Of a DNA stretch of 64,000 nt, positions 1 to 64,000 are shown piece after piece. Source of the DNA: Mycoplasmatota bacterium (GTDB lineage Bacteria; Bacillota_I; Bacilli_A; Izemoplasmatales; Izemoplasmataceae); the NCBI GenBank assembly GCA_030600605.1, contig JAUVLT010000001.1, positions 1 through 64,000 on the forward strand, written 5' to 3'. A model generated the notes under the pieces. The model saw only the letters and a program-made list of their open reading frames with translations, was not told the origin of the DNA and did no database searches. Both the position numbers and the translations under genes were made by a program. How positions within the stretch are numbered: the stretch's first letter is position 1; the number at the start of each line of letters is the position of its first letter.

Positions 1-541
1 CGTCAATAAAAGTTTTATTATGGCTAACAATAATAAAAGTTATATTCTTTCTTAATTTTCTTAATAATAAAGATAACTCATTGATTGATTCTAAATCAAG
101 ATGAGTAGTGGGTTCATCTAGTAACACAATATCAGGATTGAAAATAATACTTCTAACTATTGAAATTTTCATCTTCTCACCAGATGATAATTTCAATGCA
201 TTCTTATCTAATAAGTGCTGAATATCTAACACTTTACAATAATCATTAATCGTTTCTTGATATGACGAAACATCTAACTTTCTAATTTTAAGTGGATAAA
301 TAATATTCTCATATGCACTTCGATTAAACAATACTGCCTCTTGTGAATTATATGTTACTTCACCTTTTGCTTCTACAACTCCACTATATTCAATCAATGA
401 AGCAATTGCTTTTAATAATGTCGTTTTCCCAGTCCCATTACGACCACTAATAACTGAAATCAGATGTTTTTTAAATTTGTGATTATTAAATTTAAGTTCA
501 AGAGACTTGTATTTTACCGTTAATCCTTTTATCTCAATCAT
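1..541 (-). CDS. tupC: ABC transporter ATP-binding protein, tungstate/molybdate type (3' end runs off window)
   Basis: Reverse-strand translation from ATG at 541: MIEIKGLTVKYKSLELKF...ISGRNGTGKTTLLKA (Walker A)...LSSGEK (signature)...PDIVLLDEPTTHLD (Walker B). Overlaps the permease start by 8 nt. Absent from the ORF track because it is truncated at the window edge. Confidence 0.85.
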   Translation of the reverse strand, partial: MIEIKGLTVKYKSLELKFNNHKFKKHLISVISGRNGTGKTTLLKAIASLIEYSGVVEAKGEVTYNSQEAVLFNRSAYENIIYPLKIRKLDVSSYQETINDYCKVLDIQHLLDKNALKLSSGEKMKISIVRSIIFNPDIVLLDEPTTHLDLESINELSLLLRKLRKNITFIIVSHNKTFID

Positions 542-1217
542 AAAAATCACCTCTGAATCTAGCTAATAATGTATGTAGCATAAAGGCGATTAATAAAAGG
601 ATTATCCCCATCGCAATTGATACTGAGTATTCTCCCATACTATTATTTAAAGCAATATAAGTCGTCATTACCCTTGTATCATTTTTGATGTTTCCACCAA
701 CAAGCATAACAGCTCCAACTTCGCTTAAAGCTCTTGAAAATCCTAATATAACACTCATAAAAATGAATGGTTTAATTTCTTTTATTAAAAGAATTAATTT
801 ATCATACTTACTCGCACCAAGTGTTGTCGCTGTTTCTAAAACCTTCTTCTGTGTTTTTTCACTAGAGATAATAATATTTCCAATAATAATTGGTAATACT
901 AATAATGTTTGAGCAATATACATAGCTGACTTAGTAAATAATAGATTCATCCCATCAAATGGCCCTGTGATTAAAAGTAATACAACTAGTCCTAAAACAA
1001 CTGGAGGAATACCCATAAAAGTAAATACTATTTTTTTGGTAAATCTTTTTAATTTAAAATCTGAAATACTTATTAGTATTCCGATAATTGTTCCAAAAAA
1101 TGAAGCAGTGATTGTTGCTAGTATTGATATCGTTAAAGAAAGAAATATTATTGTATATATTTCTTGATCTAAGGATATCAATAATTCAATTGCTTTAAGA
1201 GTGCTTTCTAATATCAT
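534..1217 (-). CDS. tupB: Tungstate ABC transporter permease
   Basis: 227 aa multi-TM protein with the binding-protein-dependent permease motif (EIKPFIFMSVILGFSRALSEVGAVMLVGGNI); sits between the ATPase and the TupA-like protein. Confidence 0.9.
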   Translation of the reverse strand: MILESTLKAIELLISLDQEIYTIIFLSLTISILATITASFFGTIIGILISISDFKLKRFTKKIVFTFMGIPPVVLGLVVLLLITGPFDGMNLLFTKSAMYIAQTLLVLPIIIGNIIISSEKTQKKVLETATTLGASKYDKLILLIKEIKPFIFMSVILGFSRALSEVGAVMLVGGNIKNDTRVMTTYIALNNSMGEYSVSIAMGIILLLIAFMLHTLLARFRGDFYD

Positions 1218-1225
1218 CTAACCAC

Positions 1226-2005
1226 CTAGCTATTTGGATAAAATAATTGTGTATCGTATTTAATATATGTCGCAATTAAAGCTTGTGTATCTTCTCTAAG
1301 TATCCAATCATAAAATTGATCAGCATATAGTTCTTCGCGATTATGTAATTCTGGGTTAACTTTAATAACACCATATTGGTTTTTCAATTCTACACTATTT
1401 TCATAAGCAATTACTAAATCAAGATTTTCTAACATTGAAAGATATGTTGCTCGATCAGTTAATGTATAATATTGACTTAAAGATGTCATTGTAAGTGTTG
1501 ATCCCATACCTTGTCCAGTTTCTTTATACCAATCTCCAAAAGATGTTACATCATAATCAAATTGATTCCAAAGAGATAATTCCATCTTATGTGTTCCTGA
1601 GTTATCGCCTCTTGAATAAAAATCATGATTTTCACTTATCGTTTCTAATGTTTCTTCAAGTGTGGATGTCGATAGAGTAGTTGGCCCTACAAAAATAAAA
1701 TCATTATACATTATATTATGTCTTTTCTCTCCATATCCGTTATTTATAAATTCTACCTCACTGGCGTAAGCATGAACTAATAATATATCAGCTTCACCCA
1801 TTTCACCCATTTCAAGTGCTGCCCCTGTTCCCAAAGCTACTATTTTTACAAATACACCATATTCTTCTTCAAAATGAGGAATAATATAAGCTAGTAATCC
1901 GCTATTTTCAAGTGATGTAGTTGTAACAATAATTAATTCTTTTTTTTGACAAGAACTCAGTGTAAAAACAAAAATAATTCCTAATAAAACAATTAACTTC
2001 TTCAC
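1226..2005 (-). CDS. tupA: Tungstate-binding lipoprotein TupA
   Basis: Lipobox (LSSCQ), VTTTSLENSGLL and YSRGDNSGTHKMELSLW are typical of TupA; GTG start. Confidence 0.9.
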   Translation of the reverse strand: MKKLIVLLGIIFVFTLSSCQKKELIIVTTTSLENSGLLAYIIPHFEEEYGVFVKIVALGTGAALEMGEMGEADILLVHAYASEVEFINNGYGEKRHNIMYNDFIFVGPTTLSTSTLEETLETISENHDFYSRGDNSGTHKMELSLWNQFDYDVTSFGDWYKETGQGMGSTLTMTSLSQYYTLTDRATYLSMLENLDLVIAYENSVELKNQYGVIKVNPELHNREELYADQFYDWILREDTQALIATYIKYDTQLFYPNS

Positions 2006-2025
2006 AATCTTATCTCCTCTTCCAA

Positions 2026-2181
2026 AATATTCCGATAAAAAAAGATCTTTTACGCCTAAAAAGGAGTAAAAAACCTATCATCCTTTCCAAACGCGGGAGG
2101 CACAATAATTTCTCATTATACCCAATGGCTTATTAATCATAGTTGCTCATAACACCCGTAGATTAAAAAGCTCGGAATATT
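2026..2181 (-). promoter_or_regulatory. Molybdenum/tungsten cofactor (Moco/Tuco) riboswitch upstream of tupA
   Basis: Minus-strand RNA AATATTCCGAGC...GGGTATAATGAGAAATTATTGTGCCTCCCGCGTTTGGAAAGGATGATAGG...TCGGAATATT. It has the conserved GCCUCCCG-n-UGGAAAGG core as in the E. coli moaA leader and a perfect 10-bp closing stem (2172-2181 with 2026-2035). Confidence 0.9.
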
Positions 2182-2349
2182 TTTAACTACCTTAATAATA
2201 CCACAACATAACGTTTTATCATATACTATGGTAAAATATTTAAATATTTTCTTCTCCCTATCTAGCTTAAATATTAAATTTATTGAAAACGTTACCATTT
2301 TTAGGTATAATTAAAGGTGAGTTAAAAAAATAATATGGGAGGTATTTAA

Positions 2350-4137
2350 ATGTTTGGTTATATGGGTAAACTTCTAAGAATTAACTTAACTGATTCAACA
2401 GTTAAAGTTGAAGACTTAGATTTCGAACTAGCAAAGAAATACGTTGGTGGTCGAGGACTTGGAACTAAAATACTATTTGATGAAATCGACCCAAAAATTG
2501 ATGCATTGAGTCCAGAAAATAAAATTATTTTCATAAATGGACCATTGTCAGGAACGCCTACACCAACAGGTGGGAGATATATGGTAGTTACAAAATCACC
2601 ATTATCTGGGACAATCGCATCGTCTAACTCCGGGGGAACTTGGGGAGCAAGATTAAAATATGCTGGATACGATGGAGTAATCGTTGAAGGAAAAGCAGTA
2701 TCACCGGTTTATATTGATATAAATGAAGATTTGGTTGAAATTAAAGACGCATCTCATTTATGGGGAAAAATGGTTAGTGAAACTACTGATATTTTAGTCG
2801 AAAATAAGAAAAAGACAAACGTTTTAGCTATTGGACCTGGTGGTGAAAGATTAAGTAAAATGGCAGCTATTATGAATGACAAAGATCGAGCTGCAGGACG
2901 TAGTGGTGTTGGTGCTGTTATGGGTAGTAAAAACTTAAAAGCAATTGTTGTAAGTGGTAATTTAAAAGTTAGTTTATTTGATGATAAACAATTAAAAGTT
3001 ACTGTAAAAGAATCTAATTTAAAGATTAAAGAAAACCCTGTTACTGGTGAAGGTTTACCAACTTATGGTACTGCAGTTTTAGTAAATGCCATAAATGCTA
3101 ATGGAATCTTTCCAACTAACAATTTCCAAGAAGGTGTATTTAAAGATGCTGAAGATATTTCAGGGGAAACACTTGCTGAAAAATATTTAGTAAGAAAAGA
3201 TCCTTGTCACCGTTGTCTTATCGGTTGTGGTCGTTATACTAAAACTGATAAAGTTGAAGGTGGAGGACCAGAATACGAAACAGTTTGGGCTTTTGGAGCA
3301 GACTGTGGAGTAAAAGAATTAGATAAAATCATTGAAGCCAACTACTGGTGTAATCAATTAGGTATTGATACAATTTCAGTTGGTGCAACAATAGCTGCAG
3401 CAATGGAATTAAATCAAGTTGGAGCACTTAATGATGTTGATTTTGAAGGTGTAGACCTTACTTTTGGTAATGCTGAAGCAATTGTATATTGGACTAAAAA
3501 AATCGGATTAAGAGAAGGTTTCGGCGATAAAATGGCTGATGGTTCTTATCGATTATGTGAAATGTACGGGAGACCAGAATTATCTATGACAGTTAAAAAA
3601 TTAGAACTTCCAGCTTATGATCCAAGAGGAGTTCAAGGTCATGGATTAAACTACGCTACTTCTAATCGTGGAGGATGCCATGTTCGCGGTTATATGATTG
3701 CCCCAGAAATAGTAGGTCTTCCTGAAAAACTTGATCGTCTATCGCTTGAAAACAAACCTTTATGGACAAAAATATTCCAAGATTTAACTGCATTTATTGA
3801 TTCTATTGGATTATGTTTGTTCACATCATTTGCACTTGGTGCAGATGACTATGCTGAATTATATAACGGTGTTGTAGGTACTAATTGGACTGGAGAGGAA
3901 ATCTTAAAGGCAGGAGAAAGAATTTACACTCTTGAAAAACAATTTAATATTGCCGCAGGTATTTTACCTGAAGAAGATACTCTTCCAGCAAGATTACTTT
4001 ACGAACCAATGCCTAGTGGTCCTACAAAAGGACATGTACATCATTTAGATAAATTATTACCTGAGTATTATGAACTTAGAGGTTGGGATAATAAAGGTGT
4101 TCCAACTAAAGAAAGACTTAAAGATTTAGGACTTTAA
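2350..4137 (+). CDS. aor: Aldehyde ferredoxin oxidoreductase (tungsten-dependent AOR family)
   Basis: 595 aa; N-terminus MFGYMGKLLRINLTDSTVKVEDL...GGRGLGTKILFDEIDP, GRSGVGAVMGSKNLKAIVV, and the DPCHRCLIGC cluster region. Confidence 0.95.
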   Translation: MFGYMGKLLRINLTDSTVKVEDLDFELAKKYVGGRGLGTKILFDEIDPKIDALSPENKIIFINGPLSGTPTPTGGRYMVVTKSPLSGTIASSNSGGTWGARLKYAGYDGVIVEGKAVSPVYIDINEDLVEIKDASHLWGKMVSETTDILVENKKKTNVLAIGPGGERLSKMAAIMNDKDRAAGRSGVGAVMGSKNLKAIVVSGNLKVSLFDDKQLKVTVKESNLKIKENPVTGEGLPTYGTAVLVNAINANGIFPTNNFQEGVFKDAEDISGETLAEKYLVRKDPCHRCLIGCGRYTKTDKVEGGGPEYETVWAFGADCGVKELDKIIEANYWCNQLGIDTISVGATIAAAMELNQVGALNDVDFEGVDLTFGNAEAIVYWTKKIGLREGFGDKMADGSYRLCEMYGRPELSMTVKKLELPAYDPRGVQGHGLNYATSNRGGCHVRGYMIAPEIVGLPEKLDRLSLENKPLWTKIFQDLTAFIDSIGLCLFTSFALGADDYAELYNGVVGTNWTGEEILKAGERIYTLEKQFNIAAGILPEEDTLPARLLYEPMPSGPTKGHVHHLDKLLPEYYELRGWDNKGVPTKERLKDLGL

Positions 4138-4144
4138 AATTAAA

Positions 4145-4172
4145 AAGGAATGAATATTTTTATTCATTCCTT
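4145..4172 (+). other. Intercistronic hairpin between aor and the radical SAM gene
   Basis: Perfect 12-bp stem AAGGAATGAATA-TTTT-TATTCATTCCTT with no following U-tract. Confidence 0.7.
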
Positions 4173-4181
4173 CTTAATAGT

Positions 4182-5207
4182 ATGAAAAAAGTATATATTG
4201 AATTAACTAATAGATGTAATTTAAACTGTGAAATGTGTTATAGACATTCATGGGAGAATACCTTAGGTGATATGAACAACAAAGTAATTGATGAAATAAG
4301 CGCAAATCTTAAAAATACCAAAAGTATTGTCTTTGGTGGAATCGGCGAACCAACAATAGCTAAAGGATTCGAATATGCAATTGAAAAATTTAAAGACTAT
4401 GATTTAGAAATAACGACAAATGGGATAATTCTTAAATCAAAAATTGAAATGGTATGCCAAAATTTCAAAAAGATCATTATTAGTGTCGATGGAACCGAAG
4501 ATGACTACTATTCAGTTAGGAAAACAGAATTTTCACATATTAGAGAAACCTTAGAGTATCTCAATATATGCAAGAAGAAAAACAACTCGATTTTACCATC
4601 AATTGAGTTTGCCTTTGTTCTAACAAAATCAAATAAAGATACCATCTATAAAGTAATTGATTTTGCCAACAAGTATAATGTAGATAAAATTTTAGTATCT
4701 CATTTACTTCCTCAAAACAAAGAACAAGCTAAAGATATTTTCTATACTAAAGATTATAATCACAAAGGACATGAATATATAAAATTAGTAAGTAAATATG
4801 CAGTTTATGGAAATAAAATAAATATTTCATTTCCATATATGGAAATAAAAACAGAACGCTATTGTCAATTCGTAGAAAATGATTTCACCTATATTGATTA
4901 TTTAGGTAATGTTATCCCTTGCTATCGTTTTGCTAATACCTATACAGAGTGGGTTTTTGATCGCGAAAAAACAGTTTTGAAACACTCATTTGGAAACGTA
5001 TTAAACTCAAGCCTTCAAGATATATATTATGGAGAAGAATATTCAGATTTTAGAGAGAGTGTATTAAATACCAAACATCCAAGTTGTGTTGATTGCAATT
5101 TTGAAGACAGTTGTAGTTTCATTGAGACAACCGAATATGACTGTTTGAGTTACACTCCGAGTTGCGCAGATTGTTTGTGGAATCGAAATATAATAAAGTG
5201 TACATAG
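4182..5207 (+). CDS. Radical SAM/SPASM-type protein, AOR-cofactor-modifying family
   Basis: CNLNCEMC (CxxxCxxC) near the N-terminus, FGGIGEPT, and a Cys-rich C-terminus (CVDCNFEDSC...CADCLWNRNIIKC). Directly downstream of aor. Confidence 0.85.
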   Translation: MKKVYIELTNRCNLNCEMCYRHSWENTLGDMNNKVIDEISANLKNTKSIVFGGIGEPTIAKGFEYAIEKFKDYDLEITTNGIILKSKIEMVCQNFKKIIISVDGTEDDYYSVRKTEFSHIRETLEYLNICKKKNNSILPSIEFAFVLTKSNKDTIYKVIDFANKYNVDKILVSHLLPQNKEQAKDIFYTKDYNHKGHEYIKLVSKYAVYGNKINISFPYMEIKTERYCQFVENDFTYIDYLGNVIPCYRFANTYTEWVFDREKTVLKHSFGNVLNSSLQDIYYGEEYSDFRESVLNTKHPSCVDCNFEDSCSFIETTEYDCLSYTPSCADCLWNRNIIKCT

Positions 5208-5450
5208 GTGAATAATATGATAACTGTGAAATTATATTCATCCATCAGAAAATATGGTGGAAAAGAAATTATGTTTGAATATCGAAAAGGCCTTGTTGTT
5301 AGAGACATTATCGAAGAACTAAAAATACCGATTAAAGAAATTTCAATAATTATTTTAAATCATTATGATAATACTACCGATAAGATGATTGATCGGGAAG
5401 TTAAAGAATCTTCATTAATTCATCTTTTCCCTCCAATGGCTGGTGGATAA
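5208..5450 (+). CDS. MoaD/ThiS-family sulfur carrier protein
   Basis: 80 aa beta-grasp-like sequence ending in PPMAGG (C-terminal GG). Confidence 0.85.
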   Translation: MNNMITVKLYSSIRKYGGKEIMFEYRKGLVVRDIIEELKIPIKEISIIILNHYDNTTDKMIDREVKESSLIHLFPPMAGG

Positions 5451-6125
5451 ATGGAACAATATAGCAGAAATACTGGCATCCTCACCTTGGATGAAATCTC
5501 AAAAATCAATGAAACAAATATTTTATTAATAGGTGTGGGTGGACTTGGTGGATACATTGCGAGTGGTTTAGTACGTTTCGGAGTTAAAAACATTACAATT
5601 GTTGATTTTGATACATTCGAAATTTCTAATTTAAATCGTCAACTTTATGCAACAACCAAAACTTTAGGGAAATCAAAAGTAGAAATAACTAAAAAGAGAC
5701 TACTCGAGATAAATCCTAATCTTCATATAAAAACTATTTTTATAAAATATGATGAGTTTATTGATAAAAAAATTTATGACGGAATAGATATTGTCTTTGA
5801 TGGAGTAGATAATATAAAAACAAAACTACTTATCGAAAAACACGCATCATTCTTTAATAAACCATTAATTCACGGAGCAATTGGTGGATGGTACGGACAA
5901 GTCGGTATTATTTTACCTGGTAGCAATATACTAAAAGAAATATATTCTAATAAAACAAAAGGCATTGAAGAAGTATTAAAAAGCCCTACATTCATTCCTG
6001 GAATTGTTGGAAATATTATGATTAGTGAATTTATAAAGTTTATTCTAAAAAAAGATGCATTAATAAATAAAATTCTATATATTGATGTTCTTGATCATGA
6101 ATATAGAATCATCTATCAAAAATAA
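5451..6125 (+). CDS. ThiF/MoeB/HesA-family adenylyltransferase
   Basis: ILLIGVGGLGGYIASGLVRFGVKNITIVDFDTFEISNLNRQLYAT (ThiF nucleotide-binding motif); abuts the MoaD-like ORF. Confidence 0.88.
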   Translation: MEQYSRNTGILTLDEISKINETNILLIGVGGLGGYIASGLVRFGVKNITIVDFDTFEISNLNRQLYATTKTLGKSKVEITKKRLLEINPNLHIKTIFIKYDEFIDKKIYDGIDIVFDGVDNIKTKLLIEKHASFFNKPLIHGAIGGWYGQVGIILPGSNILKEIYSNKTKGIEEVLKSPTFIPGIVGNIMISEFIKFILKKDALINKILYIDVLDHEYRIIYQK

Positions 6126-6150
6126 AGTGGAGCAAAATTGCTCCACTTTT
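6124..6150. terminator. Bidirectional Rho-independent terminator
   Basis: AAAGTGGAGCAA-AA-TTGCTCCACTTT followed by T-rich sequence, between convergent genes. Confidence 0.85.
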
Positions 6151-6162
6151 AATTTTTACTTT

Positions 6163-7485
6163 TTAAATCATATGTTGATGTTCAATATAATCTTGATCTT
6201 TCTCAGGCAATTCTCCCGCTTTCTTAAATGCCCATTTAACAATTATTTCACCAAATACTTTATAAACAACAGTTGCTGCTAAGATAACTGTTAAAACAGT
6301 TGATCCAATTACTGCAAAATGTGGATTATCTAATTCACCAGCAAGTTGCAAAAATCTAAATTCAACTAATATTGCCATATCAATAGCAACCCCACCTTGT
6401 GGTATTAAGGTAACTCCTAAGAATTTTACTACCTCTTTTTTCTCTTTCATGATTTTTGTCGATGCGCTTGATCCAATCATTTTACCAATTATTCTTACAA
6501 AGATATAGATTAATCCTAATTCCCCTAATCTAGGAAGAAGAGCAACGTCTAATTCAGCACCAGATAATGTAAAAAACACTAATAGTAACGGTAATATAAT
6601 TGCATCTGTAATATCCTTAACCTTATACATATAATCAGGATCAAGTTTATTTGACACTAATACACCAATCGTTAAAGGTAATAATATTGCTGACATTTCA
6701 GCTGCATGACCTATTCCAATACCAAAGAATAATCCAACTACAACAATTAATAATAATGATAAATTATCACCTTTTTTAAAGTGATTTAATATATAAACAA
6801 TTATTAATCCTAAAATACTCCCTATTATTATTGATAATCCAATCTCTAGCATTGGTCCAAGTAATAAATTACCTGCACTAATTACTTCTCCAGAATGTCC
6901 AGCTAAATAGATTGAGATTGGTAGTATAAATGCAAATACAATAATCCCAAAAGCATCATCTAAAGCTACCATTGGACAAAGAAGATTAGTTAATCTTCCT
7001 TTTACATGATAACTTTTTATACATACCAAAATTGGTGCAGGTGTAGTAACTATTGCAATAGCCCCAAATATTAGTGCATATGTTACTTTATATTCATCAA
7101 CAAATAAATAAACTGCTCCTGCTACTAATAAAAAAGTCATAATCGCTTGTGATAATGTTACAAACAAAACTTCTTTTCCAGTCTTCTTAAGTCTTTTAAA
7201 ATTTAGTTCCATCCCAATATTAAATCCAATAAATCCCAATGCTAATATTTTAAATGCTTTAAAACTACTTAAAACTTCATGGCTCATTATGCCTAAAGCA
7301 TTTGGACCAATAATAATCCCCATTATTATATATCCAGTTACTTTAGGTAATCTCGCAAGCTCAGCTAATTTACCACCAATAATACCCAGTGTTAATAATA
7401 AAGCAATATTAAATAAAATATTTGAAGTTAATTGTTCAATAAATATAGCAAAATCTAATGTTTCTATTGCTAAAATAAAATTCAT
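6163..7485 (-). CDS. Cation:proton antiporter (CPA2/Kef/NapA type)
   Basis: ~440 aa multi-TM protein; LPKVTGYIIMGIIIGPNALG, FIGFNIGMELN. The start at MNFILAI has a GAGGAGAAAG SD. Confidence 0.85.
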   Translation of the reverse strand: MNFILAIETLDFAIFIEQLTSNILFNIALLLTLGIIGGKLAELARLPKVTGYIIMGIIIGPNALGIMSHEVLSSFKAFKILALGFIGFNIGMELNFKRLKKTGKEVLFVTLSQAIMTFLLVAGAVYLFVDEYKVTYALIFGAIAIVTTPAPILVCIKSYHVKGRLTNLLCPMVALDDAFGIIVFAFILPISIYLAGHSGEVISAGNLLLGPMLEIGLSIIIGSILGLIIVYILNHFKKGDNLSLLLIVVVGLFFGIGIGHAAEMSAILLPLTIGVLVSNKLDPDYMYKVKDITDAIILPLLLVFFTLSGAELDVALLPRLGELGLIYIFVRIIGKMIGSSASTKIMKEKKEVVKFLGVTLIPQGGVAIDMAILVEFRFLQLAGELDNPHFAVIGSTVLTVILAATVVYKVFGEIIVKWAFKKAGELPEKDQDYIEHQHMI

Positions 7486-7665
7486 AGACTTTCTCCTCGT
7501 CAAATGTTAGTTTCATTATACAACTATGATATCATAAATTGACCTAGAAATAAAAGGCAATTCAGTTTGAAGATAGTGTAAAATGGTTTTGGAAAAGTAA
7601 TTAAAAAGGATAAGCACCTTTGGTATAATAAAAGTACAACCAATCATCATAAAGGAGCTTATCAC

Positions 7666-9072
7666 ATGTCTATTATAAACCAAATGTATTCAAAAATCAT
7701 TAAAAATAGTATCGAAAAATCATTAAAAGCTGAAATACGGCTTAGTTCAATTAATAATTATCTTGATTTTATTAACTATTTAGATGCATTTTTACTTGAA
7801 ATAGTTAAGAAATCTATCATTGATTCTTTTGAATCGATTGATTATACATTTAAACATTCTAAACATAGAAAAGAACTTTATTATACGAAGGGATTATATC
7901 CCAGAACGATTATGACACTGTTTGGTGAAATCACTTTCGAACGTGAGTACTACGTACCCAAGGGATCTAATTGTGATGGGTTTTATTATGTTGATCGTTT
8001 ATTTGATTTACCTAAAAGAGATTATTATGATCCAATGATTAAAGCTTATATTATTGAACTAAGTGGTAGGTATTCTTATATCCAGTCAGGTGAAATAATT
8101 GGTGATAAGATAGGCTCAAAGTTTAAAACTCTTGCGGAATCTAATTTATCTAAAATATCAAGACAGACAGTTTATAATGTTATTAAACATAGTGATTTAG
8201 ATTATCTTTCAATGGAAACAAAAGAAGATATTGAAACATTATATATTCAATTTGATGAAAAATGGGTTTATACTCAAAATAATAATAATCAAATGAAAGA
8301 GATTAAAGCTGCGGTTGTTTACACCGATATAGAAAAGGTTTATAAAGGGCGAAATAAGCTCGTTAATAGACACGTGATTACTTCTGATGTCAGTGCTTTT
8401 GATATTCGTGAAAAAGTCTTAGATTACGTAAATAATACTTATAATGTTGATAAAATTAAAACTGTGATTACTTCAGGGGATGGTGCTTCATGGATTAAAC
8501 ATTCTACTGATCGATTCAAGTTTACTCCTAATACTTCTAATATCTTTGTTCTTGATAGATTTCATATGCACCAAGCGATTAATCATATCTCTAAAGATAA
8601 TGATATTAAATATTATTTAAGGCATTATATTGAGAATGGTATGAGGAAATCTTTTAAAGAAACTTGTAATGCTCTTATTACCGAATATCCTCACAGAGAG
8701 GATATAATCTCTAAAAATAGAGATTATATTGTATCTAATTGGTTTGTTATTAAGAATCAATCTCATCCTCTGTTTAAAGGTTGTTCAATGGAAGGTCATA
8801 TCTCTCATGTTCTTGCTGCTTTATTTACTTCAAGACCTAAAGCTCATGCTCTTCACATGATTACTAAAAGACTTAGAATACGAGAATTACTAACTAATAG
8901 TAATGATATTAAATCAATTTATTTATCTAATCATGTTAATCCTGTTCCTGAAATTGATTATGTTGAACTTAATCATCGATACCCAACTACTGTCTTAGAT
9001 GCTATTGGTCATAAAGTTACTAGTAAATATAAATTATTTGAAAGTATCAGAAATTCTACTATTTTTTCTTAA
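7666..9072 (+). CDS. ISLre2/UPF0236-family transposase
   Basis: 468 aa; LYYTKGLYPRTIMTLFGEITFEREYYV, YIQFDEKWVYTQ, VITSGDGASWIK, LDRFHMHQAI are typical of ISLre2 transposases. Uninterrupted ORF. Confidence 0.88.
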   Translation: MSIINQMYSKIIKNSIEKSLKAEIRLSSINNYLDFINYLDAFLLEIVKKSIIDSFESIDYTFKHSKHRKELYYTKGLYPRTIMTLFGEITFEREYYVPKGSNCDGFYYVDRLFDLPKRDYYDPMIKAYIIELSGRYSYIQSGEIIGDKIGSKFKTLAESNLSKISRQTVYNVIKHSDLDYLSMETKEDIETLYIQFDEKWVYTQNNNNQMKEIKAAVVYTDIEKVYKGRNKLVNRHVITSDVSAFDIREKVLDYVNNTYNVDKIKTVITSGDGASWIKHSTDRFKFTPNTSNIFVLDRFHMHQAINHISKDNDIKYYLRHYIENGMRKSFKETCNALITEYPHREDIISKNRDYIVSNWFVIKNQSHPLFKGCSMEGHISHVLAALFTSRPKAHALHMITKRLRIRELLTNSNDIKSIYLSNHVNPVPEIDYVELNHRYPTTVLDAIGHKVTSKYKLFESIRNSTIFS

Positions 9073-9080
9073 AAAATGGC

Positions 9081-9098
9081 GAACCCCCATGGGGGTTC
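9081..9098. repeat. Perfect 18-bp palindrome at the 3' side of the transposase gene
   Basis: GAACCCCCATGGGGGTTC equals its own reverse complement; inside the IS. Confidence 0.85.
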
Positions 9099-9188
9099 CT
9101 CCACTTATCATTATGTATCTCTTATTATATCATTTATTTTCCATAATCATTTGACACTAAGCAGTTTGAATTGCCTTTATAATTATAC

Positions 9189-11449
9189 TTACTCTACTCT
9201 TAATGCTTCAACAGGATCTTTATTAGCTGCCATTCTAGAAGGAATATATCCTCCAATAAATGTCAAAATAGTTGAAACAAGTACAAGTCCCAGCAAATGA
9301 AGCACATTGACTTGAGCTACCCTAACTAAAGATTCTTCGAATTTCTCAACAATTATATTTATTGGGAAAGTAAGAAGATAAGTAATTATTACTCCAAGTA
9401 CTCCTGCAAAAGCTCCAATTATAATACTTTCAGCATTAAATACTCTACTTACATCTTTCTTACGGCCACCAAGTGACCTAATAATTCCAATTTCTTTGGT
9501 TCGTTCTAAGACACTAATGTAGATGATTATTCCTATCATTACACTAGAAACCACCAATGATATTGAAGCAAATGATGATAATACAATTGATATCATTTCA
9601 ATAATTGTACCCATTGTATCTCCAATTGTTTCTGCAAGATCAAGTTCAACTATTTGATCTTTATCATCTAGTCCTTCATTATATGCTTCTATATAATCTT
9701 TAATAGCAGTTTTATTATCAACACTATCTGAATAAATATTTATCATTCTTGGTATCGTATTGTTACACCCAAGAAATGATAATGTATTAAACTGTTGTTC
9801 ATCTGTTAAAAGTTCACCAGTGAATACACTTACATTTGTAAGGGCTTGATCATTACAAATGTTTGAAGACATATTAATATTTAATAATTCTTCTTCTAAA
9901 GCGTATAAATAATATATTCCATTGTCTCCACCAATACTTATTGAATCATCTATCATTTGAACAATTCCAGTGATAGTTAACTCTATACCATTTTCCCTAA
10001 CAGTATCTAATTGTCCTAACTGTGGAATATAAAGAGCTCCAGTTTTTACAAAATAATCATCATTTCTAGCAACATATATTTTTGTTCCAACAATATCTTC
10101 AAATGTAATGGTAGCTTCAGGATTAAATCCTAAAGCTTCTATAACATCTTTATCAACAATATTGCCATCTCTTACAAGTAATGTTACTTCGTAAGCATTT
10201 TGTGGAAAATCGCCAATAATAACATCATAATACTCCGCAAGATCATCTTCAGGAGTAATAAAACTAGTAAAATTAATGTCCCTAATACTTATTGTTTTAC
10301 TTATACCATCTGTTTCAATTAATAACTGAGGTTGATACCCATAATTATACTGGATTGTTGTATAAGTTAAATTATCCATTAAATTCAAATAATCTACAAA
10401 ATCAGGTGTGATTACATTGACATGGGTGTAATCATCAGGATCATAAACTGATATTTCTCCTTCTTCTCCAGGATTTGCAATTTCTTCTCCAGGAAATCTT
10501 GATCCTGGACCCATAAAGAATTCTTCACCTTCTGTTATCATGATTGGAAGGCCAACTAACTGATCACTTTCAAGATCATCTAATATTCCCGAGAATCCAT
10601 TACTTATTGATAATACAAGTCCAACTCCAATAATTCCGATACTTGATGCAAGAGCTGTAATTGTTGTTCTAAATTTTTTTGTTTTTAAATTATTGAAAGA
10701 AAGTTTTAAAGCAGTCCAAAAACTCATTGCTGTTTTATTAGCTACATATCCGCTTTTATCTTCTTCTCCCTCAAATTCATCATTATCTTCAGTGATTTCT
10801 CCATCTAACAACTTAATAGTTCTAGTTGCATATTCTTCAGCATATTTAGCCTCATGAGTAACCATAATAACTAACTTATCTTTAGATATTTCTTTAATTA
10901 AATCTAGAATTTCTCTAGCTGTTTTACTATCTAATGCCCCAGTTGGTTCATCGGCTAACATAATATCTGGATTATTAACAAGCGCTCTTGCAATTGCTAC
11001 TCTTTGCATTTCTCCGCCTGATAATAAAGTAGGGTTTTTATACATATGAGATTCTAATCCTACTCTTTTTAATACTTCTATTGCTCTTGTTCTTCTTTCA
11101 ACTTTATGGACCCCTGATAATGTTAATCCAAGTTCAACATTATCTAAAACACTTAAATGACTTATTAAATTATAACTTTGGAACACAAACCCAATACTAT
11201 TATTTCGGTACGCATCCCAATCTCTTTCTGTAAATGATTTTGTTGATGTACCATTAATAATTAAATCCCCTTCGGTATACCTGTCGAGTCCCCCAATAAT
11301 ATTAAGGGTTGTGGTTTTACCACAACCACTATGCCCTAAAATAGCTACGAACTCTCCTTTTCTAAACTTTAAAGATACATTATTTAAAGCTCTAAATGTT
11401 CCATCTCCAACTTTATAATCTTTACTAATATTTATTAATTCTAACATTC
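9189..11449 (-). CDS. ABC transporter ATPase-permease fusion (MacB/FtsX type)
   Basis: N-terminal ABC domain (GHSGCGKTTTLNIIGG, LSGGEMQRVAIARAL, PDIMLADEPTGALD) fused to an FtsX-type permease with a large extracellular domain. Confidence 0.9.
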
Positions 11450-11519
11450 TAATCACCTCGAATAAAATTATTGTAACAGATTATTATAAACTGAATATAA
11501 ACTAGTTTATAATTATATT

Positions 11520-11867
11520 TTATTTTTCTTTATCTTCATCAACATAATCATCAATAACACATTCCCCAACTTTATAAGTAATTTTTAAATAATTATCAAC
11601 ACTTTCTCCATTCAAAAATGCTTGTTCTTGAATATACTCAATTGCTTCATCTCCTTGAAGCACATCATTTATATAATATATATAAATCCCATCACCTTTA
11701 TAGATATGAGTATATACATTGTCATCTACAGTACAAACAGCAATTAAAGAGCCTTCTGGTATTTCCATTTCATCAGGTGGTGCTAATATTTTTTCACGCA
11801 AAGCCTTACAGCCTGACAATGATAAAATTAATGAAATAAGCAATGTTAACAGTAAAAATTTCTTCAT
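11520..11867 (-). CDS. Small putative lipoprotein
   Basis: MKKFLLLTLLISLILSLSGCKA signal peptide with lipobox; 115 aa. Confidence 0.7.
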   Translation of the reverse strand: MKKFLLLTLLISLILSLSGCKALREKILAPPDEMEIPEGSLIAVCTVDDNVYTHIYKGDGIYIYYINDVLQGDEAIEYIQEQAFLNGESVDNYLKITYKVGECVIDDYVDEDKEK

Positions 11868-12047
11868 ATTATTACTCCCTTTAAATTAATGTCTATATCT
11901 ATTATATATTGTTCCATGATTCAAAACAAATAATATAGCAAGTATTGCTTAAATAATTAATTAAACTAGAAAATGTATGAATTTTGATATTAGACTTCAC
12001 TTTATCTCTTTATTTTGATACAATTTTAATTGTTCAGGAGTGATAAT

Positions 12048-12599
12048 ATGTTGGTGCTAATCGGAGCAAGTGCAAGTGGAAAAACAGAAATTGCCAAAAT
12101 ACTAATTGCAAATTACAAATTTAGAAAAATGGTTACTTATACTACTAGAGAAATTAGAGATGATGAAATCGATGGAGTCGATTATCATTTTATAACAGAG
12201 AAAACTTTTTTTAAGAAAAAAAACAAAAAAGAATTCCTTGAAACGGCAGTTTATCATGACACATATTATGGTTCTCCTATAGAAGGCACAGACTTCTACA
12301 AAGTAATAATTGTCGAACCTAAAGGTGCAAATAGTATCTATAAAAAGAAGATTCCAAATATTGTATTTATCTATCTTGAAACTGATGAACTAATTAGAAG
12401 AGTAAGAATGCTAAATCGTGGAGACAGTTTAAGTGATGTTGAAACGAGATTTAAAGAAGATAGAAAACACTTCAAAAAATCAAGATTTAAACATTTAGAT
12501 TACATTGTAAATACAAGTAAAAATACACTCGAAGAATTAGCTGAAATAATCAATAATATATATTTGGCTCATCTCTCAATTGCTCTTATTTCAAAATAA
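12048..12599 (+). CDS. Guanylate kinase-like P-loop protein
   Basis: MLVLIGASASGKTEIAK (P-loop), TYTTREIRDDEIDGVDYHF (GMPK-like); RBS AGGAG before ATG at 12048. Divergent from canonical Gmk. Confidence 0.7.
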   Translation: MLVLIGASASGKTEIAKILIANYKFRKMVTYTTREIRDDEIDGVDYHFITEKTFFKKKNKKEFLETAVYHDTYYGSPIEGTDFYKVIIVEPKGANSIYKKKIPNIVFIYLETDELIRRVRMLNRGDSLSDVETRFKEDRKHFKKSRFKHLDYIVNTSKNTLEELAEIINNIYLAHLSIALISK

Positions 12600-12634
12600 A
12601 AAGACTATCTAGGAAATAATCCTAAATAGTCTTT
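12599..12634. terminator. Rho-independent terminator hairpin
   Basis: AAAGACTATCTAGGA-AATAA-TCCTAAATAGTCTTT between convergent genes. Confidence 0.75.
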
Positions 12635-12647
12635 GTTTTTATAATAT

Positions 12648-13259
12648 TTACTCGTTACTTTGTTTAATTGCTTCTACTTCTACAATTTCTTCAGTTGCTT
12701 CTTCTATTTCTTCTTCTTCTTCAATTACTTCTTCTTTTGGTCTCGATACAGATACAACAACATCTTCTTGATCAGTAAGTATTTTTATACCTTTAGGAAC
12801 TATGATATCACTAACACGTAGAGTATCATTTTCTTCTAATAATTCAACATCTAAATTAATATGAGATACTCCTTTACCTACAGCATACTCAACTTCAACT
12901 GTATCTAACACAGCATTTAGAATTAATCCTTTCTTCTCAACAACTTCTTTATTAACAAAAATAATTCTTATTTTTGAAACCATAGTATCATCTTTTGATA
13001 CTTTCATCAAATCAAAATGTCTAGCAACATTTAAATTTGAGGGAAGTGGTTGAATTTCTTTAATATACACTAAATGTTTAGTACCTTCTAAAGTTACTTC
13101 AAAAGTTTTTGATTTACCCATTACATGATATTTTTTAGTAAACTCTGCTGCATCTACAGTTATTGATATTGATTCAATCCCTTTACCATATAAAACACCG
13201 GGAATTGTATTAATATTTCTCACTTTTTTTCCTTTTTCAGTTCTTAATTGAATCTTCAT
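12648..13259 (-). CDS. rplY: 50S ribosomal protein L25/general stress protein Ctc
   Basis: 203 aa; GVLYGKGIESISITVDAAEF, HLVYIKEIQPLPSNLNVARHFDLMKV; acidic C-terminus. Confidence 0.88.
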   Translation of the reverse strand: MKIQLRTEKGKKVRNINTIPGVLYGKGIESISITVDAAEFTKKYHVMGKSKTFEVTLEGTKHLVYIKEIQPLPSNLNVARHFDLMKVSKDDTMVSKIRIIFVNKEVVEKKGLILNAVLDTVEVEYAVGKGVSHINLDVELLEENDTLRVSDIIVPKGIKILTDQEDVVVSVSRPKEEVIEEEEEIEEATEEIVEVEAIKQSNE

Positions 13260-13384
13260 TTTATTACCATCCTTTTTATAGTCTAAAGTTATTCTATCAC
13301 AAATATTAGTTAATGTCTATCAAGCATAATTGTTATCCTGATAATCATTATCCTCTACCGACAAAATGAGAAAAAAATTTCTTA

Positions 13385-13948
13385 TTATTTTTTTAAAAGA
13401 TTCCTAATTCTACTAAAAATCTTAGAATATACAATTTTAATTCTTTCTTCATCAACATGGTCTAAAACGTCAACAATATCAAACCATTTAACTCCAGAAT
13501 TTTCATCTTTTTTAACTATAAGTTTATCATTTTCATCAGCTATCAAGATAAATGTAGCATTCAAATGTAAATGATCGCCTACAAAACTACCGTTCTTTAT
13601 GTGATTTTCTACATAGATTGCATCAATACTAATTATCTCATCATTATAAGGAAAAATATTAGTAACTCCTGTTTCTTCTTTTGCCTCATCTAATGCTACT
13701 TCTAGTAAATCAGGATTCCCATCGTTATGTCCTCCAACCCATCCCCAAGCATTATAGACATTATGATGTACAAATAAGACCTTATCCATCTCTTTATTCA
13801 CAACAATTGCCGAAGATGTTATATGTGCAATAAGATTTGTTCTTAAAAGGCAATCATCATTATTGTTAATAAAACTTAATATTGATATTTTATCTACTTC
13901 TTCTTGTTCACATTTTGGTATATATTCTCTAAACTTTTTTGCATACAT
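13385..13948 (-). CDS. NUDIX hydrolase
   Basis: GGHNDGNPDLLEVALDEAKEETGV resembles a Nudix box. Confidence 0.85.
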   Translation of the reverse strand: MYAKKFREYIPKCEQEEVDKISILSFINNNDDCLLRTNLIAHITSSAIVVNKEMDKVLFVHHNVYNAWGWVGGHNDGNPDLLEVALDEAKEETGVTNIFPYNDEIISIDAIYVENHIKNGSFVGDHLHLNATFILIADENDKLIVKKDENSGVKWFDIVDVLDHVDEERIKIVYSKIFSRIRNLLKK

Positions 13949-14315
13949 TTTTTTTACCTCTTTTTTATTAGTACTTTTTCATATAAAGATAATCATTCTT
14001 ACTTGTTATTATACCATATATCATTTTATCGATAATGATGTATAACATTATTATCAGAAAAAGGTATAAAAAAGTGCTTATTTATTAGATTTCACTCTCT
14101 AATAATTTAATCCTCTTGACTCCTTAGATGTCAATTTCTTTAAATTATTCCCCTCAGAAATTCTTTAATATGTTATTTCAAATAGATTAATATTCTTGGG
14201 TAAAGTTCCATCTATACCAAAAATTATAAATTTCTTAATTCCTAATTCATTCTTTCATGTAGTGAGTAAATTCACCTTATGTTAATCCTTTAATCACAAC
14301 CGATATTATTAGTCT

Positions 14316-15218
14316 TTACACAGGAATATCTTTTTTTGTAAGCCAGATTGCACCGGTGACAAAACAAACGATAGAAATCACACCTAGAACAATAAACTGT
14401 ATAATAAAATCTGTAGAATCATCAAGTATAGATGTTGTATTATAAAGCGAAATCATTGTAATCTTATTGAAAAAATCCATAGGCTCAATTCCAACTCCCA
14501 TATTCATAAAAAGATCTGAACCAAATAATCCTAGGATTTTCGAAATGAAAAACAACAAGGCAAATCCACCACCAAATGATAAAGAATATTTGGAATAGTT
14601 AAATATAGATGAAAACATATAAGTGAGTGATCCCATAGCAAGTGAAAATAATAAAAGCCCTAAATTTAATAATAAAATTTTATCTACAGCTAAAGAATTA
14701 TCAATTATTAATGTCAAAGTAACATCAACGACTGAAGTGAATAAAAACATTGCAACCAAAGATGTAATTAAAAAAAACATTTGCGTTATAGCAATTTTTG
14801 ATCTTTTAATAGGTGTTGACAAAACAAATGCCATGGATCCATTATCAATTTGACTAGCAAATAGCTTATTCCCAACTATAACAACATATACTAGTGGTAA
14901 CAAGACTGCTACAACAGGATAAAACATAATACTAACTAGTACATTCCCATCCATTGTTGCTAATCCTGTTAAAATTTCAGGATTGATTCCTATTGTAATA
15001 AAGAGACCTTCAATTGTTAAACCAGCCGCTTCTAATGCCTGAATATATGGTACTAAAACATTTGGATCCGTATTACTCGAGACTGCTATTGATCCCATTG
15101 CAAATTTAATTACAATGTAAAGCAAGCTCACAGTAAGAGTTGCTACAAACCAAAGACCCCAATTTGATTTTATTGTTTGTTTTAATAATGGTATATTAAT
15201 CATTTTTCTTCTCCTCAA
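14316..15218 (-). CDS. ABC-2 type transporter permease
   Basis: Six-TM-like protein, 300 aa, overlapping the upstream ATPase gene. Confidence 0.8.
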   Translation of the reverse strand: MRRRKMINIPLLKQTIKSNWGLWFVATLTVSLLYIVIKFAMGSIAVSSNTDPNVLVPYIQALEAAGLTIEGLFITIGINPEILTGLATMDGNVLVSIMFYPVVAVLLPLVYVVIVGNKLFASQIDNGSMAFVLSTPIKRSKIAITQMFFLITSLVAMFLFTSVVDVTLTLIIDNSLAVDKILLLNLGLLLFSLAMGSLTYMFSSIFNYSKYSLSFGGGFALLFFISKILGLFGSDLFMNMGVGIEPMDFFNKITMISLYNTTSILDDSTDFIIQFIVLGVISIVCFVTGAIWLTKKDIPV

Positions 15219-16101
15219 TAATCTTTCTTAAAAAATATTTTTCAAGAGTATATTTTTCTTCTTTTATATATTTAACAGTATACTTAGATAATGTTTTCAT
15301 AAAGATGTTGATATCTGAATCATTAATGTCAACAGTGATTTGATGATATTTAGGTTTCAGAGAAACTAGATTAAAAGTCTCTTTAGTAAAATTCTTATAC
15401 TCTTCTTCATTTTCAAACCCAACTTTATAAGTCTTTAATTCGTTGTGATGTATTGTATTCATTTCTATAATGTCAATAATTTTTCCATTATGTAAAAGCG
15501 CTACTCGATCGCAGGTTTTTTCCATTTCATCAAATACATGACTGCTCATAAATATGGTTGTTCCTCTTTGTTTTGCTTCCATCAGAATTTCAACAAAGAT
15601 TTCTCTCATTAATGGGTCAAGTCCAGTTGATGGTTCGTCCAGAATTAGAATATCGGGTTTTCCCATAAATCCATTAATAATTGCTGTTTTTTGTTTCATC
15701 CCTTTACTCATACGCTTGAGATTAGCCGTAGTATCTAATCCTAATTTTTTGATTAAATATTTTGCATAATCCATATCCTTAAGACCAGTCATTTCAGCTT
15801 GAATTTTTATAAACGCATCTCCGTCTCCAATGTCAGGAAACGCGATTTCACCCGGAACATACCCAATATGTTTCATTAATTTTTCAGTGTTATAATTTAC
15901 CTCTTGATCCAGCACTACCACTTTTCCATGATCTGGCTTTAAGAAACCCATGATATTTCTAATAGTGGTTGTTTTACCACTTCCATTAGTTCCTACAAAT
16001 CCAAAAATCTCTCCTTTTCTTACTTTGAGATTAATATCAAATACACCTCTTGATGACCCATAGTCCTTTGTTAATCCCTCTATTCTAATAATATCCTTCA
16101 T
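15196..16101 (-). CDS. ABC transporter ATP-binding protein
   Basis: GTNGSGKTTTIRNIMGF, LSG-type region MSKGMKQKTAI, PDILILDEPSTGLDPLM. Confidence 0.92.
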   Translation of the reverse strand: MKDIIRIEGLTKDYGSSRGVFDINLKVRKGEIFGFVGTNGSGKTTTIRNIMGFLKPDHGKVVVLDQEVNYNTEKLMKHIGYVPGEIAFPDIGDGDAFIKIQAEMTGLKDMDYAKYLIKKLGLDTTANLKRMSKGMKQKTAIINGFMGKPDILILDEPSTGLDPLMREIFVEILMEAKQRGTTIFMSSHVFDEMEKTCDRVALLHNGKIIDIIEMNTIHHNELKTYKVGFENEEEYKNFTKETFNLVSLKPKYHQITVDINDSDINIFMKTLSKYTVKYIKEEKYTLEKYFLRKIIEEKKND

Positions 16102-16103
16102 TG

Positions 16104-16994
16104 TTATATATCCTCTCTGACTCTATAATAACTTAGAAAGTAGTCTTCAAGTGTATATTTTGATTCTGAGAAATATTTAGTTTTATATTTGGACACAGTA
16201 CGAACTAAATTATTTATTTCCTTATCATTTATCGCTATCTTAATCTTTTTCTTTTTCTTATTACTATAAATAATATTTAATTTAGAGGTTAAGAATTTTT
16301 CAAATTCTTCATCATGTAATAATTCTACTTGAAATACTTTGTTTTCATTATTTCTGAATTCTTTTGTTTCAATAGTTGTTACAATTTTCCCGTCTTTAAT
16401 GATTGATAATCGATCACAACTAGCATCAACTTCTTGGAAAATATGTGTTGATAATAAAATTGTTTTCCCACGTTTTTTTTCAGTTTTAATTAATTCAATA
16501 AATTTACTTTGCATTAATGGATCAAGCCCACTTGTTGGTTCATCCAAAATTAAAATTTTTGAATCTGCCATAAATGCTGAAACAATAGCTAATTTTCTCT
16601 TATCCCCAATAGACATTCTCTTTGTGTTCTGGTTTGGATCTAATTCAAACATATCAAGAAGATAGTTTATCCTTTCATCATCAGCATGTTTCATATTTTT
16701 CATCATTTCAATAAATTCTGAACCATTTAATCCATCTGGTAACGCTATCTCTCCTGGAAGATAACCTACATCTTCTAAAATTTCAGAATATTCATTCCAA
16801 CAATTTTTCCCATCAATAAATGTTTCTCCTGAATCAGGGTGTGAAAACCCCATAAGCATTCTCATAGTAGTTGTTTTCCCTGCACCATTCGGACCAAGGA
16901 AGCCATAAACCTCTCCCTTCTTCACTTCAAATGAGATATCAAAAACACCTCTATTGAATCCAAAATCTTTTGTTAAATTTTGAACTTTAATCAT
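16104..16994 (-). CDS. ABC transporter ATP-binding protein (paralogue of neighbour)
   Basis: GPNGAGKTTTMRMLMGF, MSIGDKRKLAIV, ILILDEPTSGLDPLM; C-terminus similar to the adjacent ATPase. Confidence 0.92.
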   Translation of the reverse strand: MIKVQNLTKDFGFNRGVFDISFEVKKGEVYGFLGPNGAGKTTTMRMLMGFSHPDSGETFIDGKNCWNEYSEILEDVGYLPGEIALPDGLNGSEFIEMMKNMKHADDERINYLLDMFELDPNQNTKRMSIGDKRKLAIVSAFMADSKILILDEPTSGLDPLMQSKFIELIKTEKKRGKTILLSTHIFQEVDASCDRLSIIKDGKIVTTIETKEFRNNENKVFQVELLHDEEFEKFLTSKLNIIYSNKKKKKIKIAINDKEINNLVRTVSKYKTKYFSESKYTLEDYFLSYYRVREDI

Positions 16995-17092
16995 TATATA
17001 ATTCCCTTCTGTATATCATCATATTTATTGTATTCCCAATTACCATGGTAAAAACGTAGCCTTCCTTTAACAAAATAAAAGGAATTTTCGTT

Positions 17093-17191
17093 AATGTAAC
17101 AAAATAGTAACAATTGTAACTTGAATATATATACGAATAATGATATCATATGAATGTAACAAATGCAACAAATGTTTCTTTTGTAACATTT
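17093..17191. promoter_or_regulatory. Cluster of GTAACAAA-type candidate operator repeats upstream of the radical SAM gene
   Basis: AATGTAACAAAATAGTAACAATTGTAAC and AATGTAACAAATGCAACAAATGTTTCTTTTGTAACATT. Related to sequences upstream of the tetR-like gene. Confidence 0.55.
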
Positions 17192-17259
17192 TTCCCGTAT
17201 TTGTTACAATTTATATGAAAGTGCTAACAAAAAAAACTATATAATATGAGGTGACTGAA

Positions 17260-18597
17260 ATGAACAAAAATTTGTTTAGTAAATTAAAGCTTAAAATTTT
17301 TAGAAAAGGGATATACTTCTTAGATTCTAATCCAAACAAAAATGTCCCAAGACTACTAAAGTGGATTGAAAAAAGAGACAAAGAAAAGAATATTGCTACT
17401 CAATTAGCTTCCATACAAAATATTTATCAAGATAAAAGTGGTAATTGGTATTCCCTTATTAATTCTTTATGGACAGATATTGATGACGGTGTTAGAAAAA
17501 AACTCTTAGAGAATTTCATTATTAACATTTCTGTTGATGGTGCAAATGTAAGAAAAAAATCTCAAGATAAATATAAATGTAATATTCCATGGGCAATTCT
17601 AATGGATCCTACAAGTGCTTGCAATCTAAAATGTACTGGTTGTTGGGCGGCTGATTATGGTGGAGAGTTATCAATGGATTTGCATACTTTAGATGATATT
17701 ATTATTCAAGGGAAAGAACACGGAACCTATATGTATATATTTTCAGGTGGAGAACCACTAATTAGAAAAAAAGATATAATGTCATTATGCAGGAAGCATA
17801 ATGATTGTGTTTTTTTAGCATTTACAAATGGTACTCTTATTGATGAATCATTTACTAGAGAAATGCTAGAAGTTAAAAATTTTATTCCAGCAATTTCTAT
17901 AGAAGGATTTGAAAAAGCAACTGATTCTAGAAGAGGATTTGGTACATATAAAAAAGTTATAAGAGCGATGAAACTATTAAAGAAGGAAAAACTACCATTT
18001 GGTTTTTCTGCTTGCTATACTAAGCAAAATACAGACGAAATTGGATCCGAAGAGTTTTTTGACAAAATGATTGATGAAGGAGCAAAATTTGGGTGGTTCT
18101 TTACATATATTCCTGTTGGTATGGATGCTGTTCCAGAACTTATGGCAACTCCAAAACAACGCGAGTTTATGTACCACCAACTTAGAACATTTAGAAAAAC
18201 AAAATCTTTGTTCACAATAGATTTTTGGAATGATGGTGAATATTCCGGAGGCTGCATCGCGGGTGCAAGACAATATCTTCATATTAATGCCAACGGTGAT
18301 ATTGAACCATGTGCTTTTATTCATTATGCGGATTCCAACATATATGATCATACCCTAATAGAAGCATATCAATCTCCATTATTTATGCAGTACAAGGAAA
18401 ACCAACCATTTAATGAAAATCACTTAAGACCTTGCCCTTTATTAGATAATCCTGAATATCTTGAAAAGATGGTTCATTCTGCTAAAGCAAAGTCTACCGA
18501 AATATTGAAGCCCGAAGATGTAAGTCATCTTTGTGAAAAATGTAAGATTCCTGCTTCAAAATGGAAAAAAACTGCAGAGAAACTTTGGAATGATTAA
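17260..18597 (+). CDS. Radical SAM protein with SPASM-type C-terminus
   Basis: CNLKCTGC (CxxxCxxC), FSGGEPL, INANGDIEPCAFIHYADSNIYD and C-terminal Cys residues. Confidence 0.88.
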   Translation: MNKNLFSKLKLKIFRKGIYFLDSNPNKNVPRLLKWIEKRDKEKNIATQLASIQNIYQDKSGNWYSLINSLWTDIDDGVRKKLLENFIINISVDGANVRKKSQDKYKCNIPWAILMDPTSACNLKCTGCWAADYGGELSMDLHTLDDIIIQGKEHGTYMYIFSGGEPLIRKKDIMSLCRKHNDCVFLAFTNGTLIDESFTREMLEVKNFIPAISIEGFEKATDSRRGFGTYKKVIRAMKLLKKEKLPFGFSACYTKQNTDEIGSEEFFDKMIDEGAKFGWFFTYIPVGMDAVPELMATPKQREFMYHQLRTFRKTKSLFTIDFWNDGEYSGGCIAGARQYLHINANGDIEPCAFIHYADSNIYDHTLIEAYQSPLFMQYKENQPFNENHLRPCPLLDNPEYLEKMVHSAKAKSTEILKPEDVSHLCEKCKIPASKWKKTAEKLWND

Positions 18598-18602
18598 TAA
18601 CA

Positions 18603-19343
18603 ATGAATAACATGTTAAATAAGATAGAAAATATTTTGTTAATAGAAATACTAATATATATTTACCAACCTAATAGAAGGTTTTATAAACCAGTCCCAAA
18701 AAATATCAGATTATTAATGAAGAAAATACATATGAAAAAATACAAAATAAGATATCATGATTTAAATACAATTAATGAATCTCTTGTATTTTTGAATAGA
18801 AAATCAATTGAAAAAATCTTTGTACAGACATATATTTTATTACTAGAGTGGAATAATGATATTGAATTTAATTATTCAACACTAAACGATATTTTCTCAA
18901 AATTAGGTGAATCAAGAATAGAAGATTTAAAGAATATGGCTCATAAATATCAAAACGGTGAAAGTTCTCTTGAAGAAATATTTACTCAAAGTGAGGTAGA
19001 AGCTGTTGAAAGCAAGATAAAAACAAAAGCTTTAAAATTATTTAATAAATTTCAATCAACAGACACTTCAAAAATTAATGTGATAGAGTTAAATAAATTA
19101 AATAAAGGGGTATTAATGAAAGTTTGGGGGAAGGTAGTAAAAATTCTAAAAATACTCAATAATCCCAATATTCCTTCTCATATAAAAGCCATTGCTGTTG
19201 GGGCGCTATTGTATGTAATCATACCTATTGATGCGATACCTGATTATATACCGGTTGGGGGCTTAGTCGACGATGCTGCTGTAATTACTTTTGCTTTTGA
19301 ACAAATAAGTAAATTAATCCGTAATAACTCAAATAATGAATAG
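18603..19343 (+). CDS. DUF1232 (YkvA-like) domain protein with novel N-terminal region
   Basis: C-terminal HIKAIAVGALLYVIIPIDAIPDYIPVGGLVDDAAVITFA is the DUF1232 signature; 5 nt downstream of the radical SAM gene. Confidence 0.8.
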   Translation: MNNMLNKIENILLIEILIYIYQPNRRFYKPVPKNIRLLMKKIHMKKYKIRYHDLNTINESLVFLNRKSIEKIFVQTYILLLEWNNDIEFNYSTLNDIFSKLGESRIEDLKNMAHKYQNGESSLEEIFTQSEVEAVESKIKTKALKLFNKFQSTDTSKINVIELNKLNKGVLMKVWGKVVKILKILNNPNIPSHIKAIAVGALLYVIIPIDAIPDYIPVGGLVDDAAVITFAFEQISKLIRNNSNNE

Positions 19344-19414
19344 AATTTTATAGTAAATAAAAAATACAAAAAAACAATAAATAATGAAATTTATTGTTTT
19401 TTTGTATATTTATG

Positions 19415-20251
19415 TCACTTTCTTTCAATGCTAACTGAATATCCTAGTTTTTTAAAATATGCTAGAGTGTCTTGATATCCAAATTCATATATTTCTTTTG
19501 AATGATTGGAAGTAAAATTAAGAACCCCTCCCATTTTCTTTCTTCCTTTTATTTGGTGGATTTTGACATTAGTGAATTTTTCAGATTGTATTAACTCAAA
19601 TGCAAAAAATGATATCCCAATTACTATAATCTCATTACAACCTATCTCAACTAGAGGACGAATAGGAGTATTGTCAAAAACTCCTCCGTCATAATATTTT
19701 TTATTGTTGCTAGTTACCCCAGGAAAAATAAAAGGAATAGAACAAGATGCAGTTACAGCCTTTAGTTGTTCTTCCTTGTTCAAACTCTTTAAAGGTAAAT
19801 ATAAAACTTTACTATTCTTCTTTACATAGTGTTTATATGAAGATTTAAAAAGCTCAAAAAAACTCTTTGTCATATCTCCGCTTTCAGATACAGTAACAAA
19901 AACATCCTTTTCTTTTAGTTTGTCATAATTGATTACATCAATCATAATTTTATTAAATGTTTCCATTGTATATAATCCATTATCAAAAGCTTTAAGCTTT
20001 TCATCCTTTAATCTTTTAACAATTGGCCCTGATAGTTTAAGAGCATCTTCAGGAATATTAAACCAAATATCACGTACTTGTTTAATCGAAGTAGAAGCCA
20101 TTACAGCTACATTAGCTGCTCCAATTGAAGTTCCTGAAAAAGCAGAAATATTCTCATATATTCCTAAATCTGAAAGTGCTTGAGCTGCTCCAATTTGATA
20201 AGCTCCTCTAGCTCCTCCCCCTGTAAAACATAATCCTATCTTTTTTTCCAT
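19415..20251 (-). CDS. Patatin-like phospholipase
   Basis: GGGARGAYQIG oxyanion loop, GTSIGA nucleophile elbow, DGGVFDNTP catalytic Asp motif. Confidence 0.92.
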   Translation of the reverse strand: MEKKIGLCFTGGGARGAYQIGAAQALSDLGIYENISAFSGTSIGAANVAVMASTSIKQVRDIWFNIPEDALKLSGPIVKRLKDEKLKAFDNGLYTMETFNKIMIDVINYDKLKEKDVFVTVSESGDMTKSFFELFKSSYKHYVKKNSKVLYLPLKSLNKEEQLKAVTASCSIPFIFPGVTSNNKKYYDGGVFDNTPIRPLVEIGCNEIIVIGISFFAFELIQSEKFTNVKIHQIKGRKKMGGVLNFTSNHSKEIYEFGYQDTLAYFKKLGYSVSIERK

Positions 20252-20308
20252 ATTCTTTACTCCTTTTATTCATATTACACAAATATACTACTTTCTCATG
20301 ACTCTCTT

Positions 20309-20818
20309 TTATCTGGATTGTCCACTTTTAAATGGAACTGTAACACACTTATTAAACATATGAGATACTATTTCCTTTGAAGAACAAAATTTATCAACCA
20401 ATGAAACTACAAATGATTCTTTAAATCTTGGTGGTCTTAAAGTTAAAGGCCACATGTGAGATGAAATGATATCTTTCTCTTTATTATTGAGCTCAAAATA
20501 CTTTTCAGCATTTTTAAGAGAAATCTTAGAATGCCTAAATCCATGAAGTCCAACATGTGAACCAGGAATATGCCAATCATAAAGAAAAAAATCATGAAGG
20601 AGTGCTCCTCTAGCTGCGGATTTATAATCAAGATTTAGTAATTTACATACTTTGTAACTTTTTAATGATACATTTTTACAGTGATCTAAACATGTTATAT
20701 CACCATGTTGAATATATTGATTCATTGATTGAACAATCTCAGTTTCAATTAAATCACTAATACAATTATTATAACTACTAAGTAGTTTCTCATTCTTAAT
20801 AGTTCTCACAAAATCCAT
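20309..20818 (-). CDS. HD-domain protein
   Basis: DHCKNVSLKSYKVCKLL...ARGALLHDFFLYDW: H...HD pattern. Confidence 0.75.
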   Translation of the reverse strand: MDFVRTIKNEKLLSSYNNCISDLIETEIVQSMNQYIQHGDITCLDHCKNVSLKSYKVCKLLNLDYKSAARGALLHDFFLYDWHIPGSHVGLHGFRHSKISLKNAEKYFELNNKEKDIISSHMWPLTLRPPRFKESFVVSLVDKFCSSKEIVSHMFNKCVTVPFKSGQSR

Positions 20819-20881
20819 AACCTCACTCCTCTCTATATGTTTAGAAATAAATATTTTTATTTTATATTACAATTAATTATT

Positions 20882-21751
20882 CTAGTTTTTCTCATTTCTT
20901 AAGACACTTAATAAATATGAATAACTCTTTGAAGGCGCTTTTGGATACTTACTAAAGAAACGAGAAAGACTCTTAGATTTCAATAGAATTGTATTCAGTT
21001 GTTTAGTTTTACTTTCGATTGATGAAGCAAGTTTAGTACCGCCTTTGTTTCTAATACTTGAAACTTCTCTTCTTAAACTGTTTTTATAATCCCCAAGAGC
21101 TTTTACAAATCCTTCGTCTCTTTCCATTATACTGATATAAGCTTTTTCAAAAATATAGTCGTATTTCCCAGCAAATGATATTTTCAGATTATTCAATTTA
21201 ATAATAATATCTCTTAATCTCAATAGATCTCTAAATGTATATATACTATCAATCAGAAAAAATGTATAAAAAATCAATACAAACACCAATAAGTAATTTG
21301 GTGAAATACTATTGTAAATACTATCAAATATAGGGTTAACAAAATGCCATAATAAAAATCCACCTATACCAAATAAGATTGTGTAATCTAAAGCAACTCT
21401 CCCATGTAAATTGAATTTACGATTACTATAATCCCACCATCTTGTTTTAAATGCAATCTCTAATCCCAGCGAAGTAAAGTATTCCCACACAGCCGAGATT
21501 AAGCTAATAAATATGATTTGTATTATTACAAGAAGAATACTGCCATCTATACTTTCAAATATACTCATACTTAGAATAATCGTTAAACTAGCATAACCAT
21601 ATATTGGAATGTAAGGTCCTTTCAAGAAACCTCTATTAACGTACTTCTTTTCATTAAAAGATACATATGGTGTTTCCCAAATCCATCCTATTACAGAATA
21701 AATTATAAAAAGAAATAAAATTTTTACTATCATATTGTTTATAATAAGCAA
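20882..21751 (-). CDS. Putative ABC-transporter type IV (CmpB-like) membrane protein
   Basis: YSVIGWIWETPYVSFNEKKYVNRGFLKGPYIPIYGYASLTII is characteristic of the family. Confidence 0.8.
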   Translation of the reverse strand: MLIINNMIVKILFLFIIYSVIGWIWETPYVSFNEKKYVNRGFLKGPYIPIYGYASLTIILSMSIFESIDGSILLVIIQIIFISLISAVWEYFTSLGLEIAFKTRWWDYSNRKFNLHGRVALDYTILFGIGGFLLWHFVNPIFDSIYNSISPNYLLVFVLIFYTFFLIDSIYTFRDLLRLRDIIIKLNNLKISFAGKYDYIFEKAYISIMERDEGFVKALGDYKNSLRREVSSIRNKGGTKLASSIESKTKQLNTILLKSKSLSRFFSKYPKAPSKSYSYLLSVLRNEKN

Positions 21752-21794
21752 CCTTATATAAAGAGCCCATTACTTCCTCCTTTGAACAACCTAA

Positions 21795-22319
21795 TTAATT
21801 GTAGATTAATTTATAGATTATATCTGTCATTTCGTCAATAGATTCTTCTCTCGAATTTTTTATCCATTCGACAGCAATTGCAAATAAAGCACCTTCATAA
21901 AATTTAACTCTATACTTCTCTGTATTATCTAAACCAAAGATACTTTTTAAAATATTAGAAATCTCAATTTCAAATGATTGCATTATTAGATAATCTAGTT
22001 TATTTTTTAAAAGTATTTCAAATAGATCAGCATATTCATTAAAAATAGTTATTATTTTTTTAATTGCGTTAGATACAGCATTTTCTTCATATATATTCTT
22101 TACTAAATCAGACATCAATTCTTCATAAATCTTTTTGCCTTGATTAATTAGAATGTCTTCTTTTGATTCAAAGTTTCTGTAAAATGTCAACCTTGCTACT
22201 CCTGCTTTTGATGTAATATCACTAATTGAGATATCTCTAAAAGCATTTTTTTTCATTAATGTTATCAATGCCCTAAAAATCCACTCTTTACTTCTAGTTA
22301 CTTGTTTATTTTCTTTCAT
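21795..22319 (-). CDS. TetR/AcrR family transcriptional regulator
   Basis: N-terminal HTH: WIFRALITLMKKNAFRDISISDITSKAGVARLTFYRNFESKEDIL. Internal ATG at 22319 preferred (KKGENMKENK). Confidence 0.9.
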   Translation of the reverse strand: MKENKQVTRSKEWIFRALITLMKKNAFRDISISDITSKAGVARLTFYRNFESKEDILINQGKKIYEELMSDLVKNIYEENAVSNAIKKIITIFNEYADLFEILLKNKLDYLIMQSFEIEISNILKSIFGLDNTEKYRVKFYEGALFAIAVEWIKNSREESIDEMTDIIYKLIYN

Positions 22320-22414
22320 ATTTTCTCCTTTTTGATATGAAAAATCATGTTTATTAATACTAATTGAAAGAAATGTACTCTCCATTTACTATCTAATTTT
22401 TATAATAACATAAA

Positions 22415-22437
22415 AATGTTACAAATGCTACATTTGT
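22415..22437. promoter_or_regulatory. Candidate TetR operator
   Basis: AATGTTACAAATGCTACATTTGT, 19/23 identical to AATGTAACAAATGCAACAAATGT at 17153. Confidence 0.5.
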
Positions 22438-22580
22438 TTCTATTGATACATCTACTAATACAAGAATTTGAATAGTTGATTAAATCTCAAAAAAATTTTA
22501 AACAGAGGAACTTATATATTCCTTTTATTTTATGCTTGTTAATTATATTGCTAAGAAATAAATTCTATGCTATAGTGTAC

Positions 22581-22616
22581 ATGTAACAAATATAACATTT
22601 TTTACATTTGATACAT
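22581..22616. promoter_or_regulatory. Further copy of the candidate operator
   Basis: ATGTAACAAATATAACATTTTTTACATTTGATACAT. Confidence 0.45.
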
Positions 22617-22695
22617 TAGATGTATATGAGAAACTGATATGGCTCTTTTTTTTACATTGATTAGCATATAAGCCCATATCGATTAAGGAGGTTAT

Positions 22696-23337
22696 ATGGA
22701 TTTACATGATAAACTCAAATTGTTACGCACACTAAATGGATTTACTCAGCAAGAAGTAGCCGAGAAGTTTTACATAAGTCGGCAAGCTGTCCAAAAATGG
22801 GAGTGTGGAGAAACAGCACCAGACATTTCAAAATTACATGATTTATCTTCAACTTATAGATTGTCAGTTGATGATTTACTAAACATTAATCTAGATGAAA
22901 AATCCATTAAGAAATTGTTCTTACATCCAACCACCAACTTTCAGCAAGAAGGTCTTAAAATATTGAATATGTTAAGAAACCCTTCAAAAATCGATTATCT
23001 CGTATTAGCGATAATAGTTGTTAGTACCGGGATCGTATTGGCTTTATTACATTTTTTGGGCATTATTTTAGTAATAATAAATTTATTAATTTTTCTATCT
23101 CTTTCTGCTTCTAGTATTTATTTCACCATCAACTTAATTTTCAACATTCATAATGGTATTTCTGTTCTTTTAATGAATGCAGGATTTGCTTTAATTAGTT
23201 TCAGTTCAACTTATATAGTTTACTTATTCTTCTTCTGGCTGATAAAAACTTATACAAACCTAGTTAAAATAATCTCAAATAGGTTCAAAGAATATAATCT
23301 TCTTAAGGTTTTGATATTTTATGAAAAAGAAAAATAA
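22696..23337 (+). CDS. XRE-family HTH protein with C-terminal membrane segments
   Basis: LKLLRTLNGFTQQEVAEKFYISRQAVQKWECGETAPDISKLHDLSSTYRLSVDDLL followed by hydrophobic segments. Confidence 0.85.
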   Translation: MDLHDKLKLLRTLNGFTQQEVAEKFYISRQAVQKWECGETAPDISKLHDLSSTYRLSVDDLLNINLDEKSIKKLFLHPTTNFQQEGLKILNMLRNPSKIDYLVLAIIVVSTGIVLALLHFLGIILVIINLLIFLSLSASSIYFTINLIFNIHNGISVLLMNAGFALISFSSTYIVYLFFFWLIKTYTNLVKIISNRFKEYNLLKVLIFYEKEK

Positions 23338-23431
23338 AGTAATGATAGTATTATTACTTTTAGGAATCATATTTCTAATTATTGGTTATTTCACTGGAGA
23401 AGTTGATAATATTTTCTTTTGGGCGTTCTAA
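23321..23431 (+). CDS. Small membrane protein (36 aa) overlapping the end of the HTH gene
   Basis: MKKKNKVMIVLLLLLGIIFLIIGYFTGEVDNIFFWAF*, overlapping the previous CDS by 17 nt; not in the ORF track. Confidence 0.5.
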   Translation: MKKKNKVMIVLLLLGIIFLIIGYFTGEVDNIFFWAF

Positions 23432-23571
23432 TACTCAAAAGCAAGCATTGCTTTACAATTGCAAGTATTGAGTGGTTGATGCAATTGTGTTTATTCTTTA
23501 AAATAGAATTATAAAGCAGAAGATATAAGAAGAAATATTTGCTTTAAAAAAAAGAAAGGAAATGAAAAATT

Positions 23572-23688
23572 ATGTTCTTAACTTTATTAGCAGTTTCACA
23601 AACAGCCTGGATTATCGGTGCTGTCGCTTTAGGGCTTGCTTTAATCGGCGGTGGAGTTTATTACTTCGTATATTATCGTAATAAATAA
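23572..23688 (+). CDS. Small membrane protein (38 aa)
   Basis: MFLTLLAVSQTAWIIGAVALGLALIGGGVYYFVYYRNK*; upstream AGAAAGGA and a strong terminator directly downstream. Confidence 0.6.
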   Translation: MFLTLLAVSQTAWIIGAVALGLALIGGGVYYFVYYRNK

Positions 23689-23695
23689 TTTCAAA

Positions 23696-23732
23696 AAACA
23701 TATGATTTTACTCTAAATCATATGTTTTTTTT
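23696..23732 (+). terminator. Rho-independent terminator
   Basis: AAACATATGATTT-TACTCT-AAATCATATGTTTTTTTT. Confidence 0.85.
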
Positions 23733-23767
23733 GTCTTGTTATCTTGTTGTTATGGAGTTTTGTTGTT

Positions 23768-24063
23768 TTACCTAATTGTTGGAGGTTTAGCGTAAGAACC
23801 AAATAAGTATACTTTATTAATATCATACTTCTTAGCAACAACACTTACTTTAGATTTAATTTGTGAATAGGTTAATATACCATGGCTTTTACTTATATTA
23901 ATTAATTGTTCTCTTTTAAAGTTCAATAATTTATCTATAACTAAATTCATTACCCATTCACTTGTTTTTTTGTTCCTTGTTCCCATTTTTGTAATGTCCT
24001 TACTGGAATATTTAAATACCTCGATAATTCACTTTGAGTCAAATTATAATTAATAATTGTCAC
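23768..24063 (-). pseudogene. Degraded HTH + nucleotidyltransferase (MNT-like) gene, frameshifted and truncated
   Basis: One frame reads MTIINYNLTQSELSRYLNIPVRTLQKWEQGTKK. After an A7 run the continuation ...TSEWVMNLVIDKLLNF...VAKKYDINKVYLFGSYA is in another frame and stops just after GSYA. Confidence 0.7.
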
Positions 24064-24251
24064 TCCTTTGCTTTATGAATATTTTAATCTTAATCATATA
24101 CAGAAGTTAATTTCTCAATCTAACTTTAATTCAAATATCGACCATTACTATTAAGATACAAGGAAGAACAAAGAGGTTTGGGTTTATTTCATATAAATCA
24201 AAAAAGTTAAAGAATCCAATAAATTTGAAACAAGGATAATGTATCGTTCTG

Positions 24252-24360
24252 TTATTTCAAATTTTAGTAAATAATCGAAATAATTGTATAATTCTGTATT
24301 CTTATTTCAATTTTAGTTGTATTTTTGAAATAAAAGTGATAAAATATAGTTGTTATTTCA
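24252..24360. promoter_or_regulatory. Repeated TTATTTCAA / TTGAAATAA inverted repeats upstream of fic
   Basis: TTATTTCAA at 24252 and TCGAAATAA at 24275; TTATTTCAA at 24302 and TTGAAATAA at 24325; half-site TTATTTCA at 24353. Confidence 0.65.
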
Positions 24361-24379
24361 TTTATATGGAGGTGATCAT

Positions 24380-25528
24380 ATGAAAAGGCAAGGTGAATAT
24401 GTACAAAACTTATCTGGTGATTTATCATTTAAATCTTTCAAACCAGCAAACCTACCACCTACGCCTAGTATAGTCATTGATGATGATATGTTAAAAGGAC
24501 TATCAGAAGCAAGCAGATTACTTGGAAAATTAGACGCTAAATCGTCTGATATTCCTAATAAAGAATTATACATCTCAATGTATATTAGAAAAGAGGCATT
24601 GTTATCAAGCCAAATTGAAGGGACTCAAGCAACATTAGATGATATATTTGATCCGCATATTGAAGAAAATATCAATTTGGATGTAACCGATGTGATTAAC
24701 TATATAAAAGCATCAAATTATGCAAATGAGTTGTTAGAAGAATTACCAATATCTAATCGATTCCTAAAAAAAGTTCATGAAGTACTGGTTGCTGGTATCC
24801 GTGGTGACGATAAAAACCCTGGTGAGTTTAGAAGATCACAAAATTGGATTGGTCCACAAGGAAGTACACTTAAAAACGCAAATTTCATACCACCAAACAT
24901 ATCTGATATGATTGAATCGATGAGTTCATTAGAAGAATTCATTCACTACAATGAGAATACAGAAAATTTATTAAAAATAGCTCTTACACATTATCAGTTT
25001 GAAACAATTCATCCATTTTTGGATGGTAACGGTAGGATTGGACGATTACTTATTAATCTAATGTTGAAAGAATATAATATTTTGATTCATGATACTTTAT
25101 ATATCTCATGTTTCTTTAAACGTAACAGAATTGAGTATTATGACCGTCTAATGGATGTAAGATTAAAAGGTCATTATGAACAGTGGATTAAGTTCTTCCT
25201 TCAAGGAATAATAGAATCTGCCATAAATTCAATAGAATGCATTGATGCTCTAGTATTTTTACATAAAAAGCACTATAATCTAATCCACTCTAGTATCAAA
25301 GGTACAAAGAGCACAGTAATAAGTGTTTTTAATATTTTACATACTCAACCAATTATTGATATAGGTGACACAGCTAAAAAAATCAATAAAGCTTACAACA
25401 CGACTGCTAGTGCTGTAAATCGTCTAGTAGAACTTGGTATTTTGAAGCAATATGACTCAAAAGCAAGAAACAGAGTATTCGTGTATGAGGACTATTTATC
25501 AATCCTTAGAGAAGGTACTGAACTCTAA
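24380..25528 (+). CDS. Fic/DOC family protein
   Basis: HYQFETIHPFLDGNGRIGRLLINLML (Fic motif HPFxxGNGRxxR); N-terminal SSQIEGTQATLDDIF (inhibitory-helix-like motif); RBS GGAGGTGATC before ATG 24380. Confidence 0.93.
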   Translation: MKRQGEYVQNLSGDLSFKSFKPANLPPTPSIVIDDDMLKGLSEASRLLGKLDAKSSDIPNKELYISMYIRKEALLSSQIEGTQATLDDIFDPHIEENINLDVTDVINYIKASNYANELLEELPISNRFLKKVHEVLVAGIRGDDKNPGEFRRSQNWIGPQGSTLKNANFIPPNISDMIESMSSLEEFIHYNENTENLLKIALTHYQFETIHPFLDGNGRIGRLLINLMLKEYNILIHDTLYISCFFKRNRIEYYDRLMDVRLKGHYEQWIKFFLQGIIESAINSIECIDALVFLHKKHYNLIHSSIKGTKSTVISVFNILHTQPIIDIGDTAKKINKAYNTTASAVNRLVELGILKQYDSKARNRVFVYEDYLSILREGTEL

Positions 25529-25543
25529 AACCACTGCACTGTC

Positions 25544-26071
25544 TTGGCTCCTTCATCAACACAAAGACTTATCATAATTTGGTATCAAACTGCTGTTTTT
25601 ACATATATCATTTACGACATTATAGTGTACGAGGATTCGACTGATGGTGATTATTCTTACATATTCGATTACGCAGTCAACAAATGGAATAATTTAGGTA
25701 ATGTAACCATATACAATTACTATCAACTTCCAAATCAGGATCCTTCTCTTAGAATTGAAGAAATATATGATCCTAACAATGATTACATAGCATATTATGA
25801 TTATGATTTTATTGATGAAATTTTTTTAATTACCTATTCAGATACATTCTTTGCATCAATTTCTGATGATACAAGAAAAAGAGCGATTTTACATGAGTTT
25901 GGACATGCATTGGGGTTGTTCGAATTTAACTTAACAGTGGATGTAAATGGGCAGTTAGTAGGCCCAGCAATACCTGAACACAGATATAATGCAATGAATC
26001 AAGGTGTAAGAGATTTTCCTCTCGAACCTGGAAGTTGTGATATCGAAGTATATGATTATCTCTGGGAATAG
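25544..26071 (+). pseudogene. Matrixin-like zinc metalloprotease fragment, probably 5'-truncated
   Basis: HEFGHALGLFE zinc motif and YNAMNQG Met-turn-like motif. Only a TTG as possible start, no recognisable RBS or signal peptide. Confidence 0.6.
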
Positions 26072-26086
26072 AAAGTAGGTAAGACT

Positions 26087-26677
26087 ATGATGAAAATTAA
26101 TAGAAGTTTAATTTTGGTTATAATTTGTTGTTTGTTATTAACAAGTTGCAATAATGATGATGAGCAAAAGGAAATTATAGCTGAAGAAACTCCACCATGC
26201 TTTAATACTGATATGACAATATCTCGCAATCCTACTCTGCAACAAGTCGAATACACAGTCAGCGAGCAAATTGAAAAAGTTGATTACGTAACTGTAATAC
26301 GAATTGATTCTTTTATAGAGGAATCACTTGATATAAACGATAAACCAATATCATTGTTTCGATCAACAGTATTGGAAAACTTGAAAGCTAATTTACAGCA
26401 AGAATCTATACTAGAAGCTAATGTGTTTTGTGTTCATGTTGAGGAAGATGATACTTATATATATCTTAGTAGATATGGATTCAATATGAATCCAGATGAT
26501 TACTTCAGAGAGGGCAACTACTATTTAGTACTTGCAAAACTTGGATTAGACAATGAATTACTTATATTGTACTATAGAGAATTACCAAATTATAATGAGT
26601 ACATTTCTCTAGAAAATCAAACTCAATCAATAATAGATATTGTTCAACCATACATCGATGCTTTATTAGGTAATTAA
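26087..26677 (+). CDS. Putative lipoprotein
   Basis: MMKINRSLILVIICCLLLTSCNND lipobox; 196 aa. Confidence 0.65.
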   Translation: MMKINRSLILVIICCLLLTSCNNDDEQKEIIAEETPPCFNTDMTISRNPTLQQVEYTVSEQIEKVDYVTVIRIDSFIEESLDINDKPISLFRSTVLENLKANLQQESILEANVFCVHVEEDDTYIYLSRYGFNMNPDDYFREGNYYLVLAKLGLDNELLILYYRELPNYNEYISLENQTQSIIDIVQPYIDALLGN

Positions 26678-26705
26678 GTAATTTCTTATATCATTTATTT
26701 AAAGA

Positions 26706-26743
26706 AACATATTAGACTTTAATACATCTAATATGTTTTTTTC
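26706..26743 (+). terminator. Rho-independent terminator
   Basis: AACATATTAGA...TCTAATATGTTTTTTT. Confidence 0.8.
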
Positions 26744-26917
26744 TTATGTAGTTATTCTGATTTGTATAATTATCTAATTACTCTTGTGAGTGAGCACGGC
26801 CAGATACCTTTCCTCTTAACCTCTACTTCATTGTTATCCTTCTTCAACAGAACTAATTCCAAGAGGTGCTAAATCCTAGTCCAGAGTAACGGGCTTTTCG
26901 GATAAAGACCAAATAAA

Positions 26918-26938
26918 AAGACGTTTTGAACGTCTTTG
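26918..26938 (-). terminator. Terminator downstream of tRNA-Cys
   Basis: Minus strand AAAGACGTTCAAAACGTCTTTTTATTT. Confidence 0.7.
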
Positions 26939-26949
26939 TAAAATCTTAA

Positions 26950-27024
26950 TGGAGGTCCCGACCAGATTCGAACTGGTGGTCACGGAGTTGCAGTCCATTG
27001 CCTTAGCCACTTGGCTACGGGACC
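26950..27024 (-). tRNA. tRNA-Cys (GCA)
   Basis: GGTCCCGTAGCCAAGTGGCTAAGGCAATGGACTGCAACTCC...GGTTCGAATC-type arm...CGGGACCTCCA; CCA encoded. Confidence 0.95.
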
Positions 27025-27163
27025 TTATTGTCCTTTTATATTATAATAGTAATAGTGTTTAAAAGCAAGTATTTTAGGCATATTTGAGCTAATACATAAA
27101 GAAATTTTGTTTCTTTAATGTTGTATAGTATAATGGTAAAGAAGTCTGGAAAGGAGAGATAGT

Positions 27164-29551
27164 ATGGACATGAATATGATTATGGCATTTTTAGCTAATA
27201 TTTTACTTTTATTAGGGATTGCAGTTGTTTATTCTATTTTTCCAACCGATTCTAAAATTTGCCCAACATTAAAAAGTATAATTATGGGTATTTTAATTTC
27301 AATAATTGGAATAACTATAATGTCTACTCCATATGAACTTGCTCCTGGAGTTGTATTTGACGCAAGAGCTGTTGTAATTAGTATGACAGGAATGTTTATC
27401 GGACTAATTCCAACAATAATTGCTGCTTTATTCATGTCATTATATCGGATATATATTGGTGGTGCTGGAGCATTTACTGGTGTTTTATGGATTCTTGTAG
27501 CTGCTGCAATAGGTCTTTTATGGAGAAAGTTTAGACTAAAAAACCAAAAACTTGAGAAAGTAAAAATTACGTGGATGGAGTTATATTTATATTCACTATT
27601 CATTCAAATAATAATGATTGCCTTACTATTTACTTTACCAAGTGAAATTAGAATAGATGTTATTAGAGAAGTTGCTTTCCCATTAATTGCAATCTATCCT
27701 CTTGGAGGTCTTCTTATCGCGCAATTTATGCTAATTCAAAGATTTAGATATCTACAAAATATAAAAACCGCCGAATCTGAGGTTCAGTATCGAAATATCT
27801 TTCAGAAAAGTAAAACAATGATGTTTTTACTGGGTTCAGAGTCTGGAAAAATTTATGATGTTAATGATTCCACGATAGAAAAATACGGATATACAAAAGA
27901 AGAATTATTAAAAATGAATATTAAAGATATTAATACATTATCATCAGAACAAGTACAATTTGAAATTGAAAAAGCTAAAACACAAGAAAAGAACTATTTT
28001 GAATTTTCACATCGTTTAAAAAATGGTGAAATAATCGAAGTAGAAGTTCATTCTGGCCCTATTGTATTGAACGATGAAACATTCCTTCTAACCTCAGTAT
28101 ATGATATTACTCAAATGATGGAAAAAGAAAGACAATTTAAAGATGTAGATGAAAAATTAAAAGCAACATTATTGAGTGTTGGTGAAGGAATTGTTGTTAC
28201 AGACGATACATCTAGAATAACTTTAATCAATGATAGAGCTATTGAATTACTAGGTGAAACAAGAAATCTTTCAAGAAGAAAAATCTATAATGTTTTTAGA
28301 ATCTATTCTAATCAAAACAATAAAACATTTAAAGATATATATATGAGCTGTATTCAAAACAAACTACCATTTAAAAGTGATGGAACATATAGTTTGATTA
28401 CTAATGATAATGATGTTGAAATTTTTATCGATTTTACAATTTCTCCAATAAATTTTGAAGAAGGTGTAAATCACGGAACAATCCTAGTAATTAGGGATGT
28501 AACAATCGAAAAAGCAAGACAAGATGAAATTAGATTTATTAGTCATCACGATTACTTAACAAATCTTTATAATAGATTTCACTTTGAAGAACAAATAACT
28601 CGATTAGACACTTCCAGACAATTACCATTAACAATAATTTTAGGGGACGTTAATGGATTAAAACTTCTTAATGATACCTTCAGTCATTTAGAGGGAGATA
28701 ATTTACTAGTTGAAGTTGGAAACATTATGAAAAAAGCAATTCGATCTGAGGATATTTTATCAAGATGGGGTGGAGATGAATTTGTAATATTGTTGCCACA
28801 AACATCTTTTGATGATGCTCAAAAAGTTTATCAAAGAATTAAAGATTTATGCCAAAAATCAATGTTTAAACCAATTACACCAAGTATTTCATTAGGTTGT
28901 GCTACTAAAACAACATCCAGCGAAAATATTTATGACGTCTTAAAAATTGCTGAAGAAAGAATGTACCGCGAAAAACTTCAAGAAGGTAAAAGTATGAGAA
29001 ACAGTTTGATTACTGCTCTTGAGAATACTCTTCTAGAAAAAAGTAATGAATCTCATAATCACACAATTGATATGATTAAAATTGCTGAAAAATTTGCTCT
29101 AAAACTCAATCTAAATCAAGATGATACAAACACCTTAACACTACTTGCAAGATTGCATGATATAGGAAAAATTGCTATTGATGATGATATACTAAGAAAA
29201 CCCGAAGAACTTGATGAAAACGAATGGAAAAAAATAAGAACACACCCAGAAGTTGGAAGTAGAATAGTTAAATCTATTCCTGAATTGCAACATCTTGAAA
29301 AAGGAATCTTATTTCATCACGAACACTTTGATGGAACAGGTTACCCTAATCAATTAAAAGGTTATGAAATTCCACTTGTCGCAAGAATCATTTCAATTAT
29401 TGATGCATATGTAGTAATGACTACCGGAAGAGTATACCAGCCAATTGTTTCACATAACGCTGCAATCGCAGAAATAAAGAAAAAATCAGGAAAACAATTC
29501 GATCCTAATTTAGTTACTAAATTCATTTCAATGTTTAAAGAGCGTAAATAG
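27164..29551 (+). CDS. Membrane sensor with PAS domains, GGDEF and HD-GYP domains
   Basis: 5TM-LYT-like N-terminus, PAS-like segments, RWGGDEFVILL, then LHDIGKIAID and HHEHFDGTGYP. Confidence 0.92.
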   Translation: MDMNMIMAFLANILLLLGIAVVYSIFPTDSKICPTLKSIIMGILISIIGITIMSTPYELAPGVVFDARAVVISMTGMFIGLIPTIIAALFMSLYRIYIGGAGAFTGVLWILVAAAIGLLWRKFRLKNQKLEKVKITWMELYLYSLFIQIIMIALLFTLPSEIRIDVIREVAFPLIAIYPLGGLLIAQFMLIQRFRYLQNIKTAESEVQYRNIFQKSKTMMFLLGSESGKIYDVNDSTIEKYGYTKEELLKMNIKDINTLSSEQVQFEIEKAKTQEKNYFEFSHRLKNGEIIEVEVHSGPIVLNDETFLLTSVYDITQMMEKERQFKDVDEKLKATLLSVGEGIVVTDDTSRITLINDRAIELLGETRNLSRRKIYNVFRIYSNQNNKTFKDIYMSCIQNKLPFKSDGTYSLITNDNDVEIFIDFTISPINFEEGVNHGTILVIRDVTIEKARQDEIRFISHHDYLTNLYNRFHFEEQITRLDTSRQLPLTIILGDVNGLKLLNDTFSHLEGDNLLVEVGNIMKKAIRSEDILSRWGGDEFVILLPQTSFDDAQKVYQRIKDLCQKSMFKPITPSISLGCATKTTSSENIYDVLKIAEERMYREKLQEGKSMRNSLITALENTLLEKSNESHNHTIDMIKIAEKFALKLNLNQDDTNTLTLLARLHDIGKIAIDDDILRKPEELDENEWKKIRTHPEVGSRIVKSIPELQHLEKGILFHHEHFDGTGYPNQLKGYEIPLVARIISIIDAYVVMTTGRVYQPIVSHNAAIAEIKKKSGKQFDPNLVTKFISMFKERK

Positions 29552-29560
29552 CGCTCTTTT
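29537..29560 (+). terminator. Rho-independent terminator
   Basis: AAAGAGCG-TAAATAG-CGCTCTTTTT. Confidence 0.75.
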
Positions 29561-29605
29561 TACATAAAAAAGTTAAAACAATAAGTTTTAACTTTAGTTT
29601 TTTAA

Positions 29606-29682
29606 TGGTCGGGAAGACAGGATTTGAACCTGCGACCTCTTGGTCCCAAACCAAGCGCTCTACCAAGCTAAGCTACTTCCCG
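29606..29682 (-). tRNA. tRNA-Pro (TGG)
   Basis: CGGGAAGTAGCTTAGCTTGGTAGAGCGCTTGGTTTGGGACCAAG...CTTCCCGACCA. Confidence 0.95.
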
Positions 29683-29689
29683 AAAAATA

Positions 29690-29766
29690 TGGCACGCCCA
29701 AAGGGAGTCGAACCCCCAACCTCTTGATCCGTAATCAAACGCTCTATCCAATTGAGCTATGGGCGC
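29690..29766 (-). tRNA. tRNA-Arg (ACG)
   Basis: GCGCCCATAGCTCAATTGGATAGAGCGTTTGATTACGGATCAAG...TGGGCGTGCCA. Confidence 0.95.
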
Positions 29767-29773
29767 ACATTAA

Positions 29774-29849
29774 TGGCGGTCCCGACGAGAATCGAACTCG
29801 CGATCTCCTGAGTGACAGTCAGGCATGTTAACCGCTACACCACGGGACC
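29774..29849 (-). tRNA. tRNA-Asp (GTC)
   Basis: GGTCCCGTGGTGTAGCGGTTAACATGCCTGACTGTCACTCAGG...CGGGACCGCCA. Confidence 0.95.
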
Positions 29850-30077
29850 ATTTATAGAGTAGCAATAAAATTATAACATAACCAAAAATCAATTTCAACA
29901 CTTTTTCAGCCGATATTTATAATACCAAAATATCGTTCTTAAATCAAGTGTTTTCCTCTTATTATTTTCTTTTTATTAACTAACAGTTATTTAAAATCAT
30001 GTATTTTTTTTATGACTGTCGTTATTTGTTTCTTTATTAAGAGAAACTCGTAAAAAAAAGAGTGTGATACTCTTTTT

Positions 30078-30362
30078 TTATTTTAACTCACCTTGCCAAA
30101 GACCATGTAAATTACAAAATTCTCTAGCAAATACTTCTTTTCCTTTAACAACTTCAAATATAGCTATTGGTAAGTCTCCTGGATTAAGTTCTTTTTTCAT
30201 AACCATTTTCCCATCAACATATAATTCGATAAATTCTATATAATGAACTTCAGTCATTGGATGATGTGACGGTTTTCCAACTGTTACGCGATATCCATTT
30301 TCTAATTCTTCAACATAAGGTACGTGTCTTTCCTCATTAACGTTTCCTGTTAAAATTTCCAT
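30078..30362 (-). CDS. Superoxide reductase (desulfoferrodoxin/neelaredoxin type)
   Basis: EERHVPYVEE, GKPSHHPMTEVHYIEFIELYVDG, FCNLHGLW ligand motifs. True start MEILTGNV at 30362 with AGGAG upstream. Confidence 0.88.
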   Translation of the reverse strand: MEILTGNVNEERHVPYVEELENGYRVTVGKPSHHPMTEVHYIEFIELYVDGKMVMKKELNPGDLPIAIFEVVKGKEVFAREFCNLHGLWQGELK

Positions 30363-30482
30363 TTGTAATTCCTCCTTTTTTATTATAGTTTTATTATATT
30401 TCATATTCATACAATTATCAAATAAAACACTATTCATATCTCGTAGATAATAGTATAATATTATCAAGGAGAGTGATATCAT

Positions 30483-30857
30483 ATGAAAGTAATCAGTACC
30501 AAAAATGCACCAGCAGCAGTAGGCCCATATTCTCAAGGTGTTCTAGTCAAAGATACTCTATATGTTTCAGGGCAAATTCCATTTGTACCAGAAACAATGA
30601 CACTAATAAGTAATTCAGTTAAAGATCAAACAAGACAATCATTAAATAACGTATTAGCAATCGTTAAAGAGGCAGGAATGGAAAAGGAAAACATTATTAA
30701 ATGTGGTGTATTCATGCAAGATTTAGCTATGTTTAAAGATATGAATGAAGTGTATGCTGAGTTCTTTGGTAATCATAAACCAGCTAGATTTGCAGTAGAA
30801 GTTCGAAGATTACCCCTAGATGTCTTAGTTGAAATTGATGCTATAGTAGTAAAATAA
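30483..30857 (+). CDS. ridA: RidA family protein (reactive intermediate/imine deaminase)
   Basis: AVGPYSQGVLVKDTLYVSGQIPF...ARFAVEVRRLPLDVLVEIDAI. Confidence 0.93.
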   Translation: MKVISTKNAPAAVGPYSQGVLVKDTLYVSGQIPFVPETMTLISNSVKDQTRQSLNNVLAIVKEAGMEKENIIKCGVFMQDLAMFKDMNEVYAEFFGNHKPARFAVEVRRLPLDVLVEIDAIVVK

Positions 30858-30882
30858 AAACGAGGAAAATTCCTCGTTTTTT
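30857..30882. terminator. Rho-independent terminator
   Basis: AAAACGAGGAA-AA-TTCCTCGTTTTTT. Confidence 0.85.
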
Positions 30883-31543
30883 ATTTTTCTATTTCATCTT
30901 CTTTTTTATCATTTTTTTCTTCTTTTTCTTTTGCCTTTTCTTCTTTTGCTAATTCCTTGTCTCTTTGTTTATTATCTCTTAGTCTTGCTCTTTCTTCAGC
31001 TTCTTCATCTTCTTGCAAAACTATAGCTTTTTCTTCTTTCATAAATGCTTTTGGATCAAATTCCTTATATTCCTCAACAACAGTTTTTATAAATCTAAAG
31101 AAATAACTTCTGAAAACATAAATTGCGTAGAAAATGTAAGGTGGCATAAATAGTATTGTTGGCCCAAATACAATCATCAATGTCCAAGTCCATTTAGCTT
31201 TATTTCTTTTTTTACAATAATTCCACACTAGTAAATATATTAAGAAATACCATAAAATAAGTGCTGCTATTGCAATAAATACGTAAGTATGCTTTGAACT
31301 ATCCAGCAAAACAATACGGGAAAAGAATGCTGGCGTTGTTAATCCATTAGTACTAAACCAACCAGTCGCAGCTCCTTTTGAATCTTTAATGAAATTCACT
31401 ATTCTAAGAATTAAAATTCCAAACTGTTGAACAAATAATACCAAGAAAACAATAAATGCAGCTGTTTCATATGGTCTTTTCGATGTTAATAAAGCATTTT
31501 TTTCTCTATCCAATTCTTCTTTAAATCCCATAAAAAAAATCAC
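30881..31543 (-). CDS. Hypothetical membrane protein with charged C-terminal tail
   Basis: Several TM segments then EEAEERARLRDNKQRDKELAKEEKAKEKEEKNDKKEDEIEK. Confidence 0.6.
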   Translation of the reverse strand: MIFFMGFKEELDREKNALLTSKRPYETAAFIVFLVLFVQQFGILILRIVNFIKDSKGAATGWFSTNGLTTPAFFSRIVLLDSSKHTYVFIAIAALILWYFLIYLLVWNYCKKRNKAKWTWTLMIVFGPTILFMPPYIFYAIYVFRSYFFRFIKTVVEEYKEFDPKAFMKEEKAIVLQEDEEAEERARLRDNKQRDKELAKEEKAKEKEEKNDKKEDEIEK

Positions 31544-31649
31544 CTCTCTTTAATACAAATATATCATGTTTGACCAATTACTTCAATAGTCTAATAAATT
31601 TTCACATAAAAAAAATACTTATCAATTTGATAAGTATAACAAGTTAATA

Positions 31650-31726
31650 TGGTGACCCGTACGGGATTCGAACCCGTGAATGCATGCGTGAAAGGCATGT
31701 GAGTTAAGCCGCTTCTCCAACGGGCC
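31650..31726 (-). tRNA. tRNA-Glu (TTC)
   Basis: GGCCCGTTGGAGAAGCGGCTTAACTCACATGCCTTTCACGCATG...ACGGGTCACCA. Confidence 0.95.
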
Positions 31727-31732
31727 ATAAAA

Positions 31733-31809
31733 TGGCGCCCAATCTAGGACTCGAACCTAGGACCCCATGATTAACAGTCATGTGCTCTAACCAACTGAGC
31801 TAATTGGGC
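31733..31809 (-). tRNA. tRNA-Asn (GTT)
   Basis: GCCCAATTAGCTCAGTTGGTTAGAGCACATGACTGTTAATCATG...ATTGGGCGCCA. Confidence 0.95.
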
Positions 31810-31870
31810 AAATATTGGTCTTATTCAATTTTTAAATGCTTCTTTTCAGCTCATAATAAAAAAGAAAGAA

Positions 31871-31980
31871 GCCTGGCAACGTCCTACTCTCGCACAATTG
31901 TACTACCATCAGCGCTAAAGTGCTTAACTTCTGTGTTCGGTATGGGAACAGGTGTGTCCACTTTGCTATAGTCACCAGAC
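31871..31980 (-). rRNA. rrf: 5S ribosomal RNA
   Basis: Typical 5S: GCCTGGCAACGTCCTACTCTCGC...GTTCGGTATGGGAACAGGTGTG (reverse strand) next to 23S. Confidence 0.92.
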
Positions 31981-32018
31981 TATTCTTCCAAAACTGGATA
32001 ATACTGTTTTTGTAAAAA

Positions 32019-34863
<2,845 letters not shown>

Positions 34864-35002
34864 TTACAGTATTATCCACTTTTCAAAGACCTTCTTTTTT
34901 AAATAAAAAGATGTGAAAGACTAAGTCTTTCAAAACCAAATAGAACAATGTACTTTTGAAGTTTAGGTAAAGAATTGATGTTACAATTTTATCTTTCTCC
35001 CT

Positions 35003-36536
<1,534 letters not shown>

Positions 36537-36651
36537 ATGAATTGTTTTGATTCTTACTATTTTAGTATTTTTTCCTAAACTCAAATTGACTTGTTCTATT
36601 CAGTTTTCAAAGACCTAATTGGTCGCACGATAATCTTAGCGTGCGTTTAAT

Positions 36652-36680
36652 ATTCTACTATAATTAGAATACTATGTCAA
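36652..36680 (-). promoter_or_regulatory. rRNA promoter P2
   Basis: Minus strand TTGACA-17 nt-TAGAAT. Confidence 0.75.
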
Positions 36681-36761
36681 CACTTTTGATTATTTTTCGT
36701 GTGTTTTTCTTACTTCTTTTCACAGTTAATTTCTGACGAAATATTTTGCACTGCAATAAAG

Positions 36762-36790
36762 AGTATATTATCTTCACGCTTACTTGTCAA
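36762..36790 (-). promoter_or_regulatory. rRNA promoter P1
   Basis: Minus strand TTGACA-17 nt-TATACT. Confidence 0.75.
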
Positions 36791-36992
36791 CAATTTTACA
36801 AAAGTTTTTATACTACTATAAATAGTAAAATATTTCTTTCAAATAAGCATAATTAAACGGTGCTTAAAACCATATGTGGCTTTATTTCACCGCAATTAAA
36901 AGTATATAAAATTCTAGCACTTTTGTCAATACCTTTTTTATATTTTTTAATTATATATTCTAAACTATTTATTCTATCCCTATATTACATAC

Positions 36993-37019
36993 AAAAGCCC
37001 CCATTTTTGGAGGCTTTTA
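36993..37019 (-). terminator. Terminator downstream of proS
   Basis: Minus strand AAAAGCCTCC-AAAAAT-GGGGGCTTTTGT. Confidence 0.75.
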
Positions 37020-37027
37020 TTTCTATA

Positions 37028-38275
37028 TTATATATAGTCTAAAATATCAGTTTTATTTATTAGTTTTTTTATGTCTGTATATCTGTTTATAAACTCAATT
37101 TTTCCTTCACCAGAGTCCTTACCAACAATAATCCTATAAGGTATCCCAATTAAATCAGCGTCTTTAAATTTAACCCCGGCTCTTTCATATCTATCATCTA
37201 GTAAAACTTCAATACCTTTTCCTCTTAAATTATTATAAATTTCATAAGATAATTCTCTTTGAAATTCATCTTTTAAATTGACTGGCACAATATGAATTTG
37301 AAAAGGTGAAATTTCTTTTGGCCATAATATACCACTTTCAGTTGAATGTTGTTCAACACTTGCCATCAATGTTCTACTAATACCCAGTCCGTAACATCCC
37401 ATAATCATTGGCTTTGAAGACCCATCACTATCAATAAACTTAGCGTTCATTGATTCACTATATTTTGTACCAAGTTTAAAGATATTTCCAACTTCAATAC
37501 CTTTTGCTACTTTTATTGGAGCACCGCATACAGGGCAAGGATCCCCCTCAACAAGTCCGCTATGTTCTTGATTAGCAGCATAATCACACATATCACAATA
37601 AGTAATACTATCTTCTCCAACTTCACTCATAACCATAAATTCATCAGCTTCGTCCCCACCAATTTGGCCAACATCACTATTAACTATTTTGGTATCTAGT
37701 CCACATCTTTTAAAAATATCAATATAAGTTTTAGAGAATTTTTTATACCAAACATCTAAATCTTCAGCTGTAGCACTAAAAGTATAAGCATCTTTCATAA
37801 TGAATTCTCTACCGCGCATAAGTCCAAATCGAGGTCTCATTTCATCTCTAAATTTTGTTTGAATTTGATAAAGTGCTAAAGGTAATTTTTTATAAGAATT
37901 TACGTAATCTCTAACAACTTGAACAATTACTTCTTCATGAGTTGGCCCAAGACAAAAATCACGGTTTTTACGATCTTGTAGTCTCATTAATTCAGGACCA
38001 TATTTTTCCCATCTGCCTGACTCTTTCCACAAGTCACTCGGTTGCAATGCAGGCATTAATAATTCACTAGCATCAATCTTCTCTAATTCTTCTCTAATAA
38101 TTCTTTCAATATTTTGAATAACTTTATACCCAAGTGGTAAATAAGTATAAATACCAGCAGCAACTTGTTTAATTAAACCTGCTCTACTCATTAATTTATG
38201 ACTCTTTACCTCAGCATCCTTAGGAGCCTCTTTTAAGGTAGGTACAAACAATAAACTTTGTTTCATATACGTCAC
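37028..38275 (-). CDS. proS: Prolyl-tRNA synthetase, short form lacking the INS editing domain
   Basis: 415 aa; class II motifs (FRDEMRPRFGLMRGREFIMKDAYTF; MGCYGLGISRTLMA). GGDEADEFMVMSEVGED is followed almost directly by CPVCGAPIKVAKGIEVGNIFKLGTKYS. Confidence 0.93.
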   Translation of the reverse strand: MTYMKQSLLFVPTLKEAPKDAEVKSHKLMSRAGLIKQVAAGIYTYLPLGYKVIQNIERIIREELEKIDASELLMPALQPSDLWKESGRWEKYGPELMRLQDRKNRDFCLGPTHEEVIVQVVRDYVNSYKKLPLALYQIQTKFRDEMRPRFGLMRGREFIMKDAYTFSATAEDLDVWYKKFSKTYIDIFKRCGLDTKIVNSDVGQIGGDEADEFMVMSEVGEDSITYCDMCDYAANQEHSGLVEGDPCPVCGAPIKVAKGIEVGNIFKLGTKYSESMNAKFIDSDGSSKPMIMGCYGLGISRTLMASVEQHSTESGILWPKEISPFQIHIVPVNLKDEFQRELSYEIYNNLRGKGIEVLLDDRYERAGVKFKDADLIGIPYRIIVGKDSGEGKIEFINRYTDIKKLINKTDILDYI

Positions 38276-38277
38276 CT

Positions 38278-39810
38278 CTATCTTATATTAAATAATCTTA
38301 AAATATCATTAAATGTAATATACACAAACAATCCTAACAGCATAATATACATTGCATAATGAAGTGTATTTTCAACACGACGATTCGGCTTTTTATTAGT
38401 AATTGCTTCATATCCTAAAAAGACTAATCTTCCACCATCAAGTGCCGGAATAGGTAATAAATTTATTACTCCTAAATTAACACTAAGCAAAGCTGTCCAA
38501 GTTAAGAATGATATAAACCCAGCGCTTAGAGCACGTGATGTTATAGAATAAATTCCAACAGGTCCTGCTAAATCTCCAACACCAACTTGGTCATTACTAA
38601 ATAAAAGATCCAATGTTGTAAAAATCATTGCCGCAGATGTTCTAATATTTTGTCCGCTTGCAGTAAAACTTCTAAAGAAATCAAACTCGTAAATCGGTGA
38701 AATACCAACAAAACTATCAACAACATTTAATCCTTGTGAAATCACTAAATCATGGTTATAAGGAGTTATTGAAATTTCAATAGTTTCTGTCCCTCTTAAA
38801 ACCTCTATTATCATTTCGTTACCATAAACATTATTATTAAAACTAGTAGCAATATCTGCCCAAGTATTCATAGCTAAAGTATCAATGGTCAAAATTACAT
38901 CGTCTTCTAAAAATCCCGCTTTCCCCGCTCTAGTTTCAGGATTCACTTCTCCTAAAGCAAGTTCAGTTAGTATTCCTTCTTTACTATGAAATCCTACAGT
39001 ATAAAAGAAAATAATTGGCGTAACATGTACTGTTTCTTCAACTCCATCACGAAGTATTACAAACTCAACTAATCTATCAGTTGGGTTTTCATCTAGAGCC
39101 ACAGAAATATCATCCCAAGAATAAACATTTACCCGGTCAATACTAAGCACTTTATCACCTTCGACAAGCACTTCTGCAGCTGGATAATCAGGCTCAATAG
39201 TGCCTAGCACTGTATTGTCCATATTAGGAAAACCTACAATTAAATTTACTATAATGAAAATAAAAAACGCTAAAACAAAATTCATAAATGGACCAGCAAA
39301 CATTGCTAGAAATCTTTCCCATTTAGTTTTTGATTCAAAACTTCTCTCAACTGGTGCAATTTGTAATTCTCTATTTTTAAAAACATAGAAAGCATTTCTT
39401 TTTACAGTATAATCATTTAACTGAAGAGGTTCATTGTTTTCCCCTTTTAAATCAACATTATAAACAGTTACTTTTTCATATTGTTCATATTTTTCATTAT
39501 CATGGTCAAGAATGATTTTTTCAATGTTATTAAAATCATCAAAGATCAATCTAACAGTTTGTCCCTCTTTTATAACTTCATCTTGAATCTCTTCTCCAGC
39601 CATCATAACGTATCCACCTATCGGTATTAATCTGATACAATATAATGTCTCATTTACTCTTTTGCTCCATAAGATTGGTCCCATTCCAAGACTAAATTCA
39701 TGGCATAAGATATTCGCTCTTTTTGCCATGATAAAATGTCCCAATTCATGAATAACAATTACTAATCCTAAAACAAATATAAATACAATAATATTAATTA
39801 AAATCGTCAT
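38278..39810 (-). CDS. rseP: Site-2 membrane metalloprotease RseP (M50)
   Basis: VIHELGHFIMAKRA (HExxH) and a C-terminal NLLPIPALDGGRL motif; two PDZ-like segments. Confidence 0.92.
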   Translation of the reverse strand: MTILINIIVFIFVLGLVIVIHELGHFIMAKRANILCHEFSLGMGPILWSKRVNETLYCIRLIPIGGYVMMAGEEIQDEVIKEGQTVRLIFDDFNNIEKIILDHDNEKYEQYEKVTVYNVDLKGENNEPLQLNDYTVKRNAFYVFKNRELQIAPVERSFESKTKWERFLAMFAGPFMNFVLAFFIFIIVNLIVGFPNMDNTVLGTIEPDYPAAEVLVEGDKVLSIDRVNVYSWDDISVALDENPTDRLVEFVILRDGVEETVHVTPIIFFYTVGFHSKEGILTELALGEVNPETRAGKAGFLEDDVILTIDTLAMNTWADIATSFNNNVYGNEMIIEVLRGTETIEISITPYNHDLVISQGLNVVDSFVGISPIYEFDFFRSFTASGQNIRTSAAMIFTTLDLLFSNDQVGVGDLAGPVGIYSITSRALSAGFISFLTWTALLSVNLGVINLLPIPALDGGRLVFLGYEAITNKKPNRRVENTLHYAMYIMLLGLFVYITFNDILRLFNIR

Positions 39811-39821
39811 CTTTATGTCCT

Positions 39822-40967
39822 CTAACTATATTTCTTATAAGTATAGTCTTTCACTTTCAAGTCTCTATCTAATATTTTATCAAGAGTAATATTTAAATCA
39901 TTTTTAAATACATCTAAACACTCTCTAATAATTTCTTCAATTTGTAAAAATGTAATCTTACCGTTCAAAAATAAATTAACCGCAGCCTCATTAGCTGCGT
40001 TCAAAGTGGTAGGATTTAATCCCTTACTTTTACCGGCATCAATTGCCATTTTCAATAACGGATATTTTGAATAAGGCAATTCTTCAAAATGTAGTTTTCC
40101 CATCTTTACTAAGTCTAATGATTTTCCATTATATTGCGCCCTACTTGGATAATTAAGAGCGTAACTAATTGGTACTCTCATATCTGGATTACCTAAATGA
40201 GCAATCACAGATGTATCATGAAATTCCACTAAGGAATGAACAATACTTTCCCGATGCATGACTGTCTTAATATGATCATAATCAACATTAAACAAATAGT
40301 GAGCCTCAATTATTTCAAGCCCCTTATTCATCATCGTTGCAGAATCTATTGTAACTTTCGCGCCCATCGACCAATTCGGATGATTTAAAGCATCATGTAC
40401 TGTAACATTTCTTAATTCTTTTCTTGTTTTATCTCTGAAACTTCCTCCGGAAGCAGTAATAATAATATTTTTTATAGTTGAGAAATCTTCTCCATTTAGA
40501 CACTGCATAATCGCAGAATGTTCGCTATCTACAGGAATAATTTTAACATTATGTTCTTTTAATAACTCGTTGATTATCTCTCCGCCAATAACTAGTGTTT
40601 CTTTATTAGCTAAAGCAATATTTCGGCCTTTTTTAATTGCTTCAATCGTTGGTTTTAATCCTACACTTCCAACTAAAGCATTAACAACTAAATCTTCGCC
40701 AAGTCCCCCATAGGTTACTACCTTAATAAGTGATTCAATACCGTATCCAAATTCGATATTCGGATAAAGTTCTTGTAGTTTAAGAATATCATCTCTTTTT
40801 CCCATACTAACATATTTAGGACTAAACTCATTAATAATATCCTTCATTTTCTTCAAGTTTGTGTTTCCAGATACTGCCACTACCTTAAACTTATTTTTAG
40901 ATGTTCTAACAACATCTAGAGTTTGTTTTCCAATATTACCAGTTACTCCTAAAATAAATAGATTCAT
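39822..40967 (-). CDS. dxr: 1-deoxy-D-xylulose 5-phosphate reductoisomerase
   Basis: LGVTGNIGKQTLDVV, IPVDSEHSAIMQCL, ITASGGSFRD, NHPNWSMGAKVTIDSATMMNKGLEIIEAHYLF. Confidence 0.96.
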   Translation of the reverse strand: MNLFILGVTGNIGKQTLDVVRTSKNKFKVVAVSGNTNLKKMKDIINEFSPKYVSMGKRDDILKLQELYPNIEFGYGIESLIKVVTYGGLGEDLVVNALVGSVGLKPTIEAIKKGRNIALANKETLVIGGEIINELLKEHNVKIIPVDSEHSAIMQCLNGEDFSTIKNIIITASGGSFRDKTRKELRNVTVHDALNHPNWSMGAKVTIDSATMMNKGLEIIEAHYLFNVDYDHIKTVMHRESIVHSLVEFHDTSVIAHLGNPDMRVPISYALNYPSRAQYNGKSLDLVKMGKLHFEELPYSKYPLLKMAIDAGKSKGLNPTTLNAANEAAVNLFLNGKITFLQIEEIIRECLDVFKNDLNITLDKILDRDLKVKDYTYKKYS

Positions 40968-41785
40968 AGTAACCCAACTACTTCACTAATAAAGATTAAA
41001 ATAATTCCTGCAAGTATCGCCGAATCAAATCGATCCATCACTCCACCATGTCCAGGGAATAAATTACTAAAATCTTTTATTCCGTATCCTCTTTTAAGCT
41101 TTGAAGCCACTAAATCACCAACTTGTCCGAAGACAGAAATCACAATAATTAAAATAATACTTTTCCAAATATTTAAATTGATATTTCCAATTGAATCTAA
41201 ATTAAATAAATAGATATATCCTACAGCAAACAGCACAGCAAAGAAGATTCCACCAAGAGCTCCTTCAATTGATTTCTTAGGGCTTATTTTCGCAGCTAAA
41301 CGATGCTTACCAAAATTTATTCCAACATAATAAGCAAACATATCTGTCATACTAGTAATAATAAATAAGAATCCAACTATTTCTAAAGATAAAAATCTCA
41401 AAGCACTTAGTGCGCTAAACCCAATAGCCGGATAAAGAATTGTAACTAAGTATCTTCCAAAATCATCAGTTTCAAAATTTTCTTTTAAAACAAGTAATAA
41501 TGCTCCAATAATAATAACTGCCATTAGTGCATAAAAGACTAACTCAAGATCAAGTAAATTCTTATAATGATAACTAATTAAAAAGAATAATGTAGCACTC
41601 AATAACATTTCAATTATTAAAACTACTTGAGGTGTATTGGATTTGATTTTAAACATGTTAAAAAGTTCGTAAGTAGCAATTAATCCAAGTAATACAAGTA
41701 CAGTATCTAATATCCATCCACCAACTACAAACGCAGGTACAAAAAATAGTACAAGAAAGACTGCGGTTTTCACTCTAGTATTCAT
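40964..41785 (-). CDS. cdsA: Phosphatidate cytidylyltransferase
   Basis: KISPKKSIEGALGG...SKLKRGYGIKDFSNLFPGHGGVMDRFDS signature. Confidence 0.95.
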   Translation of the reverse strand: MNTRVKTAVFLVLFFVPAFVVGGWILDTVLVLLGLIATYELFNMFKIKSNTPQVVLIIEMLLSATLFFLISYHYKNLLDLELVFYALMAVIIIGALLLVLKENFETDDFGRYLVTILYPAIGFSALSALRFLSLEIVGFLFIITSMTDMFAYYVGINFGKHRLAAKISPKKSIEGALGGIFFAVLFAVGYIYLFNLDSIGNINLNIWKSIILIIVISVFGQVGDLVASKLKRGYGIKDFSNLFPGHGGVMDRFDSAILAGIILIFISEVVGLL

Positions 41786-42522
41786 TATTCTTTCTCCTTA
41801 ATTCCGCCATAGCGACGATTTCTTTTTTGAAAATTATCTAAAGCCTTAAATAATTCCTTTCGATTGAATTCAGGCCATAACTTCTTAGTGAAATATAGTT
41901 CACTATAAGCAAGTTGCCATAAAAAGTAATTACTAATTCTTAATTCCCCTGATGTTCTAATTAATAAATCTAGCGGAGGAAGATCTTTTGTATATAAATG
42001 ATTATCCATTAATTCAACATTAATATCTTCTAATTCTATTTCGTTATTCTTATATTTATTACTGATTTGCTTTACTGCTTCAATTATTTCAGTATGACTT
42101 CCGTAATCATAACAAACATTTAAAATTAGTCCTTTTCGATCTTTTGTCTTTTTTTCAGTTTTTAATATTAATTCTCTATTTTCTTTACTAAAACGATCTC
42201 TTCTTCCTGAAAAGATAACCCTTATACCTTTGTCCTTAAATTTTCCTTTATATGTTTCTTCAAATTCTCGAGGTAATTTCATTAAATATTCAACTTCACT
42301 ACTAGATCTATTCCAGTTTTCAGTACTAAAAGCGTAAACACTCAATACTTTAATACCAACTTCATTACAAATAAGTGCCATATCTTTTAAATTTTCAGCA
42401 CCTTTTTTGTGTCCTATAGTACGTATAAAATTATATTTTTGAGCCCAACGCCCATTACCATCTAAAATAATTGCGATATGGGCAGGAATATATTTACTCA
42501 TTACTCTTTTCTCTAAACTCAT
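41785..42522 (-). CDS. uppS: Isoprenyl (undecaprenyl) diphosphate synthase
   Basis: PAHIAIILDGNGRWA, LSVYAFSTENWNR, DLLIRTSGELRISNYFLWQLAYSELYF. Confidence 0.95.
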   Translation of the reverse strand: MSLEKRVMSKYIPAHIAIILDGNGRWAQKYNFIRTIGHKKGAENLKDMALICNEVGIKVLSVYAFSTENWNRSSSEVEYLMKLPREFEETYKGKFKDKGIRVIFSGRRDRFSKENRELILKTEKKTKDRKGLILNVCYDYGSHTEIIEAVKQISNKYKNNEIELEDINVELMDNHLYTKDLPPLDLLIRTSGELRISNYFLWQLAYSELYFTKKLWPEFNRKELFKALDNFQKRNRRYGGIKEKE

Positions 42523-42603
42523 AATAACACCTCATTTACAATATATCATTATACTATAAAATCCACAATTTATCTATAAGAAAGAGACTACAATATGTAG
42601 TCT

Positions 42604-43161
42604 CTATATACTCATGATGTCAATATCTTTTTGTTTCACTAATTCATCAATTTGTTTCACGTAACTATCAGTAAGTTCTTGAATATCTTCTTGATAACCT
42701 TTGCAATCGTCTTCAGAAATTTCACTTTTCTTTTCTAATTTCTTAATTGCATCATTACCATCTCTTCTTGCACTTCTAATACTTATTTTTGCTTCTTCAC
42801 CCATTTTTTTAACATGTTTTGTAAGTTCTCGTCTTGTTTCTGTCGTAAGTAATGGTAGCACAATACGAAGTTGTGTTCCTTCATTACTTGGGTTAAATCC
42901 TAAATTAGCTGCCATAATAGCTTTTTCCACGACATTAATAATACTTCTATCATATGGTTTAACTATTATTTGAGTAGGTTCTGGTACACTAATATTCCCA
43001 ATCTGACTTAAAGGAGTTAAAGCACCATAATAATCTACTTTAACGTCATCTAACATTTTTGGATTAGCACGACCAGTACGTACTTTTGCAAAATCATGTT
43101 GTAACACTTTAATACGATCTTCCATTATTTCTTCAGTTTCTAAAAGAACCATTTCAGGCAT
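42604..43161 (-). CDS. frr: Ribosome recycling factor
   Basis: DFAKVRTGRANPKMLDDVKVDYYG, ISVPEPTQIIVKPYD. Confidence 0.96.
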   Translation of the reverse strand: MPEMVLLETEEIMEDRIKVLQHDFAKVRTGRANPKMLDDVKVDYYGALTPLSQIGNISVPEPTQIIVKPYDRSIINVVEKAIMAANLGFNPSNEGTQLRIVLPLLTTETRRELTKHVKKMGEEAKISIRSARRDGNDAIKKLEKKSEISEDDCKGYQEDIQELTDSYVKQIDELVKQKDIDIMSI

Positions 43162-43175
43162 ATCAGTACCCTCCT

Positions 43176-43889
43176 TTAATAAATTAGTGTTCCTATTTTT
43201 TTACCACTAGCAGCAATTCTAATATTTCCGTGTTCATTCATATCAAAGACAATAATACTAATTCCATTATCTCTACACAAAGCTGCAGCAGTTGAATCCA
43301 TTACTTTTAATTTCTTTTCTAGTAATTCTTGATGAGTTAAAGATATATATATTTTGGCATCTTTGTGTTTTTTTGGATCTTTATCATAAACCCCGTCAAC
43401 ACCATTTTTAGCCATTAAAACAAAATCAGCACCAATTTCTGCGGCACGAAGTGCACTAGTTGTATCAGTAGAAAAATATGGATTTCCTGTTCCCCCTGCA
43501 AAAATTACAATTCTACCTTTTTCTAAATTACTTAATGCTTTTCTTCTAATATAAGGTTCGGCAACTTGAGGAATGTTTAAGCTACTCATAGTTCTTGTCT
43601 CAATGCCTAATTCTTCAAGTGCATTTTGAAGTGCTAGTGCATTCATTATTGTAGCTATCATGCCCATGTAATCAGCACTACTTCTTTCAAAGCCCATTTC
43701 ACTAGCAATTTGGCCACGCCAAATATTTCCTCCACCAATAATTACACCAATTTCTAAATTCCCTAAATCGTAAGCTTCTTTAATTTCATAAGCAATCTCT
43801 CTAACACGTAAAGGATCAATAACTCGATAGTTATCTCCTCTAAGTGCTTCACCGCTCAACTTAATAATTACACGTTTTTTAGCTTCCAT
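43176..43889 (-). CDS. pyrH: UMP kinase
   Basis: VIIKLSGEALRG, VIIGGGNIWRG, GGTGNPYFSTDTTSALRAAEI. Confidence 0.96.
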   Translation of the reverse strand: MEAKKRVIIKLSGEALRGDNYRVIDPLRVREIAYEIKEAYDLGNLEIGVIIGGGNIWRGQIASEMGFERSSADYMGMIATIMNALALQNALEELGIETRTMSSLNIPQVAEPYIRRKALSNLEKGRIVIFAGGTGNPYFSTDTTSALRAAEIGADFVLMAKNGVDGVYDKDPKKHKDAKIYISLTHQELLEKKLKVMDSTAAALCRDNGISIIVFDMNEHGNIRIAASGKKIGTLIY

Positions 43890-43943
43890 TATTTTACCTC
43901 CCTCTATAAATATAGGACACCAAAAAGTGCCCTAATATTAGTT

Positions 43944-44819
43944 TTATTTATTAATTTGACTCATAACTTCTTCAGCGAAATCATCAGATCTTTTTTCAAT
44001 TCCTTCGCCAACTTCAAGACGTAAGAAAGATAAGATATTTCCACCTACTTGTTTAACATGAGCTTCAACTGTTAAATCTGGGTTTTTAACGAAAGGTTGA
44101 TTTAATAAGCAAATTTCTTTTAAGTATTTATTCAATCTACCAATAACCATTTTTTCAACTATGTTTGCTGGTTTTCCTTCATTAAGTGCTTCTTTTGTTA
44201 GCATATCTCTTTCATGAGCAATTACTTCTTCACTAATTTCTGATTTATCGATATATTTAGGATTAATAGCAGCTACATGCATTGCGATATCTTTTGCAAC
44301 TTCTTCAGATGCTCCTTCAAGCACAACTAAAGTAACAATTCTTCCACCCATATGTTTATAAGCTCCAAAATTGTCCTTATCTGTTTTGAATATTCTAGAT
44401 ACTCTTCTTAAAGATAATTTTTCTCCAATTTTTGAAGTAGCATCAACAAGTACTCTCTCGATGTCTTTTCCATCAATTTCCATTTTTAATACTTCTTCAG
44501 TATTTTCTGCTTTACTATTAATAATAACATTTCCCAATGTGTCTAATAATTCTAAAAACTCTTTATTTTTTGCTACAAAATCTGTTTCACTGTTAAGTTC
44601 AAAGATAATTGCTTCGTTACCTTTTACAACTATACTACATAATCCTTCAGCTGCAATTCTATCAGCTTTTTTAGCCGCTTTAGCAATTCCTTTTTCTCTT
44701 AACCAATCCATTGATTGATCCATATTACCACTAGTTTCAGTCAATGCTTTTTTACAATCCATCATCCCTGCACCAGTTTTCATTCTTAATTCTTTTACCA
44801 TGCTAGCAGTTATTACCAT
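43944..44819 (-). CDS. tsf: Elongation factor Ts
   Basis: [21 protein letters not shown]...[22 protein letters not shown]; start at 44819. Confidence 0.96.
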
Positions 44820-44904
44820 AACTATTCCTCCTAAGTTCTTTTCAAAGATTATAATATCATAAAATGCCCTTTTATTCAATTATTTATATGCTTGTTTCCA
44901 GTAA

Positions 44905-44930
44905 AAAAAGAGCCCAAAAGCTCTTTTTAT
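44905..44930 (-). terminator. Terminator downstream of rpsB
   Basis: Minus strand AAAAAGAGCTTTTGGGCTCTTTTTTT. Confidence 0.75.
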
Positions 44931-44931
44931 A

Positions 44932-46176
44932 TTATTTCAAAGCTTCAATTAATTCTGCTTTTCTAAGTTTTGAATATCCAGTTAATCCTTTTTCTTTTGC
45001 TAATGCTTTTAATTCAGTAACTTTCATACTTGAATAATCAACACTAACTTTTGCCGTAACTTTTACTTCTTCTACAACTTTAGGTTCTACCTCTTTTTTT
45101 ACCACTGGTTTAACTTCTTTTTTTACCACTGGCTTAACTACAGGTTTAACTACTTCTTTTTTTACCACTGGTTTAACAACAGGTTTAACCACTGGTTTTG
45201 TTTCAACTTTTACAGTTGGTTTAACTTCTGGTGTAACAGGTTTTGTTTCAGCTTTTGCTTCAGAAATTGGTTTTCTACTTTGGATAAATGGTTTTCTATC
45301 TTTATTGAATTGTTTTTTTGTTCCTTCATATGGTTTTTTTGTTCCCTCATATGGTTTTTTTGTTCCTTCATATGGTTTTTTTGTTCCTTCATATGGTTTT
45401 CTGTTTTTATCATATGGTTTTCTGTTTTTGTCATATGGTTTTTTATATTCAGGTCTAGTTTGAGCTGGTCTTTCAACTACGGTTTCAATAATTTCTCCAC
45501 CAGTAGCTTCGATAAATGCGTTAGCTAATTTACCAACAATTAATCTTACTGATCTAATTGCATCATCATTAGCAGGAATAATTACATCTACTAAATCAGG
45601 ATCACAATTTGTATCAACGATTCCAAATACAGGAATTTTTAATTTTCTTGCTTCTAGAACTGCATTTTTTTCTTTCATTGGATCAACAACGAAAATAGCT
45701 TGAGGTAAAGTTCTCATATCTTTAATTCCACCTAAGAATTTTTCATATTTTTCCAATTGTTTTTTTAACCCTATAACTTCTTTTTTAGGTAAACGTGTAA
45801 ACGTTCCATCTTTTTCCATTCTATTAATTTCATGTAATTTTCTAATACTTTTTCTAATAGTTTTGAAGTTTGTAAGTGTTCCTCCAAGCCATCTTTGTGA
45901 AACATAGTATTGTCCTGATCTAATTGCTTCTTCTTTAACTACGTCTTGAGCTTGTTTTTTGGTTCCTACAAATAAGATTTTTCCACCATTTTTTCCAATT
46001 TCTAATAATTTAGCATAAGCTTCATCGATAAACCCTACAGTTTTTTGTAGATCGATAATATGAATCCCACCTCGACTTGTATAGATATACTTGTCCATTT
46101 TAGGATTCCAACGGCGAGTTTGATGTCCGAAATGAACACCAGCCTCAAGTAACTGTTTCATTGATATTACAGCCAT
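44932..46176 (-). CDS. rpsB: 30S ribosomal protein S2 with long repeat-rich C-terminal extension ending in a Rho_N-like motif
   Basis: [35 protein letters not shown]...[27 protein letters not shown] (S2 core), then (KPYEGTK)n, (KPVVKKEV)n, and [43 protein letters not shown]. Confidence 0.93.
45310..45445 (-). repeat. ~21-bp tandem repeat inside the rpsB extension
   Basis: Repeated TTGTTCCTTCATATGGTTTTT-type unit encoding KPYEGTK / KPYDKNR. Confidence 0.85.
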
Positions 46177-46218
46177 TTTGATTCCTCCTTTTGATTTGCC
46201 TCCACATTTATCTACATA

Positions 46219-46252
46219 TTTAGCCACCACTTCTAAGCAGCTCAGGGCTAAA
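46219..46252 (-). promoter_or_regulatory. Hairpin in the rpsB leader
   Basis: Minus strand TTTAGCC-CTGAGCTGCTTAGAAGTGGT-GGCTAAA with inner CTGAG/CTTAG pairing. Confidence 0.45.
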
Positions 46253-46385
46253 CACTCTAAATGTGTGTGTATTTTTACGGCTTTATTATTTTAACAAATA
46301 ATCATTTAATTAGCAAGAGATTTGTTAATTTCTTATTAAATATTTATTATAATATAGAAAACAAGCCACTTGGGCTTGTTTAAGT

Positions 46386-46913
46386 TTACTTATAAGTTTT
46401 AACTACTGCTGACTTATTAATCATTACAACATCATTTAAGACTTTGTATAATGGTTTATACATCCAAAGAACTGTTAAAAATCCAGTTATTGCCATAACT
46501 ATCTCAAATGGTAAATCGGCAAGGAGATAAGGTATGAACTTCGAAATGCCTGTTTGAATCATATTGAAAGGAATATACATCCAACCATAAACAAATCCAA
46601 AAACAAATGCAAACAACGCTAATTTGGTTTCATTTTTAGTTTTTCTTAAAATAGTATGATAACTAATTGGTATTAAATACCAAGCTAACATCATTGGAAC
46701 CATATAGAAAATATTAAATCCTCCCATATATAAACTATCTAAAAAGACATAAGAAGTAATCATCATAATACTCTCTTTAAAACTAAAAACACTTACAAAG
46801 AGAATAATTAATAAAACCGTTAATTGAACATTTGGAATAAACATTAACAATTGTTCTTGAGTAAAAATGATAGCAATTGCTAAAGCGACCATTAATAATC
46901 TTCTAGTTTCCAT
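46386..46913 (-). CDS. ECF transporter S component-like membrane protein (putative cobalamin)
   Basis: ~6 hydrophobic segments, 175 aa; last gene of the B12-riboswitch operon. Confidence 0.65.
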   Translation of the reverse strand: METRRLLMVALAIAIIFTQEQLLMFIPNVQLTVLLIILFVSVFSFKESIMMITSYVFLDSLYMGGFNIFYMVPMMLAWYLIPISYHTILRKTKNETKLALFAFVFGFVYGWMYIPFNMIQTGISKFIPYLLADLPFEIVMAITGFLTVLWMYKPLYKVLNDVVMINKSAVVKTYK

Positions 46914-47344
46914 TATTCATCATCTCCTACTTCTTTATATTCAAATCGAAAGACATCTCCATCATTTAAAGATATCAAATCAATTCCCAGATTGGAATAT
47001 TCATCATTCTCATATATTCCAATATAATTATTTAGCCAGTCTGTTTCAAGGGTATCTATTTTCAAGATAACTCTACTTCCATAAAGTAATGGTTCACAAT
47101 CTGTTGTAATATGATAAGAACTATCCGCACATCCGACTTCAAACTCTTCATCTAAAATAGAGAAAAGCGAATCTGAGGCGGTGAATTTATATGTTTTATT
47201 TGAAATAGTATCACCCATTTCATCAATTACAATAATTGTAATTTCACCTAATTCATCATTATAATTTTTTGAAAAAGCGAAAAATCCCAATATTAAAACT
47301 ACTATAGCTACTACAGTTAATATGTATTTTTGCATCTTTTTCAC
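46913..47344 (-). CDS. DUF4430-type (transcobalamin-like) domain protein
   Basis: N-terminal TM anchor; SDSLFSILDEEFEVGC...SRVILKIDTLETDWLNNYIGIYENDEYSNLGIDLISLNDGDVFRFEY. Confidence 0.65.
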   Translation of the reverse strand: MKKMQKYILTVVAIVVLILGFFAFSKNYNDELGEITIIVIDEMGDTISNKTYKFTASDSLFSILDEEFEVGCADSSYHITTDCEPLLYGSRVILKIDTLETDWLNNYIGIYENDEYSNLGIDLISLNDGDVFRFEYKEVGDDE

Positions 47345-47353
47345 TTCTTTCTA

Positions 47354-48721
47354 TCAACTAAAATTAAATGGGTTTACTGCGGTATAGGTATTAGCATAAG
47401 TTTGATAAACAACTAACGCTAAAAAAGCTTGAGGTGTACTGAAAAGAAGATCTTCACTATATTCATCACCAAATGCCCAATCAAATGATCCTGTAGCTGT
47501 TTGGTATTCAAGTAATCTTGTAATTAAGTTATTATCCACTATTGTATAATCTGTTCCTACTGGATCAATCCCATTAGCAACTAGTCCTAAAACAACTTGT
47601 GATATGCTCGCTGCATTTTCAGTTCCAGGATAAACAGTACCTCCCCAAGTAACATCTCTTGTTATAACTCCTCCAGAGTCTAGTTGTGATGTACTAATCC
47701 ATGTAGCATATTCAGTAATTAAATCAGAAACTCCTGTTTCATCAGTATAATTACTCAATGCCAATAAACTAACTCCACCAGCATCAAGTCCTAAATCATA
47801 AGGTGATGTTGTTTCTAAATCAACTAACGCACTTGTAACAAATGAACTATAATCAACTGTATGACTATTACTATCTAAAGCAAGTAATCCATAAGCTGTT
47901 TGTCCATAAGCGCCAACTGTTACTATTGTATTTAAATCAGTAACTAAAACATCGGTATTTACTCCAACGCTTTGTAATTTTATAATTGCTTTAAAATAAT
48001 CATTAACAGTTGTAATTGTTAATCCATTTACTAATGTTTCTACTTCAGAATCAGTAACAAATTCATCTACTATCCCAAGTAAATATAATGCTGAGATAAC
48101 ATTGTAATCAACTGTTGTTGTATTTACATAATCACTTGCCTGATTAAGTAAAAACAACTGTATAGCATCATCTACTGCCTTCTGTGTCATATCCCACCAC
48201 ATTACTTCAAAGCTTAATATGTCACCATCATCAAATGTACTGGTTTCAACCCCTACCGTTGATGCTTCTCCATTTTTAGAGAATGAAATAAACGCTCCAG
48301 TTTTAGGATTTAAATGATCGATAGAAGTAATATAATTTCCATAATCAGTGACACTATATTCTAATGTGAAATTATTATTTAAGATGTCAAATAGGTTTCC
48401 AGTATAATCATCATTATATCCAATGGTTTTACTGGTAAATAACCCATATTCATCTGTTAATGTAAAAGTTATTACATTATCAAATACTAGGTCTTGTAAA
48501 TCACTAAGTTGTTCTTGAAGAGAAAGGATTGTTTCTTCTAAATCTGAAACTTCAGATTCACTTGAAGCTACAGTTTCTGTAAGTGTTGCAATTTCTTCTT
48601 CTAATTCCTCGATTGTTGCAATTTGTAAATCTAAATCTTGTTGTAATAAATCTAATTCGCTACATCCTGCTAATACTAAAATAAGTAAAAACACAGATGC
48701 TATAGAGAATAGTTTTTTCAT
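47354..48721 (-). CDS. Lipoprotein with coiled coil, DUF4430-like domain and intrinsic-factor/terpene-cyclase-like helical repeats; putative cobalamin-binding protein
   Basis: LVLAGCSELD lipobox; FDILNNNFTLEYSVTDYGNYITSIDHLNP...FDDGDILSFEVMWW; repeats such as YGQTAYGLLALDSN, AASISQVVLGLVANGIDP, LLFSTPQAFLALVVYQ; downstream of a B12 riboswitch. Confidence 0.7.
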   Translation of the reverse strand: MKKLFSIASVFLLILVLAGCSELDLLQQDLDLQIATIEELEEEIATLTETVASSESEVSDLEETILSLQEQLSDLQDLVFDNVITFTLTDEYGLFTSKTIGYNDDYTGNLFDILNNNFTLEYSVTDYGNYITSIDHLNPKTGAFISFSKNGEASTVGVETSTFDDGDILSFEVMWWDMTQKAVDDAIQLFLLNQASDYVNTTTVDYNVISALYLLGIVDEFVTDSEVETLVNGLTITTVNDYFKAIIKLQSVGVNTDVLVTDLNTIVTVGAYGQTAYGLLALDSNSHTVDYSSFVTSALVDLETTSPYDLGLDAGGVSLLALSNYTDETGVSDLITEYATWISTSQLDSGGVITRDVTWGGTVYPGTENAASISQVVLGLVANGIDPVGTDYTIVDNNLITRLLEYQTATGSFDWAFGDEYSEDLLFSTPQAFLALVVYQTYANTYTAVNPFNFS

Positions 48722-48747
48722 AATGTCCTCCTTCTAATTTATATGAA

Positions 48748-48775
48748 AATAAAAAAACCATCCTCCCGGATGATT
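48748..48775 (-). terminator. Intrinsic terminator, probable expression platform of the B12 riboswitch
   Basis: Minus strand AATCATCC-GGGA-GGATGGTTTTTTTATTT. Confidence 0.8.
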
Positions 48776-48834
48776 AAACGTTATATAACTATAAAAGTGA
48801 ACAGTTAAACAAACGATATACTCTCGACCCAGGA

Positions 48835-49005
48835 GTAATACTATTTATTAGATCACTAGGTAGGTCTACCGGCTTGAATTCATCCTACTATGCACCTTCC
48901 CGCTGTTAAGCAGTGGTATTTTGCATTTCGTCCTTCTTACGGTTGCTGGGACAGCTTGAGATTTTAACTCAATTCCCTGTTATGTCTTACGACACCTAAT
49001 ATCTA
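48835..49005 (-). promoter_or_regulatory. Cobalamin riboswitch (boundaries approximate)
   Basis: Minus strand TTAGGTGTCGTAAGACATAACAGGGAATTGAG...CAAGCTGTCCCAGCAACCGTAAG...CACTGC...GGGAAGGTGC...AAGCCGGTAGACCTACC (B12 box). Confidence 0.95.
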
Positions 49006-49012
49006 CTCTATA

Positions 49013-49041
49013 ATTCTATGCTTAAAAAAGATACTTGTCAA
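49013..49041 (-). promoter_or_regulatory. SigA-type promoter driving the B12 riboswitch operon
   Basis: Minus strand TTGACA-17 nt-TAGAAT immediately upstream of the riboswitch. Confidence 0.85.
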
Positions 49042-49053
49042 TGGAAAGAATAA

Positions 49054-49497
49054 TTATTTTCCTGTACTTCCAAACCCACCATTTCTAACGTTAGTAACAC
49101 ACTCTTCAGTTGGACTAACTAAATATTTTTGAAAGATACCTTGAGCAACTCTTTCCCCTTTCAATAAATAAACAGTTTCAGTTCCGAAATTGTACAAAGA
49201 AACAAAAACAGCACCGTCATTATCTTGATTTTCGTAATAATCCTTATCGATAATCCCAACATTGTTTGGAATAGTCAAATGATATCTTCTTGGTAAACTA
49301 CTTCTTGGATAAAGCATTAGTACTTCATCATCTTTCATAAATACTTTTAATCCTGTAACACCAGACTTTATTTCTCCAGGTTTTATTTCAATATCTTCAA
49401 TTATTGCGATATCATAACCAGCGCTATGTTGAGTACATCTTTTTGGCATATCAAAATCTAAATGTTGATATGCCTTTGCTTTTTCAAAACCTCTCAT
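49054..49497 (-). CDS. dut: dUTP diphosphatase (dUTPase family)
   Basis: HSAGYDIAIIEDIEIKPGE, PRSSLPRRYHLTIPNNVGIIDKDYY, VAQGIFQKY, RNGGFGSTGK. Confidence 0.92.
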   Translation of the reverse strand: MRGFEKAKAYQHLDFDMPKRCTQHSAGYDIAIIEDIEIKPGEIKSGVTGLKVFMKDDEVLMLYPRSSLPRRYHLTIPNNVGIIDKDYYENQDNDGAVFVSLYNFGTETVYLLKGERVAQGIFQKYLVSPTEECVTNVRNGGFGSTGK

Positions 49498-50006
49498 GGT
49501 CTCATCTCCTTAAGTAACTTGAGAACAAAAAGTTCTCTTTCTGTCCAATAATATTCACTACCATCATCAAATTTCTTTTGATTAACTTTTATTGCTTCTT
49601 CTAAAGTTACCCACTTTGGAACAAACTTTAAATTTCTTTCATAAATTTCTAAATTTTGATCATAATCTTCATCATAAACCTCGCAAAAATAATAGAAAGA
49701 TCTCAAATAGAAATATTTTCTTTCGTCGTATACATCATTATAGATTTGATCAATATATCCCAAACTCTCATTAACACTGCTGACCTTCTTACCAACTTCT
49801 TCTAAAACCTCTCTCCTTAGAGCAATATGTCTAATCTCGTGTTCATTTACCCCTCCACCAGGAAATTTATATTCTTTTGATTGTTCAGAATACACTAATA
49901 ATATCTTACCATATTTTAAAATAATTGCTCGTACACTGTCTCGATAAATAATTGGTCGATGACCAAGTAGTTTGTCTCTTTTATCAAATATTTTTAATAG
50001 TTTCAT
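49494..50006 (-). CDS. NUDIX hydrolase
   Basis: FPGGGVNEHEIRHIALRREVLEEVGK: Nudix box. Confidence 0.85.
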   Translation of the reverse strand: MKLLKIFDKRDKLLGHRPIIYRDSVRAIILKYGKILLVYSEQSKEYKFPGGGVNEHEIRHIALRREVLEEVGKKVSSVNESLGYIDQIYNDVYDERKYFYLRSFYYFCEVYDEDYDQNLEIYERNLKFVPKWVTLEEAIKVNQKKFDDGSEYYWTERELFVLKLLKEMRP

Positions 50007-50722
50007 TTTAACACCACCATTAATTGAGTTGCAGAATCAAACCCATATTTATTAATATGTTTTTTTATTTTATCAGCCTTTTTTTCGTAATATTTCTTTC
50101 TCTCTATATCTTTTATTCCTTCTTTAACTCGATCAATAGTTTCAGACAACCATTCAATTTCTTCCTCTGAATTACTATCTCTTTTTGGATATGTTAAATC
50201 CCATGCATCTTTTATAGTTAATATACTTTTCTCATTTAATATTTCTAATATTTCATTATTCGTGAAAGTATCACCGTGATAACTTCCACGTTCACGATCT
50301 ATCTCAGCAGCAAAATGATGGATTAATAAATGACTTTTCTGACGTTTTGTTAAATTATTACTCATCATTTCACAAAAAATAAGAGCTCCTCCAGGTTTTA
50401 ACACCCTTTCCATCTCTCTTATCATATCCTCAACTTCTTCTAGATGATGAAGTGAATTTGAAAGACAAACCAAATCAAAAGTACCTTCCTCAAAATCCAT
50501 ATTTAAAGCATCCATTTTAAAGAAGTTAATTCGACTATCTTCAAAGCTCTCTTTACATCCTTCAATAACACCATCTAATAAATCAATCCCAATAATTTCT
50601 GAATAATCATCTACTAAAGCAGTGATAATTCTAATAAAATTTCCATTCCCTGTTCCTACATCTAATATTTTAGCATTTTGAATCTGTTTTAAAAAGCTTT
50701 CTAATTTCTTCACAAACATCAT
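50003..50722 (-). CDS. SAM-dependent methyltransferase
   Basis: ILDVGTGNGNFIRII, FDLVCLSNSLHHLEEVEDMIREMERVLKPGGALIFCEM. Confidence 0.88.
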   Translation of the reverse strand: MMFVKKLESFLKQIQNAKILDVGTGNGNFIRIITALVDDYSEIIGIDLLDGVIEGCKESFEDSRINFFKMDALNMDFEEGTFDLVCLSNSLHHLEEVEDMIREMERVLKPGGALIFCEMMSNNLTKRQKSHLLIHHFAAEIDRERGSYHGDTFTNNEILEILNEKSILTIKDAWDLTYPKRDSNSEEEIEWLSETIDRVKEGIKDIERKKYYEKKADKIKKHINKYGFDSATQLMVVLK

Positions 50723-50805
50723 CCTTACTAACTTACGATAGTAACATTATACCATATAGTAAGTATGCAAAATAGATATTTTTGGGCGAAACCCCCTATT
50801 TAAAC

Positions 50806-50832
50806 AAAAAAGAGGACTGGTGTCCTCTTTTT
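50806..50832 (-). terminator. Terminator of the FASII operon
   Basis: Minus strand AAAAAGAGGAC-ACCA-GTCCTCTTTTTT. Confidence 0.8.
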
Positions 50833-51259
50833 ATTGTCCTATTGCAAATTTTATTTCACCAACAACTGCGACTTCACCGTCCACAGTAGCTGTTGCTCTT
50901 CCAAATCCAATTGGTCCTTTTTGTTTTGTAATTTCTACTTCAAGTCTTAATGTATCTCCAGGTATAACCTTACGTTTAAATTTACATTTATCAATCCCAG
51001 CAAAATAAGCAATTTTACCTTTATTTTCTTCCACAGAAAGAATAATAACTGCTCCTGCTTGTGCTAAAGCTTCAACTATTAAGACACCAGGCATAATATG
51101 TTCATTAGGAAAATGTCCCATGAAATACATTTCGTTTACAGTAACATTTTTTATAGCCACACATGATTTCCCTGGATCAAGTTCGATTACTTTATCAATG
51201 AGTAAAAACGGAAAACGATGCGGTATAATTTCTTGAATTTGATTACTATTTAATTTCAT
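50831..51259 (-). CDS. fabZ: 3-hydroxyacyl-ACP dehydratase FabZ
   Basis: [42 protein letters not shown]. Confidence 0.95.
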
Positions 51260-51264
51260 AACTT

Positions 51265-52506
51265 TTACCCCCTGAATTTTCTAAATGCGATAGTGGCATT
51301 ATGCCCACCAAATCCTAAACTGTTGCTAATCGCTACTTCAATATTTTTTTCTTTCCCAACATTTACAGTATAATCCAAATCACATTCAGGGTCAAATGTC
51401 TCGTAATTTATTGTCGGAGGAACAAAGTTATCTTTAACTGCTAAAATACTAAATATTGCTTCCACAGCCCCACTTGCTCCAAGCAAGTGACCAGTCATCG
51501 ATTTAGTACTCGAAACACTTATTTTTTTAGCGTGTTCACCAAACGTTTTTTTAATAGCCATAGTTTCAGTTTTATCATTAAGAGGAGTCGAAGTTCCATG
51601 AGCATTAATATAGTCAACTTCTGTTAGTTTAATTCTCCCATCTCGAAGTGCCATTTCCATACACTTTCTCGCTCCATTTGCTTCAGGATCTGGGCTTGTA
51701 ATATGACTTGCATCACAAGTTGCTCCATATCCAACAATCTCACCATATATTTTTGCTCCACGAGCCATTGCTCTTTCATACTCTTCTAAAACCAACGTTC
51801 CGGCTCCCTCACTCATAACAAATCCATCTCTATTTTTGTCAAATGGTCTACTAGCAGTTTTGGGATCGTTTGTTGTACTTAGAGCATGCATAACATTAAA
51901 CCCACCAATTCCTAAAGGAATAACACTAGCCTCACATCCTCCGGTAATTATTACATCAAGGTATCCATCTCTTATCGCTCTAAAAGCATCACCGATTGAG
52001 TTAGTAGCACTAGCGCAAGCTGTAACAGTTGATGTAGCCATACCATGAATGCCATATTCTATTGCAATATTCCCTGCAGCTAAATTGATTATAGTACTCG
52101 GGATAAAGAAAGGACTAATACGATGATACCCTTTAGTTTTTGCTTTATCTTCTTGTTCAGCAATTGTTTCAAGACCACCAATTCCACTACCATAATATAC
52201 TCCAATTGTGTCCATATCTTCTTTATCAAAATCTAATTTTGAATCATCAATCGCTTCTTTTGAAGTGATTAATGCAAACTGCACAAATCGATCTAATCTC
52301 TTTAATTGTTTTCTTCCAAAAAATGCTTCGAAGTCATAATCTTTTATTTCTCCGGCTACTTTAATCTCAAGTTCACTAGTATCAAAGCGTTTTATATAGT
52401 CAATACCGTTAACTCCTTTTTTTGCATTTTCCCACATATCATTAACATTGTTTCCTATTGGGCTAATTGCTCCTAATCCAGTAACTACAACTCTTCTCTT
52501 CATCAT
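51265..52506 (-). CDS. fabF: Beta-ketoacyl-ACP synthase II
   Basis: [62 protein letters not shown]. Confidence 0.95.
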
Positions 52507-53594
52507 ATTAGTCCTCCATTTAATTTAAGATCTTTTTTACAATCTCTTATTATCTCAGTAACAATATTATCTATATAATCCATTTTTTTAATTAAATATG
52601 CTTTAGCACCTGTAAATATCAATCCATTTTTATCTCCACTTGTACTATTGCCTAGTTGCTCAGTAATACAATAAGGAATATCTTTCTTCTTACAAGTTTT
52701 CAAACAATCAACACAGTAATGGAGTTCTAAATTATGTTTTTCAAGTGATTTAGTTAAAAAATTTCGAACAGCCCTTCCAGGCAACCCTGCTGGGCTAGCT
52801 ACTGTAACTATGTCTTCTTTTTTTGAATCGATAATCATTTGTTTATACGATTCACTAACATCACATTCATAAGTGGCAATAAATCTAGTAGCAATTTGAA
52901 CACCATCAGCTCCAACTTTAATCATTTTAGCCATATCATGTCCATCGTGAATTCCACCACCAGCAATTATTGGAATCTTAACATTATATTTTTTTTCATA
53001 ATCCTGAACTACTTCTTTAGTATCTATAACAATTTTTTCTAAACTATCATAATCTCCTGAAGCCATTTGTTCCTTAGAAAATCCTAAATGACCTCCTGCG
53101 AGTGGCCCTTCACACACGATAAAAGCTGGCATATATTGATATCTTCTATCCCAACTTCTAAGCAGTATTTTTGCAGCCCTACCACTTGAGATAATAAAAG
53201 CACCTTTAACATTGCTTCCCTCTAAATATTCTGGCAAATCTAATGGAAGCCCTGCTCCACTAACAATAAAATCAATATCTTGTTTAGCTAAAAAACTAGC
53301 ATAATCAGGAAAGTTAGTCCCAGCGTGCATTAAATTTACACCAAGAATTCCATCTTTTGAGTTAGCTCTTGCTTTATTAATTTCTTTCTTTAATTCTTTC
53401 TTATTTTCACCAATTGGATCCTTTCTAAAATTTTTATTTAAGAATCCTGGTTGTGCTGCACTTATTGTAGCTATAATACCACTATTCATGCAGGCACTTG
53501 TTAATTTGTTTAAACTAATTCTAATACCCATACCACCTTGTATAATTGGAAACTTAACTACTTTATCATTTATCGTTAATGGCTTAAGTTTCAC
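52503..53594 (-). CDS. Nitronate monooxygenase/FabK-like flavoprotein with Cys cluster
   Basis: FPIIQGGMGIRISLNKL, IPIIAGGGIHDGHDMAKMIKVGADGVQIATRFIATYEC, CVDCLKTCKKKDIPYC. Confidence 0.85.
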   Translation of the reverse strand: MKLKPLTINDKVVKFPIIQGGMGIRISLNKLTSACMNSGIIATISAAQPGFLNKNFRKDPIGENKKELKKEINKARANSKDGILGVNLMHAGTNFPDYASFLAKQDIDFIVSGAGLPLDLPEYLEGSNVKGAFIISSGRAAKILLRSWDRRYQYMPAFIVCEGPLAGGHLGFSKEQMASGDYDSLEKIVIDTKEVVQDYEKKYNVKIPIIAGGGIHDGHDMAKMIKVGADGVQIATRFIATYECDVSESYKQMIIDSKKEDIVTVASPAGLPGRAVRNFLTKSLEKHNLELHYCVDCLKTCKKKDIPYCITEQLGNSTSGDKNGLIFTGAKAYLIKKMDYIDNIVTEIIRDCKKDLKLNGGLI

Positions 53595-54337
53595 TAAATC
53601 ATTCCACCATTAACACTGATAACTTGACCAGTAATATAGCTTGCTTTATCCCCCGCTAAAAACGTTACAGCATTAGCAACATCTTGAGGATTTCCAAATT
53701 TATTAAGGGGTATTTGTTTTAAATAATATTCTTTAACTTCTTCTGTAAGTGAATCTGTCATTTTAGTTTGAATAAACCCAGGAGCTACGGCATTACAAGT
53801 CACTCCTCTTGATCCAAACTCTTTAGCTAAAGACTTAGTAAGCCCAATAATTCCCGCTTTACTAGCTACATAATTAGCTTGTCCTGCATTCCCCATAATC
53901 CCTACAACACTAGCTATATTAATAATCTTACCAGATCTATTTTTTAACATATGTCTTGTTACATTCTTGCACATGTTCCATGTTCCTTTTAGATTAACAT
54001 TAATTACACTATCAAACTCATCTTCACTCATTCTCATCATTAAATTATCTCTTGTAATCCCTGAATTATTAACTAAAATATCAACTTTTCCAAAAGTTTT
54101 AATTGCAGTATCAATAATGTTTTTTGCTTCTTCAAATATTGAAACATCACCTTTTACAATGATTCCTTTAGCACCAAGTTTTTCAATATTAGATAACAAT
54201 TCAATTGCTTTTTCTTCTTCAAACAAATAATTGATTACAACATTTGCTTTCAAAGCAGCAAAATGTAAACAAATTTCTTTCCCAATACCTGTGTTACCAC
54301 CAGTTACAATAACTGTTTGATCTATAAAAGAACTCAT
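53594..54337 (-). CDS. fabG: 3-oxoacyl-ACP reductase FabG
   Basis: VTGGNTGIGKEICLHFA, LVNNSGITRDNLMMRM, YVASKAGIIGLTKSLAKE. Confidence 0.94.
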   Translation of the reverse strand: MSSFIDQTVIVTGGNTGIGKEICLHFAALKANVVINYLFEEEKAIELLSNIEKLGAKGIIVKGDVSIFEEAKNIIDTAIKTFGKVDILVNNSGITRDNLMMRMSEDEFDSVINVNLKGTWNMCKNVTRHMLKNRSGKIINIASVVGIMGNAGQANYVASKAGIIGLTKSLAKEFGSRGVTCNAVAPGFIQTKMTDSLTEEVKEYYLKQIPLNKFGNPQDVANAVTFLAGDKASYITGQVISVNGGMI

Positions 54338-54338
54338 A

Positions 54339-55259
54339 TTATTCCTCCTTTAAAAATTTAAGTAATTTATCTAATGAAACCATATCTTCAACATTAAAAA
54401 TGTTTAATTTTCGATCTATCTTTTTAACAAATCCAGATAGTGTTTTTTTAGGTCCAATTTCAATGAAAGTATCAACACCTTCTTTTATAAGTTTTTCAAC
54501 AGTTTGATAAAAATAGACACTACTAACAATTTGATTTTCCATACTCTTTTTTAGATCGTTTCTATAAAAATCACCAGTTACATTTAATAATAATTTATTA
54601 CAAGGTTCATTTAGTTTAACACTCTTTAAATATTCACCAAATTTACGACTTGCTTCGATCATTAAACTAGTATGAAAAGGACCACTTGTATTTAACAAAA
54701 TTGCTCTTTTTGCACCATTATTTAAAGCCAATTTGTTGACCTCCAAAACAGCACTTTCTTCACCACTAATCACTAATTGACCATAGGTGTTATAATTCGC
54801 AATTTTAACGTACCCTTCTGCACTATTTACCAACTTTTCTAAGACACTTGCATCAAGTCCTAAAATAGCACTCATTCTACCACTTACATTGAGTGAGGCT
54901 TCATACATAAACTGTCCTCTTTTTTCTAATATTTTTAGTCCAGTTTCAAAACTGTAAATACAATTATGTAAAAAAGCTCCATATTCTCCAAGTGATAAGC
55001 CTATACTATATTTTGCGTATACATTATGACTTTTTAAAACCTCAAGTGTTGCATAATAAATAGTAAACATTGCAACTTGAGTATATAATGTATCATTTAG
55101 TTTTTCTGCATCATTGAATATTATGTCTTTAATACTATATCCGAGAATTTCATCAGCATGATTAAATACTGCTTTAGCAACTTCGTAATTATCATATAAT
55201 TCTTTTCCCATACCAATATACTGAGCACCTTGCCCAGAAAACATAAATGCTGTTTTCAC
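54339..55259 (-). CDS. fabD: Malonyl-CoA:ACP transacylase FabD
   Basis: FMFSGQGAQYIGMGKELY, SIGLSLGEYGAF (GxSxG), LNTSGPFHTSLM. Confidence 0.94.
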   Translation of the reverse strand: MKTAFMFSGQGAQYIGMGKELYDNYEVAKAVFNHADEILGYSIKDIIFNDAEKLNDTLYTQVAMFTIYYATLEVLKSHNVYAKYSIGLSLGEYGAFLHNCIYSFETGLKILEKRGQFMYEASLNVSGRMSAILGLDASVLEKLVNSAEGYVKIANYNTYGQLVISGEESAVLEVNKLALNNGAKRAILLNTSGPFHTSLMIEASRKFGEYLKSVKLNEPCNKLLLNVTGDFYRNDLKKSMENQIVSSVYFYQTVEKLIKEGVDTFIEIGPKKTLSGFVKKIDRKLNIFNVEDMVSLDKLLKFLKEE

Positions 55260-56185
55260 TATAAAATCCCCTTATAAACTCGACTATTAATAAAGATATC
55301 ATCTAGTATCTCTTTTACACTTCTGATTTCTTTTACTAGCCCAGCACTTTGTCCAGCCATAATACTCCCATTTACCATATCGCCTTCAAAAACTGCTTTC
55401 TTTAAAGAGCCTAATGTTAATAATTCAAGTTCTTCTAATTTCATATTATTATATTTAGATAATTCTAAATACTTTCTAGCCATTTTGTTTTTAATTACTC
55501 TAACCGGAGCTCCAGTATGTCTCCCTGTTACTACTGTGTCTGTATCTTTCGCCTTAACAACTCTGTTTTTATAGTTATCGTGAATTGGACATTCATGACT
55601 TGCGAGCAATACTGTTCCAATTTGAACACCCTGTGCACCAAGTGCAAAAGCAGCATCTAATCCTCTACTGTCTGCAATTCCTCCAGCCGCGATAACCGGA
55701 ATATTAACAACATCGCATACTTGAGGAACTAAAGTAAAAGTTGTTATTTGTCCAATATGCCCTCCAGCTTCTGTGCCTTCAACAATCAAAGCATCAGCTC
55801 CACCTCTAGCTAATCTTTTAGCAAAAGCCACGCTAGGAACAACAGGAATCACTCGTATTCCTGCTTTTTTCCATTTTTTCATATAAACACCAGGATTACC
55901 CGCCCCGGTTGTTATAACTTTTACATTTTCTTCAATAACCATATCACTTATTGCTTCAGCATAAGGACTCATTAACATAATATTAACTCCAAAAGTTTTA
56001 TCAGTTAATGCTTTTGTTTTTCTAATCTCATCTCTAACGCGATCAACATCCCATCCTCCAGCACCAATTAAACCAAGTCCACCAGCATTACTTACTGCTG
56101 CGGCTAATTCATGAGTTGCAATATTAGCCATTCCACCTTGAATAATTGGATATTCAATATTTAATAATTCTCGTATGTCTTTCAT
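55259..56185 (-). CDS. fabK: Enoyl-ACP reductase FabK
   Basis: YPIIQGGMANIATHELAAAVSNAGGLGLIGAGG, EGTEAGGHIGQITTFTLVPQV. Confidence 0.9.
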   Translation of the reverse strand: MKDIRELLNIEYPIIQGGMANIATHELAAAVSNAGGLGLIGAGGWDVDRVRDEIRKTKALTDKTFGVNIMLMSPYAEAISDMVIEENVKVITTGAGNPGVYMKKWKKAGIRVIPVVPSVAFAKRLARGGADALIVEGTEAGGHIGQITTFTLVPQVCDVVNIPVIAAGGIADSRGLDAAFALGAQGVQIGTVLLASHECPIHDNYKNRVVKAKDTDTVVTGRHTGAPVRVIKNKMARKYLELSKYNNMKLEELELLTLGSLKKAVFEGDMVNGSIMAGQSAGLVKEIRSVKEILDDIFINSRVYKGIL

Positions 56186-56195
56186 CCTTATCCTC

Positions 56196-57164
56196 CTAAA
56201 ATTCTATTATTGCTCCACCCCAAGTTAAACCCCCACCAAAAGCTACGGTGATAAATATATCACCTTTTTTTAAGAATTTTGTTTTAATTGCTCGATCAAT
56301 TGCAAGTGGTACACTAGCAGATGATGTATTTCCATAATGACTTATATTTAAAAACATTTTATCCATACTAAATTTAAGATCTTTTGCTGCTTTTCTAATG
56401 ATTCTTTCGTTAGCCTGATGAGCAACTATCGAATCTAAATCATCTAAAACCATATCATTTCTTTGTAATAAATCATTTACTGTTTTAGGTAAAATACGAG
56501 TAGCAAACTTAAACACTTCGCTACCTTTCATATGAATGTGATCTTGCTGGCTAGCAGCATTAACAATAGGATCTTTAATATCCACACTTTTACAAATCAA
56601 TAAATCATCGACATCTCCTCTAGCGCCACAAATAACATCTTTAATATTATTAGTATCACTTTTTGTAATAATCATTGCCCCAGCAGCATCGCCAAATAAA
56701 ACACAAGTATTACGGTCGCGCCAATCAGTTAATCTTGTTAATGTTTCTGCCCCAATAATTAAAGCTGTCTTATAAGCACCGCTTTTTATCATTTTATCAG
56801 CAATATTTAATACATATAAAAACCCACTACAAGCAGCATTCACATCAAAAGCCATAATTTCACGTAAACCTAATCTATATTGAAGCAATTGACTTACTCC
56901 TGGAAAATAATTATCTGGAGTAACTGTAGCTACAAGTAATAAATCAATTTCACTAGGATCTATTTTTGCATCTTCAATTGCAATTATAGCTGCTTTTTCT
57001 GCTAAATCAACAGTTTCTTCATCGGTTACTATATGTCTTTCTTTTATCCCTGTTCTTGAAAATATCCATTCATCGTTAGTCTCAACGAATTCTTTTAAAT
57101 CATCATTTGTTATCGTTTTTTTAGGAACATAACTTCCAGTCCCAATTATTTTTGTATAAATCAT
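56196..57164 (-). CDS. fabH: Beta-ketoacyl-ACP synthase III
   Basis: GTGSYVPKKTITNDDL, FDVNAACSGFLYVL, VAHQANERIIRKA, GNTSSASVPLA. Confidence 0.95.
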   Translation of the reverse strand: MIYTKIIGTGSYVPKKTITNDDLKEFVETNDEWIFSRTGIKERHIVTDEETVDLAEKAAIIAIEDAKIDPSEIDLLLVATVTPDNYFPGVSQLLQYRLGLREIMAFDVNAACSGFLYVLNIADKMIKSGAYKTALIIGAETLTRLTDWRDRNTCVLFGDAAGAMIITKSDTNNIKDVICGARGDVDDLLICKSVDIKDPIVNAASQQDHIHMKGSEVFKFATRILPKTVNDLLQRNDMVLDDLDSIVAHQANERIIRKAAKDLKFSMDKMFLNISHYGNTSSASVPLAIDRAIKTKFLKKGDIFITVAFGGGLTWGGAIIEF

Positions 57165-57176
57165 GTTAACACTCTC

Positions 57177-58118
57177 CTAAAGATTATCGTAATTAAATCG
57201 TTGGAAAAATCCAAATTTACGGTATTTTTCCATTCTGCTGTCTCTTAACTCTTCTCCCGTTAATTTTCTTAATTGATATAATTCTTCTAATATTGCTTGT
57301 TTTGTATTTTGAAAAGTTTTAGTTTTATTAAAATGTGCTCCTCCTAGAGGCTCTTTAATTATTCTATCAATTATTTCAAAATCTTCTAAATCATAACTTG
57401 TTAATTTCATAACTTCAGCTGCCTCATTAGCTAAGGATACATCCTTCCAAAGTATTGTTGCATACCCCTCAGGACTGAGAATTGAATAAATAGAATTTTC
57501 AAGCATCAGCATTTTATTTGTAACACCAAGAGCCAAAGCTCCTCCACTACCTCCTTCACCAATAATAACTGCGATTGTCGGTACTGTAAGATTACTCATT
57601 TCAAGAAGATTTCTAGCAATAGCTTCTCCTTGTCCCCTTTCTTCAGCTTCAAGTCCAGGATAAGCACCAGGCGTATCTATTAAAGTAATAATCGGTCTTC
57701 TAAATTTTTCAGCTTGTTTCATTAATCTTAAAGCTTTACGGTATCCCTCAGGATGAGGCATCGCAAAATTACGTTTTAAGTTTTCATCTAAATTCTTCCC
57801 TTTTTGTTGGGCGATTATCGTAACTATGTTCCCATTTATTGTACCTATTCCTCCAATAATGGATTTATCATCACGAAATAATCTATCACCATGAAGTTCG
57901 ACAAAATCATCACAAATATACTCAATATATTCTTTAGCTGTTGGTCTAAGTTGATGTCTTGCTAACAAAACACGATCCCAAGACGTCAAATTAGTCATTG
58001 CTTCTATTTTATAATTTTCAATTTCTAACTTTAATTTATTAGTTACCTCTTTATTACCTAGTTCATCAATTTTACTTTCTAACTCACGAACTTTTCGTTC
58101 TTTAGCCAAAATATTCAT
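57177..58118 (-). CDS. accA: Acetyl-CoA carboxylase carboxyltransferase subunit alpha
   Basis: ELHGDRLFRDDKSIIGGIG, TLIDTPGAYPGLEAEERGQGEAIARNL. Confidence 0.95.
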   Translation of the reverse strand: MNILAKERKVRELESKIDELGNKEVTNKLKLEIENYKIEAMTNLTSWDRVLLARHQLRPTAKEYIEYICDDFVELHGDRLFRDDKSIIGGIGTINGNIVTIIAQQKGKNLDENLKRNFAMPHPEGYRKALRLMKQAEKFRRPIITLIDTPGAYPGLEAEERGQGEAIARNLLEMSNLTVPTIAVIIGEGGSGGALALGVTNKMLMLENSIYSILSPEGYATILWKDVSLANEAAEVMKLTSYDLEDFEIIDRIIKEPLGGAHFNKTKTFQNTKQAILEELYQLRKLTGEELRDSRMEKYRKFGFFQRFNYDNL

Positions 58119-59008
58119 TATTGATTCCTCCTATGTAGTTTTAGAAGTTGCGTCAAAGTTTCTTTTAAATCATTACGATTTACAACTATATCAATAAAAC
58201 CTTTTTCTTCTAAAAATTCAGATCGTTGAAATCCTTCTGGTAGTTTTTGATTAATGGTTTGTTCAATTACTCTTGGACCAGCAAAGCCGATCAAGGCATT
58301 TGGCTCAGCTAAAATAATATCACCAAGAGATGCAAAACTAGCTGTAACTCCACCTGTGGTAGGATGAGTTAAAACACTAATATATAGTAATCCCATATCA
58401 GAATGTTTAAGAACAGCTTGGCTGGTCTTAGCCATCTGCATCAAACTAAAAATACCTTCTTGCATTCTAGCTCCACCAGATGCAGTAAAGATAATAATTG
58501 GTAATTTTTTATACATTGCATACTCAAAACTTTTGGTAACTTTTTCACCGACAACGCTACCCATACTCCCCATCAGAAAATAACTATCCATTACTCCAAT
58601 GACAGTCGGAATAGAATTTATTTCAGCATATCCATAAATATAGGCTTCATCAGATGAAGTTTTTTCTTTATAAGATGCTATTTTTTCTTCATATCCATCA
58701 ATAAATAATGGATTTAAAGTAATATATCCATGTCCTTTTTCAACAAAAGTTTCTAGATCTACAGTAATTTTAAGACGATCAACAGCACGAATTCGAAAAT
58801 GTTCACCACAATTTTTACAAATAAATTTATTATCAAATGTGTTTTTCATATTCACTGTTTCTTTACACGATGGACATTGTTCATAAAGCCCCTTAGGTAC
58901 ATCAATTTTATTTGATAATGAGATACTTTTAGTACGAGCTTTTTTATATTTACTTTTAAGATTTCTTCTACTCTCAAAAGTTTTAACTAAATTATTCATA
59001 TTGATCAT
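58118..59008 (-). CDS. accD: Acetyl-CoA carboxylase carboxyltransferase subunit beta
   Basis: Zn finger CPSCKETV...CKNCGEHF; FTASGGARMQEGIFSLMQMAKTSQA. Confidence 0.95.
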   Translation of the reverse strand: MINMNNLVKTFESRRNLKSKYKKARTKSISLSNKIDVPKGLYEQCPSCKETVNMKNTFDNKFICKNCGEHFRIRAVDRLKITVDLETFVEKGHGYITLNPLFIDGYEEKIASYKEKTSSDEAYIYGYAEINSIPTVIGVMDSYFLMGSMGSVVGEKVTKSFEYAMYKKLPIIIFTASGGARMQEGIFSLMQMAKTSQAVLKHSDMGLLYISVLTHPTTGGVTASFASLGDIILAEPNALIGFAGPRVIEQTINQKLPEGFQRSEFLEEKGFIDIVVNRNDLKETLTQLLKLHRRNQ

Positions 59009-60353
59009 ATCCTAACAAGTTATCAATTGCTTTAACAATAAAACCAGTATCAAATGATCCTTTAATGTAATCCGAATGATTTAAAATCATATAACAAAAA
59101 TCTTGATTTGTTTTAACTCCATCAATAACTAGTTCTTCTAATGTAGCTCTCATTTTCAAGATTGCTTCAGCTCTATTGTCAGCATGTACAATAACTTTAC
59201 CTAACATTGAATCATAAAATGGTGGTATTTGATATCCAGTATAAATGAAACTATCAAATCTAATACCATGGCCACTAGGAACATGAAGAAGCCCAACTTT
59301 TCCCGGGCTAGGTCTAAAGTCAAATTTAGGATCTTCAGCATTTATTCGACATTCAATACTATGACCATTAATTACAACATCTTCTTGTTTTATACTTAAT
59401 TCTTTCCCTGCTGCAATCTTAATTTGCTCCTTAACTATATCAATTCCGGTAATCATTTCTGTTACTGGGTGTTCTACTTGAATTCTTGTATTCATTTCAA
59501 TAAAATAGAAATCTTTACCACTAACAAGAAATTCAATTGTTCCAGCATTTTCATAGTTAACTGTTTTACTAGCTAAAATGGCAATTTCACCCATCTTATC
59601 TCTTAATTCTTTATCAATAAGACTTGGTGCTTCTTCAATTACTTTTTGATTCCTTCTTTGGATTGAACAATCTCTTTCACCTAAATGAATAACATTTCCA
59701 TATTTATCTGCTAATATTTGAAACTCAATATGTTTAGGATTAATAATGTACTTTTCTAAATACATTGTTCCATCGCCAAAAGCATTAACAGCTTCAGATT
59801 TAGCAGTTTCATAAGCATTGTTAAATTCATCAATATTATAGGCAACACGCATTCCGCGTCCCCCACCTCCGGCACTAGCCTTAATTAAAACAGGGAATCC
59901 AATCTTAACAGCTAGATTTCTAGCATCATCAATGCTAGACAATGCTCCATTACTTCCTGGTACTACTGGAACACCGGCTTCAATCATAATCTCTCTAGCT
60001 TTAGATTTGTTTCCCATTTTATCAATTACATTTCCACTTGGACCAATAAATCTGATTCCACATTCAGCACAAAGATTTGAAAAATTACTATTTTCACTCA
60101 AAAATCCAAATCCCGGATGAATTGCTTCCACACCTTTACTGATTGCTGCGGTAATAATATTTTCCATATTTAAATAAGATTCAGCGCTTTTTTCTCCACC
60201 TACACAAACTGATTCGTCAGCTATTTGTACATGTAAACTATCTTTATCAGCATTAGAATAAATCGCTACAGTTTCAATTCCCATTTGTTTACAAGCACGA
60301 ATTATTCTTACCGCTATTTCACCTCTGTTAGCAATTAATACTTTTTGAAACAT
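58992..60353 (-). CDS. accC: Biotin carboxylase
   Basis: MFQKVLIANRGEIAVRIIRACKQMGI, GGGGRGMRV, EMNTRIQVEHPVTEMITGIDIV. Confidence 0.96.
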   Translation of the reverse strand: MFQKVLIANRGEIAVRIIRACKQMGIETVAIYSNADKDSLHVQIADESVCVGGEKSAESYLNMENIITAAISKGVEAIHPGFGFLSENSNFSNLCAECGIRFIGPSGNVIDKMGNKSKAREIMIEAGVPVVPGSNGALSSIDDARNLAVKIGFPVLIKASAGGGGRGMRVAYNIDEFNNAYETAKSEAVNAFGDGTMYLEKYIINPKHIEFQILADKYGNVIHLGERDCSIQRRNQKVIEEAPSLIDKELRDKMGEIAILASKTVNYENAGTIEFLVSGKDFYFIEMNTRIQVEHPVTEMITGIDIVKEQIKIAAGKELSIKQEDVVINGHSIECRINAEDPKFDFRPSPGKVGLLHVPSGHGIRFDSFIYTGYQIPPFYDSMLGKVIVHADNRAEAILKMRATLEELVIDGVKTNQDFCYMILNHSDYIKGSFDTGFIVKAIDNLLGYDQYE

Positions 60354-60796
60354 TATTCTTTAATCTCCATAACAACCTGATCAAATTCAACCATAGCTGT
60401 ATCCTTTGCATTAATTTTAACGATAGTTCCGCTAACAGGTGATGTAATTTCATTCATTACTTTCATTGCCTCAACAATAAAAAGCACATCTCCTTTTAAA
60501 ACCTTTTGATTTACTCTAACAAAAGGCTCACTATCGGGGGATGGCGATTGATAAAAAGTACCTACAAGTGGTGCCTTAATAATATAGTTGCTATTTTCAA
60601 CATAATTTCCATGACCTTCCTCTTTCACAAGAACTGATTCAGTGAAAGAGGAAACAGGTCCAACAGAAGGGTTTGAAAAAAATTTATTATCTTCTTTTTC
60701 TAACTTAATTGAAAAATCTTTATCGGTTATTTCTAACTTATGAATTTTTGATTCCTCAAATTCCTTCATAAGATTTCTTATTTGTCTTAAATCCAT
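60353..60796 (-). CDS. accB: Biotin carboxyl carrier protein
   Basis: LFIVEAMKVMNEITSPVSGTIV (biotinylation motif). Confidence 0.95.
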   Translation of the reverse strand: MDLRQIRNLMKEFEESKIHKLEITDKDFSIKLEKEDNKFFSNPSVGPVSSFTESVLVKEEGHGNYVENSNYIIKAPLVGTFYQSPSPDSEPFVRVNQKVLKGDVLFIVEAMKVMNEITSPVSGTIVKINAKDTAMVEFDQVVMEIKE

Positions 60797-60849
60797 GTTA
60801 TTTCCTCCAAATCTTTCAGTTTAAAGATATTTTAAACAGTAAAAACAAA

Positions 60850-60874
60850 TAAAGATTTTCTCACGAAAATCTTT
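60850..60874 (-). terminator. Terminator between acpP and accB
   Basis: Minus strand AAAGATTTTC-GTGA-GAAAATCTTTATTTGTTTTT. Confidence 0.6.
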
Positions 60875-61100
60875 ATATTGAACTTTCAATAAACTCAACT
60901 ATTTGTTTAACAGTTTTAAAAGTTTGTGCTACTTCATCACTTACTTTTATTTCAAATTCATCTTCAATTGCCATTACTAATTCAACAGCGTCTAAAGAAT
61001 CTGCACCTAAATCATCATTAATATCAGCATCAAGTGTAACTTGATTTGCTTCAACTCCTAATTCATCTACTATAATTTGTTGTAGTTTTTCAAATACCAT
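60873..61100 (-). CDS. acpP: Acyl carrier protein
   Basis: DLGADSLDAVELVMAIEDEFEIKVSDE (Ser phosphopantetheine site). Confidence 0.96.
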   Translation of the reverse strand: MVFEKLQQIIVDELGVEANQVTLDADINDDLGADSLDAVELVMAIEDEFEIKVSDEVAQTFKTVKQIVEFIESSI

Positions 61101-61194
61101 AATAATATCCTCCTTTATAATAAATTTATTCTATTTTAACCTTATATTTATTGCTTGTCAAATTATTTTGATGTTCAAACCTTCATTTTTATTT

Positions 61195-61740
61195 TCATAT
61201 TAATGAGGGCTCATACGTTATTTGATTACGTATGCGAAAATATACATACAACACTATAAAGATTTTAATAAAATCACCAATGAAGAATGGCGTAAAAAGA
61301 CCTAAAGTAAACAGTAAACTGGCGTTTGTTATATAAGCAATATATGACGCTCCACACATGTATATAATCAAATTTCCAATAAGTAAAATTGTGAAAATAG
61401 ACAAAAAATTCTTATTTATAAACTTTATGTTTTTCATAATCCCAATAAAATAAGCACTAAAAATAAAACCAATAATAAACCCGCCGCTATCTGATAATAA
61501 AACAGAAATTCCACCACGATAATTACTAAAAACTGGTAGACCTATCGCTCCCATAAGTACATAAATTATCATACTTATTGATCCAAGTTTTGGTCCAAGC
61601 AATAATGCGGCCAAAAATACAAAAATTGTCTGTAGTGAAATTGCGGGTAAAGATCCAAGTGGAATTGATAACCCAGCTGTTGCTGCCATTAAAGCCGGAA
61701 ATATAGCAACCAAAGAAATTTCTCTAATATTTAAATTCAT
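61195..61740 (-). CDS. bioY: Biotin ECF transporter S component BioY
   Basis: LLGPKLGSISMIIYVLMGAIGLPVFSNYRGGISVLLSDSGGFIIGFI. Confidence 0.93.
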   Translation of the reverse strand: MNLNIREISLVAIFPALMAATAGLSIPLGSLPAISLQTIFVFLAALLLGPKLGSISMIIYVLMGAIGLPVFSNYRGGISVLLSDSGGFIIGFIFSAYFIGIMKNIKFINKNFLSIFTILLIGNLIIYMCGASYIAYITNASLLFTLGLFTPFFIGDFIKIFIVLYVYFRIRNQITYEPSLI

Positions 61741-61741
61741 C

Positions 61742-62446
61742 TTAATATAAATCCTTAATACTAATCTCATTTAAACTAATATATTTTGTTTGATTATCAT
61801 TCTCAATAATTAACTTACCCGAATCACTTATTCCTTTTATTAAATATGGTTTTCCATTAAAATCAATTCTTTTCCCAATTATCAGCGAATATTCTAAATA
61901 ATCATTAAACAAATTAGCAAACGGAATATCTTCTAATAAATTATAATGCTCAATAAATTTCTTTAATACTTGTTCAATATCTACTTCAAATCCTAAAACA
62001 CCTTTAATTGAGATAGCTTTTTCACTTAATTCCTTAAAATTCATTTGATTTACATTAATTCCGATTCCAACAACAACATAATCAATCTCTAACGCCCCGT
62101 AACTTTCAATTAAAATGCCACAAATCTTTTTATCTTCGATTAAAATATCATTTGGGTACTTTATTTTAGAATTAATATTAAAATCCTTTAAAAGCTTAAT
62201 AACAGCAACTGAAACTTTGGATAAAAGTTCAAATATCTTACTTCTTGAAATATATCCTTTTAAAAGAAAACTAAAATATAAATTTCCTTCTTCACTCATC
62301 CATTCATGATTACTTCTTCCTCTTCCAGAAGTTTGAATCTTTGATAAAACGATTATTCCTTCTTCTAAAGAAGTTGAATTTTTCTTAATATAGTCATTTG
62401 TAGACTCTATTGAATTGAATCTCAATATTTTTTTCCCGATTATCAA
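61742..62446 (-). CDS. birA: Biotin-[acetyl-CoA-carboxylase] ligase, no HTH domain
   Basis: STNDYIKKN, QTSGRGRSNHEWMSEEGNLYFS, KYPNDILIEDKKICGILIES; likely TTG start at 62446 after GGAGGTG. Confidence 0.9.
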   Translation of the reverse strand: MIIGKKILRFNSIESTNDYIKKNSTSLEEGIIVLSKIQTSGRGRSNHEWMSEEGNLYFSFLLKGYISRSKIFELLSKVSVAVIKLLKDFNINSKIKYPNDILIEDKKICGILIESYGALEIDYVVVGIGINVNQMNFKELSEKAISIKGVLGFEVDIEQVLKKFIEHYNLLEDIPFANLFNDYLEYSLIIGKRIDFNGKPYLIKGISDSGKLIIENDNQTKYISLNEISIKDLY

Positions 62447-62578
62447 ATTATTCACCTCCAAATTCACTAGAATAATCATACAAAATATTACTTTGAATGT
62501 CAAATGAAACTATATTCATATAAGGGGTTACATACCTATTTAACTCTTCAATACAATATAATATTTTTTTTATTTCTC

Positions 62579-62605
62579 ATAAAAAAATGAGCATTTAGTG
62601 CTCAT
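62579..62605 (-). terminator. Terminator downstream of the GGDEF gene
   Basis: Minus strand AAATGAGCAC-TAAAT-GCTCATTTTTTT. Confidence 0.8.
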
Positions 62606-63885
62606 TTCTTCGGCTTTGGTTCCCAAATAGATAATGTACCAGTTCTTTTTCTTTTAGATTCATACATTTTAATATCTGCTTTTCTAATTAAATCCGTCGC
62701 ATTATCTCCTAGTTCCCAAATAACCGCTCCCATACTACATGTAACTTTTATCCCCAATTCAAGAGATAGGGCTTCAAATCTTTTTCTTAACTTATCCCCT
62801 TTTTCAATTACTTCATTTTTATCACAGTCTGGGAAAAATATTACAAATTCATCTCCACCATATCTTCCTGCAACTTTGCAGTATTCTTCACAACTAGTAA
62901 ATATTTCTCCTATTTTTTGAAGTATTTCATCACCTTTTATATGACCATAAGTATCATTGATTTTCTTAAAATTATCAATATCCATAAGTATTAAAGTTAT
63001 TTTCTCATAATCATATCCGATTTTTTTGATAGCTTCATCTATCTTATTGTAAGTAGTTGAATGGTTATAAAGACCTGTGAGTTGATCAACTTCTGCTTTA
63101 CGAAATAATTCTAATTCTTTTGTTCTAAAAAGATGAAAAACATTAGAATATGGAGCATTAATAGTTTCCATAACATAAACAACATATATTCCACCATAAG
63201 AAATAAACTTGGTTAAATGTCCCAATACAGCAAAAATTTCATATACTCCAACATACATTGTAAATAGAAATTCTGAAATCATTTTAATTCCTAAAGTGAC
63301 ACTAAATATAATTTTATACTTCTTGGACATTTCACTTCTTAAAACAAATACAATTGTTATTCCCAGTACAAATATAATAAAGTATTCAAAAATAATCTTT
63401 ATTAAAGTTTGTCCTTCTCCTACAACATAAAAATCAGGCAAGATACTTCCTTGTTCTATAATAAGAATTACTAGAAATAAGATAAGCGAATAAAAAGCAT
63501 AGATTGTCCAATGCTTTATTTTAAGATGAATTGTCGGAATTACAATCACAAAAAATAAAGTAAAAGATTCAATTAATCTAGCAAAGATCCAGTATTGATT
63601 GGATTCATTAATACTGTATTCAAATATCCCCATGCCTTCAAAAGTGAAGGCATGCATCAAATCTAATCCTCCGATATATAAATAAGCAATCCCAATTATT
63701 AATAATGTACTTCTTTTTATATATACTCTTGAGTTAACAGCAATAACAAAAATCATTATTCCAATAAATACTGTGAACAGCTCAGTAACTGTATGAAATA
63801 AAAGATGATTATATAAACTAACAAAATATAGTAATAAAGTCATTACTATAAAAAATATGTATGTAGATTTATATGATTTTTCCAT
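62602..63885 (-). CDS. Diguanylate cyclase (MASE3-like membrane sensor + GGDEF)
   Basis: N-terminal multi-TM domain; LTGLYNHSTTYNKIDEAI...GRYGGDEFVIFFP. Confidence 0.9.
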   Translation of the reverse strand: MEKSYKSTYIFFIVMTLLLYFVSLYNHLLFHTVTELFTVFIGIMIFVIAVNSRVYIKRSTLLIIGIAYLYIGGLDLMHAFTFEGMGIFEYSINESNQYWIFARLIESFTLFFVIVIPTIHLKIKHWTIYAFYSLILFLVILIIEQGSILPDFYVVGEGQTLIKIIFEYFIIFVLGITIVFVLRSEMSKKYKIIFSVTLGIKMISEFLFTMYVGVYEIFAVLGHLTKFISYGGIYVVYVMETINAPYSNVFHLFRTKELELFRKAEVDQLTGLYNHSTTYNKIDEAIKKIGYDYEKITLILMDIDNFKKINDTYGHIKGDEILQKIGEIFTSCEEYCKVAGRYGGDEFVIFFPDCDKNEVIEKGDKLRKRFEALSLELGIKVTCSMGAVIWELGDNATDLIRKADIKMYESKRKRTGTLSIWEPKPKK

Positions 63886-63904
63886 ACTAATTCACCCCAA
63901 TTTA

Positions 63905-63936
63905 AATAAAAAACTATACTCAAAAGAAGTATAGTT
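63905..63936 (-). terminator. Intrinsic-terminator-like hairpin at window edge
   Basis: Minus strand AACTATACT-TCTTTTG-AGTATAGTTTTTTATTT. Confidence 0.75.
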
Positions 63937-64000
63937 ATGTTTTTAGTCCTATACCAACTGAACTTCACGAATACAGCAGGCAACATAATGTGTGAGCCCT

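Follow-up and report, generated by a model that had tools for sequence, protein, structure and literature searches.

Bacterial proteins that combine a DUF4430/SLBB domain with a toroid, at one end or the other, were described by Burroughs et al. (2007; PMC1796856), together with a paired second SLBB paralogue, CbiO/CbiQ-like genes nearby, and an occurrence in B12 non-producers; the authors proposed B12 scavenging and gene transfer to animals. An importer of the ECF type, ECF-CbrT of Lactobacillus delbrueckii (6FNP), was demonstrated experimentally in 2018 to import both cobalamin and cobinamide (PMC5997447). In animals, intrinsic factor, transcobalamin, and haptocorrin carry a toroid and a beta domain in one protein, and the BtuFCD system imports B12 under the control of a B12 riboswitch.

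Here we analyzed a riboswitch-led operon that encodes a lipoprotein (LP), a second membrane-anchored protein (D2), and a predicted ECF S-component (S). It shares with the transcobalamin-like SLBB clade of Burroughs et al. a surface protein with DUF4430 and toroid domains, the second SLBB paralogue in the operon, and a host that shows no B12 synthesis, whereas it differs by the riboswitch and the CbrT-type S within the operon, by a shared ECF module encoded elsewhere, and by its family, which belongs to the Izemoplasmatales/Acholeplasmatales. In common with ECF-CbrT are the S family (as judged by profile), the shared group II ECF module, the linkage to pduO and nrdJ in related loci, and the lack of BtuCDF; in contrast, a B12 riboswitch and a dedicated pair of extracellular DUF4430 proteins are found here, and S and CbrT are 22% identical. 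A counterpart of these extracellular DUF4430 proteins may be encoded in L. delbrueckii by cbrS. Like the animal carriers, LP unites a toroid and a beta domain, but the beta domain comes first, the protein is a membrane-tethered lipoprotein with a coiled coil, and outside the beta domain the sequence similarity is near background. The BtuFCD proteins are unrelated to those of the operon and are absent from its own genome, although the system occurs in two relatives. The earlier note had described a B12-uptake route unlike BtuBFCD, which is correct; the route is nevertheless precedented by the prediction of Burroughs et al. (PMC1796856) and by ECF-CbrT (PMC5997447). Our literature search found no paper that joins DUF4430/toroid proteins and a CbrT-type S with a riboswitch. 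Each of the parts was known or predicted earlier, and the complete assembly is a new variant.

Operon layout and regulation

The window, i.e., the whole stretch of 64,000 nucleotides analyzed, is contig C60 of a genome of 1.51 Mb that is 99.7% complete. The host is a wall-less bacterium whose best-named relatives are Candidatus Izemoplasma/Izimaplasma (Mycoplasmatota), and its S gene is 71% identical to the copy in Ca. Izimaplasma sp. HR2. The operon lies on the minus strand, is flanked by dut and rpsB, and contains the following features, including every part that the earlier note had placed there:

49041-49013 (-), sigma-70-type promoter TTGACA-17-TAGAAT, 11/12 matches, immediately 5' of the riboswitch
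49013-48842 (-), cobalamin riboswitch aptamer RF00174, 95.6 bits, full length
48775-48756 (-), intrinsic-terminator-like hairpin with T-run, between the aptamer and the first ORF
47354-48721 (-), LP lipoprotein gene, an ORF with lipobox, coiled coil, DUF4430, and toroid
46913-47344 (-), D2, membrane-anchored second DUF4430 protein, an ORF with GTG start and N-terminal TM helix
46386-46913 (-), S, predicted six-helix ECF S-component of CbrT type, an ORF assigned by fold model and family profile
46381-46359 (-), operon-closing terminator-like hairpin, 3' of S

Since the order of each is kept across the family, the LP, D2, and S ORFs are real genes. NCBIfam gave no name for any of the three, and PDB searches with their single sequences returned nothing useful, whereas family profiles and folds were informative.

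The strong, near-consensus promoter is the sole 11/12 match within 4.5 kb and the best of the region; promoter-like sites overall were not enriched (33 observed versus 25.9 +/- 6.2 in shuffles). The RF00174 match is complete (model positions 1-189), has an intact B12 box, and scored 95.6 bits (E 1.5e-22) against a gathering cut-off of 31.5 bits. Terminator-like sites numbered seven compared to 1.2 expected, and the hairpin with its T-run upstream of the first ORF is located where a transcription-terminating OFF switch would be placed, the function that we infer for it. Promoter, riboswitch, and intrinsic terminator were thereby all borne out as initially proposed. Only two RF00174 elements were found in the genome. 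The second (L072 3531-4293, contig C12) precedes a divergent gene for a PduO-type cobalamin adenosyltransferase, as identified by matches to PF01923 (E 5.9e-9) and PduO_Nterm (E 3e-16). At another locus (L046), this PduO-like protein is encoded together with an S paralogue and a further DUF4430 protein in a single riboswitch-led operon.

The S-component

S, a protein of 175 residues, is the best conserved protein of the operon, with invariant or near-invariant residues N28, Q30, W78, Y129, and D133, a PNVQ motif, and a small-residue A/SxxxA-like motif in TM1 (A10 in 61 and A/S/T14 in 71 of 75 relatives) that might serve for contact with EcfT. A Pfam search with the window copy gave no assignment. 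Its AlphaFold model (pLDDT 90.2) has six helices, and the best 15 PDB matches in the fold search were all ECF S-components (PanT, HmpT, BioY, FolT, RibU, and ThiT); 4HUQ_S reached a TM score of 0.70. The E values of this search were only 0.1-3, with probabilities near 1 for the best matches. When the profile of the 75 relatives was compared with all PDB sequences, the sole significant match was 6FNP_A (E 2.7e-9), which aligned over the whole length (residues 3-171 versus 4-177). As the pairwise identity of the window S to CbrT is only 22%, S is a CbrT-family homologue and, in the strict sense, a candidate orthologue at most; identity to CbrT rises to 34-37% in more distant members of the S family from other Bacilli, whose neighboring genes are of the same kind. 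The resemblance to an ECF S component noted earlier is therefore supported by the fold and by the CbrT-type profile match, and can be narrowed to the cobalamin type. Together, the profile and the structural model support S as a CbrT-type ECF S-component with a predicted role in cobalamin transport.

The extracellular proteins LP and D2

LP consists of a coiled coil (residues ~22-79), a DUF4430/transcobalamin-beta-like domain (~82-175), and an alpha/alpha toroid (~178-445). Its lipobox LAGC with Cys20 is kept in 58 of 60 relatives, and the two exceptions may be truncated or mis-started. The DUF4430 domain matched PF14478 with 32 bits (cut-off 23.8), and the structural model (pLDDT 92.7, pTM 0.85) places strands 120-125 and 128-134 after helix 110-117, a beta-hairpin after the helix being a DUF4430/SLBB trait. 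The best fold matches were to the beta domain of human transcobalamin (5NO0, E 5.1e-5; cobalamin-bound 5NP4, E 6.5e-5), and the domain also matched 3U7Z, the DUF4430 structure from Ruminococcus gnavus (TM 0.84). The toroid matched gastric intrinsic factor (3KQ4, E 5e-3; alpha domain 2PMV_B, TM 0.54) as well as class II terpene cyclases (drimenyl-diphosphate synthase 8ZG0, E 6e-4, and squalene-hopene cyclase). This fold is common to intrinsic factor and class II terpene cyclases, and the modeled toroid by itself does not separate a B12 binder from a terpene-cyclase-like protein. At the sequence level, the LP family profile gave weak PDB matches to transcobalamin and intrinsic factor; the eukaryotic cobalamin-binding family PF01122 had no match in the toroid of the window LP and matched one of 28 relatives (E 0.0015). 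The coiled coil, the transcobalamin-like DUF4430 domain, and the intrinsic-factor-like toroid ascribed to LP from the sequence were thus all recovered. LP is probably homologous to transcobalamin/intrinsic factor, from which it differs by its lipid anchor and reversed domain order, and is predicted to bind cobalamin.

D2 has an N-terminal membrane anchor followed by a second DUF4430 domain. The earlier description of D2 as a membrane-anchored DUF4430-like protein stands as to the anchor and, at the family level, as to the domain, which was matched in 20 of 33 members; the window copy itself remained below the Pfam cut-off (16.3 bits versus 23.8; E 0.014).

Conservation of the locus

S was found in 43 of the 49 family genomes and, like the riboswitch at the locus, in all 20 of the good ones. 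An RF00174 element is carried by 44 of the 49 family genomes, with exactly one above the cut-off in 38 of these 44, and wherever contigs were inspected the single elements lead the LP-D2-S operon, except in one genome (G046). G046 is without the usual operon and carries instead a riboswitch operon (L057, C1:17000-27000) with a PduO-like gene, a coiled-coil lipoprotein that has no toroid, a DUF4430-like protein, and a diverged S.

We further surveyed 80 named loci from GTDB genomes. A DUF4430 or LP partner adjoins S at 78 of the 80, and a riboswitch lies 5' of the genes at 70 of the 75 testable loci, a count that rests on the B12-box pattern for some loci and on RF00174 for others. The S family is present in 117 of 394 sampled Bacilli genomes. 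Several Bacilli have the order riboswitch-DUF4430-S-PduO, followed in some (L252, L254, and L255) by the ribonucleotide reductase domain protein NrdJ, and in L156 the order is KamDE-riboswitch-DUF4430-S-PduO-diaminopentanoate dehydrogenase. At L232-L242, the DUF4430 domain and a surface protein that is either toroid-like (in several) or unassigned are separate proteins that precede a CbrT-like S (34-37% identical to CbrT in the three tested), often with a B12 riboswitch upstream. This arrangement looks like a transcobalamin split into two genes, one for each half. In genomes that read through TGA (Mollicutes-like; L264, L265, and L269), S is accompanied by a small anchored, possibly DUF4430-like neighbor, and NrdJ adjoins S in L265 and L269.

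Many loci carry D2-S without LP (e.g., L118, L120, and L128), so that some lineages can do without this protein. The LP-less pairs of L120, L128, and L139 adjoin a gene for a CsoR-type repressor, and those of L120 and L128 also a CopZ/HMA-like gene; as a B12 riboswitch lies between D2-S and the CsoR/CopZ genes, these neighbors may be incidental. The apparent lack of a riboswitch at LP-less D2-S loci, based on the B12-box pattern, was overturned by the RF00174 searches, and a separate metal-related branch linked to CsoR/CopZ was dropped once RF00174 had been found at most of these loci. In two relatives (G013 and G012), an additional operon of riboswitch, BtuFCD, and cobyric acid synthase (L193 and L194) is present, and the classical system can therefore coexist with S. 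Elsewhere in G013 (L192, contig C7, genome position 19903-20101), a 121-bit cobalamin riboswitch has an unusual target, as the genes that follow it encode two membrane proteins of the YitT family (PF02588).

Genomic context

A full ECF module is encoded in the genome, with EcfT and EcfA2 on contig C84 and EcfA1 on C55; EcfA2 scored above the TIGR04521 cut-off and EcfA1 above that of TIGR04520. Adenosylcobalamin-dependent enzymes are represented by lysine 5,6-aminomutase KamDE, ornithine 4,5-aminomutase OraSE, and glutamate mutase (GlmS-like, MutL, and MutE), and a B12-binding radical-SAM protein is also present. Both the importer module and the B12-dependent enzymes that the earlier note proposed to look for thus exist in this cell. 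Its observation that BtuFCD-type genes are missing holds genome-wide: the BtuF family PF01497 had no matches, and the single FecCD (PF01032) match, which at first resembled BtuC, is a permease of the ABC-3/ZnuB type. CobS was not found in the genome. With adenosylcobalamin-dependent enzymes but neither CobS nor BtuFCD, the cell needs B12, shows no sign of the established pathway for completing it, and is devoid of the classical importer.

Two further features of the window lie outside the operon. A molybdenum/tungsten cofactor riboswitch (RF01055, 74.6 bits) at 2064-2189 (-) precedes genes for a PBP_like_2 binding protein and an ABC permease (1226-2005 and 534-1217, both (-)), which probably form a tungstate/molybdate importer. 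The tail of ribosomal protein S2 (44932-46230, (-)) is long and of low complexity, with KPYEGTK repeats and VVKPVVKK, and a Rho_N/SAP-like domain (PF07498, E 2.9e-9) stands at its end; S2 is comparably long in relatives.

Proposed mechanism and alternatives

The operon very probably serves B12 uptake, and we also have high confidence in the full scheme of a B12-repressed cobalamin-uptake operon in a B12-auxotrophic Izemoplasma-type bacterium. At low intracellular adenosylcobalamin, the riboswitch would permit read-through of the terminator. On the outer side of the membrane, LP would then catch cobalamin by enclosing it between the DUF4430 domain and the toroid, and the membrane-tethered D2 may help to hold or relay the ligand at the membrane. 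S would import cobalamin, powered by the single shared ECF module of the cell (EcfA1, EcfA2, and EcfT, encoded elsewhere), and the PduO-like adenosyltransferase, controlled by the second riboswitch, would make the coenzyme for the lysine and ornithine aminomutases and glutamate mutase.

The step toward which we lean only slightly is the hand-over of cobalamin from LP and D2 to S, which would make this an ECF importer served by binding proteins of its own outside the cell. In proteoliposomes as well as in E. coli, ECF-CbrT needs no extracellular partner to import B12 (PMC5997447), and because CbrT alone suffices in E. coli, LP and D2 may be nonessential. S could thus act alone, with LP and D2 having another surface role, for instance to concentrate B12 or keep it in store, to take it away from competitors, or to bind the envelope. 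The loci that lack LP and the toroid-less lipoprotein of L057 are consistent with such a division, which we regard as possible but rather doubtful, given that the DUF4430/LP neighbor at 78 of 80 loci and across Bacilli suggests a tight functional tie. Import of a corrinoid precursor (cobinamide) or of cobalt in place of cobalamin appears improbable. CbrT transports cobinamide as well (PMC5997447), and B12 riboswitches also govern cobalt importers, e.g., cbiMNQO in C. difficile (PMC11477304). However, the established way of completing precursors would be closed to a genome without CobS, the S protein matches CbrT rather than CbiM-type components, and the linked genes encode the coenzyme-forming PduO and adenosylcobalamin-dependent enzymes.

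A terpene-cyclase or prenyltransferase-toroid enzyme in an operon for lipid chemistry would account for the toroid of LP, which resembles intrinsic factor and, to the same degree, drimenyl-diphosphate synthase and squalene-hopene cyclase, and for the weak Prenyltrans/SQHop matches of toroid partners elsewhere. The catalytic DXDD motif, whose presence in a terpene cyclase would have overturned the reading of the earlier note, is absent from the window LP and has no conserved position among the 60 relatives. This absence, together with the secretion of LP as a lipoprotein, its fusion to DUF4430, and the B12 riboswitch at nearly all loci, makes an enzymatic role extremely unlikely.

Biological implications

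With cobalamin uptake as the preferred reading, a predicted substrate is assigned to a family of S-components for which Pfam and NCBIfam provide no name in this genome and which extends to the 117 Bacilli genomes noted above, and the "unknown" DUF4430 domain is tied to B12 import through the riboswitch at nearly every locus. This would explain how B12-dependent relatives among the Mycoplasmatota acquire B12 without BtuFCD. ECF systems as a rule work with no soluble or tethered receptor, and the operon would be an unusual exception if the hand-over from LP and D2 to S is true. The operon would then provide a bacterial counterpart of intrinsic factor and transcobalamin, and the animal B12 carriers may derive from such a machine.
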